This document shows positions 1 to 64,000 of a stretch of DNA of 64,000 nt, piece after piece; the first letter of the stretch is position 1, and the number at the start of each line of letters is the position of its first letter. The notes under the pieces are model-generated. The model was given only the letters and a program-made list of their open reading frames with translations, was not told the origin of the DNA and made no database searches. The stretch is from Streptomyces sp. B21-083 (GTDB lineage: Bacteria; Actinomycetota; Actinomycetes; Streptomycetales; Streptomycetaceae): positions 4,464,001-4,528,000 of the forward strand of contig NZ_JARUND010000001.1 in assembly GCF_036898825.1 (NCBI RefSeq), read 5' to 3'. The position numbers were made by a program, and so were the translations under genes.

Positions 1-1
1 C

Positions 2-712
2 GGAGCCGACATCGCCGTGAAGACGCTGGCCATGCATCTCCCGTACGGCCAGTGCGACCTCCGCACCGCCCTCAACAACCTCCAGCAGGCGGGCCCTCTG
101 CGCCGGGGCCGCGAACATGTGACCGGCACCGGCGCTGCCTCCGGCAGCCAACTCTGGATCACCCGGACGTGGTTCACCCGCACCGCACGGGGCGACGACT
201 GGTGGGCGGCGTTCACACGGGGCGACGTACCGACCGACTCCCCGGAGGGGCAACGCCGTCAGCCGACCCGCTCACGCGCGTTCATCCTGCTCGCCGCGCT
301 CGGCCGTACCGCGCCCGCCCTGTCCCTCTCCCAGGCGGACTGCGCGGCGCTGGCCCCGCTGGCCGGGGAGTGGTTCGAGCGAGGGGCGAACGAGGAGTCC
401 GTACGGCACGCCCTGACCGCCGGCCTGCCGACCCCGGTCCATCACCCGGCCGCCCTGATCCGCAGGCGCCTGACCAGCAAGCTCCCGCCGGAGCCCGCCG
501 CCGTACGGCCGCCACTGCGAATGCTGGAGTGCGCGAAGTGCGGGGTGCCGGGGCGGGCGGAGGCGCTGGCCGGGGGCGTGTGCGGGGAGTGCCGGGGCGA
601 GTACGCCCCCGCTCACCGCGATGCGCCCCCACTCGCACCGACAATCCATGCCCGCGCAGCAGAGATTCGCGCTGCGATGGCCCATAAGCGCCAGGAAAGG
701 ACACTCGTATGA
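2..712 (+). CDS. HTH/zinc-ribbon protein, 5' truncated by window edge
   Basis: The frame is open to the left edge, so the first codons are missing; a GTG at 17 is the first possible start inside the window. The N-terminal part (about residues 1-60) reads like a winged-helix MarR-type domain, with a helix-rich stretch followed by a GSQLW/TRTWF beta-wing. The C-terminus has a four-cysteine zinc ribbon (CAKC, about 13 residues, CGEC). I infer a DNA-binding protein of the kind common as hypothetical in Streptomyces. Its TGA stop overlaps an ATG of the next reading frame (709), so it may be co-transcribed with the Uma2 gene. The specific function is unknown. Confidence 0.55.
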   Translation, partial: GADIAVKTLAMHLPYGQCDLRTALNNLQQAGPLRRGREHVTGTGAASGSQLWITRTWFTRTARGDDWWAAFTRGDVPTDSPEGQRRQPTRSRAFILLAALGRTAPALSLSQADCAALAPLAGEWFERGANEESVRHALTAGLPTPVHHPAALIRRRLTSKLPPEPAAVRPPLRMLECAKCGVPGRAEALAGGVCGECRGEYAPAHRDAPPLAPTIHARAAEIRAAMAHKRQERTLV

Positions 713-771
713 CGGCCCCAACGGTCCGCCAAGGTCACTCCAGGGCACGATGTGAGGAAGGAGGCAACGCC

Positions 772-1452
772 ATGACCCCTGACACCGCTGACCGCCCGCA
801 GATGTCCGTCGCGGACTTCGAGGAACTCGTCCGCAGGGCTCCGCGAGAGCTGCGGAACCGGCTGGAGTTCCTCGGCGGGAGGCTGTGCATCCGCCACGGC
901 CCACTTGATGTGGACGAATTCGAGGAACTTGCCGCCGTGGCTCCCGAAACCGTGCGGCTGGAGTACATCAACGGAAAAGTAAGGGTCAAGGCCATGCCTG
1001 ACGGCAACCACACGTCGATCTTCATGTGGCTGCTCCGCCAGTGCATGCAACAGCGCCCCGACCTCGACCTCGCGCCCGAACGGGGCGTCAAGGCCGAGGC
1101 CTACCGCAAGGGCCGCGCCCGCACAGACGGCTTCCTGGCGCCCGTGGACCACTTCACGGGCCACCGCGAGTGGTCCGAGGCCGACGGCGCACTCATGGCC
1201 GTGGAGATCACCTCTCACGACCGGGACACCGACCAGCGCGACCGCGTCGACAAACCCATCGGCTACGCGGCGGCCGACATCCCCGTATACCTTCTCGTCG
1301 ACCGCGACAACAACACCGTCACCGTGTTCAGCGAGCCGAAGGACGGCCGGTACCGGCAGACCTCGTCCTCCCCCTGGGGGACGACCGTCGACATCCCCGC
1401 CCCCGTGGGCATCACCCTCGACACCGAGAAGCTCAAGGACTATGCCGACTGA
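772..1452 (+). CDS. Uma2 family endonuclease-fold protein (DUF820)
   Basis: A 226-residue protein with the Uma2/DUF820 pattern: an early LEYINGKV segment, then a PD-(D/E)XK-like core with RTDGFLAPVD, LMAVEITSHD and a following D-K-xx-Y region (DKPIGYAAADIPVYLLVD). In Uma2 proteins these supply the acidic and lysine residues of a restriction-like nuclease fold; biochemical roles are mostly unproven. The start at 772 is chosen because an AAGGAGG lies 6 bases upstream; an in-frame ATG at 709 overlaps the previous stop and cannot be excluded. The next small ORF begins 11 bases before this gene ends, suggesting coupling. Confidence 0.75.
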   Translation: MTPDTADRPQMSVADFEELVRRAPRELRNRLEFLGGRLCIRHGPLDVDEFEELAAVAPETVRLEYINGKVRVKAMPDGNHTSIFMWLLRQCMQQRPDLDLAPERGVKAEAYRKGRARTDGFLAPVDHFTGHREWSEADGALMAVEITSHDRDTDQRDRVDKPIGYAAADIPVYLLVDRDNNTVTVFSEPKDGRYRQTSSSPWGTTVDIPAPVGITLDTEKLKDYAD

Positions 1453-1732
1453 CCCGTTGGAAGAAGCCGACGGCCCGAGTGCGGGCAGAAGGCCGCCGTC
1501 GGCCGCGCCGGAGAGCGGTGTCCTCGACCGTCTGGCCGCTCTGCAACGCGGCGCGGGAAACGCCGCTGTCGTACGTCTTCTGAGTCCCCCGAAAGCGGAA
1601 GAGGCGGGGCTGGACCGGGCCGGGCCGTGGACCGGCGCGGCGGCTGATGCTCCGCTTCCGGCCCCCGGCCCACTCAACTCAGCCCAAGTCGACTTGACTC
1701 AGCTCAACGACCCCAGCGCAGACGCGTCGTAG
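1442..1732 (+). CDS. Small protein with LQRxAGNAAVxxLL motif
   Basis: A 96-residue ORF overlapping the Uma2 gene end by 11 bases and the convergent oxidoreductase end by 34 bases. Around residues 29-46 it has LAALQRGAGNAAVVRLL, a motif I know from the N-termini of actinobacterial proteins linked to DUF4157/eCIS-core-type proteins and secreted toxins. The rest is Pro/Ala/Glu-rich and looks disordered. No catalytic domain follows, so it may be a truncated remnant of a larger protein or a stand-alone tail. Without the motif I would have dismissed it as a spurious high-GC ORF. Confidence 0.45.
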   Translation: MPTDPLEEADGPSAGRRPPSAAPESGVLDRLAALQRGAGNAAVVRLLSPPKAEEAGLDRAGPWTGAAADAPLPAPGPLNSAQVDLTQLNDPSADAS

Positions 1733-2823
1733 GCCGTCAGCTCGGCCGTCCTGTCCTCCAGGACCTTCGCCGCCCACTCCGGGTCCTGGAGCAGCGCGCG
1801 GCCCACGGCCACGAGGTCGAACTCCTCGTTCTCCAGGCGGTCCAGGAGGTCGTCGATGCTCTTCAGCGGTGCGCCCTCGCCCGAGAAGCCCCGGATGAAG
1901 TCGCCGTCCAGGCCCACCGAGCCGACCGTGATGGTGGGCTTGCCGGTGAGCTTCTTCGTCCAGCCGGCCAGGTTGAGGTCCGAGCCGTCGAACTCCGGGA
2001 GCCAGTAGCGGCGCGTGGAGGCGTGGAAGGCGTCGACACCGGCGGCGGCGAGCGGGGTCAGGATCGACTCCAGCTCCTCGGGGGTCTCGGCGAGGCGGGC
2101 GTCGAAGGCACCACCCTTCCACTGCGAGTACCGGAAGATGATGGGGAACGACGTGGACACGGCCTCGCGTACGGCGGCCACGATCTCCGTCGCGAACTTC
2201 GTACGGGCGACCAGGTCACCCCCGTACCCGTCCGTACGGCGGTTGGTGCCGGCCCACAGGAACTGGTCGAGCAGGTAGCCGTGGGCGCCGTGCAGCTCGA
2301 CCCCGTCGAAGCCGATGCGCTCGGCGGACACCGCGGCCTGGACGAACGCGTCGATGACGTCGTCCAGGTCCTCCTGCGTCATCTCCTTGCCACCACCGGC
2401 GGTGCCGTCCAGCCGCAGACCGGACGGGCCGACCGGCGGGGCGTCGGCGAACGGGGGCTGCCCGGCCTCCCTGACCATGCCGATGTGCCACAGCTGCGGC
2501 ACGATCTTCCCGCCGGCCGCGTGCACGGCGTCGGCGACCTTGGCCCACCCGGCGAGCTGCTCTTCACCGTGGAAACGGGGGACGCTGTCACTGTCACCGG
2601 CGGAGTCGTGCCCGACGTAGGTGCCCTCCGTGACGATCAGACCGACCCCGGCGCCCGCGCGGCGCGAGTAGTACGAGGCGACGTCGTCGCCGGGGACACC
2701 ACCGGGCGAGAACTGGCGCGTCATCGGCGCCATCACGATCCGGTTCGGCACGGTCAGGCCGTTCAGCGTGACGGGCCGGGAGAGGATCTGGGCCGCGCGG
2801 GAGGTCTGTGCGGGGGCTGTCAC
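1699..2823 (-). CDS. NADH:flavin oxidoreductase (old yellow enzyme family)
   Basis: A 374-residue FMN-dependent ene-reductase-type TIM barrel. Family signs: the NRIVMAPMTR segment near the N-terminus, HAAGGKIVPQLWH, the active-site region GFDGVELHGAHGYLLDQF, then NRRTDGYGG and the C-terminal VGRALLQDP phosphate-binding turn. OYEs reduce alkenes conjugated to carbonyl groups using NAD(P)H; the substrate here cannot be told. Start chosen as GTG 2823 because a GAGGAG lies about 6 bases upstream; the frame is open further up but that part is unlike the family. Stands alone, convergent with the Uma2 block. Confidence 0.9.
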   Translation of the reverse strand: MTAPAQTSRAAQILSRPVTLNGLTVPNRIVMAPMTRQFSPGGVPGDDVASYYSRRAGAGVGLIVTEGTYVGHDSAGDSDSVPRFHGEEQLAGWAKVADAVHAAGGKIVPQLWHIGMVREAGQPPFADAPPVGPSGLRLDGTAGGGKEMTQEDLDDVIDAFVQAAVSAERIGFDGVELHGAHGYLLDQFLWAGTNRRTDGYGGDLVARTKFATEIVAAVREAVSTSFPIIFRYSQWKGGAFDARLAETPEELESILTPLAAAGVDAFHASTRRYWLPEFDGSDLNLAGWTKKLTGKPTITVGSVGLDGDFIRGFSGEGAPLKSIDDLLDRLENEEFDLVAVGRALLQDPEWAAKVLEDRTAELTAYDASALGSLS

Positions 2824-3008
2824 GTGGGGGCTCCTCGGAAGGGAAGGAAACAGAAACAGGGACGGGAAGTGAGCGGAGGCACAGTTGTATGCACGCGCAT
2901 ATGCGTCAACCACACCTGTCCGGCCCGCCATTCCGGCTCACGGGAACACCTGCTGTGATCCCGGTCACCGCACCGTCGACTCAGGGACCGCGAGCACCCA
3001 GAAAACGC

Positions 3009-3053
3009 CCGAGGGCGGCACCCTCCCCGTAAGGAGAAGGGTGCCGCCCTCGG
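3009..3053. terminator. Terminator hairpin after groEL2
   Basis: A perfect 16-bp inverted repeat (3009-3024 with 3038-3053) with a 13-base loop, 38 bases beyond the groEL2 stop. It lies where groEL2 transcription (minus strand) should end. Confidence 0.75.
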
Positions 3054-3090
3054 AACGCGGAACGAAGGACAGTGATCAACCAGAGGTCGA

Positions 3091-4827
<1,737 letters not shown>

Positions 4828-4846
4828 TCACCCACCCGGTCCTTCG

Positions 4847-4873
4847 GTAGCACTCTCACCTTCAGAGTGCTAA
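4847..4873. promoter_or_regulatory. CIRCE operator 1 (HrcA site)
   Basis: GTAGCACTC, nine bases, GAGTGCTAA: the classic CIRCE inverted repeat with the correct 9-base spacer; only the outer base of the left arm deviates. It lies about 130 bases upstream of groEL2. Confidence 0.92.
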
Positions 4874-4882
4874 CGCCAATGA

Positions 4883-4909
4883 TTAGCACTCGCCCCTGCC
4901 GAGTGCAAG
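4883..4909. promoter_or_regulatory. CIRCE operator 2 (HrcA site)
   Basis: TTAGCACTC, nine bases, GAGTGCAAG: the left arm is perfect and the right arm deviates at its outer bases. It is separated from the first CIRCE by 9 bases, giving a tandem HrcA operator. Confidence 0.85.
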
Positions 4910-5111
4910 CGACTCTCGAAGATCCCCAGGTGAACAGGGGGGTGGCTACGGCCCGGTAGCCACGCCGACACGCCTGCGGACCCGGCACTGGTGGCCTTCG
5001 CCCGCGGACATGCCGATGGGCCCGCACCCCGTGAGGTCCCACGAGGTACGAGCCCATCGAATCCTTCGATGAAGGAAGAAGAACGTCGCTGCGTGTGCGC
5101 CGGCGCGTGCT

Positions 5112-5318
5112 TCAGGTGGTCGCCAGACGGACCATGTCCGCCTGCGGCCCCTTCTGGCCCTGCGAGATCTCGAAATCGACCCGCTGACCTTCCTCGAGGG
5201 TGCGGTAGCCGTCCATCTGAATCGCGCTGTAGTGGACGAAAACATCCGCACCACCGTCGACCGCGATGAAGCCGTACCCCTTCTCCGCGTTGAACCACTT
5301 GACGGTGCCCTGAGCCAT
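5112..5318 (-). CDS. Cold-shock protein (CspA family)
   Basis: A 68-residue single cold-shock domain. RNP1 is seen as KGYGFIAV and RNP2 as VFVHYSAI, with the N-terminal [10 protein letters not shown] typical of Streptomyces Csps. Binds single-stranded RNA/DNA as a chaperone or antiterminator. The start at 5318 fits the family; the longer frame upstream is leader. It is preceded by a long, unusually AT-rich and structured leader (5319 to about 5660). Next to groEL2, as in S. coelicolor. Confidence 0.95.
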
Positions 5319-5347
5319 GCCTAACTCCCCTATTACTGGCCCTTGCA

Positions 5348-5370
5348 CGGATCCGCACTTCGCGGATCCG
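5348..5370 (-). promoter_or_regulatory. Hairpin in cold-shock gene leader
   Basis: A perfect 9-bp stem, CGGATCCGC and GCGGATCCG around a 5-base loop, about 30 bases upstream of the csp start codon. Position within the 5' leader suggests an RNA structure affecting translation. The surrounding leader (about 5400-5660) is AT-rich compared with its neighbours and holds no gene I can support. Confidence 0.45.
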
Positions 5371-5672
5371 GGTCAGACCTCACCCCCCCAACCGGTGGAG
5401 GTGTGCGCCGGAACGCGTCGACCGCGGCCGAATGTATATGTCCAACTGCCCTCTGCAACAGGTCAATTGGACGAGAAATCCGGGCACGCCAGGTCAGGAA
5501 ATATGCGGAGAATTCACGCGGATTCAGGGCAAGCCGGGCCCCACAAAGAGAACAAAAAACGCAAAAGGCCTGCACACTTTGGCTACTTCTCGTTGGGTGC
5601 GCGGCAGGAATTAATACGCGTGCGGCGAGCGAGATGGTGCGGCTTCCCCAACTGTACCGCGCTCAACCATAC

Positions 5673-5711
5673 AGAATTGCCCCCTCCGCTTCTCTCACGG
5701 AGGGGGCAATT
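5673..5711 (-). terminator. Terminator of thrC-moaD operon
   Basis: A perfect 15-bp stem, GAATTGCCCCCTCCG with its complement, around a 9-base loop, 50 bases beyond the sulfur-carrier stop. It ends minus-strand transcription before the csp leader. Confidence 0.75.
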
Positions 5712-5760
5712 CGATGAACTCTCGGTAATCGATGTTACCGACGGTTACTACTGGCGGGTA

Positions 5761-6036
5761 TCAGCCGCCCGCGACCGCGGGAATGATCGACACACCGGCA
5801 CCGTCCGGCGTCGCCGTCTCCAGCCCCTGCTCGAAGCGGACGTCGTCGTCGTTGACGTACACGTTGACGAAGCGACGCAGCTTGCCCTGGTCGTCGAGCA
5901 CACGGGCGGCGATCCCCGTGTGGTTCTTCTCCAGATCGGCGATGACCTCACCAAGGGTCCCACCCTCGGCAGCCACCTCGGCCTGACCGCCGGTATAGGT
6001 ACGCAGGATGGTGGGGATACGGACGGAAACGCTCAC
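5761..6036 (-). CDS. MoaD/ThiS-family sulfur carrier protein
   Basis: A 91-residue ubiquitin-fold protein ending in the diagnostic Gly-Gly (AVAGG), with the SVRIPTILRTYTGG start and VNVYVNDDDVR central strands typical of CysO-like carriers. The C-terminal glycine is adenylated and thiocarboxylated by an E1-like enzyme and donates sulfur; CysO of mycobacteria serves cysteine synthesis. Lies downstream of threonine synthase on the same strand (91-base gap holding a dispersed repeat), a conserved actinobacterial pairing. Which sulfur pathway it serves here is inference. Confidence 0.88.
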   Translation of the reverse strand: MSVSVRIPTILRTYTGGQAEVAAEGGTLGEVIADLEKNHTGIAARVLDDQGKLRRFVNVYVNDDDVRFEQGLETATPDGAGVSIIPAVAGG

Positions 6037-6068
6037 GATGAAAACCTCCGGTCAGATGACGCGCCCCA

Positions 6069-6101
6069 AGGGGCGCGGGGAACTGCGCGACCAGCCCCCA
6101 C
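6069..6101 (+). repeat. Dispersed intergenic repeat, copy A
   Basis: A 33-base copy of a repeat whose core reads GGCGCGGGGAACTGCGCGAC followed by CAGCCCCCAC. Other copies in the window: 13970, 14039 and 34161. Here it fills most of the thrC-moaD gap. Short repeats of this kind are common between Streptomyces genes. Confidence 0.8.
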
Positions 6102-6126
6102 GGGCCCGCAGACGAACAACTACCGC

Positions 6127-7434
6127 CTACGCGAGTCCGGCCGCATGGAACGACTCAAGGCTGGGCCGAATGGTCGCGGTGAGCCCCGTGTCCGCCACCG
6201 CGTCCAGCGTCTTGAGACCGTCCCCGGTGTTCAGGACGACAGTCGTCAGCGTCGGGTCCAGCAGCCCGTTCTCGATCAGCTTCTTGGCGACACCCACGGT
6301 CACACCACCGGCGGTCTCCGCGAAGATCCCCTCCGTACGCGCGAGCAGCCGAATCGCGTCGACCACCTGCTCGTCGTTCACGTCCTCCACCGCTCCCCCG
6401 GTCCGCCGCGCGATATCCAGCACGTACGGCCCGTCCGCCGGGTTGCCGATCGCCAGCGACTTGGCGATGGTGTTCGGCTTCTGCGGCCGTACGACGTCCT
6501 GCCCGGCCTTGTAGGCCACGGACACCGGCGAGCAGCCCTCCGCCTGGGCGCCGAAGATCTTGTACGGCTTGTCGGCGACCAGCCCGAGCTTGATCAGCTC
6601 CTGCAGCCCCTTGTCGATCTTCGTGAGCTGCGACCCGGACGCGATGGGCACCACGAGCTGGTCCGGCAGCTGCCAGCCGAGCTGCTCGCAGATCTCGTAC
6701 GCCAGGGTCTTGCTGCCCTCCGCGTAGTACGGGCGCAGGTTGACGTTGACGAAGCCCCAGCCCTCGCCGGCCGGGTCGCCGATCAGCTCGGAGCAGAAGC
6801 GGTTCACATCGTCGTAGTTGCCCTCGATACCGATGAGCTCGCCGCCGTACACCGCGGCCATGACGACCTTGCCCTGCTCCAGGTCGTGCGGGATGAACAC
6901 GCAGGAGCGCAGGCCCGCCCGGGCGGCGGCGGCGCCGACGGCACCGGCCAGGTTGCCCGTGGAGGAGCAGGAGAGGGTGGTGAAGCCGAAGGCGCGGGCG
7001 GCCTCCAGGGCCTGGGCGACGACCCGGTCCTTGAAGGAGTGCGTCGGGTTGCCGGAGTCGTCCTTGACGAAGAGCTTGCCGGCGTCGACGCCCAGCTCGC
7101 GGGCGAGATTGTCGGCCTGGACGAGCTTGGTCCAGCCGGGGTTGATGTTCGGCTTCTCGGCGACGTTCGCGGGAACGGGCAGGAGGGGTGCGTAACGCCA
7201 GATGTTCGCGGGTCCCGCTTCGATGCGCTTACGGAGTTCCTCGGTGTCGTACGAGGAGAAGTCGTAGGCGATCTCCAGCGGGCCGAAACACTCCTCGCAG
7301 GCGAACACCGGACCGAGGGGCACGCGGTGGCCGCATTCGCGGCAGGAGAGTGCGGCGGCGGGGCCGAGATCAACAGGGGGGACGGCGGAGGTGACGGAGC
7401 CGGACGTGGTGCTCTCGGCAGTTTGCGCAGCCAT
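6127..7434 (-). CDS. thrC: Threonine synthase
   Basis: A 435-residue PLP enzyme converting O-phosphohomoserine to threonine. The N-terminus has a four-cysteine zinc-ribbon-like module (C31, C34, C46, C49) seen in the class with an extended N-terminus. The PLP lysine lies in GNPTHSFKDR (K135) and the phosphate-binding glycine-rich turn in SCSSTGNLAGAVGAAAARAG. The start at 7434 has AAGGG upstream, while an in-frame ATG at 7479 has no clear ribosome site. Forms an operon with the downstream sulfur carrier; the terminator at 5673 closes it. Confidence 0.95.
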   Translation of the reverse strand: MAAQTAESTTSGSVTSAVPPVDLGPAAALSCRECGHRVPLGPVFACEECFGPLEIAYDFSSYDTEELRKRIEAGPANIWRYAPLLPVPANVAEKPNINPGWTKLVQADNLARELGVDAGKLFVKDDSGNPTHSFKDRVVAQALEAARAFGFTTLSCSSTGNLAGAVGAAAARAGLRSCVFIPHDLEQGKVVMAAVYGGELIGIEGNYDDVNRFCSELIGDPAGEGWGFVNVNLRPYYAEGSKTLAYEICEQLGWQLPDQLVVPIASGSQLTKIDKGLQELIKLGLVADKPYKIFGAQAEGCSPVSVAYKAGQDVVRPQKPNTIAKSLAIGNPADGPYVLDIARRTGGAVEDVNDEQVVDAIRLLARTEGIFAETAGGVTVGVAKKLIENGLLDPTLTTVVLNTGDGLKTLDAVADTGLTATIRPSLESFHAAGLA

Positions 7435-7769
7435 GGAGGCGAAACCCTTCCTCATCTTCCTCACGACGCATTTCGCCATGAGACGGATTTGGCACCTTCC
7501 CGAGCCGGGAGCCTCGCTGACCGTAAATGGATCACGAGTGCCGACTGGAGGGTTGCCGGGGCTTCATCGGGCCGTATCCCTCTGCCCCTCTGGATGAGCG
7601 GTATGAAGTTGTGGGGTTGTGCGGTTGTGAACACTGGCGACCTCGGACATGCGATGGTCACCCGCGTTGTTCAAGACTGTAACCGAAGGCTTGGATGGTG
7701 GTGGGAGCCGTCCGAACCGCGAGATACAAGATCGCGCTTCCCCCCATGCAACGTAAGGGAGAGCCGCAC

Positions 7770-8714
7770 GTGCTGGAAGACGTCGAGCGCTGGCTGAGCA
7801 CGCGCTCCTGGTCCGCCCGCGACCGCCCGCTCAAGAAGCTGATCGCCGCGAAGCGTTCCTCGAACGCCACGGTGAGTGTCGTCCTGCCCGCGCTCAACGA
7901 GGAGGAGACCGTCGGCGAGATCGTCGCCGTCATCCGCCGTGACCTGATGCTGAAGGTCCCGCTCGTCGACGAGATCGTGGTCATCGACTCCGGATCGACC
8001 GACCGTACCTCCGAGGTGGCCGCCGCGGCGGGCGCCCGGGTCGTCCACCGCGACGACATCCTGCCGCGCATCCCGGCCGTGCCGGGCAAGGGCGAGGTGT
8101 TGTGGCGCTCCCTCCTGGTCACCAGCGGGGACATCGTCTGCTTCGTCGACGCGGACCTGAAGGAGTTCTCGTCGGACTTCGTCTCCGGGATCGTGGGCCC
8201 CCTGCTCACGGACCCGGGTGTAGACCTCGTCAAGGCGATGTACGACCGCCCGCTCGGTCAGGCCGCCGGCCAGGGCGGCCGGGTCACCGAGCTGATGGCG
8301 CGCCCCCTGCTCAACATGCACTGGCCGCAGCTGGCCGGCTTCGTCCAGCCGCTCGGCGGCGAGTACGCGGCCCGCCGCTCGCTCCTCGAACAGCTCCCGT
8401 TCCCCGTCGGCTACGGCGTGGAGCTGGGCATGCTGATCGACGCCCTGCACCTGGTGGGCCTGGACGCGCTGGCGCAGGTCGACGTGGGTGTGCGAAAGCA
8501 CCGCCACCAGGACGGCCAGGCCCTGGGCCGGATGTCCGCCGCGATCTACCGCACCGCGCAGCTCCGGCTGGCCCGGGGCCATCTGATCCGCCCCTCGCTC
8601 ACCCAGTTCGAGCGCGGAGAGGACGGTTTCGAGCCCCGGACGTACTCGGTGGACACGGAGGAACGCCCGCCCATGGCGGAGATCGCGGAGTACGCGAGGA
8701 GAAAGGCCGCCTAG
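7770..8714 (+). CDS. gpgS: Glucosyl-3-phosphoglycerate synthase (GT2/GT81)
   Basis: A 314-residue inverting-fold glycosyltransferase. Visible family motifs: VSVVLPALNEEETVGEIV (nucleotide-sugar entry), DEIVVIDSGSTDRT, then FVDADLKEF with the metal-binding DxD and KGEVLWRSL. In mycobacteria and actinomycetes GpgS transfers glucose from UDP-glucose to 3-phosphoglycerate, the first step of methylglucose-lipopolysaccharide and glucosylglycerate synthesis. GTG 7770 is preferred over upstream ATG 7746 because AAGGGAG lies 8 bases before it. Next to the trehalose genes, so a compatible-solute/storage sugar context is likely. Confidence 0.88.
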   Translation: MLEDVERWLSTRSWSARDRPLKKLIAAKRSSNATVSVVLPALNEEETVGEIVAVIRRDLMLKVPLVDEIVVIDSGSTDRTSEVAAAAGARVVHRDDILPRIPAVPGKGEVLWRSLLVTSGDIVCFVDADLKEFSSDFVSGIVGPLLTDPGVDLVKAMYDRPLGQAAGQGGRVTELMARPLLNMHWPQLAGFVQPLGGEYAARRSLLEQLPFPVGYGVELGMLIDALHLVGLDALAQVDVGVRKHRHQDGQALGRMSAAIYRTAQLRLARGHLIRPSLTQFERGEDGFEPRTYSVDTEERPPMAEIAEYARRKAA

Positions 8715-8784
8715 GCGGCTCGTATACGGCTGAGGCGTACGTGCGTACGTTTGAGCGTTTCCGGGCCGGGCTAGGTTGAGGCGT

Positions 8785-10197
8785 ATGGCTTCGACGCAAG
8801 GTGTGCAGGGTACGCAGGGCTCTTACCGGGTTCTGGTCGCTTCCAACCGTGGCCCGGTCACGTACGAGGTCCGTGAGGACGGCTCGCTGCAGGCCCGGCG
8901 CGGCGGCGGCGGGCTGGTCTCCGGGCTGTCGGCGATCGGGCCTGACGCGGACGCCCTGTGGGTCTGCTCCGCCCTCGGCGACGGCGACCGCGAGGCCGTC
9001 CGGCGCGGGGAGGCCGAGCCGGGCGTCAGGATGCTCGCGATCCCGGCGGACGTGCACGAGGACGCGTACAACGGCATCGCCAACTCGGTGCTCTGGTTCG
9101 TGAACCACATGCTGTACCAGACCCCGCTGGAGCCGGTCTTCGACGCGGAGTTCCGGCGCCGGTGGGCGTCGTACGAGGCCTACAACCGCGCGTTCGCCCA
9201 GGCACTGGCCGCGGAGGCCGCCGAGGGCGCGTCGGTGGTTGTCCAGGACTACCACCTGTGCCTGGTCCCCGGCATGCTGCGCGAACTCCGCCCCGACCTG
9301 CGCATCGGCCACTTCTCGCACACGCCGTGGGCACCGGCGGACTACTTCCGGATGCTGCCGTACGACATCTCAGCCCAGCTCCTTCGCGGCATGCTCGGCG
9401 CGGACCGCCTCGGTTTCCTCACCCGGCGGTGGGCGGACGCGTTCACCGCCTGCTGTACGGACCTGGTCGGCGGTGTCGGCGACACGCGGATCGGCGTACA
9501 CGGTCTGGGCGCCGACGCGGACTTCCTGCGCAGGCGCGCGCACGAGCCGGACGTCGAGGAGCGGATGGCCGCCCTGCGCGAGGAGATCGGCGGGGACGGG
9601 CACCGGAAGACGATCGTGCGGGTGGACCGTACGGAACTGTCGAAGAACATCGTGCGGGGCCTGCTGGCGTACCGGCAGCTGCTGGAGGACCGCCCGGAGT
9701 GGCGGGAGCGGGTGACGCACGTGGCCTTCGCCTACCCCTCCCGCCAGGATCTCGCCGTCTACCGCGACTACACGGCCGAGGTGCAGCGGGTGGCCGACGA
9801 CATCAACTCGGCTTATGGGACACCGACTTGGACCCCGGTCGTCCTTCACGTCAAGGACGACTTCGCCCGCTCCCTGGCCGCGTACCGACTGGCCGACGTG
9901 GCCCTCGTCAACCCCATCCGCGACGGCATGAACCTCGTCGCCAAGGAGATCCCGGTGGTCTCCGACGAGGGGTGCGCGCTGGTGCTGTCGCGGGAGGCGG
10001 GGGCGTACGAGGAGCTGGGCGAGGACGCGATCGTGGTGAACCCGTACGACGTCACGCAGACGGCGCGGGCTCTGGAGGAGGCCCTGACCATGAGCGCCGG
10101 CGAACGGGCGGAACGCACGAAACGACTGGCCGCGGCGGCGACCGCGCTGCCGCCGGCCCAGTGGTTCCTGGACCAGCTGAACGCGCTCAGCGACTAA
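8785..10197 (+). CDS. otsA: Trehalose-6-phosphate synthase (GT20)
   Basis: A 470-residue GT20 enzyme joining a nucleotide-activated glucose to glucose-6-phosphate. Seen: VLVASNRGPV at the start with the RRGGGGLVSGL loop, VWVHDYHL equivalent VVVQDYHLCLVPGMLR, GHFSHTPWAP, RVDRTELSKNI (sugar-phosphate and nucleotide contacts), and VNPIRDGMNLVAKE near the C-terminus. ATG 8785 is used, with a short-spaced GAGG. The stop overlaps the convergent otsB stop by 4 bases. Together they give the OtsAB trehalose route. Confidence 0.93.
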   Translation: MASTQGVQGTQGSYRVLVASNRGPVTYEVREDGSLQARRGGGGLVSGLSAIGPDADALWVCSALGDGDREAVRRGEAEPGVRMLAIPADVHEDAYNGIANSVLWFVNHMLYQTPLEPVFDAEFRRRWASYEAYNRAFAQALAAEAAEGASVVVQDYHLCLVPGMLRELRPDLRIGHFSHTPWAPADYFRMLPYDISAQLLRGMLGADRLGFLTRRWADAFTACCTDLVGGVGDTRIGVHGLGADADFLRRRAHEPDVEERMAALREEIGGDGHRKTIVRVDRTELSKNIVRGLLAYRQLLEDRPEWRERVTHVAFAYPSRQDLAVYRDYTAEVQRVADDINSAYGTPTWTPVVLHVKDDFARSLAAYRLADVALVNPIRDGMNLVAKEIPVVSDEGCALVLSREAGAYEELGEDAIVVNPYDVTQTARALEEALTMSAGERAERTKRLAAAATALPPAQWFLDQLNALSD

Positions 10198-11051
10198 CGG
10201 CCGACGACGGCCTGCCCGAGGGCGGCCAGCAGCCCTACGACGCCTGCGGGACCGTCGACGACGAGGTCGGCGCGTTCCGCCAGCTCCGTCACGGCCTCGG
10301 TGCTGTTGCCGCTGCAGACCAGGAGGCCGGGGATGCCGCCGGGCATGCCGTTCTGGCGGAGCTTCTCCACCGCCGCGAACGCCGGGAGGTCGCCGAGGTC
10401 GTCGCCGGCGTAGAGGACCGAGGTGGCGCCGGTCTCGCGGACGTACTCCTCCAGGGCGACGCCCTTGTCCATGCCGGGTGGGCGCAGCTCCAGTACCAGG
10501 CGGCCGGGTTCGACGATCAGGTTGTGACGGGTCGCCAGGTCGGCGAGGGGCTCGCGCAGGGCCTCGAACGCGGCCTGCGGATCAGCGGCGCGCCGCGTGT
10601 GCACGGCGACGGCCCGGCCCTTCTCCTCGATCCAGGTGCCCTGCCAGGCACCGAGCCCTTCGAGGAACCCGGGCAGCTCGGCGCGGACGGCGGCGACGCC
10701 GGGGTGCGGGGCGGGGGCGCTGACCGTGCCGGTGACGGCGTCCCAGCGTTCGGTGCCGTAGTGGCCGAGGACGACGAGGTGTTCCAGGCCGGGCACGCCC
10801 GCGAAACCACCGTGCCGGACCGCGACACCGGCGGGGCGTCCGGTGACGACGGCCACGGAGGCGACCCGGGGCGCGAGGGCGGAGAGGGCGGCGAGCGTGT
10901 CGGGGTGCGCGCGGGCCTGCTCGGGGTCGGCCACGATCGGAGCGAGGGTCCCGTCGAAGTCGAGGGCGACGACGGCACCACCGGGCTCGGCGAGAATGGC
11001 GTCCAGCCCGTCACGGCCGGCCTGCGTCAGGGGCGTGGGAAGCAAGTCCAT
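10194..11051 (-). CDS. otsB: Trehalose-6-phosphate phosphatase
   Basis: A 285-residue HAD phosphatase that removes phosphate from trehalose-6-phosphate. The nucleophile motif is VALDFDGTLAPI; motif II is SVAVVTGRPAG; motif IV is YAGDDLGDLPAF; GMDKGVALEEYV precedes it as usual for TPP. It is transcribed towards otsA rather than with it, the two stops overlapping by 4 bases, so the pair is not an operon. ATG 11051 has GGAG close upstream. Confidence 0.92.
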   Translation of the reverse strand: MDLLPTPLTQAGRDGLDAILAEPGGAVVALDFDGTLAPIVADPEQARAHPDTLAALSALAPRVASVAVVTGRPAGVAVRHGGFAGVPGLEHLVVLGHYGTERWDAVTGTVSAPAPHPGVAAVRAELPGFLEGLGAWQGTWIEEKGRAVAVHTRRAADPQAAFEALREPLADLATRHNLIVEPGRLVLELRPPGMDKGVALEEYVRETGATSVLYAGDDLGDLPAFAAVEKLRQNGMPGGIPGLLVCSGNSTEAVTELAERADLVVDGPAGVVGLLAALGQAVVGR

Positions 11052-11138
11052 GGCTCCAGCATCCCAGCCCACCCGGCGACCGACACAAGACCCGTACCCC
11101 CAGCCCGGAGGGCACCCTTCCAGCGCCGGCCCGCATTT

Positions 11139-11243
11139 CCAGCCCGTCCGGCGTTTGAGGACGAGCGCGTTCAGCGCGAAAGGGGGGTCTGGGGGCGCAG
11201 CCCCCAGGAACGGGATGGGACGGGTAGGGGCGGCGGGGGCGAA
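11139..11243. repeat. Streptomyces intergenic repeat with two hairpins
   Basis: About 105 bases between otsB and the DUF3263 gene, beginning CAGCCCGTCCGGCGTTTGAG. It contains a small CGCG/CGCG hairpin (11166-11178) and a CTGGGGG/CCCCCAG hairpin (11189-11207), and ends in a G-rich run. I recognise it as a repeat seen between many Streptomyces genes. It may act as a transcriptional end or mRNA-stability element. Confidence 0.7.
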
Positions 11244-11258
11244 ACAACCCGGCCCCGG

Positions 11259-11522
11259 CTAACGCTCCCCCCGCCGAGCCTCCCGCACCCTCCGCAACCG
11301 GTTCACCGTCACCGGATCACACTCCAGCGCCCGCCGATCGTCCAGCAACGCGTTCAGCAACTGGTAATACCGCACCGGCACCAACCCCAGCTCCTCACGG
11401 ATCGCCCGCTCCTTCGCACCCGGCCCCGCGAACCCCCGACGCTCCAGCGCGAGAATGTCCTGTTCCCGTCGCCCCAACTGCTCCCCGTCCATGAAAAGCA
11501 CCGTAGACCCCGCCACTGACAT
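11259..11522 (-). CDS. DUF3263 protein
   Basis: An 87-residue protein with the DUF3263 signature: REQDILALERRGFAGPGAKE, then IREELGLVPVRYYQLLNALL. The domain resembles a sigma-like helix-turn-helix and is restricted to actinobacteria; its function is unknown. An internal ATG at 11492 is an alternative start; neither has a strong ribosome site. It lies between otsB and the sugar-binding lipoprotein, a conserved order. Confidence 0.8.
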   Translation of the reverse strand: MSVAGSTVLFMDGEQLGRREQDILALERRGFAGPGAKERAIREELGLVPVRYYQLLNALLDDRRALECDPVTVNRLRRVREARRGER

Positions 11523-11571
11523 CCGCCCTGGCAGCCCGGTCCGCCCGCTCCCACGGTCCGGCGGCGGCCGC

Positions 11572-12846
11572 CTACTGGGCGTTCTCCTCCTCGGTCTCCG
11601 CCGCGTTGGCCTGCGTCTGCAGCTCGGCGAGGACCGCAGCCGGGTCGCCGTTCGCCGTGAACGCCGTACCGATCCGCTGCTTGATGTCCGCGTTGACCTG
11701 CGCCCAGGACGTCTTGCCGACCGGATAGAGCTGGGCGGTCGGAAGCTCGTCCAGGAAGGGGGCGAGATCCTTGTCCTCGGCGGCGGCGGACATCGTCCTG
11801 GAGGCGGAGGTGGTGACCGGCAGGAGGTCGTACTCGCGGGAGAAGGCGAGCACGTTCTTCTTCTCGTAGACGAAGTCGAGGAACCCGCCGACCTCGTTGC
11901 GGTGGCCGTTCTTCTTGAAGGCCATCATCCAGTCGGCGACACCCATCGCGGACCGCGTCGAGCGCTCCCGGCCCGGCATCGGCACCATCCCGAAGTCGAC
12001 CCCCTTGGCCGCCGCGATCTTCATCAGCGAGGGGTGGCCGTTGAGCATGCCGACCTCTCCGCGCGCGAAGGCGGCGAACGCGGCGGCCCGGTTGAGCTTG
12101 CCGGGGGCGACGGAACCGGTGAGGCCCTTGTCGACGAGTTCGTCCTTGAGCCAGGTGAACGTCCTGATGTTCTGCGGGGCGTCGATGCCGTAGGTGCCGA
12201 CCTCGCTGGTGTAGCCCTCGCCGCCGCTGAGCAGCCACTGCATGGTCTCGGCCTGCGCCTCCTCGGGCCCCAGCGGGAGGGCGTACGGGTACTTCACGCC
12301 CTTCTCCTTGAGCGCGGCGGCGTCGGCGGCCAGCTCGCTCCAGGTGGTGGGCGGGGTGAGGCCGGCCTCGGTGAAGAGCTTCTTGTTGTAGAAGAGGAGG
12401 CGGGTGGAGGCGGCGAAGGGCATGCCGTACTGGGTGCGCCTGACCTCTCCGGCGTCGGCCAGCTGGGTGACGAAGTCGGCCTGCGTCGGGATGGAGAGCA
12501 GGTCGTCGGCCTGGTACAGCTCGCCCTTGGCCGCGTAGTCGGCGTAGGCGCCGATCTGCGCCAGGTCGGGGGCGTCGCCGGCGGCGACCATCTCCTTGAC
12601 CTTGCGGTCGACGTCGTTCCAGGAGTAGACGCTGACGTCGACCTGCACACCGGGGTGGGCGTCCTCGTACTCCCCGACCAGCTTGTCCCAGTACTTCTGG
12701 GAGCTGTTGGCGTCGGAGTCGCCGTAGTCGGCGGCGACCAGCTTCAGGGTGACGTCACCCGAGCCGACGCCTCCACAACCGCCGAGAGCCGCTGTCATCC
12801 CGAGTGCGGACACCGCCGCGATCATGCCTGTCCTGCGCCGTTGCAC
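11572..12846 (-). CDS. Sugar ABC transporter substrate-binding lipoprotein (orphan)
   Basis: A 424-residue family-1 extracellular solute-binding protein. The N-terminus has RRR, a hydrophobic segment and a lipobox LGGC (Cys about residue 23), so it is lipid-anchored outside the membrane. YWDKLVGEYEDAHPGVQVDV and the FARGEVGMLNGHPSLM region fit sugar-binding proteins. No permease genes are adjacent. It is divergent from nagK-nagA across a gap with DasR-like boxes, so an amino-sugar or related oligosaccharide is a reasonable guess. It would need permeases from elsewhere and probably MsiK (32291) as the ATPase. Confidence 0.85.
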   Translation of the reverse strand: MQRRRTGMIAAVSALGMTAALGGCGGVGSGDVTLKLVAADYGDSDANSSQKYWDKLVGEYEDAHPGVQVDVSVYSWNDVDRKVKEMVAAGDAPDLAQIGAYADYAAKGELYQADDLLSIPTQADFVTQLADAGEVRRTQYGMPFAASTRLLFYNKKLFTEAGLTPPTTWSELAADAAALKEKGVKYPYALPLGPEEAQAETMQWLLSGGEGYTSEVGTYGIDAPQNIRTFTWLKDELVDKGLTGSVAPGKLNRAAAFAAFARGEVGMLNGHPSLMKIAAAKGVDFGMVPMPGRERSTRSAMGVADWMMAFKKNGHRNEVGGFLDFVYEKKNVLAFSREYDLLPVTTSASRTMSAAAEDKDLAPFLDELPTAQLYPVGKTSWAQVNADIKQRIGTAFTANGDPAAVLAELQTQANAAETEEENAQ

Positions 12847-12908
12847 TGCAAAATCCCCACTGGTCGTTCATATATGTGTTCATTGGTACGTTCAACTTCT
12901 TAGCTCCA

Positions 12909-12924
12909 TAAGGTCTACACCACG
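12909..12924. promoter_or_regulatory. DasR-like box 1
   Basis: The core GGTCTACACCAC differs by one base from the centre of the dre consensus ACTGGTCTAGACCACT; the whole 16-mer matches at about 11 positions. It lies between the sugar-binding lipoprotein and nagK. Confidence 0.5.
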
Positions 12925-12926
12925 TG

Positions 12927-12942
12927 AGTGGACTAGACCTCT
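12927..12942. promoter_or_regulatory. DasR-like box 2
   Basis: AGTGGACTAGACCTCT matches ACTGGTCTAGACCACT at 13 of 16 positions and keeps the CTAGAC core. It lies 27 bases upstream of the nagK GTG, a position suited to repression of nagK and the divergent gene. DasR releases its sites on glucosamine-6-phosphate, made by NagA. Confidence 0.65.
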
Positions 12943-12969
12943 TCCGGGTCTACGGGCCACACTGTCCTC

Positions 12970-13911
12970 GTGAGACATGTCATCGCCCTCGACGTGGGCG
13001 GCACCGCGATGAAAGCCGCCCTCATCGGGCCGGACGGCGCTCTGCTCCACCAGACGCGCCGGGCGACCGGACGCGAGCGCGGCCCCGAAGCCGTGGTCGA
13101 GGCGATCCTCGACTTCGCCGCCGACCTGCACGCGCACGGCATCGCCCACCTGGGCGAGAGCGCAGCCGCCGCCGGAGTCTCCGTGCCCGGCATCGTCGAC
13201 GCCGAGCGCGGCCTCGCCGTCTACGCGGCCAACCTCGGCTGGCGTGACGTACCCCTGCGAGAGCTGCTCACCGAGCGGCTCGGCCTGCCGGTCGCCCTGG
13301 GCCACGACGTCCGGACGGGCGGCCTCGCGGAGGGGCGCATCGGGGCCGGTCAGGGAGCCGACCGCTTCTTCTTCATCGCCCTCGGCACCGGCATCGCGGG
13401 CGCGATCGGCGTCGACGGCCGGGTGGAGGCGGGCGCGCACGGTTTCGCCGGCGAGGTCGGCCACATCGTCGTACGGCCCGGCGGCACCCCGTGCCCGTGC
13501 GGTCAGCGCGGCTGTCTGGAGCGGTACGCGTCGGCGTCGGCGGTCAGCGAGGCATGGGCCGAGGCCTCCGGCACCCCGGCCGCGGACGCGGCGGACTGCG
13601 CCAAGGCCGTCGACTCCGGCGACCCACGCGCCCGCGAGGTCTGGCGGCACGCCGTCGACGCCCTCGCCGACGGCCTGGTCACCGCCCTCACCCTCCTCGA
13701 CCCCCGCACCCTGATCATCGGCGGCGGCCTGGCGGAAGCGGGCGACACGTTGTTCACACCGCTGCGCACCGCCGTACAAGAACGGCTCACCTTCCAGAAG
13801 CTCCCGACCATCGCCCCGGCGGCCCTGGGAGACACAGCAGGCTGCCTGGGAGCAGGCCTCCTCGCCTGGGACCTCCTGACCCTCACCGACCTCACGGAGG
13901 CAACGCCCTGA
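12970..13911 (+). CDS. nagK: ROK-family N-acetylglucosamine kinase (NagK-type)
   Basis: A 313-residue ROK sugar kinase. DVGGTAMKAALI forms the ATP phosphate loop; EVGHIVV and the zinc motif CPCGQRGCLERYAS (CxCGxxGCxE) are the ROK signature; LGTGIAGAI and IIGGGLAEAGDTL are further ATPase-fold motifs. In S. coelicolor the syntenic gene next to nagA phosphorylates internal N-acetylglucosamine. GTG start at 12970. The stop TGA shares a base with the ATG of nagA, so the two are translationally coupled. DasR-like boxes precede it. Confidence 0.85.
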   Translation: MRHVIALDVGGTAMKAALIGPDGALLHQTRRATGRERGPEAVVEAILDFAADLHAHGIAHLGESAAAAGVSVPGIVDAERGLAVYAANLGWRDVPLRELLTERLGLPVALGHDVRTGGLAEGRIGAGQGADRFFFIALGTGIAGAIGVDGRVEAGAHGFAGEVGHIVVRPGGTPCPCGQRGCLERYASASAVSEAWAEASGTPAADAADCAKAVDSGDPRAREVWRHAVDALADGLVTALTLLDPRTLIIGGGLAEAGDTLFTPLRTAVQERLTFQKLPTIAPAALGDTAGCLGAGLLAWDLLTLTDLTEATP

Positions 13912-15221
13912 TGGCAACGACCCCAGTGAAGACGGGTGCACTGTCAACAGACCCAGCGGCAACCCACCCAGGGGCGCGGGGAACTGCGCGACAGCCCAGC
14001 CGACCGCGCGAAGAAAACGCCCCGCCGGCAGCTCACCAAGGGGCGCGGGGAACTGCGCGACCAGCCCCCACGAGCCCGCACCCACCCCACGGCCTGGTGC
14101 TCAGGGGCGCCCGAGCAGTACTCCCCACAGGAATCACCGACGGCGGTCAACTGACCGTCGAGGGCACCAAAATCACCGACCACCCCCACGAGAACGCCCA
14201 GGTGATCGACCTCCCCGGCCACTGGCTCATCCCCGGCTTCGTCGACCTCCACAACCACGGCGGCGGCGGAGCCTCCTTCACCTCGGGCACCACCGAAGAC
14301 GTACTCAAGGGCGTCCACACCCACCGCACACACGGCACCACCACCCTCGTCGCCAGCACCGTCACCGGCGACATGGACACCCTCACCGCCCGCGCCGGCC
14401 TCCTCTCCGAGCTGGCCGAGCAGGGTGACATCGCCGGCGTCCACTTCGAGGGCCCCTTCATCTCCCCGTGCCGCAAGGGCGCCCACTCCGAGGCGCTGCT
14501 GCGCGACCCGGACCCGGCGGACGTACGCAAGCTGATCGACGCGGCGCGCGGGCAGGCCAGGATGCTCACCCTCGCCACCGAACTCCCCGGCGGCCTCGAC
14601 TCCGTACGGCTGCTCGTCGAGCACGGCGTCCTCGCGGCGATCGGTCACACGGACGCGACGTACGAGCAGACGGTGGAGGCCATCGACGCGGGCGCCACCG
14701 TCGCCACGCACCTCTTCAACGCGATGCCCGTCCTCGGCCACCGCTCCCCCGGTCCGATCGCCGCCCTTCTCGAAGACGAGCGCGTCACCGTCGAACTCAT
14801 CAACGACGGCACGCACTTGCACCCGGCAGCCCTCCAACTCGCCTTCCATCACGCGGGCGCGGGCCGCGTGGCGTTCATCACCGACGCGATGGACGCCGCC
14901 GGCTTCGGCGACGGCCGCTATCTGCTCGGCCCGCTGGAGGTCGAGGTCAGCGAGGGTGTGGCGCGGCTGGTCGAGGGCGGTTCGATCGCCGGCTCGACAC
15001 TCACCCTGGACCGCGCCTTCAAGCGGGCGGTCACCGTCGACCGGCTCCCGGTCACGGACGTGGTCGCCGCACTGTCCGCCAACCCGGCCCGGCTGCTGGG
15101 GATGTACGACCGGGTGGGCTCCCTGGAACCGGGCAAGGACGCGGACCTCGTGCTGCTGGACGCGGACTTCACGCTCAAGGGAGTGATGCGCCGGGGTGAA
15201 TGGGTAGTCGAGCCTCAATAA
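13911..15221 (+). CDS. nagA: N-acetylglucosamine-6-phosphate deacetylase with repeat-bearing N-terminus
   Basis: A 436-residue amidohydrolase giving glucosamine-6-phosphate and acetate. Metal and substrate motifs: PGFVDLHNHGGGG, GVHFEGPFIS, AIGHTDATYEQ, ATHLFNAM and the catalytic Asp in AFITDAMDAAG. The ATG at 13911 has a GGAGG and overlaps the nagK stop. The first about 60 residues are unlike the family: they are coded by two copies of the dispersed repeat, each reading GARGTAR in this frame. Normal NagA sequence begins near HGLVLRGARAVLPTG. A GTG at 14097 could be an older start, but it lacks a ribosome site. Confidence 0.92.
   Translation: MATTPVKTGALSTDPAATHPGARGTARQPSRPREENAPPAAHQGARGTARPAPTSPHPPHGLVLRGARAVLPTGITDGGQLTVEGTKITDHPHENAQVIDLPGHWLIPGFVDLHNHGGGGASFTSGTTEDVLKGVHTHRTHGTTTLVASTVTGDMDTLTARAGLLSELAEQGDIAGVHFEGPFISPCRKGAHSEALLRDPDPADVRKLIDAARGQARMLTLATELPGGLDSVRLLVEHGVLAAIGHTDATYEQTVEAIDAGATVATHLFNAMPVLGHRSPGPIAALLEDERVTVELINDGTHLHPAALQLAFHHAGAGRVAFITDAMDAAGFGDGRYLLGPLEVEVSEGVARLVEGGSIAGSTLTLDRAFKRAVTVDRLPVTDVVAALSANPARLLGMYDRVGSLEPGKDADLVLLDADFTLKGVMRRGEWVVEPQ
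13970..13992 (+). repeat. Dispersed repeat, copy B (inside nagA 5' end)
   Basis: The 5' part of the same repeat as copies A, C and D is intact here, then it diverges after about 23 bases. It is in the nagA reading frame and adds no stop codon. Confidence 0.75.
14039..14071 (+). repeat. Dispersed repeat, copy C (inside nagA 5' end)
   Basis: A full 33-base copy, identical over the core to copies A (6069) and D (34161), 69 bases after copy B and in the same orientation. The spacing of 69 keeps both copies in the same frame. Confidence 0.8.
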
Positions 15222-15336
15222 GGGTCACATCGCTGCGGAATAACCCCAACTGGGTTGACACCGGATGCCACTTGGCGTGCTACGTCGATCACACTGCGGC
15301 TACAAATATCGCACATACAATCGACTTTGACAGGTC

Positions 15337-15352
15337 GTGATCATAAGATCAC
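15337..15352. promoter_or_regulatory. Palindrome just before secreted-protein gene
   Basis: GTGATC, ATAA, GATCAC: a perfect 6-bp inverted repeat ending 3 bases before the TTG that opens the next frame. A TTGACA lies at 15327 and another at 15255. Likely an operator or a promoter-proximal hairpin; no regulator can be named. Confidence 0.4.
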
Positions 15353-15355
15353 AGT

Positions 15356-15790
15356 TTGACCAAGCCTTTGAACCTTGCGGCACGGACGGTGGGGGCCGGG
15401 TCCGTGGCGCTGCTCCTCGCCGTCGCCGTACCCAGTACTGCGCACGCCGTCGGCGATCCCTCATACCCCGCCTGCACCACGACCGGAGCTAGCGCTCTGC
15501 TGCGGGTGATTCAGCTAACCAACGATGGCCCCGGCGCCAAGCGTGACCTTCGCTTCGAGATCACGGACGACGCAAGGGACGGCCATCACGCACGAGCCCG
15601 GTTCATCACCGTGGACGGCACCGGAACCACGCGGTATTGGAAGTGGCACGCCAACTATGAAGGCGTAGGCACGATAGTTGTGAACACGACCGCCCAGGAC
15701 TCTGAGCGTGGCATCTTCAAGAGCGGCGTTCAGGTGGCCAGAGCAGAAGGTTCGACCATCCTGAATTCCTGCACTGACTGGACCCACTAG
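15356..15790 (+). CDS. Small secreted protein, family shared with 16849-17289
   Basis: A 144-residue protein with a signal peptide: basic start, a hydrophobic run VALLLAVAVPS, then a cleavage site AHA. The mature part is about 115 residues. Compared with the minus-strand gene at 16849 it shares, in order, a DG-H core, an R-x-[IV]-T strand, a YW-WH motif, a TAQDSE/SASDSE motif, a [VI]QVA strand and a late Cys. Two cysteines (one early, one late) are placed alike in both. Function unknown. The TTG start has no clear ribosome site, so the start is uncertain. Confidence 0.6.
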   Translation: MTKPLNLAARTVGAGSVALLLAVAVPSTAHAVGDPSYPACTTTGASALLRVIQLTNDGPGAKRDLRFEITDDARDGHHARARFITVDGTGTTRYWKWHANYEGVGTIVVNTTAQDSERGIFKSGVQVARAEGSTILNSCTDWTH

Positions 15791-15906
15791 GCTGGTTTGA
15801 CGCCACATTGAGGTGCGGGGACTGTAACGGGCCCCGCACCTTTGGCATGATCGATTCTCCAGAACTAATGGCAAGCGCATGTACTCGGGGGAGGTCGGAC
15901 CAGACG

Positions 15907-16767
15907 ATCCTCACGGTCACACTGAGCACCGCTCTCGACATCACCTATCGGGTACGATCCCTCTGTTCCCACGGGTCCCACCGGGTCTCCGAGGTGACCG
16001 AACGCCCCTGCGGCAAGGGCCTGAACGTGGCCCGAGTGCTGGCGGCCCTCTGCCACGAGTGACGGTCACCGGCTTTACGGGCGGCCCGCTCACCGCACGA
16101 TAGATAGCGGTGATCGATGAGAAACGGCCGGAGACGCTCAGCCCATGAACGCGACCCAACTCAACGAGCCCGGCCCGCAGATCACCCCGGCCGAGTGGTC
16201 CGCCTTCCAGGACGTGCACGAGGGACTGCTACCGTCCGTCTCCGCGGTGGCCCTGTGCGAAAGCCTGCCGCCGGGAGTGCCGGTGGGCACGTACGCCGAC
16301 CTCATCCACACCGAACGGGCAGCCGACGTACCCGGGCTGCTCGACACCACCGGTGAGCCGTGGCGGCACAGCGCGCGGCCCGCGCCGACCCGGTCAAGCC
16401 GAACGCCGGTGAACTCACCGACTCCCACGAGCGGACGACGGCGACCCGGGACGCCCGCAGGGCGCGGTGCAAGGGCCGTGGTGGCCTCACTGAGTCCAGA
16501 CGGGCTGCTCGCGGTGACCCCCGAGAGCCTCTGGCGGCAATCCCGCCGACCCGCGTCCGGGGCAATCAACGGGCGCCTACAAACTCGGCGATCGCGGACC
16601 TGCCGCCGGACCTGGCCAACCGAATCCCGTGGCCGGACAATCTCGCCCGCGCCGCCGCCCTGTCCACGGCGACCGTACTGGCGCCCATGGCAGGCGAGTT
16701 CGACCGGGCAGCCTATGAAGAGTTGCTCGGCCGGATCACGGTGACCGGGTACGCCAGCGCGGCATGA
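15907..16767 (+). pseudogene. Decayed pfkB-family sugar kinase
   Basis: Read across frames, this is a 1-phosphofructokinase/tagatose-kinase-like PfkB gene. Pieces in order: ILTVTLSTALDITYRV and RPCGKGLNVARVLAAL (N-terminal substrate loop); then TVTGFTGG in a second frame ending at a TAG near 16102; TQLNEPGPQITPAEW and LPPGVPVGTYADLI from 16145; DPVKPNAGELTDSHE in another frame; ARAVVASLSPDGLLAVTPE back in the earlier frame; finally WPDNLARAAALSTATV and EFDRAAYEELLG to the stop at 16767. The expected ATG is ACG at 15904, about 45 codons are missing near 16100, and the nucleotide-binding GAGD site is destroyed. It follows nagA, where other Streptomyces keep an intact sugar kinase. Confidence 0.85.
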
Positions 16768-16848
16768 CCGCCATGAGTGAGCCGAGTACGTACGAAGGTC
16801 CCGCCTAGGACCTTCGTACGCAGTCAGCAACCAGCGCCGTCGACCGGA

Positions 16849-17289
16849 TCAGTAAGCGGGATTGAACACCGACTGCGACAGGCAGTGGTACACCAGGCTG
16901 TCACCGTCGAAGTTGGCCACCTGGATCCGTGCGGACCGGATTCCCTCGCTGTCGGAAGCGCTGGTCTTCCACTCCTGCGCGGTGCCGCTGCCACCGTTGA
17001 CGTGGTGCCAGGACCAGTAGTGGTAGTCGTAGTCGCCCTGCTCAGTGACGAGCCGCACTGCAGGGTGCATACCGTCCGCGGCCTTATCCTCGCCACGCAG
17101 CGTCAGGTTGTTTATCTTGGTCCTGCTGACGTTCCACGAGAGGGTCAGCTTTCCGTAGGCGCCCTGCGCGCCCTGCGTGGTGTTGCATTGTGTCGTCGTT
17201 GCCGCAGAGGCGGGTGACGCCTGAATGGCGACCAACGCCGAGGCCGCCATGACCGTACCGAGTATACGTTTCCAGACAAATTTGGGCAT
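16849..17289 (-). CDS. Small secreted protein, paralogue of 15356-15790
   Basis: A 146-residue secreted protein: basic MPKFVWKR, a hydrophobic segment, and an ASPASA-type signal peptidase site near residue 28. The ATG at 17289 is chosen because GGGGAGA precedes it by about 6 bases. The mature part repeats the pattern of the gene at 15356 (DG-H, YW-WH, SASDSE, QVA, late Cys), so the two are paralogues on opposite strands around the kinase pseudogene. No enzyme motif is visible. The upstream region is unusually AT-rich for this chromosome. Confidence 0.65.
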   Translation of the reverse strand: MPKFVWKRILGTVMAASALVAIQASPASAATTTQCNTTQGAQGAYGKLTLSWNVSRTKINNLTLRGEDKAADGMHPAVRLVTEQGDYDYHYWSWHHVNGGSGTAQEWKTSASDSEGIRSARIQVANFDGDSLVYHCLSQSVFNPAY

Positions 17290-17381
17290 AATATCTCCCC
17301 GCGCGATGTGCAGAATGGTCATCCACAACCTACGGGCGATGATCAGCATCCATCAGAAGATAATCAGCCTAATGATCGAAA

Positions 17382-18377
17382 TCACTTTTTGACTTGACCA
17401 GATTTCAGCCACATCTGGTCCAGGAGTGCGTCGCACTGGTCGCCGTCCTGGCAGGAGACGGTGATGGTGTTCGTACCCTTGTTGAGGGTGGGCCACACGT
17501 AGGTCCGTGTCCAGCCCTTCGCGTAATCGCCCTCGCCAGCCTTCGCGAAGTTCCCCAAGTTCAGCTTGCTTCCAAACTCCTGGCCGTTGACGCTAAGCGT
17601 CATCTCCGCGTCCTTGCCGGGGACGCTGTATCCCACGAAGAGGGTGTAGGCGCCTTCCTTGGGGATGGCATTGACGGTCCAGGTGACCGTGGCGCCGACC
17701 TGGTTGAGCCCTGTCACGTAAATGCCGCCCACCGCACCGGCGCCCTCGACCTCCGACGCCGTCGTCACGCCAGGCCCGAACTTCAGCGCCTTCGCGTCGA
17801 TCTCCGGCAGGTTCTCCTCCGTGACCTCCGAGGCGCTGGCCGACGGGGACGGCTCGGCGCTCTGCCCGGTCGAGGGACTGGCGCCGGCGCCGCCGGCCTT
17901 GTCCTTGTCGCCGTTGCCGCCGCCCATCATCGCCACGGCGATACCGATGACGACCGCGGCGACCACCGCGACGGCACCGATCAGCAGACCCTTGGTGTTG
18001 GGGCCGGAGCCCCGCCCGCCTCGGCCGCCGCCACCGCTGTACGCGGGCTGCTGCGGAGCCGTAGGGCCACCACCGAAGGCCTCGGGCGCCTGGTAGTGGG
18101 TGTTCGGGGCGCCGTACGCCCCCTGCTGCTGCGGGATCGCCTGGCCGTACTGCGCGGTCTGGGCGGTCGGCACGGTCTGGCCGTACGCCGACTGCTGCTG
18201 GCCCTGCGGCGGGCCGCCGTACTGACGCTCGCCGACCGGTCGCGTACGGCCGACCGAGTTCGGGTAGCCGTAGCCGCTGCTCGGCGGCTGGGCACCGGCG
18301 GCCCGCCCGTCTTCGTACAGGTAGCCGAACGGGTCATCGTCCTCGGGCGTGCTCGCGCCGCTGTTGCCGGGAGTCAT
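17382..18377 (-). CDS. Membrane-anchored protein with C-terminal carbohydrate-binding-like domain
   Basis: A 331-residue protein in three parts. Residues 1-125 are Gly/Gln/Tyr/Pro-rich and disordered, probably cytoplasmic. One transmembrane helix (about 128-150, LLIGAVAVVAAVVIGIAVAM) follows. Then a Ser/Pro linker and an extracellular beta-rich domain from about residue 190 with YTLFVGYSVPGKDAEMTLSV and a final Trp-Asn motif, resembling CBM35/CBM6-type modules; two cysteines near CQDGDQCDALLDQMW may pair. Its ATG overlaps the iscB stop, and its GGAGGAG ribosome site is coded inside the last codons of iscB. Confidence 0.7.
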   Translation of the reverse strand: MTPGNSGASTPEDDDPFGYLYEDGRAAGAQPPSSGYGYPNSVGRTRPVGERQYGGPPQGQQQSAYGQTVPTAQTAQYGQAIPQQQGAYGAPNTHYQAPEAFGGGPTAPQQPAYSGGGGRGGRGSGPNTKGLLIGAVAVVAAVVIGIAVAMMGGGNGDKDKAGGAGASPSTGQSAEPSPSASASEVTEENLPEIDAKALKFGPGVTTASEVEGAGAVGGIYVTGLNQVGATVTWTVNAIPKEGAYTLFVGYSVPGKDAEMTLSVNGQEFGSKLNLGNFAKAGEGDYAKGWTRTYVWPTLNKGTNTITVSCQDGDQCDALLDQMWLKSGQVKK

Positions 18378-19837
18378 CGAGCTCCTCCTGCGTCGAAACC
18401 GGCTGCTCCGGCCGGGAATTGTGCGTTCTGTTCTTCTGCACGGATGACATAGCCGTAGCCATCCGCGCGTTGGAGTAGACGCACATACTGATGACCGATG
18501 CCTTGCACGATGCCGTGCTGGGTACGGATGTTGAAGCGTCCCGATGCTCGCACAGCGACCCGGCCAGTATGCGTACCGGCCTTTGCACCCACCGGCACGA
18601 TGGCGCGCACGAGATCGCCCGTTTGGAAGCCGTGATGTGACTTCGTACGAGGCAACGCGAGACGGGGAAATCCGTGCTTGTCACTTCGGGTGCGCGCGTA
18701 GCCACCGCGTCCGGTAGCGGCAGCGATCAGTACCTGAGACGGGTAGCGCACGATCCAGCGATCGGGCCCTACCTCACCAACCGCCAGCGCATCGAGGGTG
18801 TGCGACTTGGTCAGTCCACAGAGGACACGGTTGTACTTCGTCCTCCCTCCGGACCAGCACGAAACCGGGTGTCCAAGGCCGCGAAGCCGCTCAGAGAGCC
18901 GGTAGCGAGTCGCGTTCATCACAGCCGCGTCTCGCAGGGGAGTCTTGGCCTGTCGTTTGAGCTGTGTGACGAGAGCGGGCCTGCCCCTCAAGAAGTCCTC
19001 GGCAGAACGGGACCCCTTGGCCTGGTTGCAAGGCGCACATGACAGAGCGAGGTTCGAAACGCGGTCTGAGCCACCACTCGCCTTGGGAAGAATGTGATCG
19101 ATCTGAAGGGGAACACCACTCTTGTCGCAGTAGACGCAACGTCGCCCCCACTTCTCAAGCAGGTAATGGCGCACTTCGTATCCGGCCAAGGTTCCCTGCT
19201 GGTACTCAACCCCAGAGAGCTCCCCTCCGGCCGAGATGGCATGAGTGTCGAAAGCGACCCGCTCGACGTGCACCGCGGTCAGCGGAGCCAGCCGCGCCAG
19301 GCGCTCCACCTGGGAGGCAGTAGTGTCCACCCTGTGCTGCAGAGAAGGCGGCAGCCACCCCTCCGAACGGCACCGGTTGTCGAAGCGAGGGGCACGGTAA
19401 CGCGTGTTAGCCACTCGCCGCCGCCGCCGGTAACTCGCGCGCTGTTCCATGCTCTTGCGGATGGCCGAGCCTCGGTGCACCAGTTCCACCGCGTACAACC
19501 CACGCCGGAGAGCGGCGACTTCACCGGCCTCGGCAGACACTCGCGTGATGTCATCGGTCACGGCGATGCCCGTCGCCTTCGACCCCGGGTCGATCCGAAC
19601 CGCGACGCCACTGACTTCCGAGTTCTCCAGAAGTCGATCCTTGATGCGGATCGTGAAGGGCGTGTGCCGGGCGACAACAGCCCTGCTCTTTCTCAGAAGT
19701 TCGCGAGCACGGGCAGGATGGCAAGGCATCATCGGGCGTCCCTTGCGGTCCAGAACGAACACCCGGGGTGCTCCTGGGCCGGACACCGGTGGCTGGCGCA
19801 ACCCTGGTATGTCCAGCGCCTCGTTGTCGTGCGGCAT
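18374..19837 (-). CDS. iscB: IscB RNA-guided nuclease (IS200/IS605-associated)
   Basis: A 487-residue IscB, the Cas9-ancestor family. Domains in order: PLMP-type N-terminal domain (VFVLDRKGRPMMPCHPARAR, residues 26-45, motif varied to PMMP), RuvC-I (RIDPGSKATGIAV, D83), Arg-rich bridge helix (about 128-151), RuvC-II (AVHVERVAFDTHA, E192), HNH (CVYC with C234/C237, IDH with H248, CAPC with C267/C270), RuvC-III (SHTLDALAVG, H346/D349) and a C-terminal beta domain (about 400-460) that in IscBs contacts the target-adjacent motif. All catalytic residues are present. Start ATG 19837 has GAGGAA close upstream. No TnpA transposase is linked. A candidate omega-RNA lies upstream. The stop TGA overlaps the next gene's ATG. 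Confidence 0.92.
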   Translation of the reverse strand: MPHDNEALDIPGLRQPPVSGPGAPRVFVLDRKGRPMMPCHPARARELLRKSRAVVARHTPFTIRIKDRLLENSEVSGVAVRIDPGSKATGIAVTDDITRVSAEAGEVAALRRGLYAVELVHRGSAIRKSMEQRASYRRRRRVANTRYRAPRFDNRCRSEGWLPPSLQHRVDTTASQVERLARLAPLTAVHVERVAFDTHAISAGGELSGVEYQQGTLAGYEVRHYLLEKWGRRCVYCDKSGVPLQIDHILPKASGGSDRVSNLALSCAPCNQAKGSRSAEDFLRGRPALVTQLKRQAKTPLRDAAVMNATRYRLSERLRGLGHPVSCWSGGRTKYNRVLCGLTKSHTLDALAVGEVGPDRWIVRYPSQVLIAAATGRGGYARTRSDKHGFPRLALPRTKSHHGFQTGDLVRAIVPVGAKAGTHTGRVAVRASGRFNIRTQHGIVQGIGHQYVRLLQRADGYGYVIRAEEQNAQFPAGAAGFDAGGAR

Positions 19838-19855
19838 GTGTTCCTCGCTGATGAT

Positions 19856-19998
19856 GCTGCCGTCACCGGCAGCGCGTTCTCCCGCACTCAGCCAATAGAG
19901 TGAGTGCTGTGTGACTCCCGCTCGCGAAGGTGATCGCTCACGGGTATCCCCTCGCCCATGTCCCGTACCGGCTTTCTTGCCCTATTCGGACAAGAGCC
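19856..19998 (-). ncRNA. Candidate IscB omega-RNA scaffold
   Basis: IscB guide RNAs are encoded just upstream of the gene, guide first. Reading the minus strand from 19998, the sequence starts with a strong hairpin (GGCTCTTGTCC paired with GGGCAAG-AA-AGCC, 19970-19998), continues through G-rich segments, and ends with two hairpins: GCACTCA/TGAGTGC with a 10-base loop (about 19882-19907) and GCTGCC/GGCAGC (19856-19873), 18 bases before the iscB ATG. The GGCTCTT opening recalls the published OgeuIscB scaffold (from memory). The 5' boundary is inferred; it is shorter than the OgeuIscB RNA. Confidence 0.5.
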
Positions 19999-20107
19999 TG
20001 TACCCCGTTTCGTCTCTGCTCCCAGAGGTGTCTGCAGGTACAGGTTCCAGAGCAGGCCGCTGAGGAAGCACGGCCAGGTGGGTCGGCGTACCCGCACGGA
20101 ACGTAGC

Positions 20108-20132
20108 CATCAAGGTCACCCCCTCATTGATG
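20108..20132. other. Hairpin in the iscB-cdgB gap
   Basis: CATCAA and TTGATG form a 6-bp stem around a 13-base loop. It could close cdgB transcription or belong to the promoter of the displaced downstream gene. The rest of 20015-20294 shows no gene. Confidence 0.3.
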
Positions 20133-20294
20133 ACGGCTCGGGCTGGTCACTCAGAGCCCACCCGCGACCGGACGAGCCCCGGCCGTCCGGCCGTGGAGCG
20201 AGTGACCCCTTGGTCTCCTCAATGCAAGCGAGCCTACCCGCTCCCAGAGGGCCAAACGGGTGGCGTTCGCCGCATCAACCAACTCACCTGCGAC

Positions 20295-22025
20295 TTATCC
20301 CGCACGCCGGTGCTGTTTGGGACGAGATCGTTTCTCGATGTACATCCGCTCGTCCGCCGACTTCAGGACTTCGTCCGCCGTCATCCCGCAGTGTGCCCAC
20401 CCGATACCGAAACTCGCACCGACCCGCATCGCGCGGCCGTCGACCCGGATGGGCTGGATGATCTCGTTGCGCAGGCGTACGGCCAGGTCCTGGGCGTCGG
20501 CCCGGCCCAGGCCGTCGGCGAGGACCACGAACTCGTCGCCGCCGAGCCGGGCCACCGTGTCGCCGTCGCGCACGGCCCCGCCGAGCCGCCGGGCCACCTC
20601 GATCAGTACCGCGTCGCCGGCGTTGTGCCCGAAACGGTCGTTGATCGACTTGAAGCCGTCGAGGTCGCAGAAGAGAACCGCGAGCCCCTTCGTCCCGTCG
20701 TCGTGTTCACCCTCGGGGGCGACGGCGTGGACGTGGTGGTCGTACGCGCCGTACACCTCGGGGGCGCCACGGAAGTCGAACCCGTGGCCGTTCGCGTCGT
20801 ACGGCTGGATTCCGGCGTCCGTCACGGGCGCCGGCACCGCCGTGTACTGGTCGTGTGTACCGAAGGGGTCCAGCTGGGCGTGGCCGTAGGCTGCGTCGAC
20901 CGACTCGACCAGTCCGGGAGCCGCCGTCTGCGGGCGCTGGCAGAGGCGGGAGCTGAGCCGGGCACGCAGCTCGGCGGAGTTGGGCAGACCGGTGAGGGAG
21001 TCGTGGGAGGCGCGGTGGGCGAGCTGCAGCTCGCGGCGCTTGCGCTCCTCGATGTCCTCGACGTGGGTGAGCAGGAAGCGCGGCCCGTCGGCGGCGTCCG
21101 CGACGACGGAGTTGCGCAGCGACGCCCACAGGTACGAGCCGTCCCGGCGGCAGAGCCGCAGTTCGGCGCGCCCGCCCTCGGCGGAGGTGCGCAGCAGGGT
21201 GCCTATGTCCTCGGGGTGCACGAGGTCGGAGAAGGCGTAGCGGCGCATCGCGGAGGCGGGGCGGCCCAACAGACGGCACAGGGCGTCGTTGGTGCGGAGT
21301 ATTCGCCCCTGCTGGTCGCCGCCCATCTCGGCGATGGCCATGCCGGAGGGCGCGTACTCGAAGGCCTGACGGAAGCTTTCCTCACTGGCCCGGAGCGCCT
21401 GCTGCTCGCGTTCAAGTCTGACCAGTGCCCGCTGCATATTCGCGCGTAGACGTGCGTTGCTGATCGCGATGGCGGCCTGGAACGCGTACATCTGGAGCGC
21501 TTCCTTGCCCCACGCCCCCGGTCGGCGGCCGTTGCGCGGCCGGTCCACGGACAGCACGCCGATCAGTTCGCCGCAGGTGCCGCCGGGCACGCTCGGGGTG
21601 AACATCGGTGCGAAGAGCCGGTCCGAGGGGTGCCACTCGTCCTCGAAGCGCGGGGCGGGGCCGTCGGTGTACCACTGCGGGACGTCGTCGTCGTCGAGGA
21701 CCCAGCCCTCGGTGTGCGGTATGAACACCAGGTCGCCCCAGGCCTCGCCCATGACGAGCCGGCGTTCCCAGGAGTCGCGTGAGCCGACCCGGCCGGTGAT
21801 GAGGGCCTCGGCGGCGGAGTTTCCGGCGAAGGCGGCGACGACGAGATCGCCGTCGGGGCGGACGAGGTTGACGCAGGCCAGCTCGTAACCGAGGCCGTTG
21901 ACGACGCCGTCGGCGACGGTCTGGAGGGTGTCCGCCAGACTGCGCGCCGTGTTCATGTCCGCCATGACCTGGTGCAGCTGCCGCAAGGTCGCAAGACGGA
22001 CGTACGGCTCCTGGTCGGTCTCCAT
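20295..22025 (-). CDS. cdgB: GAF-PAS-GGDEF diguanylate cyclase (CdgB)
   Basis: A 576-residue cytosolic signalling enzyme. An N-terminal GAF domain (about 15-195) is followed by a PAS/PAC domain (about 215-340, LTHVEDIEERKR) and a GGDEF domain (about 345-570). The active site GGDEF is intact at 495-499 and an RxxD inhibitory site sits at 486-489 (RDGD), so it should make c-di-GMP with product inhibition. About 75 extra residues rich in His/Tyr/Asp lie between NSAELRARLSSRL and LAVLFCDLDGFK. The S. coelicolor syntenic gene SCO4281 affects development and is a BldD target. A strong palindrome lies upstream. Confidence 0.9.
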   Translation of the reverse strand: METDQEPYVRLATLRQLHQVMADMNTARSLADTLQTVADGVVNGLGYELACVNLVRPDGDLVVAAFAGNSAAEALITGRVGSRDSWERRLVMGEAWGDLVFIPHTEGWVLDDDDVPQWYTDGPAPRFEDEWHPSDRLFAPMFTPSVPGGTCGELIGVLSVDRPRNGRRPGAWGKEALQMYAFQAAIAISNARLRANMQRALVRLEREQQALRASEESFRQAFEYAPSGMAIAEMGGDQQGRILRTNDALCRLLGRPASAMRRYAFSDLVHPEDIGTLLRTSAEGGRAELRLCRRDGSYLWASLRNSVVADAADGPRFLLTHVEDIEERKRRELQLAHRASHDSLTGLPNSAELRARLSSRLCQRPQTAAPGLVESVDAAYGHAQLDPFGTHDQYTAVPAPVTDAGIQPYDANGHGFDFRGAPEVYGAYDHHVHAVAPEGEHDDGTKGLAVLFCDLDGFKSINDRFGHNAGDAVLIEVARRLGGAVRDGDTVARLGGDEFVVLADGLGRADAQDLAVRLRNEIIQPIRVDGRAMRVGASFGIGWAHCGMTADEVLKSADERMYIEKRSRPKQHRRAG

Positions 22026-22108
22026 TCGCCCTCCTTCCGCCTATCTCACCTTCTCCGCCACTGAATCACAGCGCGCTGCCCACTCGGTACACAGGGTCAA
22101 CAAAAAAG

Positions 22109-22130
22109 GTCACCTGTGACTCAAGTCACA
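22109..22130. promoter_or_regulatory. Overlapping palindromes with CRP-type site upstream of cdgB
   Basis: TGTGACTCAAGTCACA (22115-22130) is a perfect TGTGA-N6-TCACA palindrome, the form bound by CRP proteins. It overlaps a second palindrome GTCAC-CT-GTGAC (22109-22120). It is 84-105 bases upstream of the cdgB ATG. The rest of the 22026-22437 gap shows no gene. Confidence 0.5.
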
Positions 22131-22437
22131 GCGAAAGATGAGCAATTGAGTGGAGTTTCTGAGTTCTCCCTGTGCATTTACTGAACGCAAACTTTGTATC
22201 CGTGCGGATACTACGAGCGAGGATACGGGCGGGAGGAAGTCGGCGGGGCCGTTCCCGATCTTTGGGGGTCCGCCGGGAGTCCTAGGTCCCGGTTCGGGCG
22301 CTGGTCCGATGCGGTGCCACAGGGACCACGAATAGCTTTTCCATGTGCTGACTCCCTCCGCCGTACCCAGCCGTGCCGCAACCAGCCGTGCCGTACCCCT
22401 CTCTCCCGTCCTCCCTCGCGCCGGGCATCCTGGGGGA

Positions 22438-22956
22438 GTGAGCAACGACGACTTCCGCGCCGCCATGTCCCGCCTCGCCTCGGGCGTGGTCCTGGTGACC
22501 GCACAGGAGCCGCCGCTCGACGCCACCGATCCGCACGCGCCCGGCGGCGAGGACGTCGGCATGACGGCGACCGCCTTCCTCTCGGTCTCCCTGGACCCGC
22601 CCCTCGTCATGGTCAGCGTGCGCGAGGGCTCCCGGATGGACGACCTGCTCGACGAACAGCCCCTGTGGGCGGTCTCCGTCCTCTCCGAGAACCAGCGGCA
22701 CGTCGCGGGCCGGTTCGCGATGAAGGGCCGCATCAGCGACCGCCTCCTCTTCGCGGACCTCCCCCACATCCGGGGCGAGGCGTCCGGCGCCCCCCTGATG
22801 GAGGGCGCCCTGGCGACCCTGGAGTGCCGCACGGAACAGCGGGTCACGGCCGGCGACCACACCCTGGTGATCGGCCGCGTCCTCACGGCGACCGCGCCGC
22901 ACGCGGACGGGGGTCCACTGGCGTACTTCCGCGGCCGTTACCGCCGGCTCGACTGA
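22438..22956 (+). CDS. Flavin reductase-like (FMN-binding) protein
   Basis: A 172-residue member of the flavin reductase family that supplies reduced FMN to monooxygenases. FRAAMSRLASGVVLVTAQ opens the split-barrel domain; GMTATAFLSVSLDPPLVMVSV is the FMN-binding core; FRGRYRRLD closes it, as in HpaC/ActVB-like enzymes. A residue stretch (about 22-40, acidic and Pro-rich) is inserted between the first strands. GTG 22438 follows a GGGGGA; the frame upstream is unlike the family. Its monooxygenase partner is not in the neighbourhood. Confidence 0.82.
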   Translation: MSNDDFRAAMSRLASGVVLVTAQEPPLDATDPHAPGGEDVGMTATAFLSVSLDPPLVMVSVREGSRMDDLLDEQPLWAVSVLSENQRHVAGRFAMKGRISDRLLFADLPHIRGEASGAPLMEGALATLECRTEQRVTAGDHTLVIGRVLTATAPHADGGPLAYFRGRYRRLD

Positions 22957-23004
22957 CGAGAAACCCGCTGGTCACACCGCTGCCGGACGGCCTACGTTCG
23001 CCAT

Positions 23005-23472
23005 ATGACGAACGACACGCTCCGGCTGGAGCGGATCAGCTCCGACAACTTCGACGCGGCCGTCGCCGTACGGGTCCGCCCGGACCAGGAACACGCGGTC
23101 TCGCCGGTCATGAAGTCCCTGGCCGAGGCGTACATCCATCCGCGCGCCGCCTGGCCCCGGCTGATCCTCGACGGCGAGCGTCCCGTCGGCTTCCTCATGG
23201 CCTTCTTCGACATCGCCTGGGGCGACACCGGCACCGACCTGCGCTCCGGCCTGTGGCGCCTGAACATCGCGGCCGACGAACAGGGCAAGGGCTACGGCCG
23301 TTTCGCCGTCGAGTCCGTCGCCGCCGAGATCCGCCACCGCGGGGGCACCGACCTCTACGTCACCTGGCACCCCGGCCCGACCGGCCCCGAACCCTTCTAC
23401 CTGGCCCTGGGCTTCAGCCCCACCGGCGAGACCAGCGGGGGCCAGACGGTCGGCGTGCTGCAACTGACCTAG
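23005..23472 (+). CDS. GNAT family N-acetyltransferase
   Basis: A 155-residue GNAT. The acetyl-CoA pyrophosphate loop is seen as ADEQGKGYGRFAVE (Q/RxxGxG/A type); the C-terminal FYLALGFSPTGE is the usual last strand-helix of the fold. It resembles spermidine/aminoglycoside-type acetyltransferases, but the substrate is unknown. ATG 23005. It stands in tandem with the flavin reductase, 48 bases apart. Confidence 0.85.
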   Translation: MTNDTLRLERISSDNFDAAVAVRVRPDQEHAVSPVMKSLAEAYIHPRAAWPRLILDGERPVGFLMAFFDIAWGDTGTDLRSGLWRLNIAADEQGKGYGRFAVESVAAEIRHRGGTDLYVTWHPGPTGPEPFYLALGFSPTGETSGGQTVGVLQLT

Positions 23473-23665
23473 CACCGACCTGACACCGACCTGTCGATCA
23501 CGGCGACCTTTGCGTGTACGAACGTAAATGTCAGGACTCGCTCCATGCGCTCCAGGCTCCCGCACCCCTCCTATCCCTCGCCGCCCTCCGCACCCGAGAA
23601 CACGGCGGGACCGGTGCCGAACGCGCGACCACGTCCGGGTCGAGTCCGGCGACCAAGGGCGTGGA

Positions 23666-23840
23666 AATCGCCCCACGCTTCCTGAACGGCGTCATCCGCT
23701 TCAGCGGCCGAACCGAGCATTCGGTGGGCGACGACCCGAAGACGACTTCGGTGTGATTCGAACCGCACGGCGAGAAATTCATTCCCGGGGCCGTTCCACG
23801 GTTCTTTCTCCCGGCCGTTGGGAAATTCACGATCGTTCAT
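23666..23840 (-). pseudogene. Remnant of ECF sigma factor N-terminus
   Basis: A minus-strand frame starting at 23840 contains EFLAVRFESHRSRLRVVAHRM followed by LGSAAEADDAVQEAW, the opening region-2 helices of SigJ/ECF41-type sigma factors. After this the frame loses similarity (Arg/Gly-rich, no region 4) and stops at 23571. It looks like a 5' fragment left by deletion. The gap 23473-23878 shows no other gene. Confidence 0.6.
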
Positions 23841-23878
23841 CCGTCACCGGCAACTCGCCGGCGGTCACCGGTTACCGG

Positions 23879-24307
23879 TTAACCCCAGTCCCGTCCCGTA
23901 CGACCCCGCTTCACATCCGCGCGTGCCTTCTTCTGCCGCAACCGGCGTTCGTTGATTCGGCGCGGGATACGGGTGGGGGTACGGGGCTTGGGCGGCGGCG
24001 CGGTGGCCTCGGCGAGGAGAGCGGCCAGCCGTACGGCCGCCGCCTCACGGTTGCGCCACTGCGAGCGGTGCTCGGAGGAGCGGACGGTGACGACTCCGTC
24101 GACGAGCCGTCCGGCGAGATGCTCCAGCGCGCGCCGCTTCCAGACCTCGGGGAGCGCCTCGGTGCCCGCGAGGTCGAGGCTCAACTCGACCCGCGTGTCA
24201 CTGGTGTTGACGTGCTGCCCGCCCGGCCCGCCGGACCGCGAGAAACGCCACATGAGCTCGGCCTCGGGGAGCGAGACGGAGCCACGGATGAGATAGGGAC
24301 CGGACAT
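23879..24307 (-). CDS. arfB: Alternative ribosome-rescue factor (ArfB/YaeJ type)
   Basis: A 142-residue peptidyl-tRNA hydrolase related to release factor domain 3. The catalytic GGQ sits in SRSGGPGGQHVNTSDTRV; the C-terminal tail is strongly basic (RRINERRLRQKKARADVKRG), as needed to enter the empty mRNA channel of stalled ribosomes. Length and architecture match ArfB rather than RF1/RF2. The start at 24307 gives MSGPYLIRGSV; the frame extends far upstream but without similarity. Confidence 0.9.
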   Translation of the reverse strand: MSGPYLIRGSVSLPEAELMWRFSRSGGPGGQHVNTSDTRVELSLDLAGTEALPEVWKRRALEHLAGRLVDGVVTVRSSEHRSQWRNREAAAVRLAALLAEATAPPPKPRTPTRIPRRINERRLRQKKARADVKRGRTGRDWG

Positions 24308-24505
24308 GCCCCCATGGTCGCGCGCCTGTCCGGTCCACGTCACCCCGTTTTCACCCCGACAAGGTAGGTAAAGAAAGTAAAGGCGCGCGGAACCTTCGGG
24401 ACCCCCACCGGCGTTCATAGGGGTGACGGTAGCTTCGTCCCGTACGGGGCTCCGCGCCGCACGCACGTACCGCACGTTTGTCAAACGAGGGAAGGACTCC
24501 CAACA

Positions 24506-25081
24506 ATGGCTGTAAGCCTGTCCAAGGGTGGCAACGTCTCGCTCACCAAGGAGGCTCCGGGCCTGACCGCCGTCACCGTGGGCCTCGGCTGGGACGTCCG
24601 CAGCACCACCGGCACGGACTTCGACCTTGACGCCTCGGCGATCGCGGTCAACACGCAGGGCAAGGTCTTCTCGGACGCCCACTTCGTCTTCTTCAACAAC
24701 AAGGAGACCCCGGACAAGACCATCGTCCACACCGGCGACAACCGCACGGGCGAGGGCGCGGGCGACGACGAGGCGATCAAGGTCAACCTCGCCGGCCTCC
24801 CCGCCGACATCGACAAGATCGTCTTCCCGGTCTCGATCTACGACGCGGAGAACCGCTCGCAGAACTTCGGCCAGGTCCGCAACGCGTACATCCGCATCCT
24901 GAACGAGGCAGGCGGCGCCGAGATCGCCCGCTACGACCTCTCCGAGGACGCGGCGACGGAGACGGCCATGGTCTTCGGCGAGCTGTACCGCAACGGCGCG
25001 GAGTGGAAGTTCCGCGCGGTAGGCCAGGGTTACGCCTCGGGCCTCGTGGGCATCGCCCAGGACTTCGGCGTCAACGTCTGA
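24506..25081 (+). CDS. terD: TerD family stress protein
   Basis: A 191-residue TerD-domain protein (usual length). Calcium-binding and fold motifs: [52 protein letters not shown] and [14 protein letters not shown] [11 protein letters not shown]. TerD paralogues of Streptomyces are implicated in tellurite and stress resistance and development; the individual role is not known. The ribosome site GAGGGAAGGA is strong. A CGTTTG-T-CAAACG palindrome (24475-24487) lies in the leader. Confidence 0.93.
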
Positions 25082-25111
25082 GTCGACGCCAGAGCCGCAC
25101 CCCGCGGCTGA

Positions 25112-25164
25112 AAAGCCCCCGGCCGGACGCCAGTACGTCAGATCGGCGTCGGGACGGGGGCTTT
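25112..25164 (+). terminator. Terminator after terD
   Basis: AAAGCCCCCG and CGGGGGCTTT form the base of a roughly 20-bp imperfect stem with a 13-base loop, 30 bases after the terD stop. Confidence 0.75.
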
Positions 25165-25334
25165 CGCGTGCCCGCGCATCGCACCCCCGTCCACCCCCGT
25201 CCACCCATGCATCGCCCGCGCGTCGCCCGCGCATCGGGACATTCCCAGGCTGCCGAAGACCGCAGGACGCCAAGAACGCCTCCCCTGCGCACACGGGTCC
25301 CGGGTGGGAATCCCCTCGTGACACCATCACCCCC

Positions 25335-25835
25335 GTGCTCGATATCGGCTACGCCCTCTCCAACCGGTTCCCGGACCCCCCGCAGACCGACTACCGCCGC
25401 GCGGACGTCCACACACTGCGCCACGACCTGTTCTGCGGAGACGTCTACCTCGCCGACACCAAGGCGGACCGGGAACTGTCCACAGCCTGGGGATGGGTAC
25501 CGGTCCTCGACTTCGCGTGGGCCCTGTGCGACATCGTGGAGCAGTTGGACCAGGACCCCGCGGGCTCACGCGCCTCCCGCCCCCAGTACGCGGAACTGGA
25601 CTTCACCGAATCCACCGACCGCATGCTCTTCGAGCGCCGCTTCGGGTGGGTGGACATCGAGTCCGACTGGATGCCGGCGGAGGAACCCGCGCTCACCTTC
25701 TCCCACGCGGAACTCCGCAAGGAGGCTCGGGACTTCCTGCACGACGTACTGGCCGACCTGATCGACCTGCACGACGCCCTCGGCGAGAACCCGGCGATCT
25801 GGACACTCCAGGCCCGCTTCCCGAGGGTGCGCTGA
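25335..25835 (+). CDS. Conserved hypothetical protein
   Basis: A 166-residue acidic soluble protein starting at GTG 25335. It has no signal peptide or membrane segment. Features: many Asp and Trp residues, a central helix DFAWALCDIVEQLDQD, and an FGWVDIESDWMPAEEP segment. Standard codon bias supports it as a real gene. I do not recognise a characterised family; it looks like a Streptomyces hypothetical near terD. Confidence 0.7.
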   Translation: MLDIGYALSNRFPDPPQTDYRRADVHTLRHDLFCGDVYLADTKADRELSTAWGWVPVLDFAWALCDIVEQLDQDPAGSRASRPQYAELDFTESTDRMLFERRFGWVDIESDWMPAEEPALTFSHAELRKEARDFLHDVLADLIDLHDALGENPAIWTLQARFPRVR

Positions 25836-25869
25836 GCGGGGCCCGCCCACCCCTGGGGAAACACCCCAC

Positions 25870-26568
25870 CTACTCCACCCGCACCCCCAACTCCGCCGCG
25901 AACACCCCCGCCAGATCAAGCAACTGCACAGGACTGATCACCGCCCCCGCCAGCCGGTCCACCCCCCGCGCGAACCCCAGCTCCGCAGCCCGCCGAAAGT
26001 CCACGTCCCTCAGCCTCGCCTCACTGAAGTCCGCCCCCTTCAGCGCACAGTCCACGAACTCCACCCGCTCCAGCACCGCACCCCCGAAGTCCGGCTCCAC
26101 CAGCACGCACCCCTCGAAGACGACGTCCTTCAGCTTCGACTTGCGCAGGTTCAGATAGTCGATCTTCCCGCCCCGCACCACCACCCGCTCCAGCACAGCC
26201 CCGTGCAGCTGCACCCCGCCCAGCCGGGCATCGACCAGCTCCACATCACGCAGGGTCGACTCGGCGAGGTCCGTGCCGACCCCCCGGATGCCCGTCAGGA
26301 CCGAGTCGAGCAGCCGGGCGTGGTGCAGCCGGGTCTCGTCCAGCGCGCACCCCGTCAACGCGCAGTCCATGAACCGGGCACCCCCACCGTCCTGCCCGGC
26401 GAAGTCGGCCTCCCGGAACTCCAGCCCGTCATAGTCCCCGTCCGGCTCCAGCTCACCGCCCCCGAACGGCTCCAGCACCGGCAACCGCACCTCGGGCCGC
26501 CGAGCCTCCTTCATCCCCGAAGCGGAACCCCCCGTACTCCCCGCACCACCCACCACTCGCCTCGCCAT
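25870..26568 (-). CDS. Pentapeptide-repeat protein
   Basis: A 232-residue protein with a run of A(D/N)LxX-type pentapeptides from about residue 60 to 215 (for example FREADFAGQD, TDLAESTLRDVEL, LKGADFSEARLRDVDF), which fold as a right-handed beta-helix. Members can mimic DNA and protect gyrase (Qnr-type), but most have no known role. ATG 26568 with GGATGGGGG upstream is preferred over a farther frame start. Convergent with the preceding hypothetical gene. Confidence 0.85.
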   Translation of the reverse strand: MARRVVGGAGSTGGSASGMKEARRPEVRLPVLEPFGGGELEPDGDYDGLEFREADFAGQDGGGARFMDCALTGCALDETRLHHARLLDSVLTGIRGVGTDLAESTLRDVELVDARLGGVQLHGAVLERVVVRGGKIDYLNLRKSKLKDVVFEGCVLVEPDFGGAVLERVEFVDCALKGADFSEARLRDVDFRRAAELGFARGVDRLAGAVISPVQLLDLAGVFAAELGVRVE

Positions 26569-26710
26569 GCCCCCATCCTGCACCCCACCACTGACAATCC
26601 CCCTGACCTGCGGAACCCCCTCCCCATCCACCCCCATGTCACATTCCGACCCCCTCCATCAGTCGTACTCACGGAAGCAGCGAGGCGCCCACCACAGGGA
26701 GACCCCAGAC

Positions 26711-27946
26711 ATGCACCCGGCCCGCACCGACAACCGAACCGACAACCGCACGAAAAACCGCACCCACGCCCGCACCCCCCTCACCGTCATCGGCGGCGGC
26801 TTCGCCGGCCTGACCGCCGCCATCGCCGCCGCGGAGGCGGGCGCCAAGGTCACCGTGCACGAGGCCCACCACACCCTCGGCGGCCGGGGCCGCACCGCCG
26901 AGGAGCCCTACCGTACGAACGAGGGCCCGCACGCCCTCTACAGCGGCGGCCCGCACTGGACCTGGCTCACCCGGCGCGACCTCATCGGCCCACTCGCCCC
27001 ACTGCCCCCGCTCGAAGCCGCCCGCTTCCACTTCCGCCACCAGGGCGCCCTGCGCCGCACCCCACCCCTCGCCATGCTCAAGCTGCTCCGCCGCAGCGCC
27101 CAACACGCGCCCGTGGACGTCGACTTCATGACCTGGGCCACCGAACAGGCAGGCGAAAAAGGCGCCCGGGCAGCCGCGCACTACTCCGCCGTCGCCCTCT
27201 TCCACCACGACCCCGGCGCCCTGTCCGCGGCCTTCGTCCAGGAACGGCTACGCCGCGCCGCAGCCCTCCCACCCGAAGCCCACTACCCGCGCGGCGGCTG
27301 GGCCAGCGTCATCGACCGGATGGCCGCCCGCGCCTGGAACCTGGGCGTACGGGTGGAGACCCTGTCCCGCGTCGACACGCTCCCCACGGACACACCCGTC
27401 ATCGTCGCCACCTCCCTCGACGCCGCCCGGCGCCTCCTGAACGACGACACCCTCACCTGGACCGGCGCCCGTACGGCCCTCCTCGACCTCGCCGTACGCA
27501 CCCGGCGCGGCGACCCCTTCGTCGTCTCCGACCTCGACGCACCCGGCTGGCTGGAACGCTTCACCGCACAGGACCGCACCCTCGCCCCGGCCGGCGAACA
27601 GCTCCTCCAGGGCCAGTTCCCGATCGGCCCGGACGCCTCCCGCACCGAGGGCATCGCCCATGCCGAGGAACTCCTCGACCTGGCCTTCGACGGCTGGCGC
27701 GAACGCGTCACCTGGCGCCGCGAGGCCACAGCCAACGGCCGCACCGGCGCGGTCGACCTCCCCGGGACAAGCTGGCGCGACCGGCCCGCCATCGAACGCG
27801 GCAACGGCGTCTATCTCGCGGGCGACCAGGTAGCGGCCCCCGGCGTCCTCGCCGAGGTCTCGTTCAACAGCGCGCTGAACGCCGTATCACTGGCCCTGGG
27901 CAACCGCCGAAACCGCCTCGACCCCCTCGACCTCAAGCAAGCCTGA
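26711..27946 (+). CDS. FAD-dependent amine-oxidase/desaturase-type oxidoreductase
   Basis: A 411-residue flavoprotein. The FAD Rossmann motif is LTVIGGGFAGLTAAIAAAEAG (GxGxxG) around residue 22, followed by the GG-doublet LGGRGRT typical of amine oxidases and phytoene desaturases; the C-terminal GVYLAGDQVAAPGVLAEVSF contacts FAD. The N-terminal about 20 residues are a low-complexity Asn/Arg/Thr stretch coded by short repeats. Substrate unknown; no terpenoid genes are near. Start ATG 26711 with GGGAG upstream. Confidence 0.82.
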   Translation: MHPARTDNRTDNRTKNRTHARTPLTVIGGGFAGLTAAIAAAEAGAKVTVHEAHHTLGGRGRTAEEPYRTNEGPHALYSGGPHWTWLTRRDLIGPLAPLPPLEAARFHFRHQGALRRTPPLAMLKLLRRSAQHAPVDVDFMTWATEQAGEKGARAAAHYSAVALFHHDPGALSAAFVQERLRRAAALPPEAHYPRGGWASVIDRMAARAWNLGVRVETLSRVDTLPTDTPVIVATSLDAARRLLNDDTLTWTGARTALLDLAVRTRRGDPFVVSDLDAPGWLERFTAQDRTLAPAGEQLLQGQFPIGPDASRTEGIAHAEELLDLAFDGWRERVTWRREATANGRTGAVDLPGTSWRDRPAIERGNGVYLAGDQVAAPGVLAEVSFNSALNAVSLALGNRRNRLDPLDLKQA

Positions 27947-28055
27947 GGCCGAGAACAGGCATGCGATTGAAGGTGGCCCGAGGTCGCGAAAGTGGACCGC
28001 ACACAAGGCCACCCACCCCACCATCCGCGCCGCTCAAAACGCCGGACCCTAACCC

Positions 28056-28724
28056 TCACCGCCCCGGCCTCTCCCTCGTCCCCTTCGCCTTCGCCTTCGC
28101 CTTCCACACCCGCGCATCCCGCCCACGCGTCAACGGCCAACACGCGAACCCCACCAGCGCCGCGGTGAAATGCCCCAGATCGGTGAACGTCCGCGACACG
28201 ACAAGTGGCAACCCGTACACGACAAGAACACCCACCACATACACACACCGCCACCACGGCCGACCGATCCGGTACGTCAGCACGGCCACAACCCCCGCCA
28301 GCCCGTAACTCACCCCGAAATCCATCGTGTCCGCCGCCGACGCCGGCGCCGACCCGTCCCGGATCGCCCGCCACACCGCACCCTGACTCACCAACGTCGC
28401 CAGCACATGCGCACTCATCCACACCACCAGCCACCGCACGGTCCCCAACCACCGCTCGACCCCTGCGTGAAACACCGAGTACAGAACGAGATACGGAGTC
28501 CACCACCCGTCGATCCACATCGCACTGGAGATCAACACACGCACCGGATGGTCCGACAACTCGTTGATGTTCGTCGACCGCTGCCGCAGAAACTCCTCCT
28601 GGAACTCCGCCGACATGTGGTGCACAGCCACCGTCGTGACGAACAGGACGAGCAACCACAGGTACGTGCCCGGAGCGCTACGGACGTACGCCCACACCCT
28701 GCGCGGGCCCACCGGAAATCGCAT
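28056..28724 (-). CDS. Rhomboid-like membrane protein
   Basis: A 222-residue membrane protein with about six hydrophobic helices. A GVSYG motif (DFGVSYGLAGVVAVL) and a later His in a small-residue helix (LGHFTAALVGF) occupy the positions of the Ser-His pair of rhomboid intramembrane proteases. GxSYG differs from the usual GxSG, so activity is uncertain. A Lys/Ala-rich basic tail ends the protein. The ATG at 28724 is one option; upstream GTG/ATG codons are in frame. Divergent from the phosphotransferase gene, with 33 bases between starts. Confidence 0.7.
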   Translation of the reverse strand: MRFPVGPRRVWAYVRSAPGTYLWLLVLFVTTVAVHHMSAEFQEEFLRQRSTNINELSDHPVRVLISSAMWIDGWWTPYLVLYSVFHAGVERWLGTVRWLVVWMSAHVLATLVSQGAVWRAIRDGSAPASAADTMDFGVSYGLAGVVAVLTYRIGRPWWRCVYVVGVLVVYGLPLVVSRTFTDLGHFTAALVGFACWPLTRGRDARVWKAKAKAKGTRERPGR

Positions 28725-28757
28725 GCGCCAATTTACGCACGCACATACAGTCGCCCG

Positions 28758-29645
28758 GTGATCCGCATCCACGTCCCCGACGAACTGGCCGCCACCCAGC
28801 TCAAGTACAACGGGGAGGCAGGACGCGCCTTCATCACCGCACTCCCCACCCGCGCCGCCGACTTCCTCGACCGCTGGAACCTACGCCTCGACGGCCCCTC
28901 CATGCACGGCGTGACAGCCCTCGTCCTCCCGGTCCTCCGACCCGACGACACCCCCGCCGTCCTCAAACTCCAGCTCCTGGACGACGAGAGCGAAGGCGAA
29001 CCGACCGCCCTACGCCACTGGAACGGCAACCACGCCGTACGCCTCCTCGACCACGACCCCACCACCGGAACCATGCTCCTGGAACGCCTCGACCAGACCC
29101 GCATGCTGTCCCACCACCCCGACGCCCACGAAGCCACCCTGATCATCGCCGACCTCCTCGCCCACCTCACCGCCGAACCGGCCCCACCCGGCATCCGCCG
29201 CCTCGGCGACACAGCGGCAGGAATGCTCACCCAGGCGCCCCTGGCACTCCCCCGCATCCCGGCCCCCGAGACCCGCGCCCTCCTCCAGGACTGCGCCGCA
29301 GCCCTCCGCGAAGTCGCCCCCGACCCCGGCGACCGCCTCCTCCACTGGGACCTCCACGACGAGAACGTCCTCGCCACCGACCGCGCCCCCTGGCTCGCCA
29401 TCGACCCGAAACCCCTCGCCGGGGACCCCGGCTTCGACCTCTGGCCGGCCATCAACAACCGCTTCGACCCCGACGACATCGTCTGGCGCTTCGACGCCCT
29501 GACAGCCGCCCTCTCCCTCGACCGGGAACGCGCCCGCGCCTGGACCCTCGCCCGAGTACTCCAGAACGCCCTCTGGACCATCAAGGACAACGCCCCCCTG
29601 GACGAACAGGACCTGGAACTCGCCCGCCGACTACGCCAGGCCTGA
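28758..29645 (+). CDS. Aminoglycoside phosphotransferase family (streptomycin 6-kinase type)
   Basis: A 295-residue kinase-fold protein. The catalytic loop is LLHWDLHDENVLA (HxDxxxxN) and the metal-binding loop is AIDPKPLAGDPGFDLWP, the exact signature of the APH(6)/hydroxyurea phosphotransferase family; AVLKLQLLDDES carries the ATP lysine. Streptomyces chromosomes often hold such genes without making streptomycin, so it may be an intrinsic low-level resistance or housekeeping kinase. GTG start at 28758 is leaderless-like (no clear ribosome site). Confidence 0.85.
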   Translation: MIRIHVPDELAATQLKYNGEAGRAFITALPTRAADFLDRWNLRLDGPSMHGVTALVLPVLRPDDTPAVLKLQLLDDESEGEPTALRHWNGNHAVRLLDHDPTTGTMLLERLDQTRMLSHHPDAHEATLIIADLLAHLTAEPAPPGIRRLGDTAAGMLTQAPLALPRIPAPETRALLQDCAAALREVAPDPGDRLLHWDLHDENVLATDRAPWLAIDPKPLAGDPGFDLWPAINNRFDPDDIVWRFDALTAALSLDRERARAWTLARVLQNALWTIKDNAPLDEQDLELARRLRQA

Positions 29646-29672
29646 CCCAGAACACCCGGCACCAGCGCCGAC

Positions 29673-30227
29673 TCACACAGCGCGCTCCATACACACCAGC
29701 CGCTCCCGCCCGTCCCACGACTCGGTGACGACGAACCCGAACCGCTCGTAGAGCCCAATGGCCCCGGTCCGCCACTCCCACACGGACAACCGCACGCTGC
29801 TGACACCCCCATCCGCAGCCCACGCAAGCGCCGCCCCGAGCAGACCGGACGCGACACCCCGCCCCCGGAACTCCGGATCCGTCCAGACCCGCTTGACCTC
29901 CGCCCGCCCACCGACAGGCCCGGCCACCACAAGACACCCCACGGCAACGCCCCCACTCAGGGCCACCAGCACGACATCGTCGCGGAAGGCGGCCCGAGGA
30001 TCCGAGATCTCCGCCCGATAGCGCCCCGGCAACCCGCCCACACCGCCGACGGCCACACCTTTCTCGGCCTCGGTCCGCAGGTGATAGGCCGCCAACAACC
30101 GGGCCAGCCCGTCCTCGAAGGATTCGGCGAGTCCGGTGAGCTCGGCAGGCTCGGCGGCCTCGGAGGACCCGACGCCAGTGGACTGCCCCGGCCAACGGAC
30201 GATCACAACCTCACGCTGCTCAGTCAT
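29673..30227 (-). CDS. GNAT family N-acetyltransferase
   Basis: A 184-residue GNAT. CoA loop VWTDPEFRGRGVASGLLGAAL (RGRGVA) and the C-terminal GAIGLYERFGFVVTESW are typical. The N-terminal 45 residues are Glu/Ser-rich and probably add a helical cap. Substrate unknown. The ATG at 30227 gives MTEQREVVIVRW; the much longer open frame upstream is read-through of the tRNA region and not coding. Lies downstream of the tRNA-Thr terminator. Confidence 0.82.
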   Translation of the reverse strand: MTEQREVVIVRWPGQSTGVGSSEAAEPAELTGLAESFEDGLARLLAAYHLRTEAEKGVAVGGVGGLPGRYRAEISDPRAAFRDDVVLVALSGGVAVGCLVVAGPVGGRAEVKRVWTDPEFRGRGVASGLLGAALAWAADGGVSSVRLSVWEWRTGAIGLYERFGFVVTESWDGRERLVCMERAV

Positions 30228-30261
30228 CCGGCCAGCATCACACAGCCCCGAACACGAAGAA

Positions 30262-30290
30262 GCCCAGGTCAGCGCGGGGCTGACCTGGGC
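30262..30290 (-). terminator. Terminator of tRNA-Thr
   Basis: A perfect 12-bp stem, GCCCAGGTCAGC with its complement, around a 5-base loop, 6 bases beyond the 3' end of the tRNA gene on the minus strand. Confidence 0.8.
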
Positions 30291-30295
30291 GGCTG

Positions 30296-30371
30296 AGCCC
30301 CCTATCGGATTCGAACCGATGACCTGCTGTTTACAAGACAGCCGCTCTGGGCCGGACTGAGCTAAGGAGGC
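30296..30371 (-). tRNA. tRNA-Thr (anticodon TGT)
   Basis: Minus-strand cloverleaf: acceptor GCCTCCT pairs with AGGGGGC (one G-T pair), D stem GCTC/GAGC, anticodon stem with loop CTTGTAA giving anticodon TGT, T arm with GGTTCGAATCC. It decodes ACA (and ACG by wobble), rare codons here. No CCA is encoded. Beside it is the tnpB element. Confidence 0.93.
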
Positions 30372-30548
30372 ACCGCGTACCACAACGCCGTACGCGGAGG
30401 CGGCTCCACTGTACACAGAGCGCGACCCCGCGAGCCACGGAGTTCGTGGTCGGCCTCGGTCTCGAAAACCAAACGTAACCATCCGCGCACCCGTTCGTTG
30501 ATCGCTCTGACGTGCTGTTCCGAAGATCGGATCGTCGGGGAGGGATTC

Positions 30549-31964
30549 ATGGGGGAATCGGGGGAGTCGGCGGAGCAGCCGAGGCCGGAAGCGGTGACGG
30601 GCGAGGAGGCCGAGAGGATCAAGCGTGAGGCTCTCGGGATCGGCCACCGACGCAAGCATCACAAGCGGGCGGCGACTCCGTTGAAAGCGCACGTCAAGGA
30701 GCCGGATGCGCAGCATCGTCTGTATCGCTTCCGCTTCTATCCGACCGCTGAGCAGGCGGAGCAGTTGGCGAAGACGTTCGGTGCCTGTCGGTGGGTCTAC
30801 AACGAGGGGCTGGCGTTGCGGTCCGGGGCCTGGGAGCGGCATCGGGTGATTGTGGGGTTCGCGGAGTCGTGTCGGGCGTTGACGGGCTGGAAGCGGGTGC
30901 AGGGGACGGCGTGGCTCGGGGAGGTGTCGTCGACGGTGCTTCAGCAGTCGTTGCGGCATCTGGATCAGGCGTTCGGTCGGTTTTTCAAGGGTTCGGGGAA
31001 GCATCCGCAGCGGAAGCGGAAGGGGCGTTCGCAGGATTCGGCGACGTATGTACGGACCGGTTTCCGGTGGGTGGAGGATGCGGAGCGGCCGGGTACGGGG
31101 CTGATCACTCTGGCGAAGCAGTCGGTTCCGTTGGATGTTCGTTGGTCGCGGGCGTTGCCTGCGGGGGTTGTGCCGGTGCGTTTGTCGGTGACGCGGGACC
31201 GGGCCGGGCGCTTCTTCGTCTCGACGCTCGTCGAGGCGCGGATCAGGCCTCTCCCCGCTGCCTTCGTGCCGGGTTCGCGGGCGCCGAAGGTGGTGGGGCT
31301 GGATCTGGGGCTGGCGTCGCTGGTCACTTTGGACGACGGGACGAAGGTCGATCATCCGCGACTGCTGAGGCGGTACGCGGAGAAGTTGGCGCGGTTGCAG
31401 CGTGAGTTGCACAAGAAGGTGAGGGGTTCGGCGAACCGGGACAAGGTGAGGCGGAAGATCGCGCGTCTCTACGCGCTCATCGGCGACGTACGCAAGGACA
31501 TGTTGGACCAGTTCACGACCCGCCTGGTGCGCGAGAACCAAGTGCTCGTGGTGGAGGATCTGGCCATCGGAAACCTGATGCGTTCGGTACGTGGCAAGGG
31601 CCGTCGGCGTAAGGCGAGGCTCAACGGGTCGATCATCGATGCCGCGTGGGGCGAGTTGCTGCGGCAGTTGCGGTACAAGTGCGAGTGGTACGGGCGGACG
31701 TTGGTGGTCGTCGACCGTTTCTTCCCGTCGACGAGGCGTTGTTCCGTCTGCCATGTCAGGGGTCCGAAGTTGGATGTCTCGGTCCGGGAGTGGACGTGTG
31801 CCGGGTGTGGGGTCGTCCATGACCGGGATGTGAACGCGGCCGTGAACCTTCGGGACGAGGGCCTACGGCTGTACGAGCTGGTGGCGGCCGGCCTGCCGCC
31901 CTCGAAGGGAGTACCGGCGCTGATCAGGGCGTCGGAGTTGGAGGATTGTCTGCTGGCTGCTTAG
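30549..31964 (+). CDS. tnpB: TnpB RNA-guided nuclease (solo, IS200/IS605-type)
   Basis: A 471-residue TnpB, the Cas12 ancestor. After a 50-residue extra N-terminus the family begins at YRFRFYPTAEQAEQL. RuvC-I is VVGLDLGL (D252), RuvC-II VLVVEDLAI (E336), zinc finger CSVC/CAGC (C398, C401, C417, C420), RuvC-III HDRDVNAA (D427). All catalytic residues are intact. The Arg/Lys-rich RKARLNGSIIDAAWGEL stretch is typical. The ATG at 30549 follows a GGGAGGG. No TnpA partner. Codon use is less GC3-biased than its neighbours, consistent with a mobile gene. It sits between a tRNA and msiK. Confidence 0.93.
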   Translation: MGESGESAEQPRPEAVTGEEAERIKREALGIGHRRKHHKRAATPLKAHVKEPDAQHRLYRFRFYPTAEQAEQLAKTFGACRWVYNEGLALRSGAWERHRVIVGFAESCRALTGWKRVQGTAWLGEVSSTVLQQSLRHLDQAFGRFFKGSGKHPQRKRKGRSQDSATYVRTGFRWVEDAERPGTGLITLAKQSVPLDVRWSRALPAGVVPVRLSVTRDRAGRFFVSTLVEARIRPLPAAFVPGSRAPKVVGLDLGLASLVTLDDGTKVDHPRLLRRYAEKLARLQRELHKKVRGSANRDKVRRKIARLYALIGDVRKDMLDQFTTRLVRENQVLVVEDLAIGNLMRSVRGKGRRRKARLNGSIIDAAWGELLRQLRYKCEWYGRTLVVVDRFFPSTRRCSVCHVRGPKLDVSVREWTCAGCGVVHDRDVNAAVNLRDEGLRLYELVAAGLPPSKGVPALIRASELEDCLLAA

Positions 31965-32103
31965 TGGCGGCCGGCTGGTACGGACCGACGGGCCGTCGGC
32001 CGGAATGCCTGTGGAGCGCGTGTAAGACCGTGCGGGCGCAGTTCGTGAGGACTGTGTGCGTCGGCGGTGCGTGGTGAATCAGGAAGCCTTGCGGCAAGGT
32101 CAA
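31965..32103 (+). ncRNA. Candidate TnpB omega-RNA 3' scaffold and right end
   Basis: TnpB guide RNAs overlap the gene's 3' end and finish at the element right end, with the guide just beyond. Downstream of the stop is a structured GC-rich region closing with GTGAATCAGGAAG, a CCTTG-CGG-CAAGG hairpin (32087-32099) and TCAA. After it base composition changes abruptly. I place the scaffold end at about 32100-32103; the 5' limit probably lies inside tnpB. Confidence 0.4.
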
Positions 32104-32211
32104 AAGTGAGTTGCTCTGCCTTCTCGAAACACTTCGTCTCGAAAATTTCCGCGAAGTTCACAGTCCTCCACCTACTGACAGACGACGAAACGCCAGGTAC
32201 CGTCCACTACC

Positions 32212-32237
32212 AGTCCACGTCTGTGGACTACACCACC
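32212..32237. promoter_or_regulatory. Palindrome with DasR-like box upstream of msiK
   Basis: AGTCCAC-GTCT-GTGGACT is a perfect 7-bp inverted repeat (32212-32229), overlapped by TGTGGACTACACCACC (32222-32237), which matches the dre consensus at about 11 of 16 positions. It is 54 bases before the msiK ATG. The gap from tnpB to msiK holds no gene. Confidence 0.45.
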
Positions 32238-32290
32238 TTCCACTACGGATCGTCCGGCACGTTCCTGCCGGTGAAGGGGGCCTAGTACCC

Positions 32291-33427
<1,137 letters not shown>

Positions 33428-33456
33428 GACGCGATCTGAACACCTGACCTGAACAC

Positions 33457-33490
33457 CGAGGGGCCCCGCGGCTTGCCGCGGGGCCCCTCG
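33457..33490 (+). terminator. Terminator after msiK
   Basis: A perfect 15-bp stem (33457-33471 with 33476-33490) closing on a CTTG tetraloop, 30 bases after the msiK stop. Confidence 0.85.
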
Positions 33491-33666
33491 CACGCGCTCG
33501 TCGCGTGCCCTCTTCGCGTGTTTGCCTGCCGGACGCCCGATACCCCGGCGGACTGGTCGTTTCGAATCGTGTGCGTCAACGCCCTACCCAGAAATCGGCA
33601 CCAATCCATCCCCCGATCGGGTGACTGAATGTCGCCAATTCAGTACAGAGCGCTACCCTCACTCGC

Positions 33667-34116
33667 GTGAAGCACTCCACTAACCAACTGACGCGAAGTG
33701 GCCGTGGCCCCGCCCGCCGGATCGGCCGTAGCCTCGCCCTTGTCCTGCCCGTCGTCCTGGTGCTGTCCGGGACCCTCGCGGTCACCCGAGTCAACTGGTC
33801 GGGGAGCCCCTCGGACTCGGTGCTCACCGCCTCCTCCGAGGACCTGGCCGCCCGGGCCGCCGCTGCCCCGTCACCGCAGAACGTCCTGCGTGACCAGCTT
33901 CTCCTGGAGCTCCAGGAGAAGGACCCTGGCATCGCCCTCACCCACCTCCAGCAGGCGGTGAACGGCCGCCCGTCGCTGGCGAAGCACTGCACGTCGATCG
34001 CCCGCGCCCTGGGCCGCGCCGCGGTCCGCGCATACGGCCCGTCCCGCGCCCAGTCCTTCTCCCGCCCGGTCTGCGACACCTCCTTCGCGACAGGAGTGGC
34101 AGCGGCCCACAGCTAA
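33667..34116 (+). CDS. Secreted or membrane-anchored hypothetical protein
   Basis: A 149-residue protein. Basic N-terminus, one hydrophobic helix (about 21-40, SLALVLPVVLVLSGTLAV), then an exported helical domain with two cysteines (about 107 and 136) that could form a disulfide. No lipobox. Function unknown. GTG 33667 has no ribosome site, so the transcript may be leaderless. Confidence 0.65.
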   Translation: MKHSTNQLTRSGRGPARRIGRSLALVLPVVLVLSGTLAVTRVNWSGSPSDSVLTASSEDLAARAAAAPSPQNVLRDQLLLELQEKDPGIALTHLQQAVNGRPSLAKHCTSIARALGRAAVRAYGPSRAQSFSRPVCDTSFATGVAAAHS

Positions 34117-34160
34117 GCACCAGACGCCCCTGTCAGGCGCCCCGTAGGGGCCGCCCTGAC

Positions 34161-34193
34161 AGGGGCGCGGGGAACTGCGCGACCAGCCCCCAC
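34161..34193 (+). repeat. Dispersed repeat, copy D
   Basis: A full 33-base copy in the gap between the secreted hypothetical gene and the nucleotidyltransferase, identical over its length to copies A and C. Confidence 0.8.
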
Positions 34194-34278
34194 CGGGCTC
34201 GCAGACCCCCACTCACAGCCCCGCCCCCAACCCCAACCTCACCCCGCGAACCCGCGGAGCGCCCCGTACAGTTCGAAT

Positions 34279-35010
34279 ATGACCGATCCGAACGCCACGT
34301 CGCGCCCCACTCAGGCCGTGGTCCTCGCCGGCGGCCAGGGCTCCCGGCTTCGCCCGTACACCGATGACCGGCCCAAGCCGATGGTCGAGATCCCCGGCAC
34401 GGGGACGCCGATCATCGGCCATCAGCTCGTCTGGCTCGCCGAGGAGGGCGTGACGGACGTGGTGGTCAGCTGTGGCCATCTCGCCGAGGTGCTGCAGAAG
34501 TGGCTGGAGACGGCCGATCTGCCGCTGAACGTCACGACGGTCGTCGAGACCGAGCCCCTGGGCCGTGGCGGTGGTCTCAAGTACGCCGCCGCGCACCTCC
34601 CGGCCCCTGACCAGCCCTGGTACGCGACCAACGGTGACATCTGGACCCGTTTCTCGCTGCGCGAGATGGCCGACTTCCACGCCGAGCGGGACGCCGTCGC
34701 GACCCTCGCTCTGGCCCGTCCGCGGCTGCCGTGGGGCGCGGTCCAGACGGACGGGTTCGGTCACATCACGGACTTCATAGAGTCCCCTCCGTCGACCTTC
34801 GAGATCAACGCGGGCGTGTACGTGTTCTCCCCCGAGTTCGCCGCCCTGCTCCCGGAACGCGGTGATCACGAACGTACGACGTTCCCGCATCTGGCCCGTG
34901 AACTCCGCCTGGCCGGTTTCCCGATCCCGCACGGCGCCTACTGGCGTGCCATCGACACCGCGAAGGACCTCACGGAGGCCGCGAAGGAGCTGGCGACGCT
35001 GGGCCGTTGA
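34279..35010 (+). CDS. Sugar nucleotidyltransferase
   Basis: A 243-residue NTP_transferase: signature AVVLAGGQGSRLRPYTDDRPKPMVEI binds the nucleotide; ATNGDIWTRF has the metal Asp; INAGVYVFSPEFAALLP and YWRAIDTAKDL complete the fold. It resembles mannose-1-phosphate guanylyltransferase and glucose-1-phosphate thymidylyltransferase without the C-terminal beta-helix; the exact sugar cannot be told. The syntenic gene sits beside msiK in S. coelicolor. The ATG has no ribosome site; a TTCGAAT lies just before it. Confidence 0.85.
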   Translation: MTDPNATSRPTQAVVLAGGQGSRLRPYTDDRPKPMVEIPGTGTPIIGHQLVWLAEEGVTDVVVSCGHLAEVLQKWLETADLPLNVTTVVETEPLGRGGGLKYAAAHLPAPDQPWYATNGDIWTRFSLREMADFHAERDAVATLALARPRLPWGAVQTDGFGHITDFIESPPSTFEINAGVYVFSPEFAALLPERGDHERTTFPHLARELRLAGFPIPHGAYWRAIDTAKDLTEAAKELATLGR

Positions 35011-35053
35011 GCCCGGAGGTTCACCAAAGGCCGTTGTAGGTAGGGGATGTAGG

Positions 35054-35102
35054 TACGTGAGTGGGGTCCCGCGCTGTCACAGCGCGGGACCCCACTCACG
35101 TA
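35054..35102. terminator. Bidirectional terminator
   Basis: A perfect 23-bp stem with a 3-base loop between convergent genes (nucleotidyltransferase and DoxX protein). One of the strongest hairpins in the window. Confidence 0.9.
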
Positions 35103-35131
35103 ACCGCCCTTACCGGGCAGGCGGGTTGTCG

Positions 35132-36859
35132 CTAGCCCAGGAGGCCGCCCACCAGGCCCGGCTGGCCCGTGGAGGAGCCGCCGGTGCTGCCGTCGCCGGT
35201 GCCTCCGGTGCTGCCGCCCGTGGAGCCGCCGTTGGTGCCGCCCGGGGTGCCCGTGCCGCCGCCCGACGAGGACGGTCCGGAGCTGGTGCTGGGCGCCTGC
35301 TGGGCCGGGGTGGTCTGCTGCGGCGGGGCCTGGCCGGCGCTGCCCTGGGTCTGACTGGGCCGGCTTCCGGTGACGCTGCCGCTCTCGCGGGCCTCGCCGG
35401 GGGTGGTCGCGGCGTCGCCGGTCGTGGGGCTGGCCGAAGTGGCTTTCTGCGTCGGGGACTTGGTGGCCGTCGAGGGGCTCTTCGAGGCGCGGTGTTCGCC
35501 GCCGGACTGCTCGGGGAGCGGGGAGCCGGGGAGTTGGTTGCGCGGCGCCTCGCCGGGGCCGGGGACGACCACGCGGTCGGAGTCGCGGACGGCGCCGCCG
35601 AGGAGTGAGCCGATGAGGAGCGTGAGTCCGATGACGACGGCCGTGACGAGGGCGCCGCGGCGCAGGACGTAGGCCCGCAGCTCCCAGATGTCCGTACGGG
35701 GGCCGAGTCGGCGCCAGGCGCTGCCGGCGAGGCGGCCGTCGATGGAGTAGACGGGGGCGCCGGCGATGATCAGCGGCGACCAGGCGGCCAGGTAGATGAT
35801 GTCGGGGGCGTCGTAGACGGGGACGCTCTTCCAGCTGACGGTGAGGAGCAGTGCGGCGGAGAGCAGGGCGCCGCCGACCGCGGCGACCCGCTGCCACAGG
35901 CCCAGGACCGTGAGGACGCCCACGATGACCTGGAGGAAGGCGATGACGAGCCCGGAGCCGACGGGGTGCTGGAGGGCGAACTGCCTCAGGGGTTCGGCGA
36001 CTTCCCAGGGGTGAAGGGTGTTGAGCCACTTCATCATGGAGCCGCGTTTGCCGCCGTCGAAGTAGACGGGGTCGCAGAGCTTGCCCATGCCGGCGTAGAT
36101 GGAGATGAAGCCGAGGAAGATGCGGAGCGGGAGCAGGACGACGCCGAGGTTCATCCGGCGCCCGGGGTAATAGGCGTGCCGTACGGAGTCGTTGGAGTGG
36201 CGCCTGGCTCCGGTCCGGCGTCCGTCGGCGTCCCGCTCGTAGGCTTCGTCGCCGAACTCGTCGTCGACGTAGCCGGGTTGGCCGTATCCGGAGTCGCCGT
36301 ACCTGGCTTCCTCGTATGCGCTGCCGGTGGTGCGCATGTTGGGGAGGAGGCGGCCGGTGTCGGGGTCGGAGCCGTGGGTGCGCTGGCTTCCGACGATGGG
36401 TGTCTCGACGGTCTGGTCGAGGGTGCTGCCGGCGTAGTCGAGTTCGTCGTCGATACGGGGGATGACCTGGGTCGCTCCGGCATCGGCGGCCGACGGCTGT
36501 TCGCCGTGGCGCACGCTGGAGCCCCGTACGGCCTGGAGCAGGCGGTGTGCGCCGGTGTCGTCGGGCGCCGACTTCCCGCTCCAGACGACGGGTGCCCGGC
36601 GTCGGACGGCCGTGGCGCCGCCGGCGCCTGCGACGGGGATGCGCGCCGTGTCCTCGGAGGCGCCGAGGTGCCGGGCGACGCGGGACGACGGTGCCGCCCG
36701 CCGCGTCGAGGCCCCCAACTGCACGCGGAAGCTCGCATGGTTGACGATGACCTGCGCCGGATCGCTCGGCACCTTCACCATGCTCAGCGCGGGAGCGTCG
36801 TCGTATCCCGACGAGCGGTCCCCCGTGGGTGTGCGGGGTGTTCTGGTGTCCACGCTCAT
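35132..36859 (-). CDS. DoxX-family membrane protein with long disordered ends
   Basis: A 575-residue protein. Residues 1-235 are cytoplasmic, charged and disordered. The DoxX four-helix core is at about 236-380 (LGVVLLPLRIFLGFISIYAGMGKL, then GLVIAFLQVIVGVLTVLGLW, LLSAALLLTVSW and the IIYLAAWSPLIIAG helix). A further helix near 415 (VTAVVIGLTLLIGSLLGG) is followed by a 140-residue Thr/Ser/Pro/Gly-rich, probably exterior tail of GGSTGG repeats. DoxX proteins are linked to redox and thiol stress; this actinobacterial form is uncharacterised. Confidence 0.8.
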   Translation of the reverse strand: MSVDTRTPRTPTGDRSSGYDDAPALSMVKVPSDPAQVIVNHASFRVQLGASTRRAAPSSRVARHLGASEDTARIPVAGAGGATAVRRRAPVVWSGKSAPDDTGAHRLLQAVRGSSVRHGEQPSAADAGATQVIPRIDDELDYAGSTLDQTVETPIVGSQRTHGSDPDTGRLLPNMRTTGSAYEEARYGDSGYGQPGYVDDEFGDEAYERDADGRRTGARRHSNDSVRHAYYPGRRMNLGVVLLPLRIFLGFISIYAGMGKLCDPVYFDGGKRGSMMKWLNTLHPWEVAEPLRQFALQHPVGSGLVIAFLQVIVGVLTVLGLWQRVAAVGGALLSAALLLTVSWKSVPVYDAPDIIYLAAWSPLIIAGAPVYSIDGRLAGSAWRRLGPRTDIWELRAYVLRRGALVTAVVIGLTLLIGSLLGGAVRDSDRVVVPGPGEAPRNQLPGSPLPEQSGGEHRASKSPSTATKSPTQKATSASPTTGDAATTPGEARESGSVTGSRPSQTQGSAGQAPPQQTTPAQQAPSTSSGPSSSGGGTGTPGGTNGGSTGGSTGGTGDGSTGGSSTGQPGLVGGLLG

Positions 36860-36976
36860 CTAACCGAGTGACGTGAGGTTAGGACACTGCTTTGACTTGG
36901 CGGATGTGTCCGGGCCGCGTCAAGGTCACGTCACCCGCCCGGATTCCCCCGTACGGGTGACGCCATGCACGCGTGT

Positions 36977-37921
36977 TCAGGCGCGTCGGCGGGCCGCTTC
37001 GTAGAGCACGATCCCGGCCGCGACACCGGCGTTGAGGGACTCGGTGCCGCCGGGCATCGGGATCCGTACGAGGTGGTCGCAGGTCTCCCCGACCAGTCGG
37101 GAGAGCCCCTTGCCCTCGCTGCCGACGACGATGACGACGGGTCCGCCGAGGGCGGGCAGGTCGCCGAGTTCGGCGCCCCCGTCGGCGGCGAGACCGACGA
37201 CGACGATGCCGGCCTTCTGGTACGCCTCCAGGGTGCGCGTCAGATTGGTGGCCCGGGCGACGGGTGTACGGGCGGCGGCGCCGGCGGAGGTCTTCCAGGC
37301 GCCCGCGGTCATGCCGGCGGCGCGCCGCTCGGGCACGACGACGCCGTGGCCGCCGAAGGCGGAGACGGAGCGGACGACGGCGCCGAGGTTGCGCGGGTCG
37401 GTGACACCGTCGAGGACGACGATGAGGGGGTCCACGCCGTTGTCGTAGGCGGCGTTGGCGAGGTCCTCGGGGTGCGCGTACACGTACGGCGGGACCTGGA
37501 GCACGAGGCCCTGGTGGTTGAGGCCGTTGGTCATGCGGTCGAGCTCGGGGCGGGGGGCTTCCATCAGGTGGATGCCGCCGCGGTCGGCGGCCAGCTGGAG
37601 CGCTTCGCGCACGCGTTCGTCGTTGTCGATGAACTGCTGGACGTAGAGCATGGTGGCCGGGACGCCTTCGCGGAGCGCCTCGACGACCGAGTTGCGCCCG
37701 ACGACGAGTTCGGAGGACGCCTTCCCGCCGCGTCCCTTGGGTGCGGGTCGCCGCTGGATCTGCTTGGCCTTGGCACCGGCAATACGGTTCTTCTTGTGTC
37801 CCTTGCGCACCTCGGCGGGCGGCGTCGGGCCCTTGCCCTCGAGCCCCCGGCGCCGCTGGCCGCCACTGCCGACCTGCGCGCCCTTCTTGCCGGACATGCG
37901 ACGGTTGTTTGAGGCGGCCAT
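36977..37921 (-). CDS. rlmB: 23S rRNA (guanosine-2'-O) methyltransferase RlmB
   Basis: A 314-residue SPOUT methyltransferase of the TrmH/RlmB family, modifying G2251 of 23S rRNA. A basic N-terminal extension ([20 protein letters not shown]) precedes the RNA-binding domain; the SPOUT motifs are [36 protein letters not shown] and [16 protein letters not shown]. The extension is usual in actinobacteria. Follows cysS on the same strand; the conserved order cysS-rlmB suggests an operon, though a hairpin lies between. Confidence 0.93.
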
Positions 37922-37937
37922 GACCTACCTGTCTGTT

Positions 37938-37969
37938 TGAATCCTCCCTCTCACGGGTGAGAGGGATTC
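37938..37969 (-). promoter_or_regulatory. Hairpin in rlmB leader
   Basis: CCCTCTCA and TGAGAGGG form an 8-bp stem with a 4-base loop, extended by GAAT/ATTC, 17 bases before the rlmB start. It could attenuate read-through from cysS. Confidence 0.45.
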
Positions 37970-38139
37970 CTGGCTCACGCTGCTCGTTCGCTCGGCAAGC
38001 GATCGAGTCTGACGCGATCGGCACCAGCCGGGTTGAAACCAGCCCGGGTGCGACTACAAGCTGTGCGACTTCCTGCGCGTGCTTGGTTCTCGCTACGCGC
38101 CCCTCGACTTTACCACCGGCCCCGCGACCGCTGTCTGGC

Positions 38140-39543
38140 CTAGCGGGGGCCGAGGGTCCAGCGGGGTCCCTGCGGACCGTCCTCGATGACGAGGCCGGAC
38201 TGGTTGAGCTGATCGCGGATGGCGTCCGCGGTGCCCCAGTCCTTGCGCCCGCGGGCGGCCTCGCGCTGGTCGAGGACGAGTCGCACGAGGCTGTCGACGA
38301 CGCCGTGCAGATCTTCGCCGCGGTCACCGACGTCGCCGGCCCAGTGCGGGTCGAGCGGGTCGAGTCCGAGGACGCCGAGCATGGCGCGCACCTCGGCGAG
38401 GCGGGCCACGGCGGCTTCCTTGTCGTCGGCGGCGAGGGCGGAGTTGCCCTGCCTGACGGTGGTGTGGACGATGGCGAGGGCCTGCGGCACGCCCAGGTCG
38501 TCGTCCATGGCCTCGGCGAAGGCGGGCGGCACCTCGGCGGACGGCTCGACGACTCCGCCGGCCTTCTCGACGACTCGCTGTACGAAGCCCTCGATCCGGG
38601 CGAACGCCGACTCGGCCTCGCGCAGGGCGTCCTCGCTGTACTCGATCATCGAGCGGTAGTGCGGGGTGCCGAGGTAGTAGCGCAGGACGATGGGCCGCCA
38701 GGTCTTGACCATCTCGCTGACGAGGACGGAGTTGCCGAGGGATTTCGACATCTTCTCGCCGCTCATGGTGACCCAGGCGTTGTGCAGCCAGTACGTGGCG
38801 AAGTCGTCGCCGAAGGCCTTGGCCTGGGCGATCTCGTTCTCGTGGTGCGGGAAGATCAGGTCGAGTCCGCCGCCGTGGATGTCGAAGGCGGACCCCAGGT
38901 ACTTGTGCGCCATGGCCGAGCACTCCAGGTGCCAGCCGGGCCGACCCCGGCCCCAGGGCGTCTCCCAGGTCGGCTCGCCGGGCTTGGCGGACTTCCACAT
39001 GGCGAAGTCACGGGGGTCTCGCTTGCCGGTCTCGCCGTCCCCGGAGGGCTGGAGCAGGTTGTCGAGTTCCTGGTTGGACAGCTCCAGGTAGCCGGGGAAG
39101 GAGCGCACGTCGAAGTAGACGTTCCCGTCGGCCTCGTACGCGTGTCCGCGCTCGATGAGCCCGCGCATCATCTCGACCATCTCGGTCACGTGCCCGGTGG
39201 CACGCGGCTCGTAGGTCGGGGGCAGGCAGCCGAGCGCGCTGTAGCCGTCGTTGAAGGCCCGCTCGTTCTCGAAGCCGATGGACCACCAGGGGCGGCCCTG
39301 TTCGGCGGCCTTCCTGATGATCTTGTCGTCGATGTCGGTGACGTTGCGGACGAAGGTGACGTCGTACCCGCGGTAGGTGAACCAGCGGCGCAGGATGTCG
39401 AAGTTGAGCCCCGACCGGATGTGCCCGATGTGGGGAGCGGCCTGCACGGTGGCGCCACAGAGGTAGATCGAGACACAACCCGGTGTGAGCGGGGCGAAGT
39501 CACGGATCTGCCGGGCGTTGGTGTCGTACAGGCGAATGGTCAC
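38140..39543 (-). CDS. cysS: Cysteinyl-tRNA synthetase
   Basis: A 467-residue class I synthetase. The HIGH motif is APHIGHIRSGLNFD; KMSKS is intact in EKMSKSLGNSV; zinc ligands are in YLCGATVQ, LECSAMA and HGGGLDLIFPHHENE. The GTG at 39543 gives VTIRLYDTNARQI, the family start; the frame above it is not similar. Attaches Cys to tRNA-Cys in the cytosol. It is the housekeeping CysS rather than MshC, which has a shorter core and acts in mycothiol synthesis. Confidence 0.95.
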   Translation of the reverse strand: MTIRLYDTNARQIRDFAPLTPGCVSIYLCGATVQAAPHIGHIRSGLNFDILRRWFTYRGYDVTFVRNVTDIDDKIIRKAAEQGRPWWSIGFENERAFNDGYSALGCLPPTYEPRATGHVTEMVEMMRGLIERGHAYEADGNVYFDVRSFPGYLELSNQELDNLLQPSGDGETGKRDPRDFAMWKSAKPGEPTWETPWGRGRPGWHLECSAMAHKYLGSAFDIHGGGLDLIFPHHENEIAQAKAFGDDFATYWLHNAWVTMSGEKMSKSLGNSVLVSEMVKTWRPIVLRYYLGTPHYRSMIEYSEDALREAESAFARIEGFVQRVVEKAGGVVEPSAEVPPAFAEAMDDDLGVPQALAIVHTTVRQGNSALAADDKEAAVARLAEVRAMLGVLGLDPLDPHWAGDVGDRGEDLHGVVDSLVRLVLDQREAARGRKDWGTADAIRDQLNQSGLVIEDGPQGPRWTLGPR

Positions 39544-39643
39544 GGGTCCAGGGTAGTGGCCCCACACCAGTGCCCCGCGACCCTTGTGCACAAAAATCCG
39601 ACCCCTACGGCGTTCCCTGGAGCCTGGGGCGAATTCCGCGAGT

Positions 39644-40180
39644 TCAGCCCGTACGGACCACCAGTGCCGTGGCCACCGCCATCAGGCCCTCTTCGCGTCC
39701 CGGGAAGCCGAGGCCGTCCGTCGTCGCGCCGGAGACGGAGACCGGTGCGCCGACCGCCTCCGACAGCACCTTCTGTGCTTCGTCGCGCCGCTTCCCGATC
39801 TTCGGACGGGGCCCGATGACCTGCACGGCCACGTTGCCGATGGTGAACCCCGCCGTCCGTACGATCCGGGCGGCCTCCGTCAGCAGTGCCACCCCGGACG
39901 CGCCGGACCACTCGGGGCGGCCGGTGCCGAAGTGCTGTCCCAGGTCGCCGAGTCCGGCCGCCGAGAACAGGGCGTTGCACGCCGCGTGGGCGACGACGTC
40001 GGCGTCGGAGTGGCCCGCGAGTCCCGTCCCCTCGCCCTCCCACCTCAGGCCGGCGCACCACAGTTCCCGGCCCTCCTCGAAGGCGTGGATGTCGGTACCG
40101 ATGCCCACCTGTGGCAGCACCGGCCCCGCCGCGAAGGGTGCGGAGGGTGCGGAAGGTCCTGACGTCTGGTCAGAAGCCAT
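39644..40180 (-). CDS. ispF: 2-C-methyl-D-erythritol 2,4-cyclodiphosphate synthase
   Basis: A 178-residue IspF of the MEP isoprenoid pathway. Zinc ligands: GIGTDIHAF (Asp, His) and [19 protein letters not shown]; the later [13 protein letters not shown] loop binds the CDP moiety. The first about 22 residues are a Ser/Pro-rich extension. The start overlaps the end of ispD by 11 bases, so the two are translationally coupled, consecutive pathway enzymes (IspE lies elsewhere). Confidence 0.95.
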
Positions 40181-40922
40181 CGTTGAGCCTCCTGCGGGCC
40201 AGTACCGCTTCCGCGAGCACGAGATCCAGCGGCCTGGTCACCTTGAACGCCTCCTCGTGGCCGGGCACGACCACGACCCGCAGGCCCAACTGTTCGACCA
40301 TGCTCGCGTCGTCGGTGACGTTCTCGGTCACCGTCTCGTGGGCCCGTACGAGTGTGTCGATCGCGAAGCCCTGCGGGGTCTGGACCGCTCGCAGTCGCGC
40401 CCGTTCCGGCGTGGCGAGCACCGGTTCCGGTTCGCCGGGTGTCGTGGCCGGTTCGACCTCTTTGACGGTGTCCGCGAGCGGCAGGGCGGGAACCACGGCC
40501 TGCGCGCCGTCCCGTACCGCCTCGATGACCGCGTCGACGGTGTCCACCGGTACCAGTGGGCGGGCGGCGTCGTGCACGAGGACGATGTCGATGCCGGGCG
40601 GCAGGGCGTCCAGGCCGAGTCTCACCGAATCCTGTCTGGACTCGCCTCCGGGTACGACCAGGAAATCGGTGCGTTCGGGCAGCGCGTGGGTGTCGAGGAG
40701 GGTCTTCACCTCGGCGGCGCCGTCCGGCGGGGCCACGACGACGACCAGGGAGACCGCCCGGGACGCGGCCATCGCGCGCACCGCGTGGATGAGCATGGGC
40801 GTGCCGTTCAGCGCGCGAAGCGCTTTGGGTGCTCCCGGGCCGAGGCGTACGCCCCGGCCGGCGGCCGGAATCACGGCGGCCGTACGTGCCCCGGGCGGTG
40901 TGGGGCGCGATTCGTCAGACAT
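40170..40922 (-). CDS. ispD: 2-C-methyl-D-erythritol 4-phosphate cytidylyltransferase
   Basis: A 250-residue Isp[25 protein letters not shown] is the CTP-binding loop; [12 protein letters not shown] and the final [11 protein letters not shown] / [14 protein letters not shown] segments bind the methylerythritol phosphate. Third enzyme of the MEP pathway. It is followed by ispF with an overlap. The 401-base gap to carD upstream suggests its own promoter as well as read-through from carD. Confidence 0.95.
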
Positions 40923-41042
40923 CGGTTCCTGTCAGGTTTGTGTGCCGAGCCCTCGTGGGTATGGCCTGGAGGAGTGCCGGGCGCGAGCCTCGGTCGGACC
41001 CTTCCGTGACTTCCGGTCGAGTCTGCTCCGGGCCCGGCACAG

Positions 41043-41070
41043 CAGGTATCAGTACTCAAGTATCGGTACT
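41043..41070. repeat. Tandem 14-base repeat in ispD leader
   Basis: CAGGTATCAGTACT is followed directly by CAAGTATCGGTACT (12 of 14 identical). It lies about 120-150 bases upstream of the ispD start in the 40923-41323 gap, which otherwise shows no gene. It could be a regulator or promoter-proximal site. Confidence 0.35.
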
Positions 41071-41323
41071 TCAGTGCTACTGGCAGACCGCGGGGATCCG
41101 TGACCGCGGAGAATCCACTGCCCGTAGGAAATCCGCTGACGGCGCCTGTTCCCGGCGTCCGTGGTGTCTCGGATACGTGGCTCGGACAGATGGCACGGAT
41201 TCCGGGCACGAACATGCCGCAGCGCCCGGCGACATTGGATACGTCATCGGGCACCGCGGCATTTCAGTGTGCTGCTTGAGCTGAGTGAGCGGGCTTTTCA
41301 GGGCCTGCGCGTTCAGGTCAGAG

Positions 41324-41806
41324 TCAGGACGCGAGCACCTCGTCGAGCAGTGCCTCGGCCTTGTCCTCGTTCGTGTTCTCCGCGAGCGCGAGCTCGCTCA
41401 CCAGGATCTGGCGAGCCTTGGCGAGCATGCGCTTCTCACCGGCGGACAGTCCGCGCTCACGCTCACGACGCCACAGGTCACGTACGACTTCCGCGACCTT
41501 GATGACATCACCGGAGGCGAGCTTCTCCAGATTTGCCTTGTAACGACGCGACCAGTTCGTGGGCTCCTCGGCATACGGAGCGCGCAGGACCTCGAAGACC
41601 CGGTCCAGCCCTTCCTGACCAACCACATCACGTACGCCGACGAACTCCGCATTGTCCGCTGGCACACGTACAGTGAGGTCACCCTGGGCGACCTTCAGCA
41701 CCAAGTAGGTCTTGTCCACGCCTTTGATCTGGCGAGTTTCGATGGCCTCGATCAGCGCGGCCCCGTGATGGGGATAGACCACGGTGTCGCCAACCTTGAA
41801 CGTCAT
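41324..41806 (-). CDS. carD: CarD-family transcriptional regulator
   Basis: A 160-residue CarD: an N-terminal Tudor-like RNA-polymerase beta-binding domain ([20 protein letters not shown]) and a helical DNA-binding domain with the invariant Trp in [17 protein letters not shown]. In actinobacteria it stabilises open complexes at rRNA and many other promoters. Highly conserved length and sequence; upstream of ispD-ispF as usual. Confidence 0.95.
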
Positions 41807-42440
41807 GTGACAGGTACCCCTTCCGTGGCTATCCAGGGTAACACGGAAACGGCAGCTTCTGAATGGCGTTTTCGCAGGTCAGAGCATATCTCGGGGCTTG
41901 ACAAGTGCAACAGGAACGTGCTTCGGAAGGGCCGCCGGAGTGAGCGCGGCAGGGGTATTCGCAGGTCGGAGCGGCTCTCCGAACGAAGCGAAACCCGGCC
42001 GTCACACTCACCCGGAGGCCCCGACAGGCGACCAAACATCCGGTTATGTCCGCTTCCATGTGTGCGACTTCCGCTACTCCGTTCGGTGAGCGGAGTCGGG
42101 TGCGGGGCGAATCCGGAATTGATCACGCCAGTTGATGTCCCGCCGGATGATCAAGCGGTTGACCCCAGCAGATGATCTACGGGTGATCAATTTTCGGGTG
42201 CCGTTCATTCCTTCACCGGAAATCCGCGAGCCGGTAACTCTGTTTGCCGGCGGCAGTTATGTGAATGCGGGACTGTCGTGCCCCGGGAGAGGGTCAAAAG
42301 TGGCTCCCGGGGCAGCCGCGCTCTCCCGAGACGGCGTCCCCGGTGACAGCTAGAGGCGGGTCGGGTGCGGTGGCACGGGAACGGCTCGGTAACCTAAGGC
42401 CGCTGACAGTCACTTAGGGCGGCTTTATAAGGAGCTGCCC
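41807..42440. other. Long intergenic region, carD to lipoprotein
   Basis: 634 bases with no convincing gene; the open frames on either strand (for example 41898-42089) lack normal codon bias and similarity. It must hold the carD promoter (minus strand) and the lipoprotein promoter (plus strand). Around 42130-42195 it contains several GATGATC/GTGATCA-like words. The CCTAAG palindrome at 42393 is listed separately. Confidence 0.6.
42393..42418. promoter_or_regulatory. Nested palindrome upstream of lipoprotein gene
   Basis: CCTAAG and CTTAGG (42393-42398, 42413-42418) enclose a smaller TGAC-A-GTCA palindrome. It is 23 bases upstream of the GTG start, in the position of an operator or leader hairpin. 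Confidence 0.35.
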
Positions 42441-43136
42441 GTGCGTTCCCAAGGAGTTGCCGCCGCCGTGAGCAGCAGCCTTCGACGCGGCGCCCTCGCC
42501 GCATCCGCCCTCGCGTTCTCGGTCGCCACGCTCGCCGGGTGCGCAGCCGGAAACAACGCCCAGACGCTGGAGGTCAAGCCGGACAACGCGGCCATGACCG
42601 TCGGCACCATCAAGCTGCAGAACGTCGTCGTCATCACCCCGTCGGAGCTGACGTCGACCGGGCCGGCCGCCGTCTCCGCGACGGTGTTCAACACCGGCAA
42701 GACCGCCCAGACGCTGGAGTCGATCACCGTCCCCGGAACGGGCAAGACCGCCGAGCTGACGCCCGCCAAGGGCGGCAGCCTGAGCATCCCGGCGTACAGC
42801 TCGCTCGTCATCGGCGGCGAGAACAACGCCTCCGCGGTGCTGCCGAACAGCCGTGAGGCGGTCCAGGACGGCAACGCGCAGAAGGTCACCTTCACGTTCA
42901 GCAAGACCGGTGACGTGAGCCTGCGCGCGTTCGTCGTCCCGGCGGCGGGCTACTACTCGTCGTGGGGCCCGACCGCGGCCCCGGCGACACCGGCCGACAC
43001 CGCCTCGCCGTCCGCCTCCGCCTCCGCGTCCGCCTCCGGCGAGCCGGCCGCGTCCGGTTCCCCGAGCCCGTCCGGCGAGTCCGGGTCGCCTGCCGCCGGG
43101 GCTTCCCCGAGCACCTCGGAGTCGGCCGCCCAGTAA
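42441..43136 (+). CDS. Secreted lipoprotein, uncharacterised
   Basis: A 231-residue lipoprotein: signal helix ASALAFSVATLAGC with lipobox LAGC (Cys about 33). The exported domain (about 38-180) is beta-rich (VVVITPSELTSTGPAAVSATVFN, AYSSLVIGGENN, VTFTFSKTGDVSLRAFVVP), reminiscent of copper-chaperone or immunoglobulin-like folds but without the metal methionine motif. The C-terminal 50 residues are a Ser/Ala/Pro tail. GTG 42441 has AAGGAG upstream. Syntenic with the gene upstream of phoP in S. coelicolor. Confidence 0.8.
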   Translation: MRSQGVAAAVSSSLRRGALAASALAFSVATLAGCAAGNNAQTLEVKPDNAAMTVGTIKLQNVVVITPSELTSTGPAAVSATVFNTGKTAQTLESITVPGTGKTAELTPAKGGSLSIPAYSSLVIGGENNASAVLPNSREAVQDGNAQKVTFTFSKTGDVSLRAFVVPAAGYYSSWGPTAAPATPADTASPSASASASASGEPAASGSPSPSGESGSPAAGASPSTSESAAQ

Positions 43137-43152
43137 GGCCTTCGGCCACGCG

Positions 43153-43208
43153 CGTGTACGGCGAAGGGCGGGACCTCCGGGTAGAGGTCCCGCCCTTCGC
43201 CGTACACG
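43153..43208. terminator. Bidirectional terminator, lipoprotein/phoP
   Basis: A perfect 25-bp stem with a 6-base loop between the convergent lipoprotein and phoP genes. Confidence 0.9.
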
Positions 43209-43234
43209 CTTGCCGTCCGGGTGTGCGGGCCGGT

Positions 43235-43915
43235 TTACGGCTCGAACTTGTATCCGAGACCGCGGACCGTGACCAGGTATCTGGGGGCGCCCGGGTCCGG
43301 CTCGATCTTGGCGCGCAGGCGCTTGACGTGGACGTCGAGGGTCTTGGTGTCGCCCACGTAGTCGGCGCCCCAGACCCGGTCGATGAGCTGCATACGGGTC
43401 AGCACGCGGCCGGCGTTGCGCAGCAGCATCTCCAGCAGGTCGAACTCCTTGAGCGGGAGGTCGACCTTGCCGCCGGAGACCGTGACCACGTGGCGGTCGA
43501 CGTCCATGCGGACCGGGCCCGCCTCCAGGGCGGCCGGGGTGACCTCCTCGGGCTCGCCCCGGCGGCGCAGGACGGCGCGGATACGGGCGACCAGTTCGCG
43601 GGAGGAGAAGGGCTTGGTGACGTAGTCGTCGGCCCCTATCTCCAGGCCGACGACCTTGTCGATCTCGCTGTCCTTGGCGGTGACCATGATCACCGGGACG
43701 TTGGACTTGACGCGCAGCTGGCGGCAGACCTCCGTGCCGGGCAGGCCGGGCAGCATCAGGTCGAGCAGGACGAGGTCGGCTCCGTTGCGCTCGAACTCGT
43801 CGAGGCCGTCGGGCCCGGTGGCCGCGATGGCGACCTCGAAACCCTCCTTGCGGAGCATGTAGGAAAGGGCGTCGGAGAAGGATTCCTCATCCTCGACGAC
43901 GAGCACTCGGGTCAC
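43235..43915 (-). CDS. phoP: Phosphate response regulator PhoP
   Basis: A 226-residue OmpR-family regulator. Receiver: acidic pair VVEDEESF, phospho-acceptor in LVLLDLMLPG, Lys in YVTKPFSSRE. The winged helix ends with KTLDVHVKRLRAKIEPDPGA and VRGLGYKFEP. Controls phosphate-starvation genes and, in Streptomyces, antibiotic production. Its start overlaps phoR's stop by 4 bases; the operon reads phoR then phoP. Confidence 0.97.
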   Translation of the reverse strand: MTRVLVVEDEESFSDALSYMLRKEGFEVAIAATGPDGLDEFERNGADLVLLDLMLPGLPGTEVCRQLRVKSNVPVIMVTAKDSEIDKVVGLEIGADDYVTKPFSSRELVARIRAVLRRRGEPEEVTPAALEAGPVRMDVDRHVVTVSGGKVDLPLKEFDLLEMLLRNAGRVLTRMQLIDRVWGADYVGDTKTLDVHVKRLRAKIEPDPGAPRYLVTVRGLGYKFEP

Positions 43916-45237
43916 GGATGGACCTCCGGGGCGTGAAGCGGATCGTAAGGGGATGTACCGGTGGTCCGGTCGGCCTCTTCGCCGGGGTCGGACGGTCCGT
44001 CCCCGGTGTCGGGGTCGGAGTCTGGGAGTGACTCGGGGTGGGAGTCATGGTCGTACAGGTGCGGCCGGTTCGCACGGGCTCGGCGGCCACTGACCGCCTC
44101 CGGCAGGCGCAGGGTGAACGTGGAGCCCTGACCCTCGGAGCTCCACACCGTGACCTCTCCGCCGTGCGAGGCGGCCACGTGCTTGACGATCGCCAGGCCG
44201 AGCCCCGTACCGCCGGTGGCGCGGGAGCGGGCGGGGTCGACGCGGTAGAAGCGCTCGAAGATGCGCTCCTTGTCCTTGTCGGAGATGCCTATGCCCTGGT
44301 CGGTGACGGCGACCTCGATCAGGTCGCCGCCCGGCGCGTTCACCCGGCGGGCCGCTATGCCGACGCGGGTGGCGGCGGGCGAGTAGTTCACGGCGTTCTC
44401 GACGAGGTTGCCGAGGGCGGCGGCGAGCTGGCCGCGGTTGCCCCAGACGCGCAGGTCTGCGGTGCCTCCGGCGGCCATGGTGATGTGCTTGGTGCCGGCC
44501 TGGTGGCGGCACCGGTCGACGGCCTCGGCGACGAGTTCGTCGACGCGGACGGGCTCGGCGTCCTCCAGCGGGTCGTCGTTCTGCACCCGGGAGAGGTCGA
44601 TGAGTTCCTGGACGAGGCTGGTGAGGCGGGTCGCCTCGATCTGCATCCGGCCGGCGAAACGCTCGACGGCCTCCGGGTCGTCCGAGGCGCCCATGACGGC
44701 CTCGGAGAGAAGGGAGAGGGCGCCGGTGGGGGTCTTGAGCTCATGGCTGACGTTGGCGACGAAGTCGCGCCGTACGGCCTCGATGCGGCGGGCCTCGGTG
44801 AGGTCCTCGACGAGGAGGAGGACCAGGCGCGAGCCGAGGGGGGCGACGCGGGCGGAGACCGCGAGGGCTTCGCCGCGTCCGGTGCCGCGTCTGGGGAGGT
44901 CCAGCTCGACCTGGCGTATCTCGCCGTCGCGCCGGGTGTCCCGGGCCATCTGGAGCATCGGCTCCACCGAAAGCTTTCCGCCACGGACCAGACCGAGGGC
45001 GTACGCCGCCGAGCTGGCCTTCACGACGCCGTCCGCCTCGTCCAGTACGACGGCCGAGGACCGCAGTACGGACAGCACCGTGTCGACGCCGGGCGGTAGC
45101 ACCGGGTCGGTGTGCAGGGAGGTCCGGGTGGGGCGTTTCTGGTCGCGCTCGCTCCAGCGGAACGCCAGCACGGCGATGACACCGGTGAGTACCCCGGCGA
45201 TCGCTGCCGCTGCGGCGACCGCCGCGTTCACGTCCAT
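43912..45237 (-). CDS. phoR: Phosphate sensor histidine kinase PhoR
   Basis: A 441-residue sensor kinase. One N-terminal transmembrane helix (about 4-26), a PAS-like region, then HisKA with FVANVSHELKTPTGAL (phospho-His), and HATPase_c with NLVENAVNYSP (N box), VTDQGIGIS (G1) and GGTGLGLAIVKHVAASHGG (G2). The C-terminal 60 residues are an Asp/Pro-rich tail. Sits in the membrane and phosphorylates PhoP. The first gene of phoR-phoP, divergent from phoU across a PHO box. Confidence 0.96.
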   Translation of the reverse strand: MDVNAAVAAAAAIAGVLTGVIAVLAFRWSERDQKRPTRTSLHTDPVLPPGVDTVLSVLRSSAVVLDEADGVVKASSAAYALGLVRGGKLSVEPMLQMARDTRRDGEIRQVELDLPRRGTGRGEALAVSARVAPLGSRLVLLLVEDLTEARRIEAVRRDFVANVSHELKTPTGALSLLSEAVMGASDDPEAVERFAGRMQIEATRLTSLVQELIDLSRVQNDDPLEDAEPVRVDELVAEAVDRCRHQAGTKHITMAAGGTADLRVWGNRGQLAAALGNLVENAVNYSPAATRVGIAARRVNAPGGDLIEVAVTDQGIGISDKDKERIFERFYRVDPARSRATGGTGLGLAIVKHVAASHGGEVTVWSSEGQGSTFTLRLPEAVSGRRARANRPHLYDHDSHPESLPDSDPDTGDGPSDPGEEADRTTGTSPYDPLHAPEVHP

Positions 45238-45310
45238 GCATCCAGGTTAGGCATGGGATACGACCTGGCCACAGCCAAGAGAGTGCGACCTCGAACACTC
45301 GTCGCCCAGA

Positions 45311-45343
45311 GTTCACCTTGGAGCCAGTATTGGTTCATTTGTC
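45311..45343. promoter_or_regulatory. PHO box between phoR and phoU
   Basis: Three 11-base direct-repeat units: GTTCACCTTGG, AGCCAGTATTG, GTTCATTTGTC. Units 1 and 3 fit the PhoP consensus GTTCACC; the middle one is weak. Position and layout match the known bidirectional phoRP-phoU control region. Confidence 0.88.
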
Positions 45344-45440
45344 GGGGCGGAAAACGTCGCGTGCAGGACCGAACGTGGGAGCGTGGGGGTCACGGGGTCC
45401 GCTGTTCGCCCCCGAACGGACGTCAAGAGAGGGACACCTG

Positions 45441-46130
45441 ATGCGTGACGCGTACCACGAGGAACTTGACTCGATCGGCGAAGGTCTGGTCGAGATGGCC
45501 CGGCTCGTCGGGTCGGCGATCGGGCGTGCCACGACGGCGATACTGGACGCCGACCTGAAGCTGGCCGAAAGTGTCATCGAGGCCGACGCCAAGGTCGACG
45601 AGCTCCAGCACGACCTGGAGGCCCGCGCGATAGCTCTGCTGGCCCGCCAGCAGCCGGTGGCGACGGATCTGCGGATCGTCGTCACCTCGCTGCGGATGAG
45701 CGCCGACCTGGAGCGCTCGGGCGACCTCGCCCAGCATGTCGCCAAGCTGGCGCGGCTGCGTTTCCCGGATCGTGCGGTCCCGCGCGACCTGCACGCCACG
45801 ATCCTGGAGATGGGCCAGCTCGCGCAGCGTCTGATGGCGAAGGCGGCCGAGGTCATCATCACCAAGGACGTCGATCTGGCGATGCAGCTGGAGACGGACG
45901 ACGACGAGATGGACCTGCTGCACCGCACGCTCTTCCGGCACCTGATCGACGAGCGCTGGAAGCACGGCATCGAGACCGCGGTCGACGTGACGCTGCTGGG
46001 CCGCTACTACGAGCGGTTCGCGGACCACGCGGTGTCGGTCGCCAAGCGGGTGGTGTTCCTGGTGACGGGTGAGCACGCGGACGAGCTGCAGCAGGACGTG
46101 CAGCCGCCCACGGGGGCCGAGGGGGCGTAA
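45441..46130 (+). CDS. phoU: Phosphate-transport regulator PhoU
   Basis: A 229-residue PhoU of two three-helix bundles. The metal-binding E/DxxxD motifs are visible (for example MSADLERSGDLAQHVAKLA and YYERFADHAVSVAKRVVF). It links the Pst transporter to PhoR signalling and moderates phosphate uptake. ATG 45441 with GAGGGA upstream. It is followed by mtpA, probably in one transcript. Confidence 0.95.
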   Translation: MRDAYHEELDSIGEGLVEMARLVGSAIGRATTAILDADLKLAESVIEADAKVDELQHDLEARAIALLARQQPVATDLRIVVTSLRMSADLERSGDLAQHVAKLARLRFPDRAVPRDLHATILEMGQLAQRLMAKAAEVIITKDVDLAMQLETDDDEMDLLHRTLFRHLIDERWKHGIETAVDVTLLGRYYERFADHAVSVAKRVVFLVTGEHADELQQDVQPPTGAEGA

Positions 46131-46266
46131 GCCCGCGGGCCGCCGCCGGTGGCCGCACGCCCTTGGGCACGGCCGAGCCTCTGTGCGCCGTTGATGCGCC
46201 CGGCGCGGCGGGCATGCAATGGGGAGAAGGCACCAGTCTCCAGGACCAGCTCTCCAGGAGGGCCCG

Positions 46267-46419
46267 ATGGCCGAGACCCCCAGCACGCCCGACCCGACGC
46301 AGGAACGCGAGACGCAGCATCCCGCCGACATCAAGAACCTGCCCCTGTTCGGCGCCTGCGGTTGCGGCTCCGGCTGCGGGTGCGGGTGCCAGTCGGGCAA
46401 CCCCTGTCAGTGCGGCTGA
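46267..46419 (+). CDS. mtpA: Metallothionein-like protein MtpA
   Basis: A 50-residue protein whose C-terminal third is a cysteine cluster, ACGCGSGCGCGC followed by NPCQCG (7 Cys), fit for binding soft metal ions. The N-terminal half is polar and disordered. ATG 46267 has AGGAGG 5 bases upstream. Lies 136 bases after phoU, as the mtpA gene of Streptomyces, whose expression is tied to PhoP. It would be missed by minimum-length gene calls. Confidence 0.85.
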   Translation: MAETPSTPDPTQERETQHPADIKNLPLFGACGCGSGCGCGCQSGNPCQCG

Positions 46420-46449
46420 CGGCGCGCACGTAGAACGGCGGCTTCACAG

Positions 46450-46485
46450 GGACCCTGTCTTCCGTTGGGGAGATGGGGTCCTTTT
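46450..46485 (+). terminator. Terminator of phoU-mtpA
   Basis: GGACCC and TCTTCC pair with GGGAGA and GGGTCC around a GTTG loop (12 bp, with one symmetric mismatch pair of TG/TG), followed by TTTT. The remaining 46486-46726 shows no gene. Confidence 0.7.
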
Positions 46486-46726
46486 GTGTGAGGTTTGTGT
46501 GCGGAGGGGGCGTCCACCCCTGTTCAGAGAGGCGGCAGCCGACCTCGATCATCTGTGAACGGGCATACACTTCACACCAGTTGACGCTCAGGCACTGTCC
46601 ATGCACAACAGGCACCCTGTTGCCATCTCGTTAACCGGTACTTCTTGACGTCACGTGCCGCCGCCGCGTTGGCTTCCGTATCTGTATCTGGGTTCGTCAT
46701 GCTGTTCCCCCTGGAAGGCACCTGCC

Positions 46727-47863
46727 GTGAACGCTCGTACCCCCCGTCGGACCGCCGTGCGCCGTACCGCCATCGCGGTGACGGCCGCCGCCTCGGCCTT
46801 CTCGCTCGCCGCGTGCGGTGTCATCGACGGCGCAGGCGGCAGCAGCGGCTCCGCGGCGCCCAAGAAGGGTGACGACATCACGGTGGGTCTCCTGCTGCCC
46901 GACAAGAAGACGAAGCGGTTCGAGAAGTTCGACTACCCGCTCTTCAAGAAGCAGGTCAGCACCCTCACCAGCGGCAAGGGCAAGGTCCTCTACGCCAACG
47001 CCGAGGCGAACGAGAGCAAGCAGAGCAGGCAGCTCGAGGAGATGATCGCCGAGAAGGTGGACGTCCTCGTGGTGGATGCGATCGACGCCAAGGCCATCGC
47101 GCCGGCCATCCAGAAGGCGCACGACGCGAACATACCGGTCATCGCGTACGACCGGCTCGCCGAAGGCCCGATCGACGCGTACGTCTCCCACGACAACGAG
47201 CTGGTCGGCGAGGTGCAGGGCCGTTCGATCGTCGAGGCCCTCGGTACCAAGGCCGCGGCCAGCAAGATCGTCATGATCAACGGCTCGCTCACGGACCCGA
47301 ACACGGGGCGGTTCAAGACCGGCGCGATGAACGAACTGCAGGGCAAGGTCCAGATCGCGGCGTCGTACAACACCAAGGACTGGCTGCCCGAGGTGGCCAA
47401 GGCCAACATGGAGACGGCGATCAGGACGGTCGGGCTGAACAACATCGCCGCCGTCTACTCGGCGAACGACGGTATGGCCGGCGCGGTCATCGACGCGCTG
47501 AAGGAGGCGGGCGCCTCGAAGATCCCGCCGGTGACCGGGCAGGACGCGGACCTCGCGGCGGTGCAGCGGATCGTCACGGGTGAGCAGTACATGAGCGTCT
47601 ACAAGTCGTTCATCCTGGAGGCCAACAACGCCGCGTCGATGGCGGTCGCCAAGGTCCAGGGCCGCTCGATCGAGTTCGACGCGCTGACCCGCGACAGCGT
47701 CGACAGCCCGACGGAGAAGAAGATCCCGTCGATGCTGGTGCCGGTGGTGGCTCTCACGCAGGAGAACATCAAGGACACCGTGATCCAGGACGGCGTCTAC
47801 ACCGTGCAGGACATCTGCACCCCGGAGTACGCGGCGGCCTGCAAAGAGATCGGGCTCGAGTAG
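46727..47863 (+). CDS. Periplasmic-binding-type sugar-binding lipoprotein (XylF/ChvE-like, orphan)
   Basis: A 378-residue pentose/hexose-binding protein of the Peripla_BP_4 type. Twin RR region, hydrophobic segment and lipobox LAAC (Cys about 33). ITVGLLLPDKKTKRFEKFDYP, VDVLVVDAIDAKAIAPAI, VIAYDRLAEGPIDAYVSHDN and AVYSANDGMAGAVIDALK follow the family from end to end. No transport ATPase or permease is adjacent. GTG 46727 with GGAAGG upstream. The sugar is unknown; D-xylose or a related sugar is likely from the family. Confidence 0.85.
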   Translation: MNARTPRRTAVRRTAIAVTAAASAFSLAACGVIDGAGGSSGSAAPKKGDDITVGLLLPDKKTKRFEKFDYPLFKKQVSTLTSGKGKVLYANAEANESKQSRQLEEMIAEKVDVLVVDAIDAKAIAPAIQKAHDANIPVIAYDRLAEGPIDAYVSHDNELVGEVQGRSIVEALGTKAAASKIVMINGSLTDPNTGRFKTGAMNELQGKVQIAASYNTKDWLPEVAKANMETAIRTVGLNNIAAVYSANDGMAGAVIDALKEAGASKIPPVTGQDADLAAVQRIVTGEQYMSVYKSFILEANNAASMAVAKVQGRSIEFDALTRDSVDSPTEKKIPSMLVPVVALTQENIKDTVIQDGVYTVQDICTPEYAAACKEIGLE

Positions 47864-47962
47864 GCAGCGCTCGCCGGGGCGGCCGTACGGGCTGAAGATG
47901 GAGAGCAGGCAGGCCGTACGAAGCAGGAGTGCGACCGGATCAGGGATAGGAGGTGTGACGTC

Positions 47963-48211
47963 ATGCCCCAGTTCATGGACGTCCACCACGGCATGGAAGG
48001 CATCACCGCCGACCAGCTGACCCAGGCCCACCAGGCCGACCTGGACATCGAGAAGGACGAGGGAGTCCACTTCGAGAAGGCCTGGGCGGACCCCGAGTCC
48101 GGCACGGTCTACTGCCTCTCGGAGGCTCCCTCGGCGGAGGCGGTCCAGCGCGTGCACGAGCGCGCGGGCCACAAGGCCGACGAGGTCCATCCGGTTCCAC
48201 TGGCGGTGTAG
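47963..48211 (+). CDS. Nickel-binding ferredoxin-fold protein (DUF4242, SCO4226-like)
   Basis: An 82-residue protein of the DUF4242 family. Its length, its MPQFMDVHHGMEG start and its place near phoU match S. coelicolor SCO4226, a structurally characterised nickel-binding protein (from memory). Metal candidates are the His cluster near the N-terminus and Cys in TVYCLSEAPS. Small alpha-beta sandwich, cytosolic. The ribosome site AGGAGG is strong. Its exact cellular job is unknown; with mtpA nearby, a metal-handling theme is possible. Confidence 0.85.
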   Translation: MPQFMDVHHGMEGITADQLTQAHQADLDIEKDEGVHFEKAWADPESGTVYCLSEAPSAEAVQRVHERAGHKADEVHPVPLAV

Positions 48212-48224
48212 GGGCCACCCGGGC

Positions 48225-48725
48225 TCACATCAGTTTGTGCCCCCGGGTCAGCCTGGACGCGGTGCCGTCCTCGGTGAGGCGGCGGAGTTTGTCCACGCCG
48301 TCGTACTTGCGGCTCATGATGAGCGCCGCCAGCCCTGTGACGGCGAGGACCAGGCCGCCGAAGAAGGCCGACATCGCCCAGGGCGCGGTCGTGTTGTCCT
48401 CCTGGGGGTTGCCCGAGGTGATGCCGACGCTGAAGGTGAGCCAGATCAGGAACACGCCGAGAGGGACGCCCAGGAGGCCGAGGACCAGGGAGCGGACGCG
48501 CTTGCCTCTGGTGACGGCGACGCTGTGCAGGATTAACTGGAACCGCGAGTGGCAGGCCTCGCAGGTGATCCTCTCGGTGCGGCTGCCCCGCTCGGGCCGC
48601 TGAGGCAGTCGCTGGACGCGGTTGGTGGTGGTCACCACCGCGACGCCCTTCACGCCGAGCACGTGCGCGAACATCGTTGTGGGCTGGTCGCTGATGCCGT
48701 AGAGCGACATCCCCGCGTACGCCAT
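48225..48725 (-). CDS. Two-helix membrane protein, uncharacterised
   Basis: A 166-residue protein with a cytoplasmic N-terminal part (a CEAC pair near residue 60 may bind metal) and two transmembrane helices (about 82-102 and 120-142, LVLGLLGVPLGVFLIWLTF and MSAFFGGLVLAVTGLAALI). A short basic tail follows. No family is recognised. ATG 48725 is preferred; GGAGAGG lies upstream. The stop is 14 bases from the convergent DUF4242 gene. Confidence 0.65.
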   Translation of the reverse strand: MAYAGMSLYGISDQPTTMFAHVLGVKGVAVVTTTNRVQRLPQRPERGSRTERITCEACHSRFQLILHSVAVTRGKRVRSLVLGLLGVPLGVFLIWLTFSVGITSGNPQEDNTTAPWAMSAFFGGLVLAVTGLAALIMSRKYDGVDKLRRLTEDGTASRLTRGHKLM

Positions 48726-48893
48726 CTCGCTTGCCTCTCCACGGAGTTGCCCACGCGCAGGCGTGGGTTCAGGCATCGGTTATGCCCAGGAGAGGGACCC
48801 CCGAAGCGGGTCTCGACGAGCAGGAAGCGGAGGGGCGCAGGTCCCCTGCCCGTCGGGGTGGCGGGCAGGGACGGTCACTTCAGTGGGCCGGAC

Positions 48894-49697
48894 TCACTTC
48901 ACGTCGACGAAGTCGGCCGCGCCGGACCGGGCCTGGGTGAGGGAAGTGCCCGCGAAGTCGTAGCGGTACTGGCCGTCCACCGTGGCCTTCACGGTGCCCT
49001 TGGCCCAGCCGTTCCGGTCGGTCTTGACCTTCTGCACCGTCTTGAAGGCGCCGGTCGTGCCCGTGCGGAACTGGAGCAGCACCTGATGCCCGACGAGGGG
49101 CACGTCCTTGTGCTGCTCCCAGCTGGCGACAAGCATCCGGGCCTTGACCGTGACGGCGTTGCCCTTCTTCACCGGCTCCGGGGTGGCGTCGGCCTGGGAC
49201 AGTTGGGTCTGGCGCTTGATGCGTGCCAGCGGAAGGTAGTTTTCGCGGGTGACATCGCCCTGGCCGTCGACGGCCACGACATTGATGCCCCAGGCACCGG
49301 CGACGGCGTTGGTGTAGAGGTTCGTGTTCGGGTCGGCGATCATGACGGACTCGCACTTGGACGTGGTCGCGTCGACCTTTACGCAGTGGCTGGGCCCGAT
49401 CTGCGCGATACGCCCGTCGACTTCCCCCGCGTTCGTCTGATGCTCCAACTCGAACGACACGCTCCGGATGCCCGACGGGTCGTAGGCCGTCGCGGAGATC
49501 AGGAACCTGGTTTTCAGGGCGGCCCCGACGACAACGGTGGAGTCACGGCTGTGGTTGACATCGATGTTCGTGATCTTTGTGGGCGTTTCGTCCTGCCCAT
49601 CCGCGACCGCCGGGGCGGCGAGAGCGGTGACGGCCAGAGCGGCGCTCAGGGCAGTGGCGGTGACGGTGACGGCTGCGACTTTGGCGCGTATGCGCAT
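48894..49697 (-). CDS. Secreted beta-sandwich protein, uncharacterised
   Basis: A 267-residue exported protein. Signal peptide MRIRAKVAAVTVTATALSAA to APAVA, cleavage near residue 31. The mature part looks like two Ig-like beta-sandwich domains: the first (about 35-150) includes two cysteines in SHCVKVDATTSKCES; the second (about 170-267) resembles calcium-free cadherin/Big-type repeats with VLLQFRTGTTGAFKTVQKV. No enzyme motif. ATG 49697 with a GGGGGA upstream. A probable cell-surface or extracellular structural protein. Confidence 0.7.
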   Translation of the reverse strand: MRIRAKVAAVTVTATALSAALAVTALAAPAVADGQDETPTKITNIDVNHSRDSTVVVGAALKTRFLISATAYDPSGIRSVSFELEHQTNAGEVDGRIAQIGPSHCVKVDATTSKCESVMIADPNTNLYTNAVAGAWGINVVAVDGQGDVTRENYLPLARIKRQTQLSQADATPEPVKKGNAVTVKARMLVASWEQHKDVPLVGHQVLLQFRTGTTGAFKTVQKVKTDRNGWAKGTVKATVDGQYRYDFAGTSLTQARSGAADFVDVK

Positions 49698-49825
49698 GGT
49701 GTGGTTTCCCCCACGATTGACGAGTGAAGTGGTGGCTTCACTCGCGTCAGACTGATGGGACGGGTGGGAGGTTGTACGCCATTGCCGATCAGCGAGAGCA
49801 GAGGCGAGGGAGCGGCCGGACGGGG

Positions 49826-50233
49826 TCAGGAAAGCCGCCCGGTCTCGTGCAGCGCGTCGAAGACCATCGCGTCGACGGCCGAGACCCGGTTTCGGTCGGC
49901 GTAGCGGAACCACGCCTTCTCGGCGATCTCCCGCGCCGGGATCAGCTCGCCCTGGTGAGCGGCGGTGTAACAGATCATCCGGAAGGGCCCGTGCTCCGGA
50001 TGGCCCGCGCCGATCTCGAACGTGCCGACGTGCACCATGGACCCGGGGTCGATCGCCGCCCGCAGTTCCTCGTCGATCTCCCGCACCAGCGTCTCGCTGT
50101 CGGACTCGCCCGGTTCACGATGCCCGCCGGGGAAGTAGAAGCGATCCCTGCCATGACTGCGCGTCACCAACACCCGGCCGCCCCGGACATGAACCCACGC
50201 GACCTTCTCGGGCACACCGTCGTCATTCGCCAT
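49826..50233 (-). CDS. NUDIX hydrolase
   Basis: A 135-residue NUDIX enzyme. The Nudix box is complete: GGHREPGESDSETLVREIDEEL (Gx5Ex7REUxEEx pattern). It should hydrolyse a nucleoside diphosphate linked to X; substrate unknown. ATG 50233; the frame extends upstream but without similarity. A terminator-like hairpin lies just upstream. Confidence 0.9.
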   Translation of the reverse strand: MANDDGVPEKVAWVHVRGGRVLVTRSHGRDRFYFPGGHREPGESDSETLVREIDEELRAAIDPGSMVHVGTFEIGAGHPEHGPFRMICYTAAHQGELIPAREIAEKAWFRYADRNRVSAVDAMVFDALHETGRLS

Positions 50234-50260
50234 GGTCCGGGACGGTATCGGAGGGCACCG

Positions 50261-50300
50261 AAAAACCCCCGCCCCCGCGTAGGAATCGCGGGGGCGGGGG
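50261..50300 (-). terminator. Terminator hairpin upstream of NUDIX gene
   Basis: A perfect 14-bp GC-only stem (50266-50279 with 50287-50300), loop of 7, followed on the minus strand by TTTTT. It would end minus-strand transcripts coming from beyond 50300, where only a gene tail (50319-50366) is left. Confidence 0.75.
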
Positions 50301-50318
50301 CAGCTCACAGTTGCAGGC

Positions 50319-50366
50319 TTACTTCTTCTTGCCCTGGGTCTTGGGTGCGTCGCCCGACCACGCCCG
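50319..50366 (-). pseudogene. Orphan C-terminal gene tail
   Basis: On the minus strand a frame ends GDAPKTQGKKK and TAA (stop at 50319), followed by the strong terminator above. No body of a gene lies upstream: the frame fades in the 50370-50420 region. The tail resembles the gpmA end (VKNQGKK) and may be a duplicated or cut-off 3' end. Confidence 0.35.
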
Positions 50367-50416
50367 CCTATGCCTTGCCGCCACCCCCCGTCGGCCTCAA
50401 CCATCACAGAGGGCAA

Positions 50417-50446
50417 CTAAGTACTTCACGTACTTGACGTACTTAG
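50417..50446. promoter_or_regulatory. Triple 9-base repeat/palindrome, toxin-antitoxin operator
   Basis: Three tandem 9-mers AAGTACTTC, ACGTACTTG, ACGTACTTA (50419-50445) sit inside an 8-bp palindrome CTAAGTAC...GTACTTAG (50417-50424 with 50439-50446). It is 46 bases before the antitoxin ATG, the natural place for autoregulation. Confidence 0.65.
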
Positions 50447-50491
50447 CTGCTCGGGGCACTCTGGTTCCACAAGGCCCTACGGGAGGTCGCC

Positions 50492-50908
50492 ATGTCCGCA
50501 GTACATTTCGAGAACTACACCGAAGCGCGTACACACCTCAAGGAGCTTCTCGACGCCGCAGACGAAGGGCGGGTCGCGACCGTGCGTCGGTCCAGTGGGT
50601 GCGCTGCGGTTGTGGATGTTGAGCGGCTGCGCCACTACCTGTCTTCGGTGTGTTCGTCCAAGGCCGAGGTCGTCGCGGAGGCAGGGGGATGGTCGATCTT
50701 CATTCCCGGGCTTCCTGTCGCGGCCGATGGATCAACCTTTGACGATGCCCTGAGTGAGATGGTCGACGCCCTGCGGGAGTATGCGGACGACTGGCAGGAA
50801 AGGCTGCGACTGGCACCCAATCATCAGGACAATTGGGGGTTGGTGCAGCTGATTGCCCTAAGTGACGACCGTCAGCTTGTGGACTGGCTGGTGGGAGTGC
50901 AGCGGTGA
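50492..50908 (+). CDS. Antitoxin, Phd/YefM-like with HicB-like domain
   Basis: A 138-residue protein. The first 50 residues follow the Phd/YefM pattern (HFENYTEARTHLKELLDAAD, then VATVRRSSGCAAVVDVERLRHYL). The second half has a HicB-like ferredoxin segment (WSIFIPGLPVAADGSTFDDAL and LREYADDWQERL). Hence DNA-binding and toxin-masking parts are joined. GGGAGG ribosome site. Its TGA overlaps the toxin GTG (GTGA). Confidence 0.78.
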   Translation: MSAVHFENYTEARTHLKELLDAADEGRVATVRRSSGCAAVVDVERLRHYLSSVCSSKAEVVAEAGGWSIFIPGLPVAADGSTFDDALSEMVDALREYADDWQERLRLAPNHQDNWGLVQLIALSDDRQLVDWLVGVQR

Positions 50909-51330
50909 GTCGACCTCAACCGGATCGTGAGCATCACGATCGGTTCTGTGTCGTCGAGGAGTGGGAGCGAGTCCGGGACGCTCGCGGGCGTACCGGTACG
51001 CACCACGTCACCTACGAGTTGGCGTTGCATGACGGGCGCATCCTGCGGACCCGCATTTCGCATCCTGTCGATCGCACTGCCTACGGCGCCGCATTGTGGA
51101 GCCACATTCTTCGCGACCAGTTGGCCGTCACCGAAAGCGAGTTCTGGGACTGCGTGGTCGATGGGAAACTCCCTGACCGGGGAGCCCCATCCACACCCAA
51201 GGAGTCGCTGCCGGCCGATCTGGTCTATCTGTTGATCCACCGTGTCGGCCTCTCGGAGGAGACCGTGTCCGAACTGACCAAGGAGGCCGCGGTAGCCCGC
51301 CTGCAACGCCACTGGACGGATGGGGTGTAA
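50905..51330 (+). CDS. Putative toxin, cytotoxic translational repressor-like
   Basis: A 141-residue protein paired with the antitoxin by a 4-base overlap. It has RVRDARGRTGTHHVTYELAL, HDGRILRTRISHPVDRTAYG, WSHILRDQLAVTESEFWDCV and a helical C-terminus. Streptomyces homologues are annotated as cytotoxic translational repressors (from memory). The His/Arg-rich beta segment could suit an mRNA interferase but no proven catalytic motif is visible. GTG start. Confidence 0.7.
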   Translation: MSRPQPDREHHDRFCVVEEWERVRDARGRTGTHHVTYELALHDGRILRTRISHPVDRTAYGAALWSHILRDQLAVTESEFWDCVVDGKLPDRGAPSTPKESLPADLVYLLIHRVGLSEETVSELTKEAAVARLQRHWTDGV

Positions 51331-51364
51331 CGCTCCCACACAGCTCGCCAAGCCACAGGACAGC

Positions 51365-51409
51365 ATCAAGCCCCCTACCGGCGGATTTTCCGCTGGTAGG
51401 GGGCTTGAT
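51365..51409. terminator. Terminator between toxin and gpmA
   Basis: A long stem based on ATCAAGCCCCCTACC and its complement, extended by GCGG/CCGC with single mismatches, around an ATTTT loop. It serves the convergent toxin and gpmA genes. Confidence 0.85.
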
Positions 51410-51418
51410 GGCGTCCCG

Positions 51419-52177
51419 TTACTTCTTGCCCTGGTTCTTGACCGCCTCGATCGCCGCCGCGGCCGCGTCCGGGTCGAGGTAGGTGCCGCCCGGGGTCAGC
51501 GGCTTGAAGTCGGCGTCCAGTTCGTAGGCGAGGGGGATGCCCGTCGGGATGTTCAGGCCGGAGATCGCCTCGTCGGAGATGCCGTCCAGGTGCTTGACCA
51601 GGCCGCGGAGGCTGTTGCCGTGGGCCGCGACCAGGACCGTACGGCCGGTCAGGAGGTCGGGGACGATGCCGTCGTACCAGTACGGGAGCATGCGGTCGAC
51701 GACGTCCTTCAGGCACTCCGTGCGGGGGCGCAGCTCCGGGGGGATCGTCGCGTAGCGGGGGTCGTCCGACTGGGAGAACTCCGTGCCGTCCTCAAGGGGC
51801 GGGGGCGGGGTGTCGTAGGAGCGGCGCCAGAGCATGAACTGCTCCTCGCCGAACTCGGCGAGCGTCTGGGCCTTGTCCTTGCCCTGGAGGGCGCCGTAGT
51901 GGCGCTCGTTCAGGCGCCAGCTGCGGTGGACGGGGATCCAGTGGCGGTCCGCGGACTCCAGCGCGAGCTGGGCCGTGCGGATCGCGCGCCGCTGGAGGGA
52001 GGTGTGGAGCACGTCGGGGAGCAGGCCGGCGTCCTTGAGCAGCTCACCGCCACGGACCGCCTCCTTCTCGCCCTTGTCGGTGAGGTTGACGTCCACCCAG
52101 CCGGTGAACAGGTTCTTCGCGTTCCATTCGCTCTCGCCGTGGCGGAGGAGGATCAGCTTGTACGGTGCGTCGGCCAT
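51419..52177 (-). CDS. gpmA: 2,3-bisphosphoglycerate-dependent phosphoglycerate mutase
   Basis: A 252-residue dPGM of glycolysis. Phospho-His in [36 protein letters not shown] and [20 protein letters not shown] carry the remaining active-site residues. Full length and all catalytic residues present. The C-terminus ends VKNQGKK. Transcribed on the minus strand alone. Confidence 0.95.
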
Positions 52178-52368
52178 GCCCTGAGCGTAATAGAACGCTC
52201 TGATCCCCTGCTCGGCCGCCCGACCACCGGACGGTGGGGGCCCGCTCGTAAGTTGTCATCAAGAGACAGCGGAGGAGACGGCGGAAGGGACGGCGGCGGA
52301 ATCCGCCGAGGAGTCCCCCCTCGCCGATGAGCCCTCGCCCGTCGACGCGGCCCCCGTCGCCGGAGCCG

Positions 52369-52821
52369 TCACGGGTGCATCCGCGAACCCTTGATCACCT
52401 TGTCCACCGGGTTCTTCGGCCCGTACACCGCCACCCCCACCACATCCAGCTCCGCCGCCCCCACGGCCCGTACCGCCGCCCGGTTGTCCCGGTCGTTGCC
52501 GGTGGTGAACAGGTCGGAGGTGAAGACCGCGCACGGCAGGGACCGGGACACCGCCCGGCCGTGCGCCGCCTTCAGGGTCTCCTTCGTGGCCTCGAAGACG
52601 AGGACCGGCTGACGCAACATCGGGAGGTACGGGGTGCCGTCCGCGTCCTCGTACGGCTCGCCGATCACCTCGGGGACCGTCGTCCCGAGGCCGCTGACCA
52701 GGAACGCCGTCACGTTCAGTCGCTGCCAGGGTTCCAGGTCCTCGCGCAGGACCACGGCGATCTTGGTGTCGAAGCGGATGGGCTCGGGGGTGGGGGTGAT
52801 GGTTGTGTGCGGTGCGTTCAT
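52369..52821 (-). CDS. DUF2000 protein
   Basis: A 150-residue protein with the DUF2000 pattern: FDTKIAVVLREDLEPWQRLNVTAF, PMLRQPVLVFEATKETLKAAH, SDLFTTGNDRDNRAAVRAVG and DVVGVAVYGPKNPVDKVIKG. Cytosolic alpha-beta protein of unknown function (fold related to peptidyl-tRNA hydrolase II). Divergent from the AraC gene with 49 bases between starts, so a regulator-target pair is likely. Confidence 0.85.
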   Translation of the reverse strand: MNAPHTTITPTPEPIRFDTKIAVVLREDLEPWQRLNVTAFLVSGLGTTVPEVIGEPYEDADGTPYLPMLRQPVLVFEATKETLKAAHGRAVSRSLPCAVFTSDLFTTGNDRDNRAAVRAVGAAELDVVGVAVYGPKNPVDKVIKGSRMHP

Positions 52822-52870
52822 GGTCTGAGACTGCCGACCGGTGCTCCCCGGCGTCTTGTACGTTCTTTGC

Positions 52871-53707
52871 GTGCCCGCCGTGCCCGCCGTGTCCGCCGTA
52901 CCCCCGCAGCGCACCGTCTCCGCCTGGCGCCCTCGTGTGCCGGGTGTCCTTGAGGTGTTCCACGCCCACTTCGTCGAGTACGCCTACCCGATGCACGTAC
53001 ACGACTCCTGGACGCTGCTCATCGTCGACGACGGCGCCGTACGGTACGACCTCGACCGGCACGAGCGGGGCACCCCGCACGACACCGTGACCCTGTTGCC
53101 GCCGCATGTGCCGCACAACGGGTCGCCCGCGACTCCGGGCGGGTTCCGCAAGCGGGTGCTGTATCTCGACTCCACCCATCTCGGCGACGAGTTCATCGGG
53201 GCCGCCGTCGACCGGCCCGATCTGCGGGATCCCCTGTTGCGGCTGCGCGTGGGGCAGTTGCACGGTGCGCTCGCGCGGTCCGGCGAGGAGTTCGAGGCCG
53301 CCGGCCGGCTGGCGCTCGTCGCCGAGCGGCTGCGTACGCGGTTGCGGGCCGGCGGCGTACCGCGTCCGCCGCGTGTTGATCCGCCGCTCGCCCGGCGGTT
53401 GCGGGAGTTGCTCGACGAGCGGCTCGTCGACGGGATCACGCTCGACGAGGCCGCGCGGCTCGTGCACGCCCATCCCGCGCATCTCGTACGGGCGTTCAGC
53501 GCGGCTTTCGGGATGCCGCCGCACCGGTATCTGACGGCCCGACGCGTCGAGCTCGCCCGGCGGTTGCTCCTCGACGGGCAGTCTCCGGGGGTGGTCGCCA
53601 CCGCCACCGGGTTCTACGACCAGGCCCATCTCACGCGCCACTTCAGGAAGTTGGTGGGCGTGCCGCCCGGGCGGTACCGGATCGGCTCGGACGTCAGTCG
53701 GCCGTAG
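52871..53707 (+). CDS. AraC-family transcriptional regulator
   Basis: A 278-residue AraC: N-terminal cupin sensor (HAHFVEYAYPMHVHDSWTLL, then VTLLPPHVPHNGSPAT) and a C-terminal double helix-turn-helix (LDEAARLVHAHPAHLVRAFS, then GVVATATGFYDQAHLTRHFRK). The GTG at 52871 is a guess among several in-frame GTG codons in a Val/Pro repeat. Probably controls the divergent DUF2000 gene. The end overlaps the convergent YbjN gene by 14 bases. Confidence 0.88.
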   Translation: MPAVPAVSAVPPQRTVSAWRPRVPGVLEVFHAHFVEYAYPMHVHDSWTLLIVDDGAVRYDLDRHERGTPHDTVTLLPPHVPHNGSPATPGGFRKRVLYLDSTHLGDEFIGAAVDRPDLRDPLLRLRVGQLHGALARSGEEFEAAGRLALVAERLRTRLRAGGVPRPPRVDPPLARRLRELLDERLVDGITLDEAARLVHAHPAHLVRAFSAAFGMPPHRYLTARRVELARRLLLDGQSPGVVATATGFYDQAHLTRHFRKLVGVPPGRYRIGSDVSRP

Positions 53708-54188
53708 GGCGCTGGGTGAGGTGGGCGAACGCGTCCAGGTTGCGGGTCGACTCGCCCCGGGACACCCGCCAGGCGTACTCCTTGCGGATCGCCGACGCGA
53801 AACCCAGCTCCAGAAGGGTGTTGAAGCTGCCGTCGGCCGCCTCCAGGACCGAGCCGAGGAGACGGTCGATCTCGTCCGGAGTGATCGCGGACAGCGGAAG
53901 CTTGGACGTCACATAGACGTCGCCGAGGCGGTCGACCGCGTAACTCACGCCGTACAGCTTGAGGTTGCGTTCCAGGAGCCAGCGGTGGACGCCTGCCTCG
54001 TTCTCGTCGGGGTGGCGGATCACGAACGCGTTCAGGGAGAGGGAGTGCTTGCCGACGAGGAGTGAGACCGTCGTCGAGAGTTTGCGGGTGCCGGGGAGTT
54101 TCACCACGTAGTTGCCGGGGTTCGGGCTCTCCCAGTCCAGGTCGGCCTCGGTGAGGACCTGCTCGATGATCGACGCCGAATCAGCCAT
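53694..54188 (-). CDS. YbjN domain-containing protein
   Basis: A 164-residue Ybj[22 protein letters not shown], then [27 protein letters not shown], a type I secretion-chaperone-like fold. Function unclear. It begins 8 bases before the mshA stop, so the two genes are translationally coupled; the pairing is conserved in actinobacteria. Confidence 0.85.
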
Positions 54189-55485
54189 GCAGCGAGCGTA
54201 CGCGACGCCTGTGGGCCTGCATCGCGGCCGTGTAGACGTCCCCGGTGGCGGCGGCCGAGGCGTCCCAGCCGAAGCGCTGGGCGTGCTGGGCCGCCGCTTC
54301 GCCCATACGGGCGGTCAGGGTCTCGTTGTCGGCGAAATCGCGCAGCACGCGCGCGTAGGCGGCCGGATCGTGGCCCTGTACGAGGAATCCCGTACGCCCT
54401 TCCGCGACCGCCACCGGGAGGCCGCCCACCGCCGCCGCCAGCACCGGCGTGCCCGCCGCCTGGGCCTCGATGGCGACCAGGCCGAACGATTCGCTGTACG
54501 ACGGCATGACGAGGACGGAGGCCGCCCGGAACCAGTCGGCGAGCTGTTCCTGGCCGACCGGCGGGCGGAACCGTACGACGTCCGCGATACCCAGACGGGC
54601 GGCGAGCTTCTGCAGGCCCTCCGGTTTGGCCAGGCCGCTGCCGCTGGGGCCGCCGACTATCGGCACGACGATGTTGGCGCGCAGCTCGGGGCGCTCGTCC
54701 AGGAGGACGGCGACCGCGCGGAGCAGCACGTCGGGGGCCTTCAGGGGCTGGATGCGGCCCGCGAAGAGGGGGATCAGGGCGTCCTGCGGGAGGCCGAGAC
54801 GGGCGCGGGCGGCGGCGCGGCCGTCGGCCGGGGAGAAGCGGTCGAGGTTGACGCCCGGGTGGACGACGGCGACCTTGCCGGGGTCGGCGTCGTAGTGGCG
54901 TACGAGTTCGTCGGCCTCTTCGGCGGTGTTGGCGATGAGGCGGTCGGCGGCGGCCACGACCTGCATCTCGCCGATCACGCGGGCGGCGGGTTCGGGGTTG
55001 TCGCCCGCGGCCAGGGAGGCGTTCTTGACCTTGGCCATGGTGTGCATGGCGTGCACCAGGGGAGCGCCCCAGCGCTCGGCGGCGAGCCAGCCGACGTGGC
55101 CGGAGAGCCAGTAGTGCGAGTGCACGAGGTCGTAGTGGCCGGGGCGGTGGCCGGCCCAGGCCTGCATGACGCCGTGCGTGAAGGCGCACAGCTGGGCGGG
55201 GAGGTCCTCCTTGGGGAGGCCTTCGTAGGGGCCCGCGTCGACGTGTCGCACGAGGACGCCCGGGGCCAGCTCGACGGTCGGGGGAAGGGCGGCCGTGGTG
55301 GCCCGGGTGAAGATCTCGACCTCGATGTTGATCGCGGCGAGGCGCTGCGCGAGCTCGACGATGTAGACGTTCATGCCGCCCGCGTCGCCCGTGCCGGGCT
55401 GGTGGAGCGGGGAGGTGTGCACGGAGAGCATGGCCACCCGGCGGGGCCTGCGGCGGCGTCCCAGTCGGCCGATGTACTGGCTCAC
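54181..55485 (-). CDS. mshA: D-inositol-3-phosphate glycosyltransferase MshA
   Basis: A 434-residue GT4 retaining glycosyltransferase that starts mycothiol synthesis (UDP-GlcNAc to inositol-3-phosphate). Motifs: [54 protein letters not shown] and [19 protein letters not shown] (E-x7-E donor site). GTG 55485 follows AAGGAGG at good spacing; an ATG 10 codons upstream (55515) would put that site inside the gene. The thiol redox buffer it serves is universal in Streptomyces. Confidence 0.95.
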
Positions 55486-55669
55486 GTGGCGTTCCTCCTT
55501 CTCGGCCCGACTCATCCCGCTCCGCTGCCGCTCTTCGCACAGCTCCGAAGGTTCAACACCAGGGGGAAGCGACCCATTTCCCCTTTGCGTAATCATTACC
55601 GTTTCCCGCTCAACCGTTCGAAAGTGTGCGCCCCTTACTCCGCTTACGCCGCCCTTTACCCTCGTACAC

Positions 55670-56488
55670 ATGGCTCCCCGTACATCGGCCCTCCCCCGCG
55701 TCGTGGGCACGGTGACGCGCGGGACGACCAATCCCAACCGGCTGCGCCGTATGGACCGCTGGATCGCGGCCACACACGGCGCGGCCCTGCGCCGCACCCC
55801 CTCCCCCGTCGCGGTCGACCTCGGGTACGGCGCCGCGCCCTGGACGGCCGTGGAGCTGCTCGCACGGCTGCGTACCGTGGCCCCACGCGCGCGCGTGGTG
55901 GGCGTCGAGATCGAACCGGCCCGGGTCGCGGCGGCGAAACCGTACGAGCGCGAGGGGCTCGCCTTCCGGCACGGCGGCTTCGAGATCCCGGTGCCGGAGC
56001 GGCCGGCGCTCATCCGCGCGGCGAACGTGCTGCGGCAGTACGAGGAGGCCGAGGTCGCCGCGGTCTGGGCGCGGCTCTGCGCCCGGCTCGCCCCGGCCAC
56101 GGAGATCCCGGGCGGCGGGCTGCTCGTCGAGGGCACGTGTGACGAGATCGGGCGCCGGCACGTCTGGGTCGCGCTCGGGCCCGAGGGTCCGCGCACGGTC
56201 ACCTTCGCGACCCGGCTCGGCTCCCTGGACCGCCCCTCCGACCTCGCCGAGCGCCTCCCGAAGGCCCTCATCCACCGGAACGTCCCCGGCGAACCTGTGC
56301 ACGCGTTCCTGCGCGACTTCGACCGCGCCTGGGCGGCCGCGGCGCCCTACGCGTCGTACGGGGCCCGCCAGCGCTGGATCCGGGCGGTACGGGACCTCAC
56401 GGCGGACTGGCCGGTGACCGACGGTCCGGTGCGGTGGCGGCAGGGTGAAGTGACCGTGGCGTGGGGCGCGTTGGCGCCTCGGAGCTGA
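55670..56488 (+). CDS. SAM-dependent methyltransferase (class I)
   Basis: A 272-residue class I methyltransferase. Motif I is [18 protein letters not shown], followed by [18 protein letters not shown] (acidic ribose-binding position) and [19 protein letters not shown]. Substrate unknown; no operon partner. It is divergent from mshA with 184 bases between, holding both promoters. ATG 55670. Confidence 0.8.
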
Positions 56489-56579
56489 ACCGCCGACCCC
56501 ACCGGCCTCAAATTGCTCACGATTCGTGGGCAACGATCTCCGTGCGCCGTTCGTCACACATGCGGGGAAGCGGGAAAGG

Positions 56580-56611
56580 ACAGGCAACTCGCGGGAGGCC
56601 TGTTGCTTTTT
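56580..56611 (+). terminator. Intrinsic-type terminator
   Basis: ACAGGC/GCCTGT stem with a 12-base loop and a TTTTT tract at 56607-56611, about 90 bases after the methyltransferase stop. T-tracts are rare here. It could alternatively attenuate the NlpC/P60 gene 83 bases downstream. Confidence 0.55.
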
Positions 56612-56693
56612 GCGGTGACATGGCACGATCCCCCGGGCGTCCGTAAGTTACTGACGGTTAATCATGTGGGCGAAAGGTACGGGGGGACGGGGA

Positions 56694-57785
56694 ATGGGAG
56701 TCGGCAAGCGGAGTCTGATCGCGACAGCCGTGGGACTGGTCTGCGCGGTCACCGTCCTGGGTGGCGCGGGCACCGCGTTCGCGAGCCCCGCACCGACCCC
56801 GGCCCCGACGCCCACACCGATCCCGAGCGTGACGCTGCCGCCGAACAAGGACCTGGAAGCCGTACACAAGAAGCTGGAGCAGCTCTACCACGACGCGGCG
56901 GTCGCCACGGACGCCTACAACGCGGCGGAGGAGCAGACCGAACGGCAGTCCGCCGAGATCGTCGAGCTGGCCCGGGAGATCGTCAAGGGGCAGAAGCGGC
57001 TGGCCGAGTTGAAGGACCGCGCGGGTGCCGCGGCGCGCGCCCAGTACCGCTCGGGCGGCCTGCCGCCGGAGGCGCGGTTGTGGCTCAGCGGCGATCCGCA
57101 GGCATGGCTGGAGGGTGCCGACCGGATCCGGCAGGGCCAGAAGGCGACCACGGGCCTGCTCGCCGAAATGGCGCGCACGCAGCAGGACTTGGAGCTGTAC
57201 GCGCGGGACGCCTCGGCCCAGTGGACGAAGCTGGAGACGAGCCGGAAGGCCAGGGCCGCCGCCCAGAAGCAGATCAAGCAGCAGATCGCGGCGGCCGAAC
57301 AGCTGGAGTCCCAGCTGCAGAAGAAGGAGAAGGAACGCCTCGCGGAGCTGGAGCGCGAGGCCGCCGCCAAGGCGCAGACGTCCTGGCTCAGTTCCGGCAT
57401 CCTCGACGACATCGACGGCAGCGACGGCAGCGCGACGGCTCAGGGCAAGAAGGCCGTGGAGTTCGCGACGGCCCAGATAGGCAAGGCGTACGAGTGGGGC
57501 GCCGAGGGCCCCGACACGTTCGACTGCTCGGGCATGACCTCGGCGGCCTGGGCGGCGGCCGGGGTGCCCATCCCGCGCACCTCGCAGCAGCAGTGGGCCC
57601 AGCTGCCCCACGTCGACGTCAAGGACATGCGCCCCGGAGACCTGATCGTCTACTTCGACGACGCGAGCCACATCGCGATGTACATCGGCGACGGCAAGAT
57701 GGTGCACGCCCCACGGCCAGGGCGGACGATCACGATCGCCGGGGCGGGGACGATGCCGATACTCGGGGTGGTCCGACCGGGCTGA
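56694..57785 (+). CDS. Secreted NlpC/P60 peptidoglycan hydrolase with coiled coil
   Basis: A 363-residue exported cell-wall hydrolase. Signal peptide (about 1-30, RSLIATAVGLVCAVTVLGGAGTAFA), then Pro-rich linker, coiled coil (about 55-235) and NlpC/P60 domain at the C-terminus with TFDCSGMTSAAW (Cys), DDASHIAMYIGDGKMVHAP (His and third polar residue). It cuts peptide bonds in peptidoglycan; such genes are often linked to spore germination and growth. ATG 56694 follows GGGGA and gives a good signal peptide; an upstream ATG 56664 has none. Confidence 0.9.
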   Translation: MGVGKRSLIATAVGLVCAVTVLGGAGTAFASPAPTPAPTPTPIPSVTLPPNKDLEAVHKKLEQLYHDAAVATDAYNAAEEQTERQSAEIVELAREIVKGQKRLAELKDRAGAAARAQYRSGGLPPEARLWLSGDPQAWLEGADRIRQGQKATTGLLAEMARTQQDLELYARDASAQWTKLETSRKARAAAQKQIKQQIAAAEQLESQLQKKEKERLAELEREAAAKAQTSWLSSGILDDIDGSDGSATAQGKKAVEFATAQIGKAYEWGAEGPDTFDCSGMTSAAWAAAGVPIPRTSQQQWAQLPHVDVKDMRPGDLIVYFDDASHIAMYIGDGKMVHAPRPGRTITIAGAGTMPILGVVRPG

Positions 57786-58085
57786 GCCGGCGCAGCCGAT
57801 GGGCCCAGCTGACCGGCTCAACTGAACCCGCGAATCATCACGTACGGCACTTTCCCCCCCGCACGGCACATATCGCACCGCGCGTGATCCGCCACACGTG
57901 ACCCACCGCACCTACCGGCGCCGTCAACCCCTCCTGCGGACGTGACATTCGTCATCCGCCGAGGGGTAACCCCGTGCCCAAGTGCGTTACGGAACACGGC
58001 ATATGACGGCGGCGCCTCCCGTGGACGCGCCGCCACACCATTCCGTTACAGCCCCATCAACCGCTATGGTCCCGGTCGGTGGATC

Positions 58086-58147
58086 GAGACCGTTCCTGTG
58101 GACTGAACGGGCGGGAGCCCGTTCAGTCGCGGGCCCCGAACGGTCTT
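58086..58147 (+). promoter_or_regulatory. Nested stem-loop leader element
   Basis: Inner stem GACTGAACGGGC with its perfect complement around GGGA (58101-58128), enclosed by an outer stem GAGACCGTTC/GAACGGTCTT (58086-58095 with 58138-58147, one G-T pair). The words GACCGTTC, GAACGG, CCGTTC and GAACGG alternate, so other pairings are possible. Position upstream of the PP2C gene suggests a structured RNA. Confidence 0.5.
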
Positions 58148-58372
58148 GGGCGAACTGGTCCCCGGCGTACTCGACCCCGGGTGGCGACACGCATCGTGTG
58201 CGTGGTCCGTGCCCGGGAGGCCAGTTCCCTCACGACCTGGCCATATGGGTACGGCCAGAGGCGACGGAGAGGCCCTGAACCATCCTCTGGTGGAGCAGGG
58301 GCCCCGCACGCTGACGCCGCACCCGGTGTACCAGGTCGCAAGACCACGCTAACCCGATCAGCCCACTGCTCC

Positions 58373-58410
58373 GCAAGCCAGCAAGCCAGCAAGCCAGCAA
58401 GCCAGCAAGC
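58373..58410 (+). repeat. Tandem 8-base repeat (GCAAGCCA x5)
   Basis: Five consecutive 8-base units GCAAGCCA starting at 58373 (the last is GCAAGCGG), about 105 bases upstream of the PP2C start. A short microsatellite of a kind prone to slippage. Confidence 0.85.
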
Positions 58411-58513
58411 GGACGATCACACGATCGAGCTAATACGGCCTCATACGCACTTCTTGGCCAGCAACTACTACCTCTCCATCGCGCCCGCACCCGGAGGGAA
58501 GGAACCCACGACG

Positions 58514-59899
58514 ATGCCCGCACCCATACCGCGGCAGAGAGCGATCCCGGCCGCGGAAAACGGTCAGGCGCCGACCCCGGCCGTGCCCGGAGTGGCCCCG
58601 GCCACCCCCGCCACGCCCGGAGAGACCTCCGCAGGCACCCCCAGCCCCGGCGCGGTAACCAAAGCGGCGGCCGACGCAGCCGCCTCCGTCGCCTCCCCCG
58701 GCACGCATCTGACTCTGCTGCTGATCCAGGACGACCCGGGCGGCTCGCCCGTCGTGCCCGAGCTGCTCGACGCCACGGGCAAGCCGATCCGCGTCCGTAC
58801 GGCCCGCAACCTCACCGAGGCCGAGCGGCTGCTCACCGACGACGTCCACTGCATCCTGCTGGACCTCGCGCTGCCCGCGCCCCACCACGCCGAGGACGGC
58901 AACGACGACGAGCTGGCGGTGCTCAAGCACGTGCTGCGGCTCGCACCCCGGCACGCCGTCCTCGCGCTCACCGCCTCCGGCGACGCCGAGCGCGGTACGG
59001 AGGCGGTGCGCGTCGGCGCCCAGGACTACCTGTTCCGCGACGAGCTGGACGGACGGCTGCTGAGCCGCGCGATCCGCTACGCGGTGGAGAGGAAGCGCTC
59101 CGACAAGGCCGAGCGCCGGCTCACCGAGTCCCGGCTGCGGGCCCAGGAGAACGCTCGCCTCGAACGCGGCCTGCTCCCCACCCCGCTCCTCGACGGCTCC
59201 TCGCTGCGCTTCGCCGCCCGCTACCGCCCCGGCCGCTCCCGCGCCCTGCTCGGCGGCGACTTCTACGACACGGTCCGGACGCCCGACGGCACGGTCCACG
59301 TGATGATCGGCGACGTGTGCGGGCACGGCCCCGACGAGGCGGCGCTCGGTGTGGAGCTGCGCATAGCGTGGCGCGCGCTGACCCTGGCGGGCCTGTGCGG
59401 CGACGCCCTGCTGGGCACACTGCAGCAGGTCCTTGAGCACGAACGCGAGAACGACGAGATCTTCGCGACGCTCTGCACGGTCGACATCTCGCCGGACGGC
59501 CGCAGCGCGGGCCTGTGCCTGGCCGGCCACCCGGCTCCGCTGCTGATCCGCCCGGCACCCGCATCCTCCGGGTCGGAGACCATGGCGGAGCTGCTGCCGT
59601 ACGACAACAACGGCCCGGCGCTGGGACTGCTGCCGGGGGCCCGCTGGCCTCGTACGCAGGTACGGCTGGGGGCCGAGTGGACGCTGATGCTCTACACGGA
59701 CGGCCTGATCGAGGGGCATATCGGCCAGGGCCGGGAACGGCTCGGCCAGGACGGCATGGTGGCGATGATCCGCCGCCAGCTCGCCCAGGGCCTGCGCGGC
59801 GAGAAGCTGCTGCGGGCGGCCGTGAGCGAGGTGCGCGAGCTGAACGGCGGGGAGCTGACGGACGACCTGGCGGTCCTGCTGCTCGACCGCCTGGCGTAG
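58514..59899 (+). CDS. Receiver-like domain plus PP2C (SpoIIE-type) phosphatase
   Basis: A 461-residue regulator. Ala/Pro-rich N-terminus (1-65); receiver-like domain (about 68-200) with LLLIQDDPG and phospho-acceptor-like ILLDLALP but an Arg in YLFRDEL where receivers have Lys; a coiled linker; PP2C domain (about 225-460) with GGDFYDTV, GDVCGHGPDEAAL and the final DDLAVLLLDRL. It should dephosphorylate an anti-sigma antagonist, as RsbU-type phosphatases do. ATG 58514 with GGAAGG upstream. Confidence 0.85.
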   Translation: MPAPIPRQRAIPAAENGQAPTPAVPGVAPATPATPGETSAGTPSPGAVTKAAADAAASVASPGTHLTLLLIQDDPGGSPVVPELLDATGKPIRVRTARNLTEAERLLTDDVHCILLDLALPAPHHAEDGNDDELAVLKHVLRLAPRHAVLALTASGDAERGTEAVRVGAQDYLFRDELDGRLLSRAIRYAVERKRSDKAERRLTESRLRAQENARLERGLLPTPLLDGSSLRFAARYRPGRSRALLGGDFYDTVRTPDGTVHVMIGDVCGHGPDEAALGVELRIAWRALTLAGLCGDALLGTLQQVLEHERENDEIFATLCTVDISPDGRSAGLCLAGHPAPLLIRPAPASSGSETMAELLPYDNNGPALGLLPGARWPRTQVRLGAEWTLMLYTDGLIEGHIGQGRERLGQDGMVAMIRRQLAQGLRGEKLLRAAVSEVRELNGGELTDDLAVLLLDRLA

Positions 59900-59959
59900 G
59901 CCGCCCGGGGAGGGCGCGGGTTCAGGGCAGGTTCAGGGCGAGTTCAGGGCGGCTTCGGT

Positions 59960-60298
59960 TCAGCGACCACCGTTGTACGGTCCGTACGGACCGTCACTGC
60001 TGGAGCCGCCGCCTCTGCGGCTGCGTCCGCCGCCCGGGAGGCCGCGCAGGGCCGGTCGTACGTCGACCATGTACACGATCGTCGCGACCAGGCCGATGAT
60101 CGGCAGGAACGACAGGATGTTGAAGATCAGGTTCACCACGAAGGCGAGCCCGAGGACGATCAGCCAGAACGGCTTGGTCTTCTTGTCCGCCGCCCGGTAG
60201 GCGTCCTCGCGGCGCACCGCGGCGTCGAACAGCGCGAAGCCGCTGAAAATGATCAGGGCCACGCTCAACAGCCACATGAACCCCGCGAACCCCTGCAT
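59960..60298 (-). CDS. DUF2516 membrane protein
   Basis: A 112-residue protein with two membrane helices (MWLLSVALIIFSGFALFDA and LIVLGLAFVVNLIFNILSFLPIIGL, the latter probably with a third short helix VATIVYMVDV), matching DUF2516 of actinobacteria. The tail is Arg/Gly/Ser-rich. Function unknown. The ATG at 60298 is preferred; GTG codons just upstream are possible. Confidence 0.75.
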   Translation of the reverse strand: MQGFAGFMWLLSVALIIFSGFALFDAAVRREDAYRAADKKTKPFWLIVLGLAFVVNLIFNILSFLPIIGLVATIVYMVDVRPALRGLPGGGRSRRGGGSSSDGPYGPYNGGR

Positions 60299-60380
60299 CA
60301 GCACAACGTCCACCACCAAGCTCGGTCAGTTCGTATGTGCGGTCACCGTACCCGCAACCGCAAACCCGCTACCCGCCAAA

Positions 60381-60411
60381 CGGGCCGGGCACTCACGGAG
60401 TGCCCGGCCCG
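60381..60411 (-). terminator. Terminator after HbhA-like gene
   Basis: A perfect 14-bp stem with an ACG loop, 36 bases beyond the stop of the HbhA-like gene. Also upstream of the DUF2516 gene. Confidence 0.8.
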
Positions 60412-60446
60412 TCCCTGTACATACGGTTTCACCCGTTCGGCTCTGC

Positions 60447-61142
60447 CTACTTGGTGGGCGGAGTCGTCTTCTTCGCGGCGGGCTTGCGGGCCGGGGCCTT
60501 CTTGGCGGCGGGCTTGCTGGCCGGGGCCGGTGCGGCCTTGGCCTCGACGGGAGCCGGGGTGGGAGCCGCTGCCGGGGCGGGCATCTTCTCGTCGGTCGCC
60601 ACCTTGACCTCGACCGGCTGGGCGTTCGGCTCGACGGCGATCGCCAGTTCCTCGATCTCCTCGGCGGCCTCGCCGCGCCAGGTGCGCACGGCCTGCTCGC
60701 CGTGCTCGGCGACCTTCTCGTACGTCTCGCGCGCCTTCACGGCGTACTCGGCGGCGACGCCGACACCGCGCAGGGCGAGGTCCTGGGCGCTCTCGCCGAG
60801 CTTCTTCAGGTCGGCGTCGATGGTGGAGCCGAGCTTCTTGAAGTCGCCGTCCAGCGTGTTGATGAACTCGCCGACCTTGGTCTGGAGAGTCTCCTGCGCC
60901 TCCTTGGCACGGACGGCGGCCTTCTCCTGCGCCTCCTTGGCGCGAGCGGCGGCCTTCTCCTGCACGGACTTCGGGTCGGTGCCGCGTACGGCCTCGAACC
61001 GGGCCGGCGCCTCGGCACGCAGCTGCTCGACCAGACCGGGCACCTTCTTGGCCTGCTGGAGAGCGAGGTCGGCGGTGCCGGCGGCGAAGTAGAGCGGCGT
61101 GGGGTCGCTGAAGGTCTTGCGCAGGTCGTCGGTGATGGCCAT
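60447..61142 (-). CDS. HbhA-like alanine/lysine-rich coiled-coil protein
   Basis: A 231-residue protein. A helical coiled-coil body (about 20-165, with repeated KEAQEKAAVRA-type units) is followed by a Lys/Ala/Pro-rich tail (PAAKKAPARKPAAKKT). This layout is that of heparin-binding hemagglutinin of mycobacteria. In Streptomyces it is not an adhesin for tissue; a role in membrane or chromosome organisation is possible. Probably co-transcribed with the XRE regulator upstream. Confidence 0.75.
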   Translation of the reverse strand: MAITDDLRKTFSDPTPLYFAAGTADLALQQAKKVPGLVEQLRAEAPARFEAVRGTDPKSVQEKAAARAKEAQEKAAVRAKEAQETLQTKVGEFINTLDGDFKKLGSTIDADLKKLGESAQDLALRGVGVAAEYAVKARETYEKVAEHGEQAVRTWRGEAAEEIEELAIAVEPNAQPVEVKVATDEKMPAPAAAPTPAPVEAKAAPAPASKPAAKKAPARKPAAKKTTPPTK

Positions 61143-61254
61143 GGTGATGGTCCTCCCGGGTTGCTTGGGCTGAGGGTTTTTGGGTTACCGCGTACGTCGG
61201 GCCGGTCTCGACCGACACGCCCAGGTGCTGGGCGTATCTGTTACGTCCGGTGCG

Positions 61255-61743
61255 TCAACTGGCCGTCTGCTGTGGGTCGGCGCCGCTGCCGGTGCCTATG
61301 CCGGTGCCTATGTCGATGTCTCTGAGAGCACCGCTCGGAACGTCCGGCACAGGAACGTCCGTCGCGGCTGGGTCGCTGTCCGAATCGGCGATCTCGAACC
61401 CGTTCTCCTTGCGGAAGGACTCGTAGATCTGCAGCAACACCTGCTTCTGCCGCTCGCTGAGCGTGGGATCGGCGAGTATGACGGCACGCGTCTCCACCTC
61501 GTCCCGGTCCCGCTCGGCGTCCAGGATCCCGGCCCGCACATACAGCGTCTCGGCGGAGATCCGCAGCGCCTTGGCGACCTGCTGCAGCACCTCCGCGCTC
61601 GGCTTGCGCAGCCCGCGCTCGATCTGGCTCAGATACGGATTGGACACCCCGGCGGCATCGGCGAGCTGCCTGAGGGACAGCTGCGCGGTGCGCCGCTGAT
61701 CGCGCAGGTACTCACCAAGATTGCCGACGTTGAGCGTTGCCAT
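61255..61743 (-). CDS. XRE-family transcriptional regulator
   Basis: A 162-residue regulator with an N-terminal Cro/C1 HTH (about 8-70: YLRDQRRTAQLSLRQLADAA, then GVSNPYLSQIERGLRKPSAE), a helical middle and a Gly/Asp-rich tail. ATG 61743 gives MATLNVGN. A perfect palindrome 27 bases upstream is its probable own operator. Same strand and order as the HbhA-like gene, a conserved pair. Confidence 0.88.
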   Translation of the reverse strand: MATLNVGNLGEYLRDQRRTAQLSLRQLADAAGVSNPYLSQIERGLRKPSAEVLQQVAKALRISAETLYVRAGILDAERDRDEVETRAVILADPTLSERQKQVLLQIYESFRKENGFEIADSDSDPAATDVPVPDVPSGALRDIDIGTGIGTGSGADPQQTAS

Positions 61744-61769
61744 GCCTCTACCTTGCCCCACCCTTGCTA

Positions 61770-61797
61770 ACTATTGCAAGCGCCTGCTTGCAATAGT
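61770..61797. promoter_or_regulatory. Perfect palindrome upstream of XRE gene
   Basis: ACTATTGCAAGC-GCCT-GCTTGCAATAGT, a perfect 12-bp inverted repeat, 27 bases from the start codon. Its size and AT-rich core suit a dimeric XRE regulator. Confidence 0.7.
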
Positions 61798-61929
61798 GCG
61801 CTACACCACTTCGGGCGGGCGAATGAGCCTGAGCACGATAGGTGTCGTATTTGCACGACAACTGTCGCCAGCCGGGTCCAGTCGCAAATTGGGGGGCGGT
61901 TTCGGGCTGCGGCGCCGTAGATTGGCGCT

Positions 61930-62729
61930 ATGCCCGATTTTGCGCATGACGAGGCCACGGCCCGGCGCGCTCTCGACGTCATCGACCAGTTGCTGGCCGC
62001 CCGCAACGAGATGGCCTCCGGAGTGGGCGGCGTCGGCTTCCTCCGCGAACACCAGGCAGTGGCACCAGTCGCGTGGAGCTGGTGGATGCTGATTTCGGAC
62101 TCCGCCCGCGTGGTGGCGGAGGCGGCCAAGAACGGCAACGGGTTCGTCGTCGCACCGGTGATGCGGAACCTGATGACGCACGCTGTGGCGATGGCCTGGC
62201 TCATCGACGGCGGCGGCGCCGCGGTGCAGGCCGTCGACGCCTACAGCGACGACCAGCTCCTCAAGCTGATCACCAACGCGAAGCGGGCTGGGTGGGATGT
62301 CGAGGGAGACGAGGTCGAGGCAAAGGTCCGTGCCGCTGTCGACGAACGCACCGCCTACCCGGACCTTGAGGTCGTCCGGCTGACGAACGAGATCCGGAAC
62401 ACTGCCGACCTGATGGCGGCGTTCGGGGAGCAGGAAGGCTATCTGCCCTACCGGCACCTCAGTTCCTACTCCCACACCACACGAGAGACGGCGCAGCTGT
62501 ACTCCATCCCACCCGGGCTGGCGGCTGGGAACTGCGCAACAAGCCCAGGGAGAGCGGCCTGAACGACGTCATTTGGACGGCCGTGTGTCTGATCCAGGCC
62601 GGCCGGATACTCGACTCCATCCTCAGCGAGCAGTTGCTGGCCGAGGAGCTTGACCAAGCCACCGCGCACCTCGGTGTCTCTGCGGACATCATCCCCCGGC
62701 GTCGCCTTCGCCGGGGCGCCGCCAACTGA
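61930..62729 (+). pseudogene. Frameshifted hypothetical (DUF5677-like) gene
   Basis: The first frame (61930 to about 62520) gives a helical protein (EATARRALDVIDQLLAARNE, then WWMLISDSARVVAEAAKN, PYRHLSSYSHTTRET) and then stops 13 codons later at 62562. From 62526 another frame continues with normal codon bias: WELRNKPRESGLNDVIWTAV, then GRILDSILSEQLLAEELDQA, to a TGA at 62727-62729. Together they would give about 265 residues. The shift lies near CCCGGGCTGGCGGCTGGG. Family only guessed (helical, one late His as in DUF5677-type). A sequencing error is possible. Confidence 0.65.
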
Positions 62730-62911
62730 CCTGGGCAACGCCCAGCTTCGGCGAGTAGGAGCCGATCCCGTCGCCACGGCGGGATAGCCCCATATCGGGC
62801 ACGCCATCGACGCCGTCTCACCAGCAGATCCTCCAGGTCGCAGTCGCAACCCGGCCCAGCGGCCGCAGCAGCCGCATCGCCCTGTCCGGCTGGAGCTTTG
62901 GACTCAGGACA

Positions 62912-64000
62912 CTAGCGCGTGCGGGTGCCGAGGACCTTCCCGAGCGTGATGGCCACGTCGAAGTCCCGATCCCATGTGAGTGCGACGAGGTCGTCGAACT
63001 CCGCCTCAGGGCGGAGCAGATTGAGGACGTCGGCTTCGAATACTGAGCCCGGTTCTGCGAGGGCGAGCGCCTCGTCGTGGAAGCAGCGGTACGTGTTGCG
63101 TGACCGGAACATGACCGAGTACCCACCGTCTACGAGCTCTCCCACGGAGACATCCCATTTCGCTTCAAGCGCCTGCAGTGTGCCGGCGACGCGGTCGGCG
63201 TTGAGTGGCTCGGTCAACAGATCCGCTCCCACCGCTTCTCGGGCCGAATCCAACGGAAGCGTCTTGTCCCAGAGCACCGAGAGGTGGCGCTCGAAGCCGA
63301 TGTCCTCGCGAACTGCTTTGTCGAACTCCAGGTAGTCGGTGTCCAGACTCGTACGCATCCAGCGGGCGATCCAGAGGATCGGGGCGTCGATCAGATTCGC
63401 CTGCAACGAGCGATTGCCTTCACCGTAGACAGATTCACGGATGCTCGTCAGCAGCTCTTCGCAGTGGTAGTCCTTGCAGAACCGGAACAAGTGAGCCGAC
63501 CGCCGTGGCAGACCGCCCCAGAGCGAAGACCGAGGGAGGGGGAAATCAGCCAGAATCGTCTCCAGCTCGCGTTGGAGTCCGGGCTTGGCGGCCGACACCA
63601 CGCGAGCGTCGTCGTTCTCGTCCCACCGCCCGGCGCCCTCATAGTCGAACTTCGCCTTGCACGAGGCATAAACAACGGCTTGAGCACACGTATTGAACAG
63701 CTCCGTGCTCACCCGGTACGCAACCTCGCAGTGATAGTTGAGGTTGAATCGGTCGAGCTCTCCGTCGGCGACCCGCTCGAAGACATGCTTCGCCGACAGC
63801 ACGTCTCTCGCGGCACGGCCGAGGATCCGCTCGACCTCGCCGGACGACCTGTCGGCGGACACTTCGGTGGGGCGCAGATCATCGGAGATCTCCTCGATTG
63901 CCGAGTCCAGCCGCTGAAGGGTTACCCGAAGCATGCCGCGTACGGTGTCGATGCGGAGCCGCTGCGCCTCGTCTTGGAGCAGCATCTGTTCAATGATCAA
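62912..64000 (-). CDS. Uncharacterised large helical protein, partial
   Basis: At least 362 residues, open to the right edge, so the N-terminus may be missing (a TTG lies at the very edge). Codon bias is weaker than that of neighbours. No signal peptide, no membrane segment. Features are a helical N-terminal half (VERILGRAARDVLSAKHVFE, then YRVSTELFNTCAQAV), a CKDYHCEELLTS segment and a C-terminal part with GGYSVMFRSRNTYR. I recognise no family. It is at the boundary of a region of atypical codon use (61.9-64 kb) that may be accessory. Confidence 0.6.
   Translation of the reverse strand: MIIEQMLLQDEAQRLRIDTVRGMLRVTLQRLDSAIEEISDDLRPTEVSADRSSGEVERILGRAARDVLSAKHVFERVADGELDRFNLNYHCEVAYRVSTELFNTCAQAVVYASCKAKFDYEGAGRWDENDDARVVSAAKPGLQRELETILADFPLPRSSLWGGLPRRSAHLFRFCKDYHCEELLTSIRESVYGEGNRSLQANLIDAPILWIARWMRTSLDTDYLEFDKAVREDIGFERHLSVLWDKTLPLDSAREAVGADLLTEPLNADRVAGTLQALEAKWDVSVGELVDGGYSVMFRSRNTYRCFHDEALALAEPGSVFEADVLNLLRPEAEFDDLVALTWDRDFDVAITLGKVLGTRTR

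Follow-up and report, generated by a model that had tools for sequence, protein, structure and literature searches.

IscB nucleases work with guides of about 16 nt, IsrB proteins are devoid of the HNH domain, and TldR designates a nuclease-dead regulator. Homing endonuclease genes occupy the same site across species, are scattered in their distribution and evolve under purifying selection. To our knowledge, it is still unsettled how IscB RNAs carrying a host-derived 5' guide are transcribed and why many IscBs stand without a transposase. HEARO elements were reportedly first described by Weinberg et al. in 2009 as consisting of an RNA and an HNH ORF, with insertion at ATGA or GTGA. For IsrB, NTGA/TTGA/ATGA is given as the target motif (DtIsrB), and an HNH linker is placed at the position of the HNH domain (PMC9581776). 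TnpB insertion sequences have been presented as a gene drive in which the nuclease cuts uninterrupted sites, and this was shown in plasmids (PMC11870625).

The locus studied here lies in a 64,000-nt stretch of DNA from Streptomyces sp. B21-083 (the window), where iscB occupies positions 18374 to 19837 of the minus strand. Its intact ORF encodes 487 amino acids and comprises the PLMP domain (in the form PMMP), RuvC with the arginine-rich helix, HNH and the C-terminal target-motif domain. The guided_IscB profile (NCBIfam NF040563) matches residues 26-354 with 411.8 bits (E 1.7e-123; cut-off 175), and Pfam RRXRR and HNH are matched with E values of 1.4e-64 and 1.1e-11, respectively. When the window protein was aligned with 15 relatives (16 rows, out to Kouleothrix and cyanobacteria), the RuvC D/E/H/D and HNH H residues (D83, E192, H248, H346 and D349) and the zinc cysteine pairs (C234/C237/C267/C270) proved invariant. 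The same alignment, together with the RRXRR match, identifies the PLMP domain and the arginine-rich helix, with PMMP at residues 35-38 (a change also present in S. cellulosae), and the C-terminal domain is conserved up to the DGYGY motif. An AlphaFold2 model based on the 16 rows (mean pLDDT 70.7) has strands in its C-terminal part, and the ten best Foldseek matches to this model are all IscB/IsrB structures, at modest TM-scores of 0.36-0.46; among solved structures, TbaIscB (9k30) is the closest in sequence (E 2.4e-39). The original prediction had claimed a complete IscB with all catalytic residues and zinc cysteine pairs, a PLMP motif changed to PMMP and an intact target-reading domain, and each of these elements was borne out. 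It had also proposed an IscB profile search, naming a plain HNH endonuclease as the contrary outcome; the search was positive, and a plain HNH endonuclease is ruled out by the extent of the profile match. By every testable feature of the sequence, the protein belongs with the IscBs, RNA-guided cleavage being a prediction.

Two features were absent from the original prediction, namely an omegaRNA directly upstream of iscB and an exact insertion point. The HEARO/omegaRNA scaffold was located at 19944-20206 on the same minus strand, with 20206 corresponding to the left end of the element. RF02033 matches this region over its full length with 75.4 bits (E 9.5e-15), which does not reach the gathering score of 83; since the default RNA scan of the window applies that score, the match was absent from it. 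Covariation also points to the RNA, as 36 of the 62 predicted pairs display at least one two-sided compensatory change in an alignment of 24 sequences of the genus (five from the insertion site described below, site A, and 19 picked among other loci). Across the genus, RF02033 was matched at E≤1e-4 in 39/392 genomes (45 copies), with zero copies above the gathering score.

The borders of the element follow from the alignment of the occupied allele with 14 empty alleles, which were collected from relatives through matches to the upstream GGDEF gene. This alignment delimits a 1,829-bp unit (18378-20206), inserted between the ribosome-binding site of a host gene (left) and its ATGA start (right). 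The empty allele reads, in its typical form and with small variations, ...TTGAGGAGACCAAGGG immediately followed by ATGACGCCCGG. The occupied allele of the window reads ...TTGAGGAGACCAAGGG, then, across the left junction, GTCACTCGC, the omegaRNA, iscB and GCAGGAGGAGCTCG, and finally, across the right junction, ATGACTCCCGG. The predicted guide, TTGAGGAGACCAAGGG (20207-20222, minus strand), is the displaced ribosome-binding site of the host and aligns with the guide-like site that precedes ATGAC in the empty alleles. The ATGA at 18374-18377 (minus strand) is the start codon of the downstream gene, includes the iscB stop (TGA) and is the predicted target-adjacent motif; this stop/start overlap is identical in all five carriers of the element. 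On the other side of the junction, the right end (18378-18389, minus strand) contains AGGAGG at 18384-18389, a sequence found in four of the five carriers (AGGAG in MNU76) and predicted to be the replacement ribosome-binding site of the downstream gene. The latter (17382-18377, minus strand) encodes 331 amino acids and matches CBM_35 weakly, at 23.4 bits (cut-off 28); its orthologues stand after the site in relatives. The upstream gene (20295-22025, minus strand) encodes, according to a domain search, a GAF-PAS-GGDEF protein with a diguanylate cyclase domain, and was matched at E≤1e-100 in 25 of the 41 genomes searched. The gap between the two host genes measures 121-234 nt in 11 empty genomes versus 1,921-2,003 nt in the five carriers. 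Related genomes thus have site A either occupied or empty, the unit being present in five species: the window strain, G236, S. cellulosae (taken to be G177), S. caeruleatus (taken to be G349, on the strength of an identical 1.5-kb stretch) and sp. MNU76, whose IscBs share 76-82% identity with that of the window in the alignment.

The locus is probably a solo IscB-omegaRNA element that has a fixed home site at a start codon and behaves in a homing-like manner. A host promoter would read into the omegaRNA and iscB, and the 16 nt of host sequence at the 5' end of the RNA would act as the guide. The IscB complex would then cut empty alleles, in which the guide sequence is followed by ATGA and which would enter through gene transfer or result from loss of the element. 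Repair with the occupied allele as template would restore or spread the element, in the manner of a homing endonuclease. Cleavage of the occupied allele itself would be prevented because the element parts the guide site from ATGA and has a right end unlike the guide (12-14 of 16 positions differ in the five carriers). The downstream gene, in turn, would survive because the right end provides a substitute ribosome-binding site, coupled to the stop codon of iscB.

Guides followed by ATGA do match some empty alleles of site A, for which the specificity of the nuclease is predicted. A pattern search for empty site-A alleles gave one match in each of 94/392 genomes, taken as empty alleles by pattern alone. 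The 16 bases of the window guide plus ATGA are found exactly in three of these 94 matches (G212, G253 and G394), as is the guide common to S. cellulosae and MNU76 plus ATGA (G144, G234 and G286). The S. caeruleatus guide plus ATGA is exact in two (G333 and G379), the 14 ATGA-proximal bases of the window guide occur in 16, and the guide of G236 could not be matched by this pattern by design. In a comparison of 30 rows of empty alleles, 11 of which are second copies of the same genomes, the window, S. cellulosae and MNU76 have guides with exact matches, and the guides of G236 and S. caeruleatus were at least two mismatches away from every row; for G236, this counts against the homing-like reading. 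Within its own 10.5-Mb genome, the window guide has its own locus as the sole match with up to one mismatch and 99 places with up to three; in the 30 places inspected, neither ATGA nor GTGA follows at any of the 29 besides the own locus. When 14 guide bases plus ATGA were used as a second query, the same genome yielded, besides the own locus, a single place with two mismatches, which both lie close to the motif, and four with three.

The upstream host sequence also carries a -10-like box, TAGGCT (20231-20236, minus strand), which starts 30 nt before the left end and may serve as a promoter element. The box (TACGCT in S. caeruleatus) begins 30-32 nt before the left end in all five site-A carriers. 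Transcription starts about 7 nt after a -10 box, and because boxes of this kind lie 27-32 nt before the omegaRNA, host transcription could begin at the guide. TANNNT was surveyed in 46 oriented loci, reduced to 44 by dropping L195 and L197 (in which the omegaRNA 5' end is seemingly truncated); the survey excludes L198-L205, and sites were assigned by hand. The motif stands 27-32 nt before the left end in 5/5 site-A loci, 19/21 loci of a second site (site B, see below) and 0/18 loci elsewhere, with a background farther upstream of 0.09 loci per position on average. As the rows of one site are related, these figures represent two sites and not 24 independent cases, and the 0/18 loci at other sites exclude a promoter rule valid for every IscB in the genus. 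In empty site-A alleles, the box stands 40-61 nt from ATG in the 94 pattern matches, obtained with a pattern that allowed for 25 nt, and 40-138 nt from it in all but one of 22 loci, a set in which the start of L047 is misplaced, two rows start with ATGGCT and the box counted in L041 is TACGGT. The exception (G012) has its box 33 nt from ATG, near the spacing of the carriers, and a different ribosome-binding site. The -10-like box and the guide are separated by a short leader in 5/5 carriers, in 0/94 pattern matches and, nearly, in 1/22 loci. A simple scan of the E. coli type found no promoter. The box spacing can be viewed as an adaptation that is plausible for two sites and is not a rule.

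A different history, which seems possible but on balance doubtful, would consist of one ancient insertion followed by vertical inheritance and repeated loss, with a nuclease that drives nothing at present or just resists loss. It would accommodate the divergence of the genes, since dS is higher for IscB (0.71-1.27) than for the GGDEF gene (0.33-0.47) in ten of ten pairs (NG86; codon bias differs between the two genes). As the divergence of IscB is not below that of its flank, a recent spread is unsupported. The short leader common to the five carriers would also agree with such a history, as would the coding flanks, where no conversion tract common to the carriers was seen by eye. What speaks against it is the need for many independent and precise losses. 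A tree built from the two flanking genes of five carrier and 11 empty genomes (16 in total), a gene pair that may itself hide recombination, rejects the grouping of the carriers in a single clade (p-AU 0.00032). This tree implies five occupied/empty changes, at least three of which are forced by well-supported branches, and the site-A element is known from four of the 392 genomes surveyed. Moreover, no scar of the element was visible by eye in the 14 aligned empty alleles, and purifying selection on iscB (dN/dS of 0.131-0.163 over ten carrier pairs with NG86; 0.105-0.166 with YN00) argues against an inert gene. On these estimates, the site-A iscB is maintained and old, and both repeated gain and repeated loss are compatible with the data.

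It appears unlikely that the unit is a copy of an ordinary IS200/IS605-type transposon, mobilised in trans by a genomic Y1 transposase. Two such transposases are indeed encoded outside the window, other IscBs of the genus sit at many different sites, and one genome has at least five copies, all of which would suit transposition. Against this stand the single iscB copy in the window genome, the identical site in five species and the distance of both Y1 transposases, which lie more than 100 kb away (the nearer one at about 108 kb). The Y1 transposase domain (PF01797), the cis mark of an IS200/IS605 (ISC) transposon, was not found in the window. Transposase domains were equally missing from ten chosen neighbour ORFs (8.8-29.6 kb), of which eight matched other Pfam domains and two had no match at 1e-5, and from the three nearest genes, two of which have non-transposase domains and one no match; the original prediction of a gene with no TnpA or other transposase nearby agrees with these results. 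Other features of the window include an ORF (28170-29645, plus strand) that matches the aminoglycoside/hydroxyurea kinase domain APH_6_hur, a SAM riboswitch (7449-7600, minus strand), an msiK RNA (32228-32286, plus strand) and a tRNA-Thr (30295-30371, minus strand).

That the host keeps the gene as an RNA-guided nuclease for defence or gene regulation is very improbable: the cis transposase that was not found, the single genomic copy, the dN/dS of 0.13-0.16 and the overlap of the iscB stop with the start of a conserved gene would fit such a role, but the gene is missing from close relatives, its predicted guide points at the element's own empty site, and its nuclease residues are intact, unlike those of nuclease-dead regulators. 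The original prediction had left the choice between a host-kept nuclease and a non-autonomous element, and the second option fits better because of the exact ends, the empty site in close relatives, the carriers that do not form one clade and the guide that spells the empty site. The first fits less well, though purifying selection leaves room for it.

Actinobacterial IscBs are not rare in the genus, since 41/392 genomes have a match at E≤1e-60, the threshold used here; matches at E≤0.001 were set aside (293 of 295, among the matches listed, being mostly HNH-only). Site B (L184 and relatives) accounts for 21 of the 44 omegaRNA loci and lies before a short ORF of approximately M-x-x-x-R-T-R-E-V-A-A-G. 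The sequence of this ORF is present in 57 of 71 genomes searched, and the neighbouring genes resemble, by eye and from their translations, a RidA-type gene and citrate synthase. The TANNNT box stands 27-29 nt before the left end in 19/21 site-B loci, and a box starts 25-27 nt before the corresponding GTG in 25 rows that have no strong IscB match. The right end and the guide differ at 4-11 of 16 positions in the 19 of 21 loci that were measurable. The eight motif-proximal guide bases differ from the right end of the same locus by 0-2 in 17 of these 19, so that distal mismatches would have to protect the occupied allele from cleavage. A clean insertion at site B was not upheld: in a comparison of nine loci, one of them without a left match, the left-flank match to empty alleles mostly breaks off some 130-220 nt ahead of the left end. 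In the same nine loci, a native-like promoter is found on the right side of the elements. At two site-B loci (L180 and L182), the guide resembles the codons of the short ORF itself (such as CCGGACGCGCGAG) and not its ribosome-binding site, as if the guide had been re-aimed downstream with the -10 spacing kept. Another locus (L219, in G017), without a strong IscB match, aligns with the occupied right flanks to about 228 nt before the motif, into the 3' end of iscB, and is possibly the relic of a lost element.

Beyond site B, 12 of 16 distinct sites have, in the 160 nt that follow iscB, an ATGA or GTGA from which a frame of 100 codons or more extends, compared with 29% of random windows (2,660/9,200). 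This survey covered 22 of 23 rows (L181 left out), with sites grouped by hand and frames taken from the sequence only, and is no more than suggestive of the start codon as a general landing site of IscBs. One genome (G257) has at least five IscB matches with 60-62% identity (L012, L159 and L161), plus L170 and L172 with omegaRNA and iscB; other IscB lineages therefore have several copies per genome. Four loci (L009, L030, L031 and L033) have IscBs with internal stops or split into two frames. IscB relatives were also found on plasmids (50/72,556 records at E≤1e-40), the best being from S. canus (56%), whose record already carries an IscB annotation, and more distant ones in phages (8/50,697 records at E≤1e-20).

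The homing-like reading can be extended, tentatively, to a wider proposal. Some Streptomyces IscB elements, located at promoter-proximal ribosome-binding sites, may home under RNA guidance and be adapted to the conserved leaders of their hosts. In such elements, the transcription start, and not RNA processing, would set the 5' end of the guide one guide length before the element, the start codon would be the target motif, and the right end would rebuild the ribosome-binding site. With a guide defined by the start site, the primary 5' end is expected some 16-17 nt ahead of GUCACUCGC. If true, this geometry would account for both the fixed guide length and the tolerated presence of the element next to a start codon. 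Occupied and empty alleles of site A form natural pairs in an experimentally tractable genus, which makes guide-end mapping, empty-site cleavage and homing directly testable.

Compared with the described IscB/HEARO systems (OMEGA nucleases; OgeuIscB, TbaIscB, HfmIscB), the window element has the same domain order, catalytic residues and upstream HEARO-type RNA. It differs from them in its fixed site between ribosome-binding site and start codon in five species, in a right end that would rebuild the ribosome-binding site, and in a -10-like box placed upstream at about one guide length plus the start distance. With homing endonuclease genes it shares the constancy of the site, the scattered distribution and the purifying selection, its targeting relying instead on a predicted guide RNA. 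The combination of an RNA with an HNH ORF and the insertion at ATGA/GTGA are features it has in common with the HEARO elements reportedly described by Weinberg et al. in 2009. Its predicted ATGA motif resembles the NTGA/TTGA/ATGA motif given for DtIsrB (PMC9581776), from which the window IscB is set apart by its HNH domain. In relation to the TnpB gene drive (PMC11870625), the window element is an IscB, is chromosomal and would cut uninterrupted sites by analogy. No description of the site-A geometry was found in the open-access literature searched. New with respect to it are the recurrent site, one sequence that serves as stop, start and predicted target motif, a ribosome-binding site that the element would rebuild, and the distance at which the promoter-like box stands.
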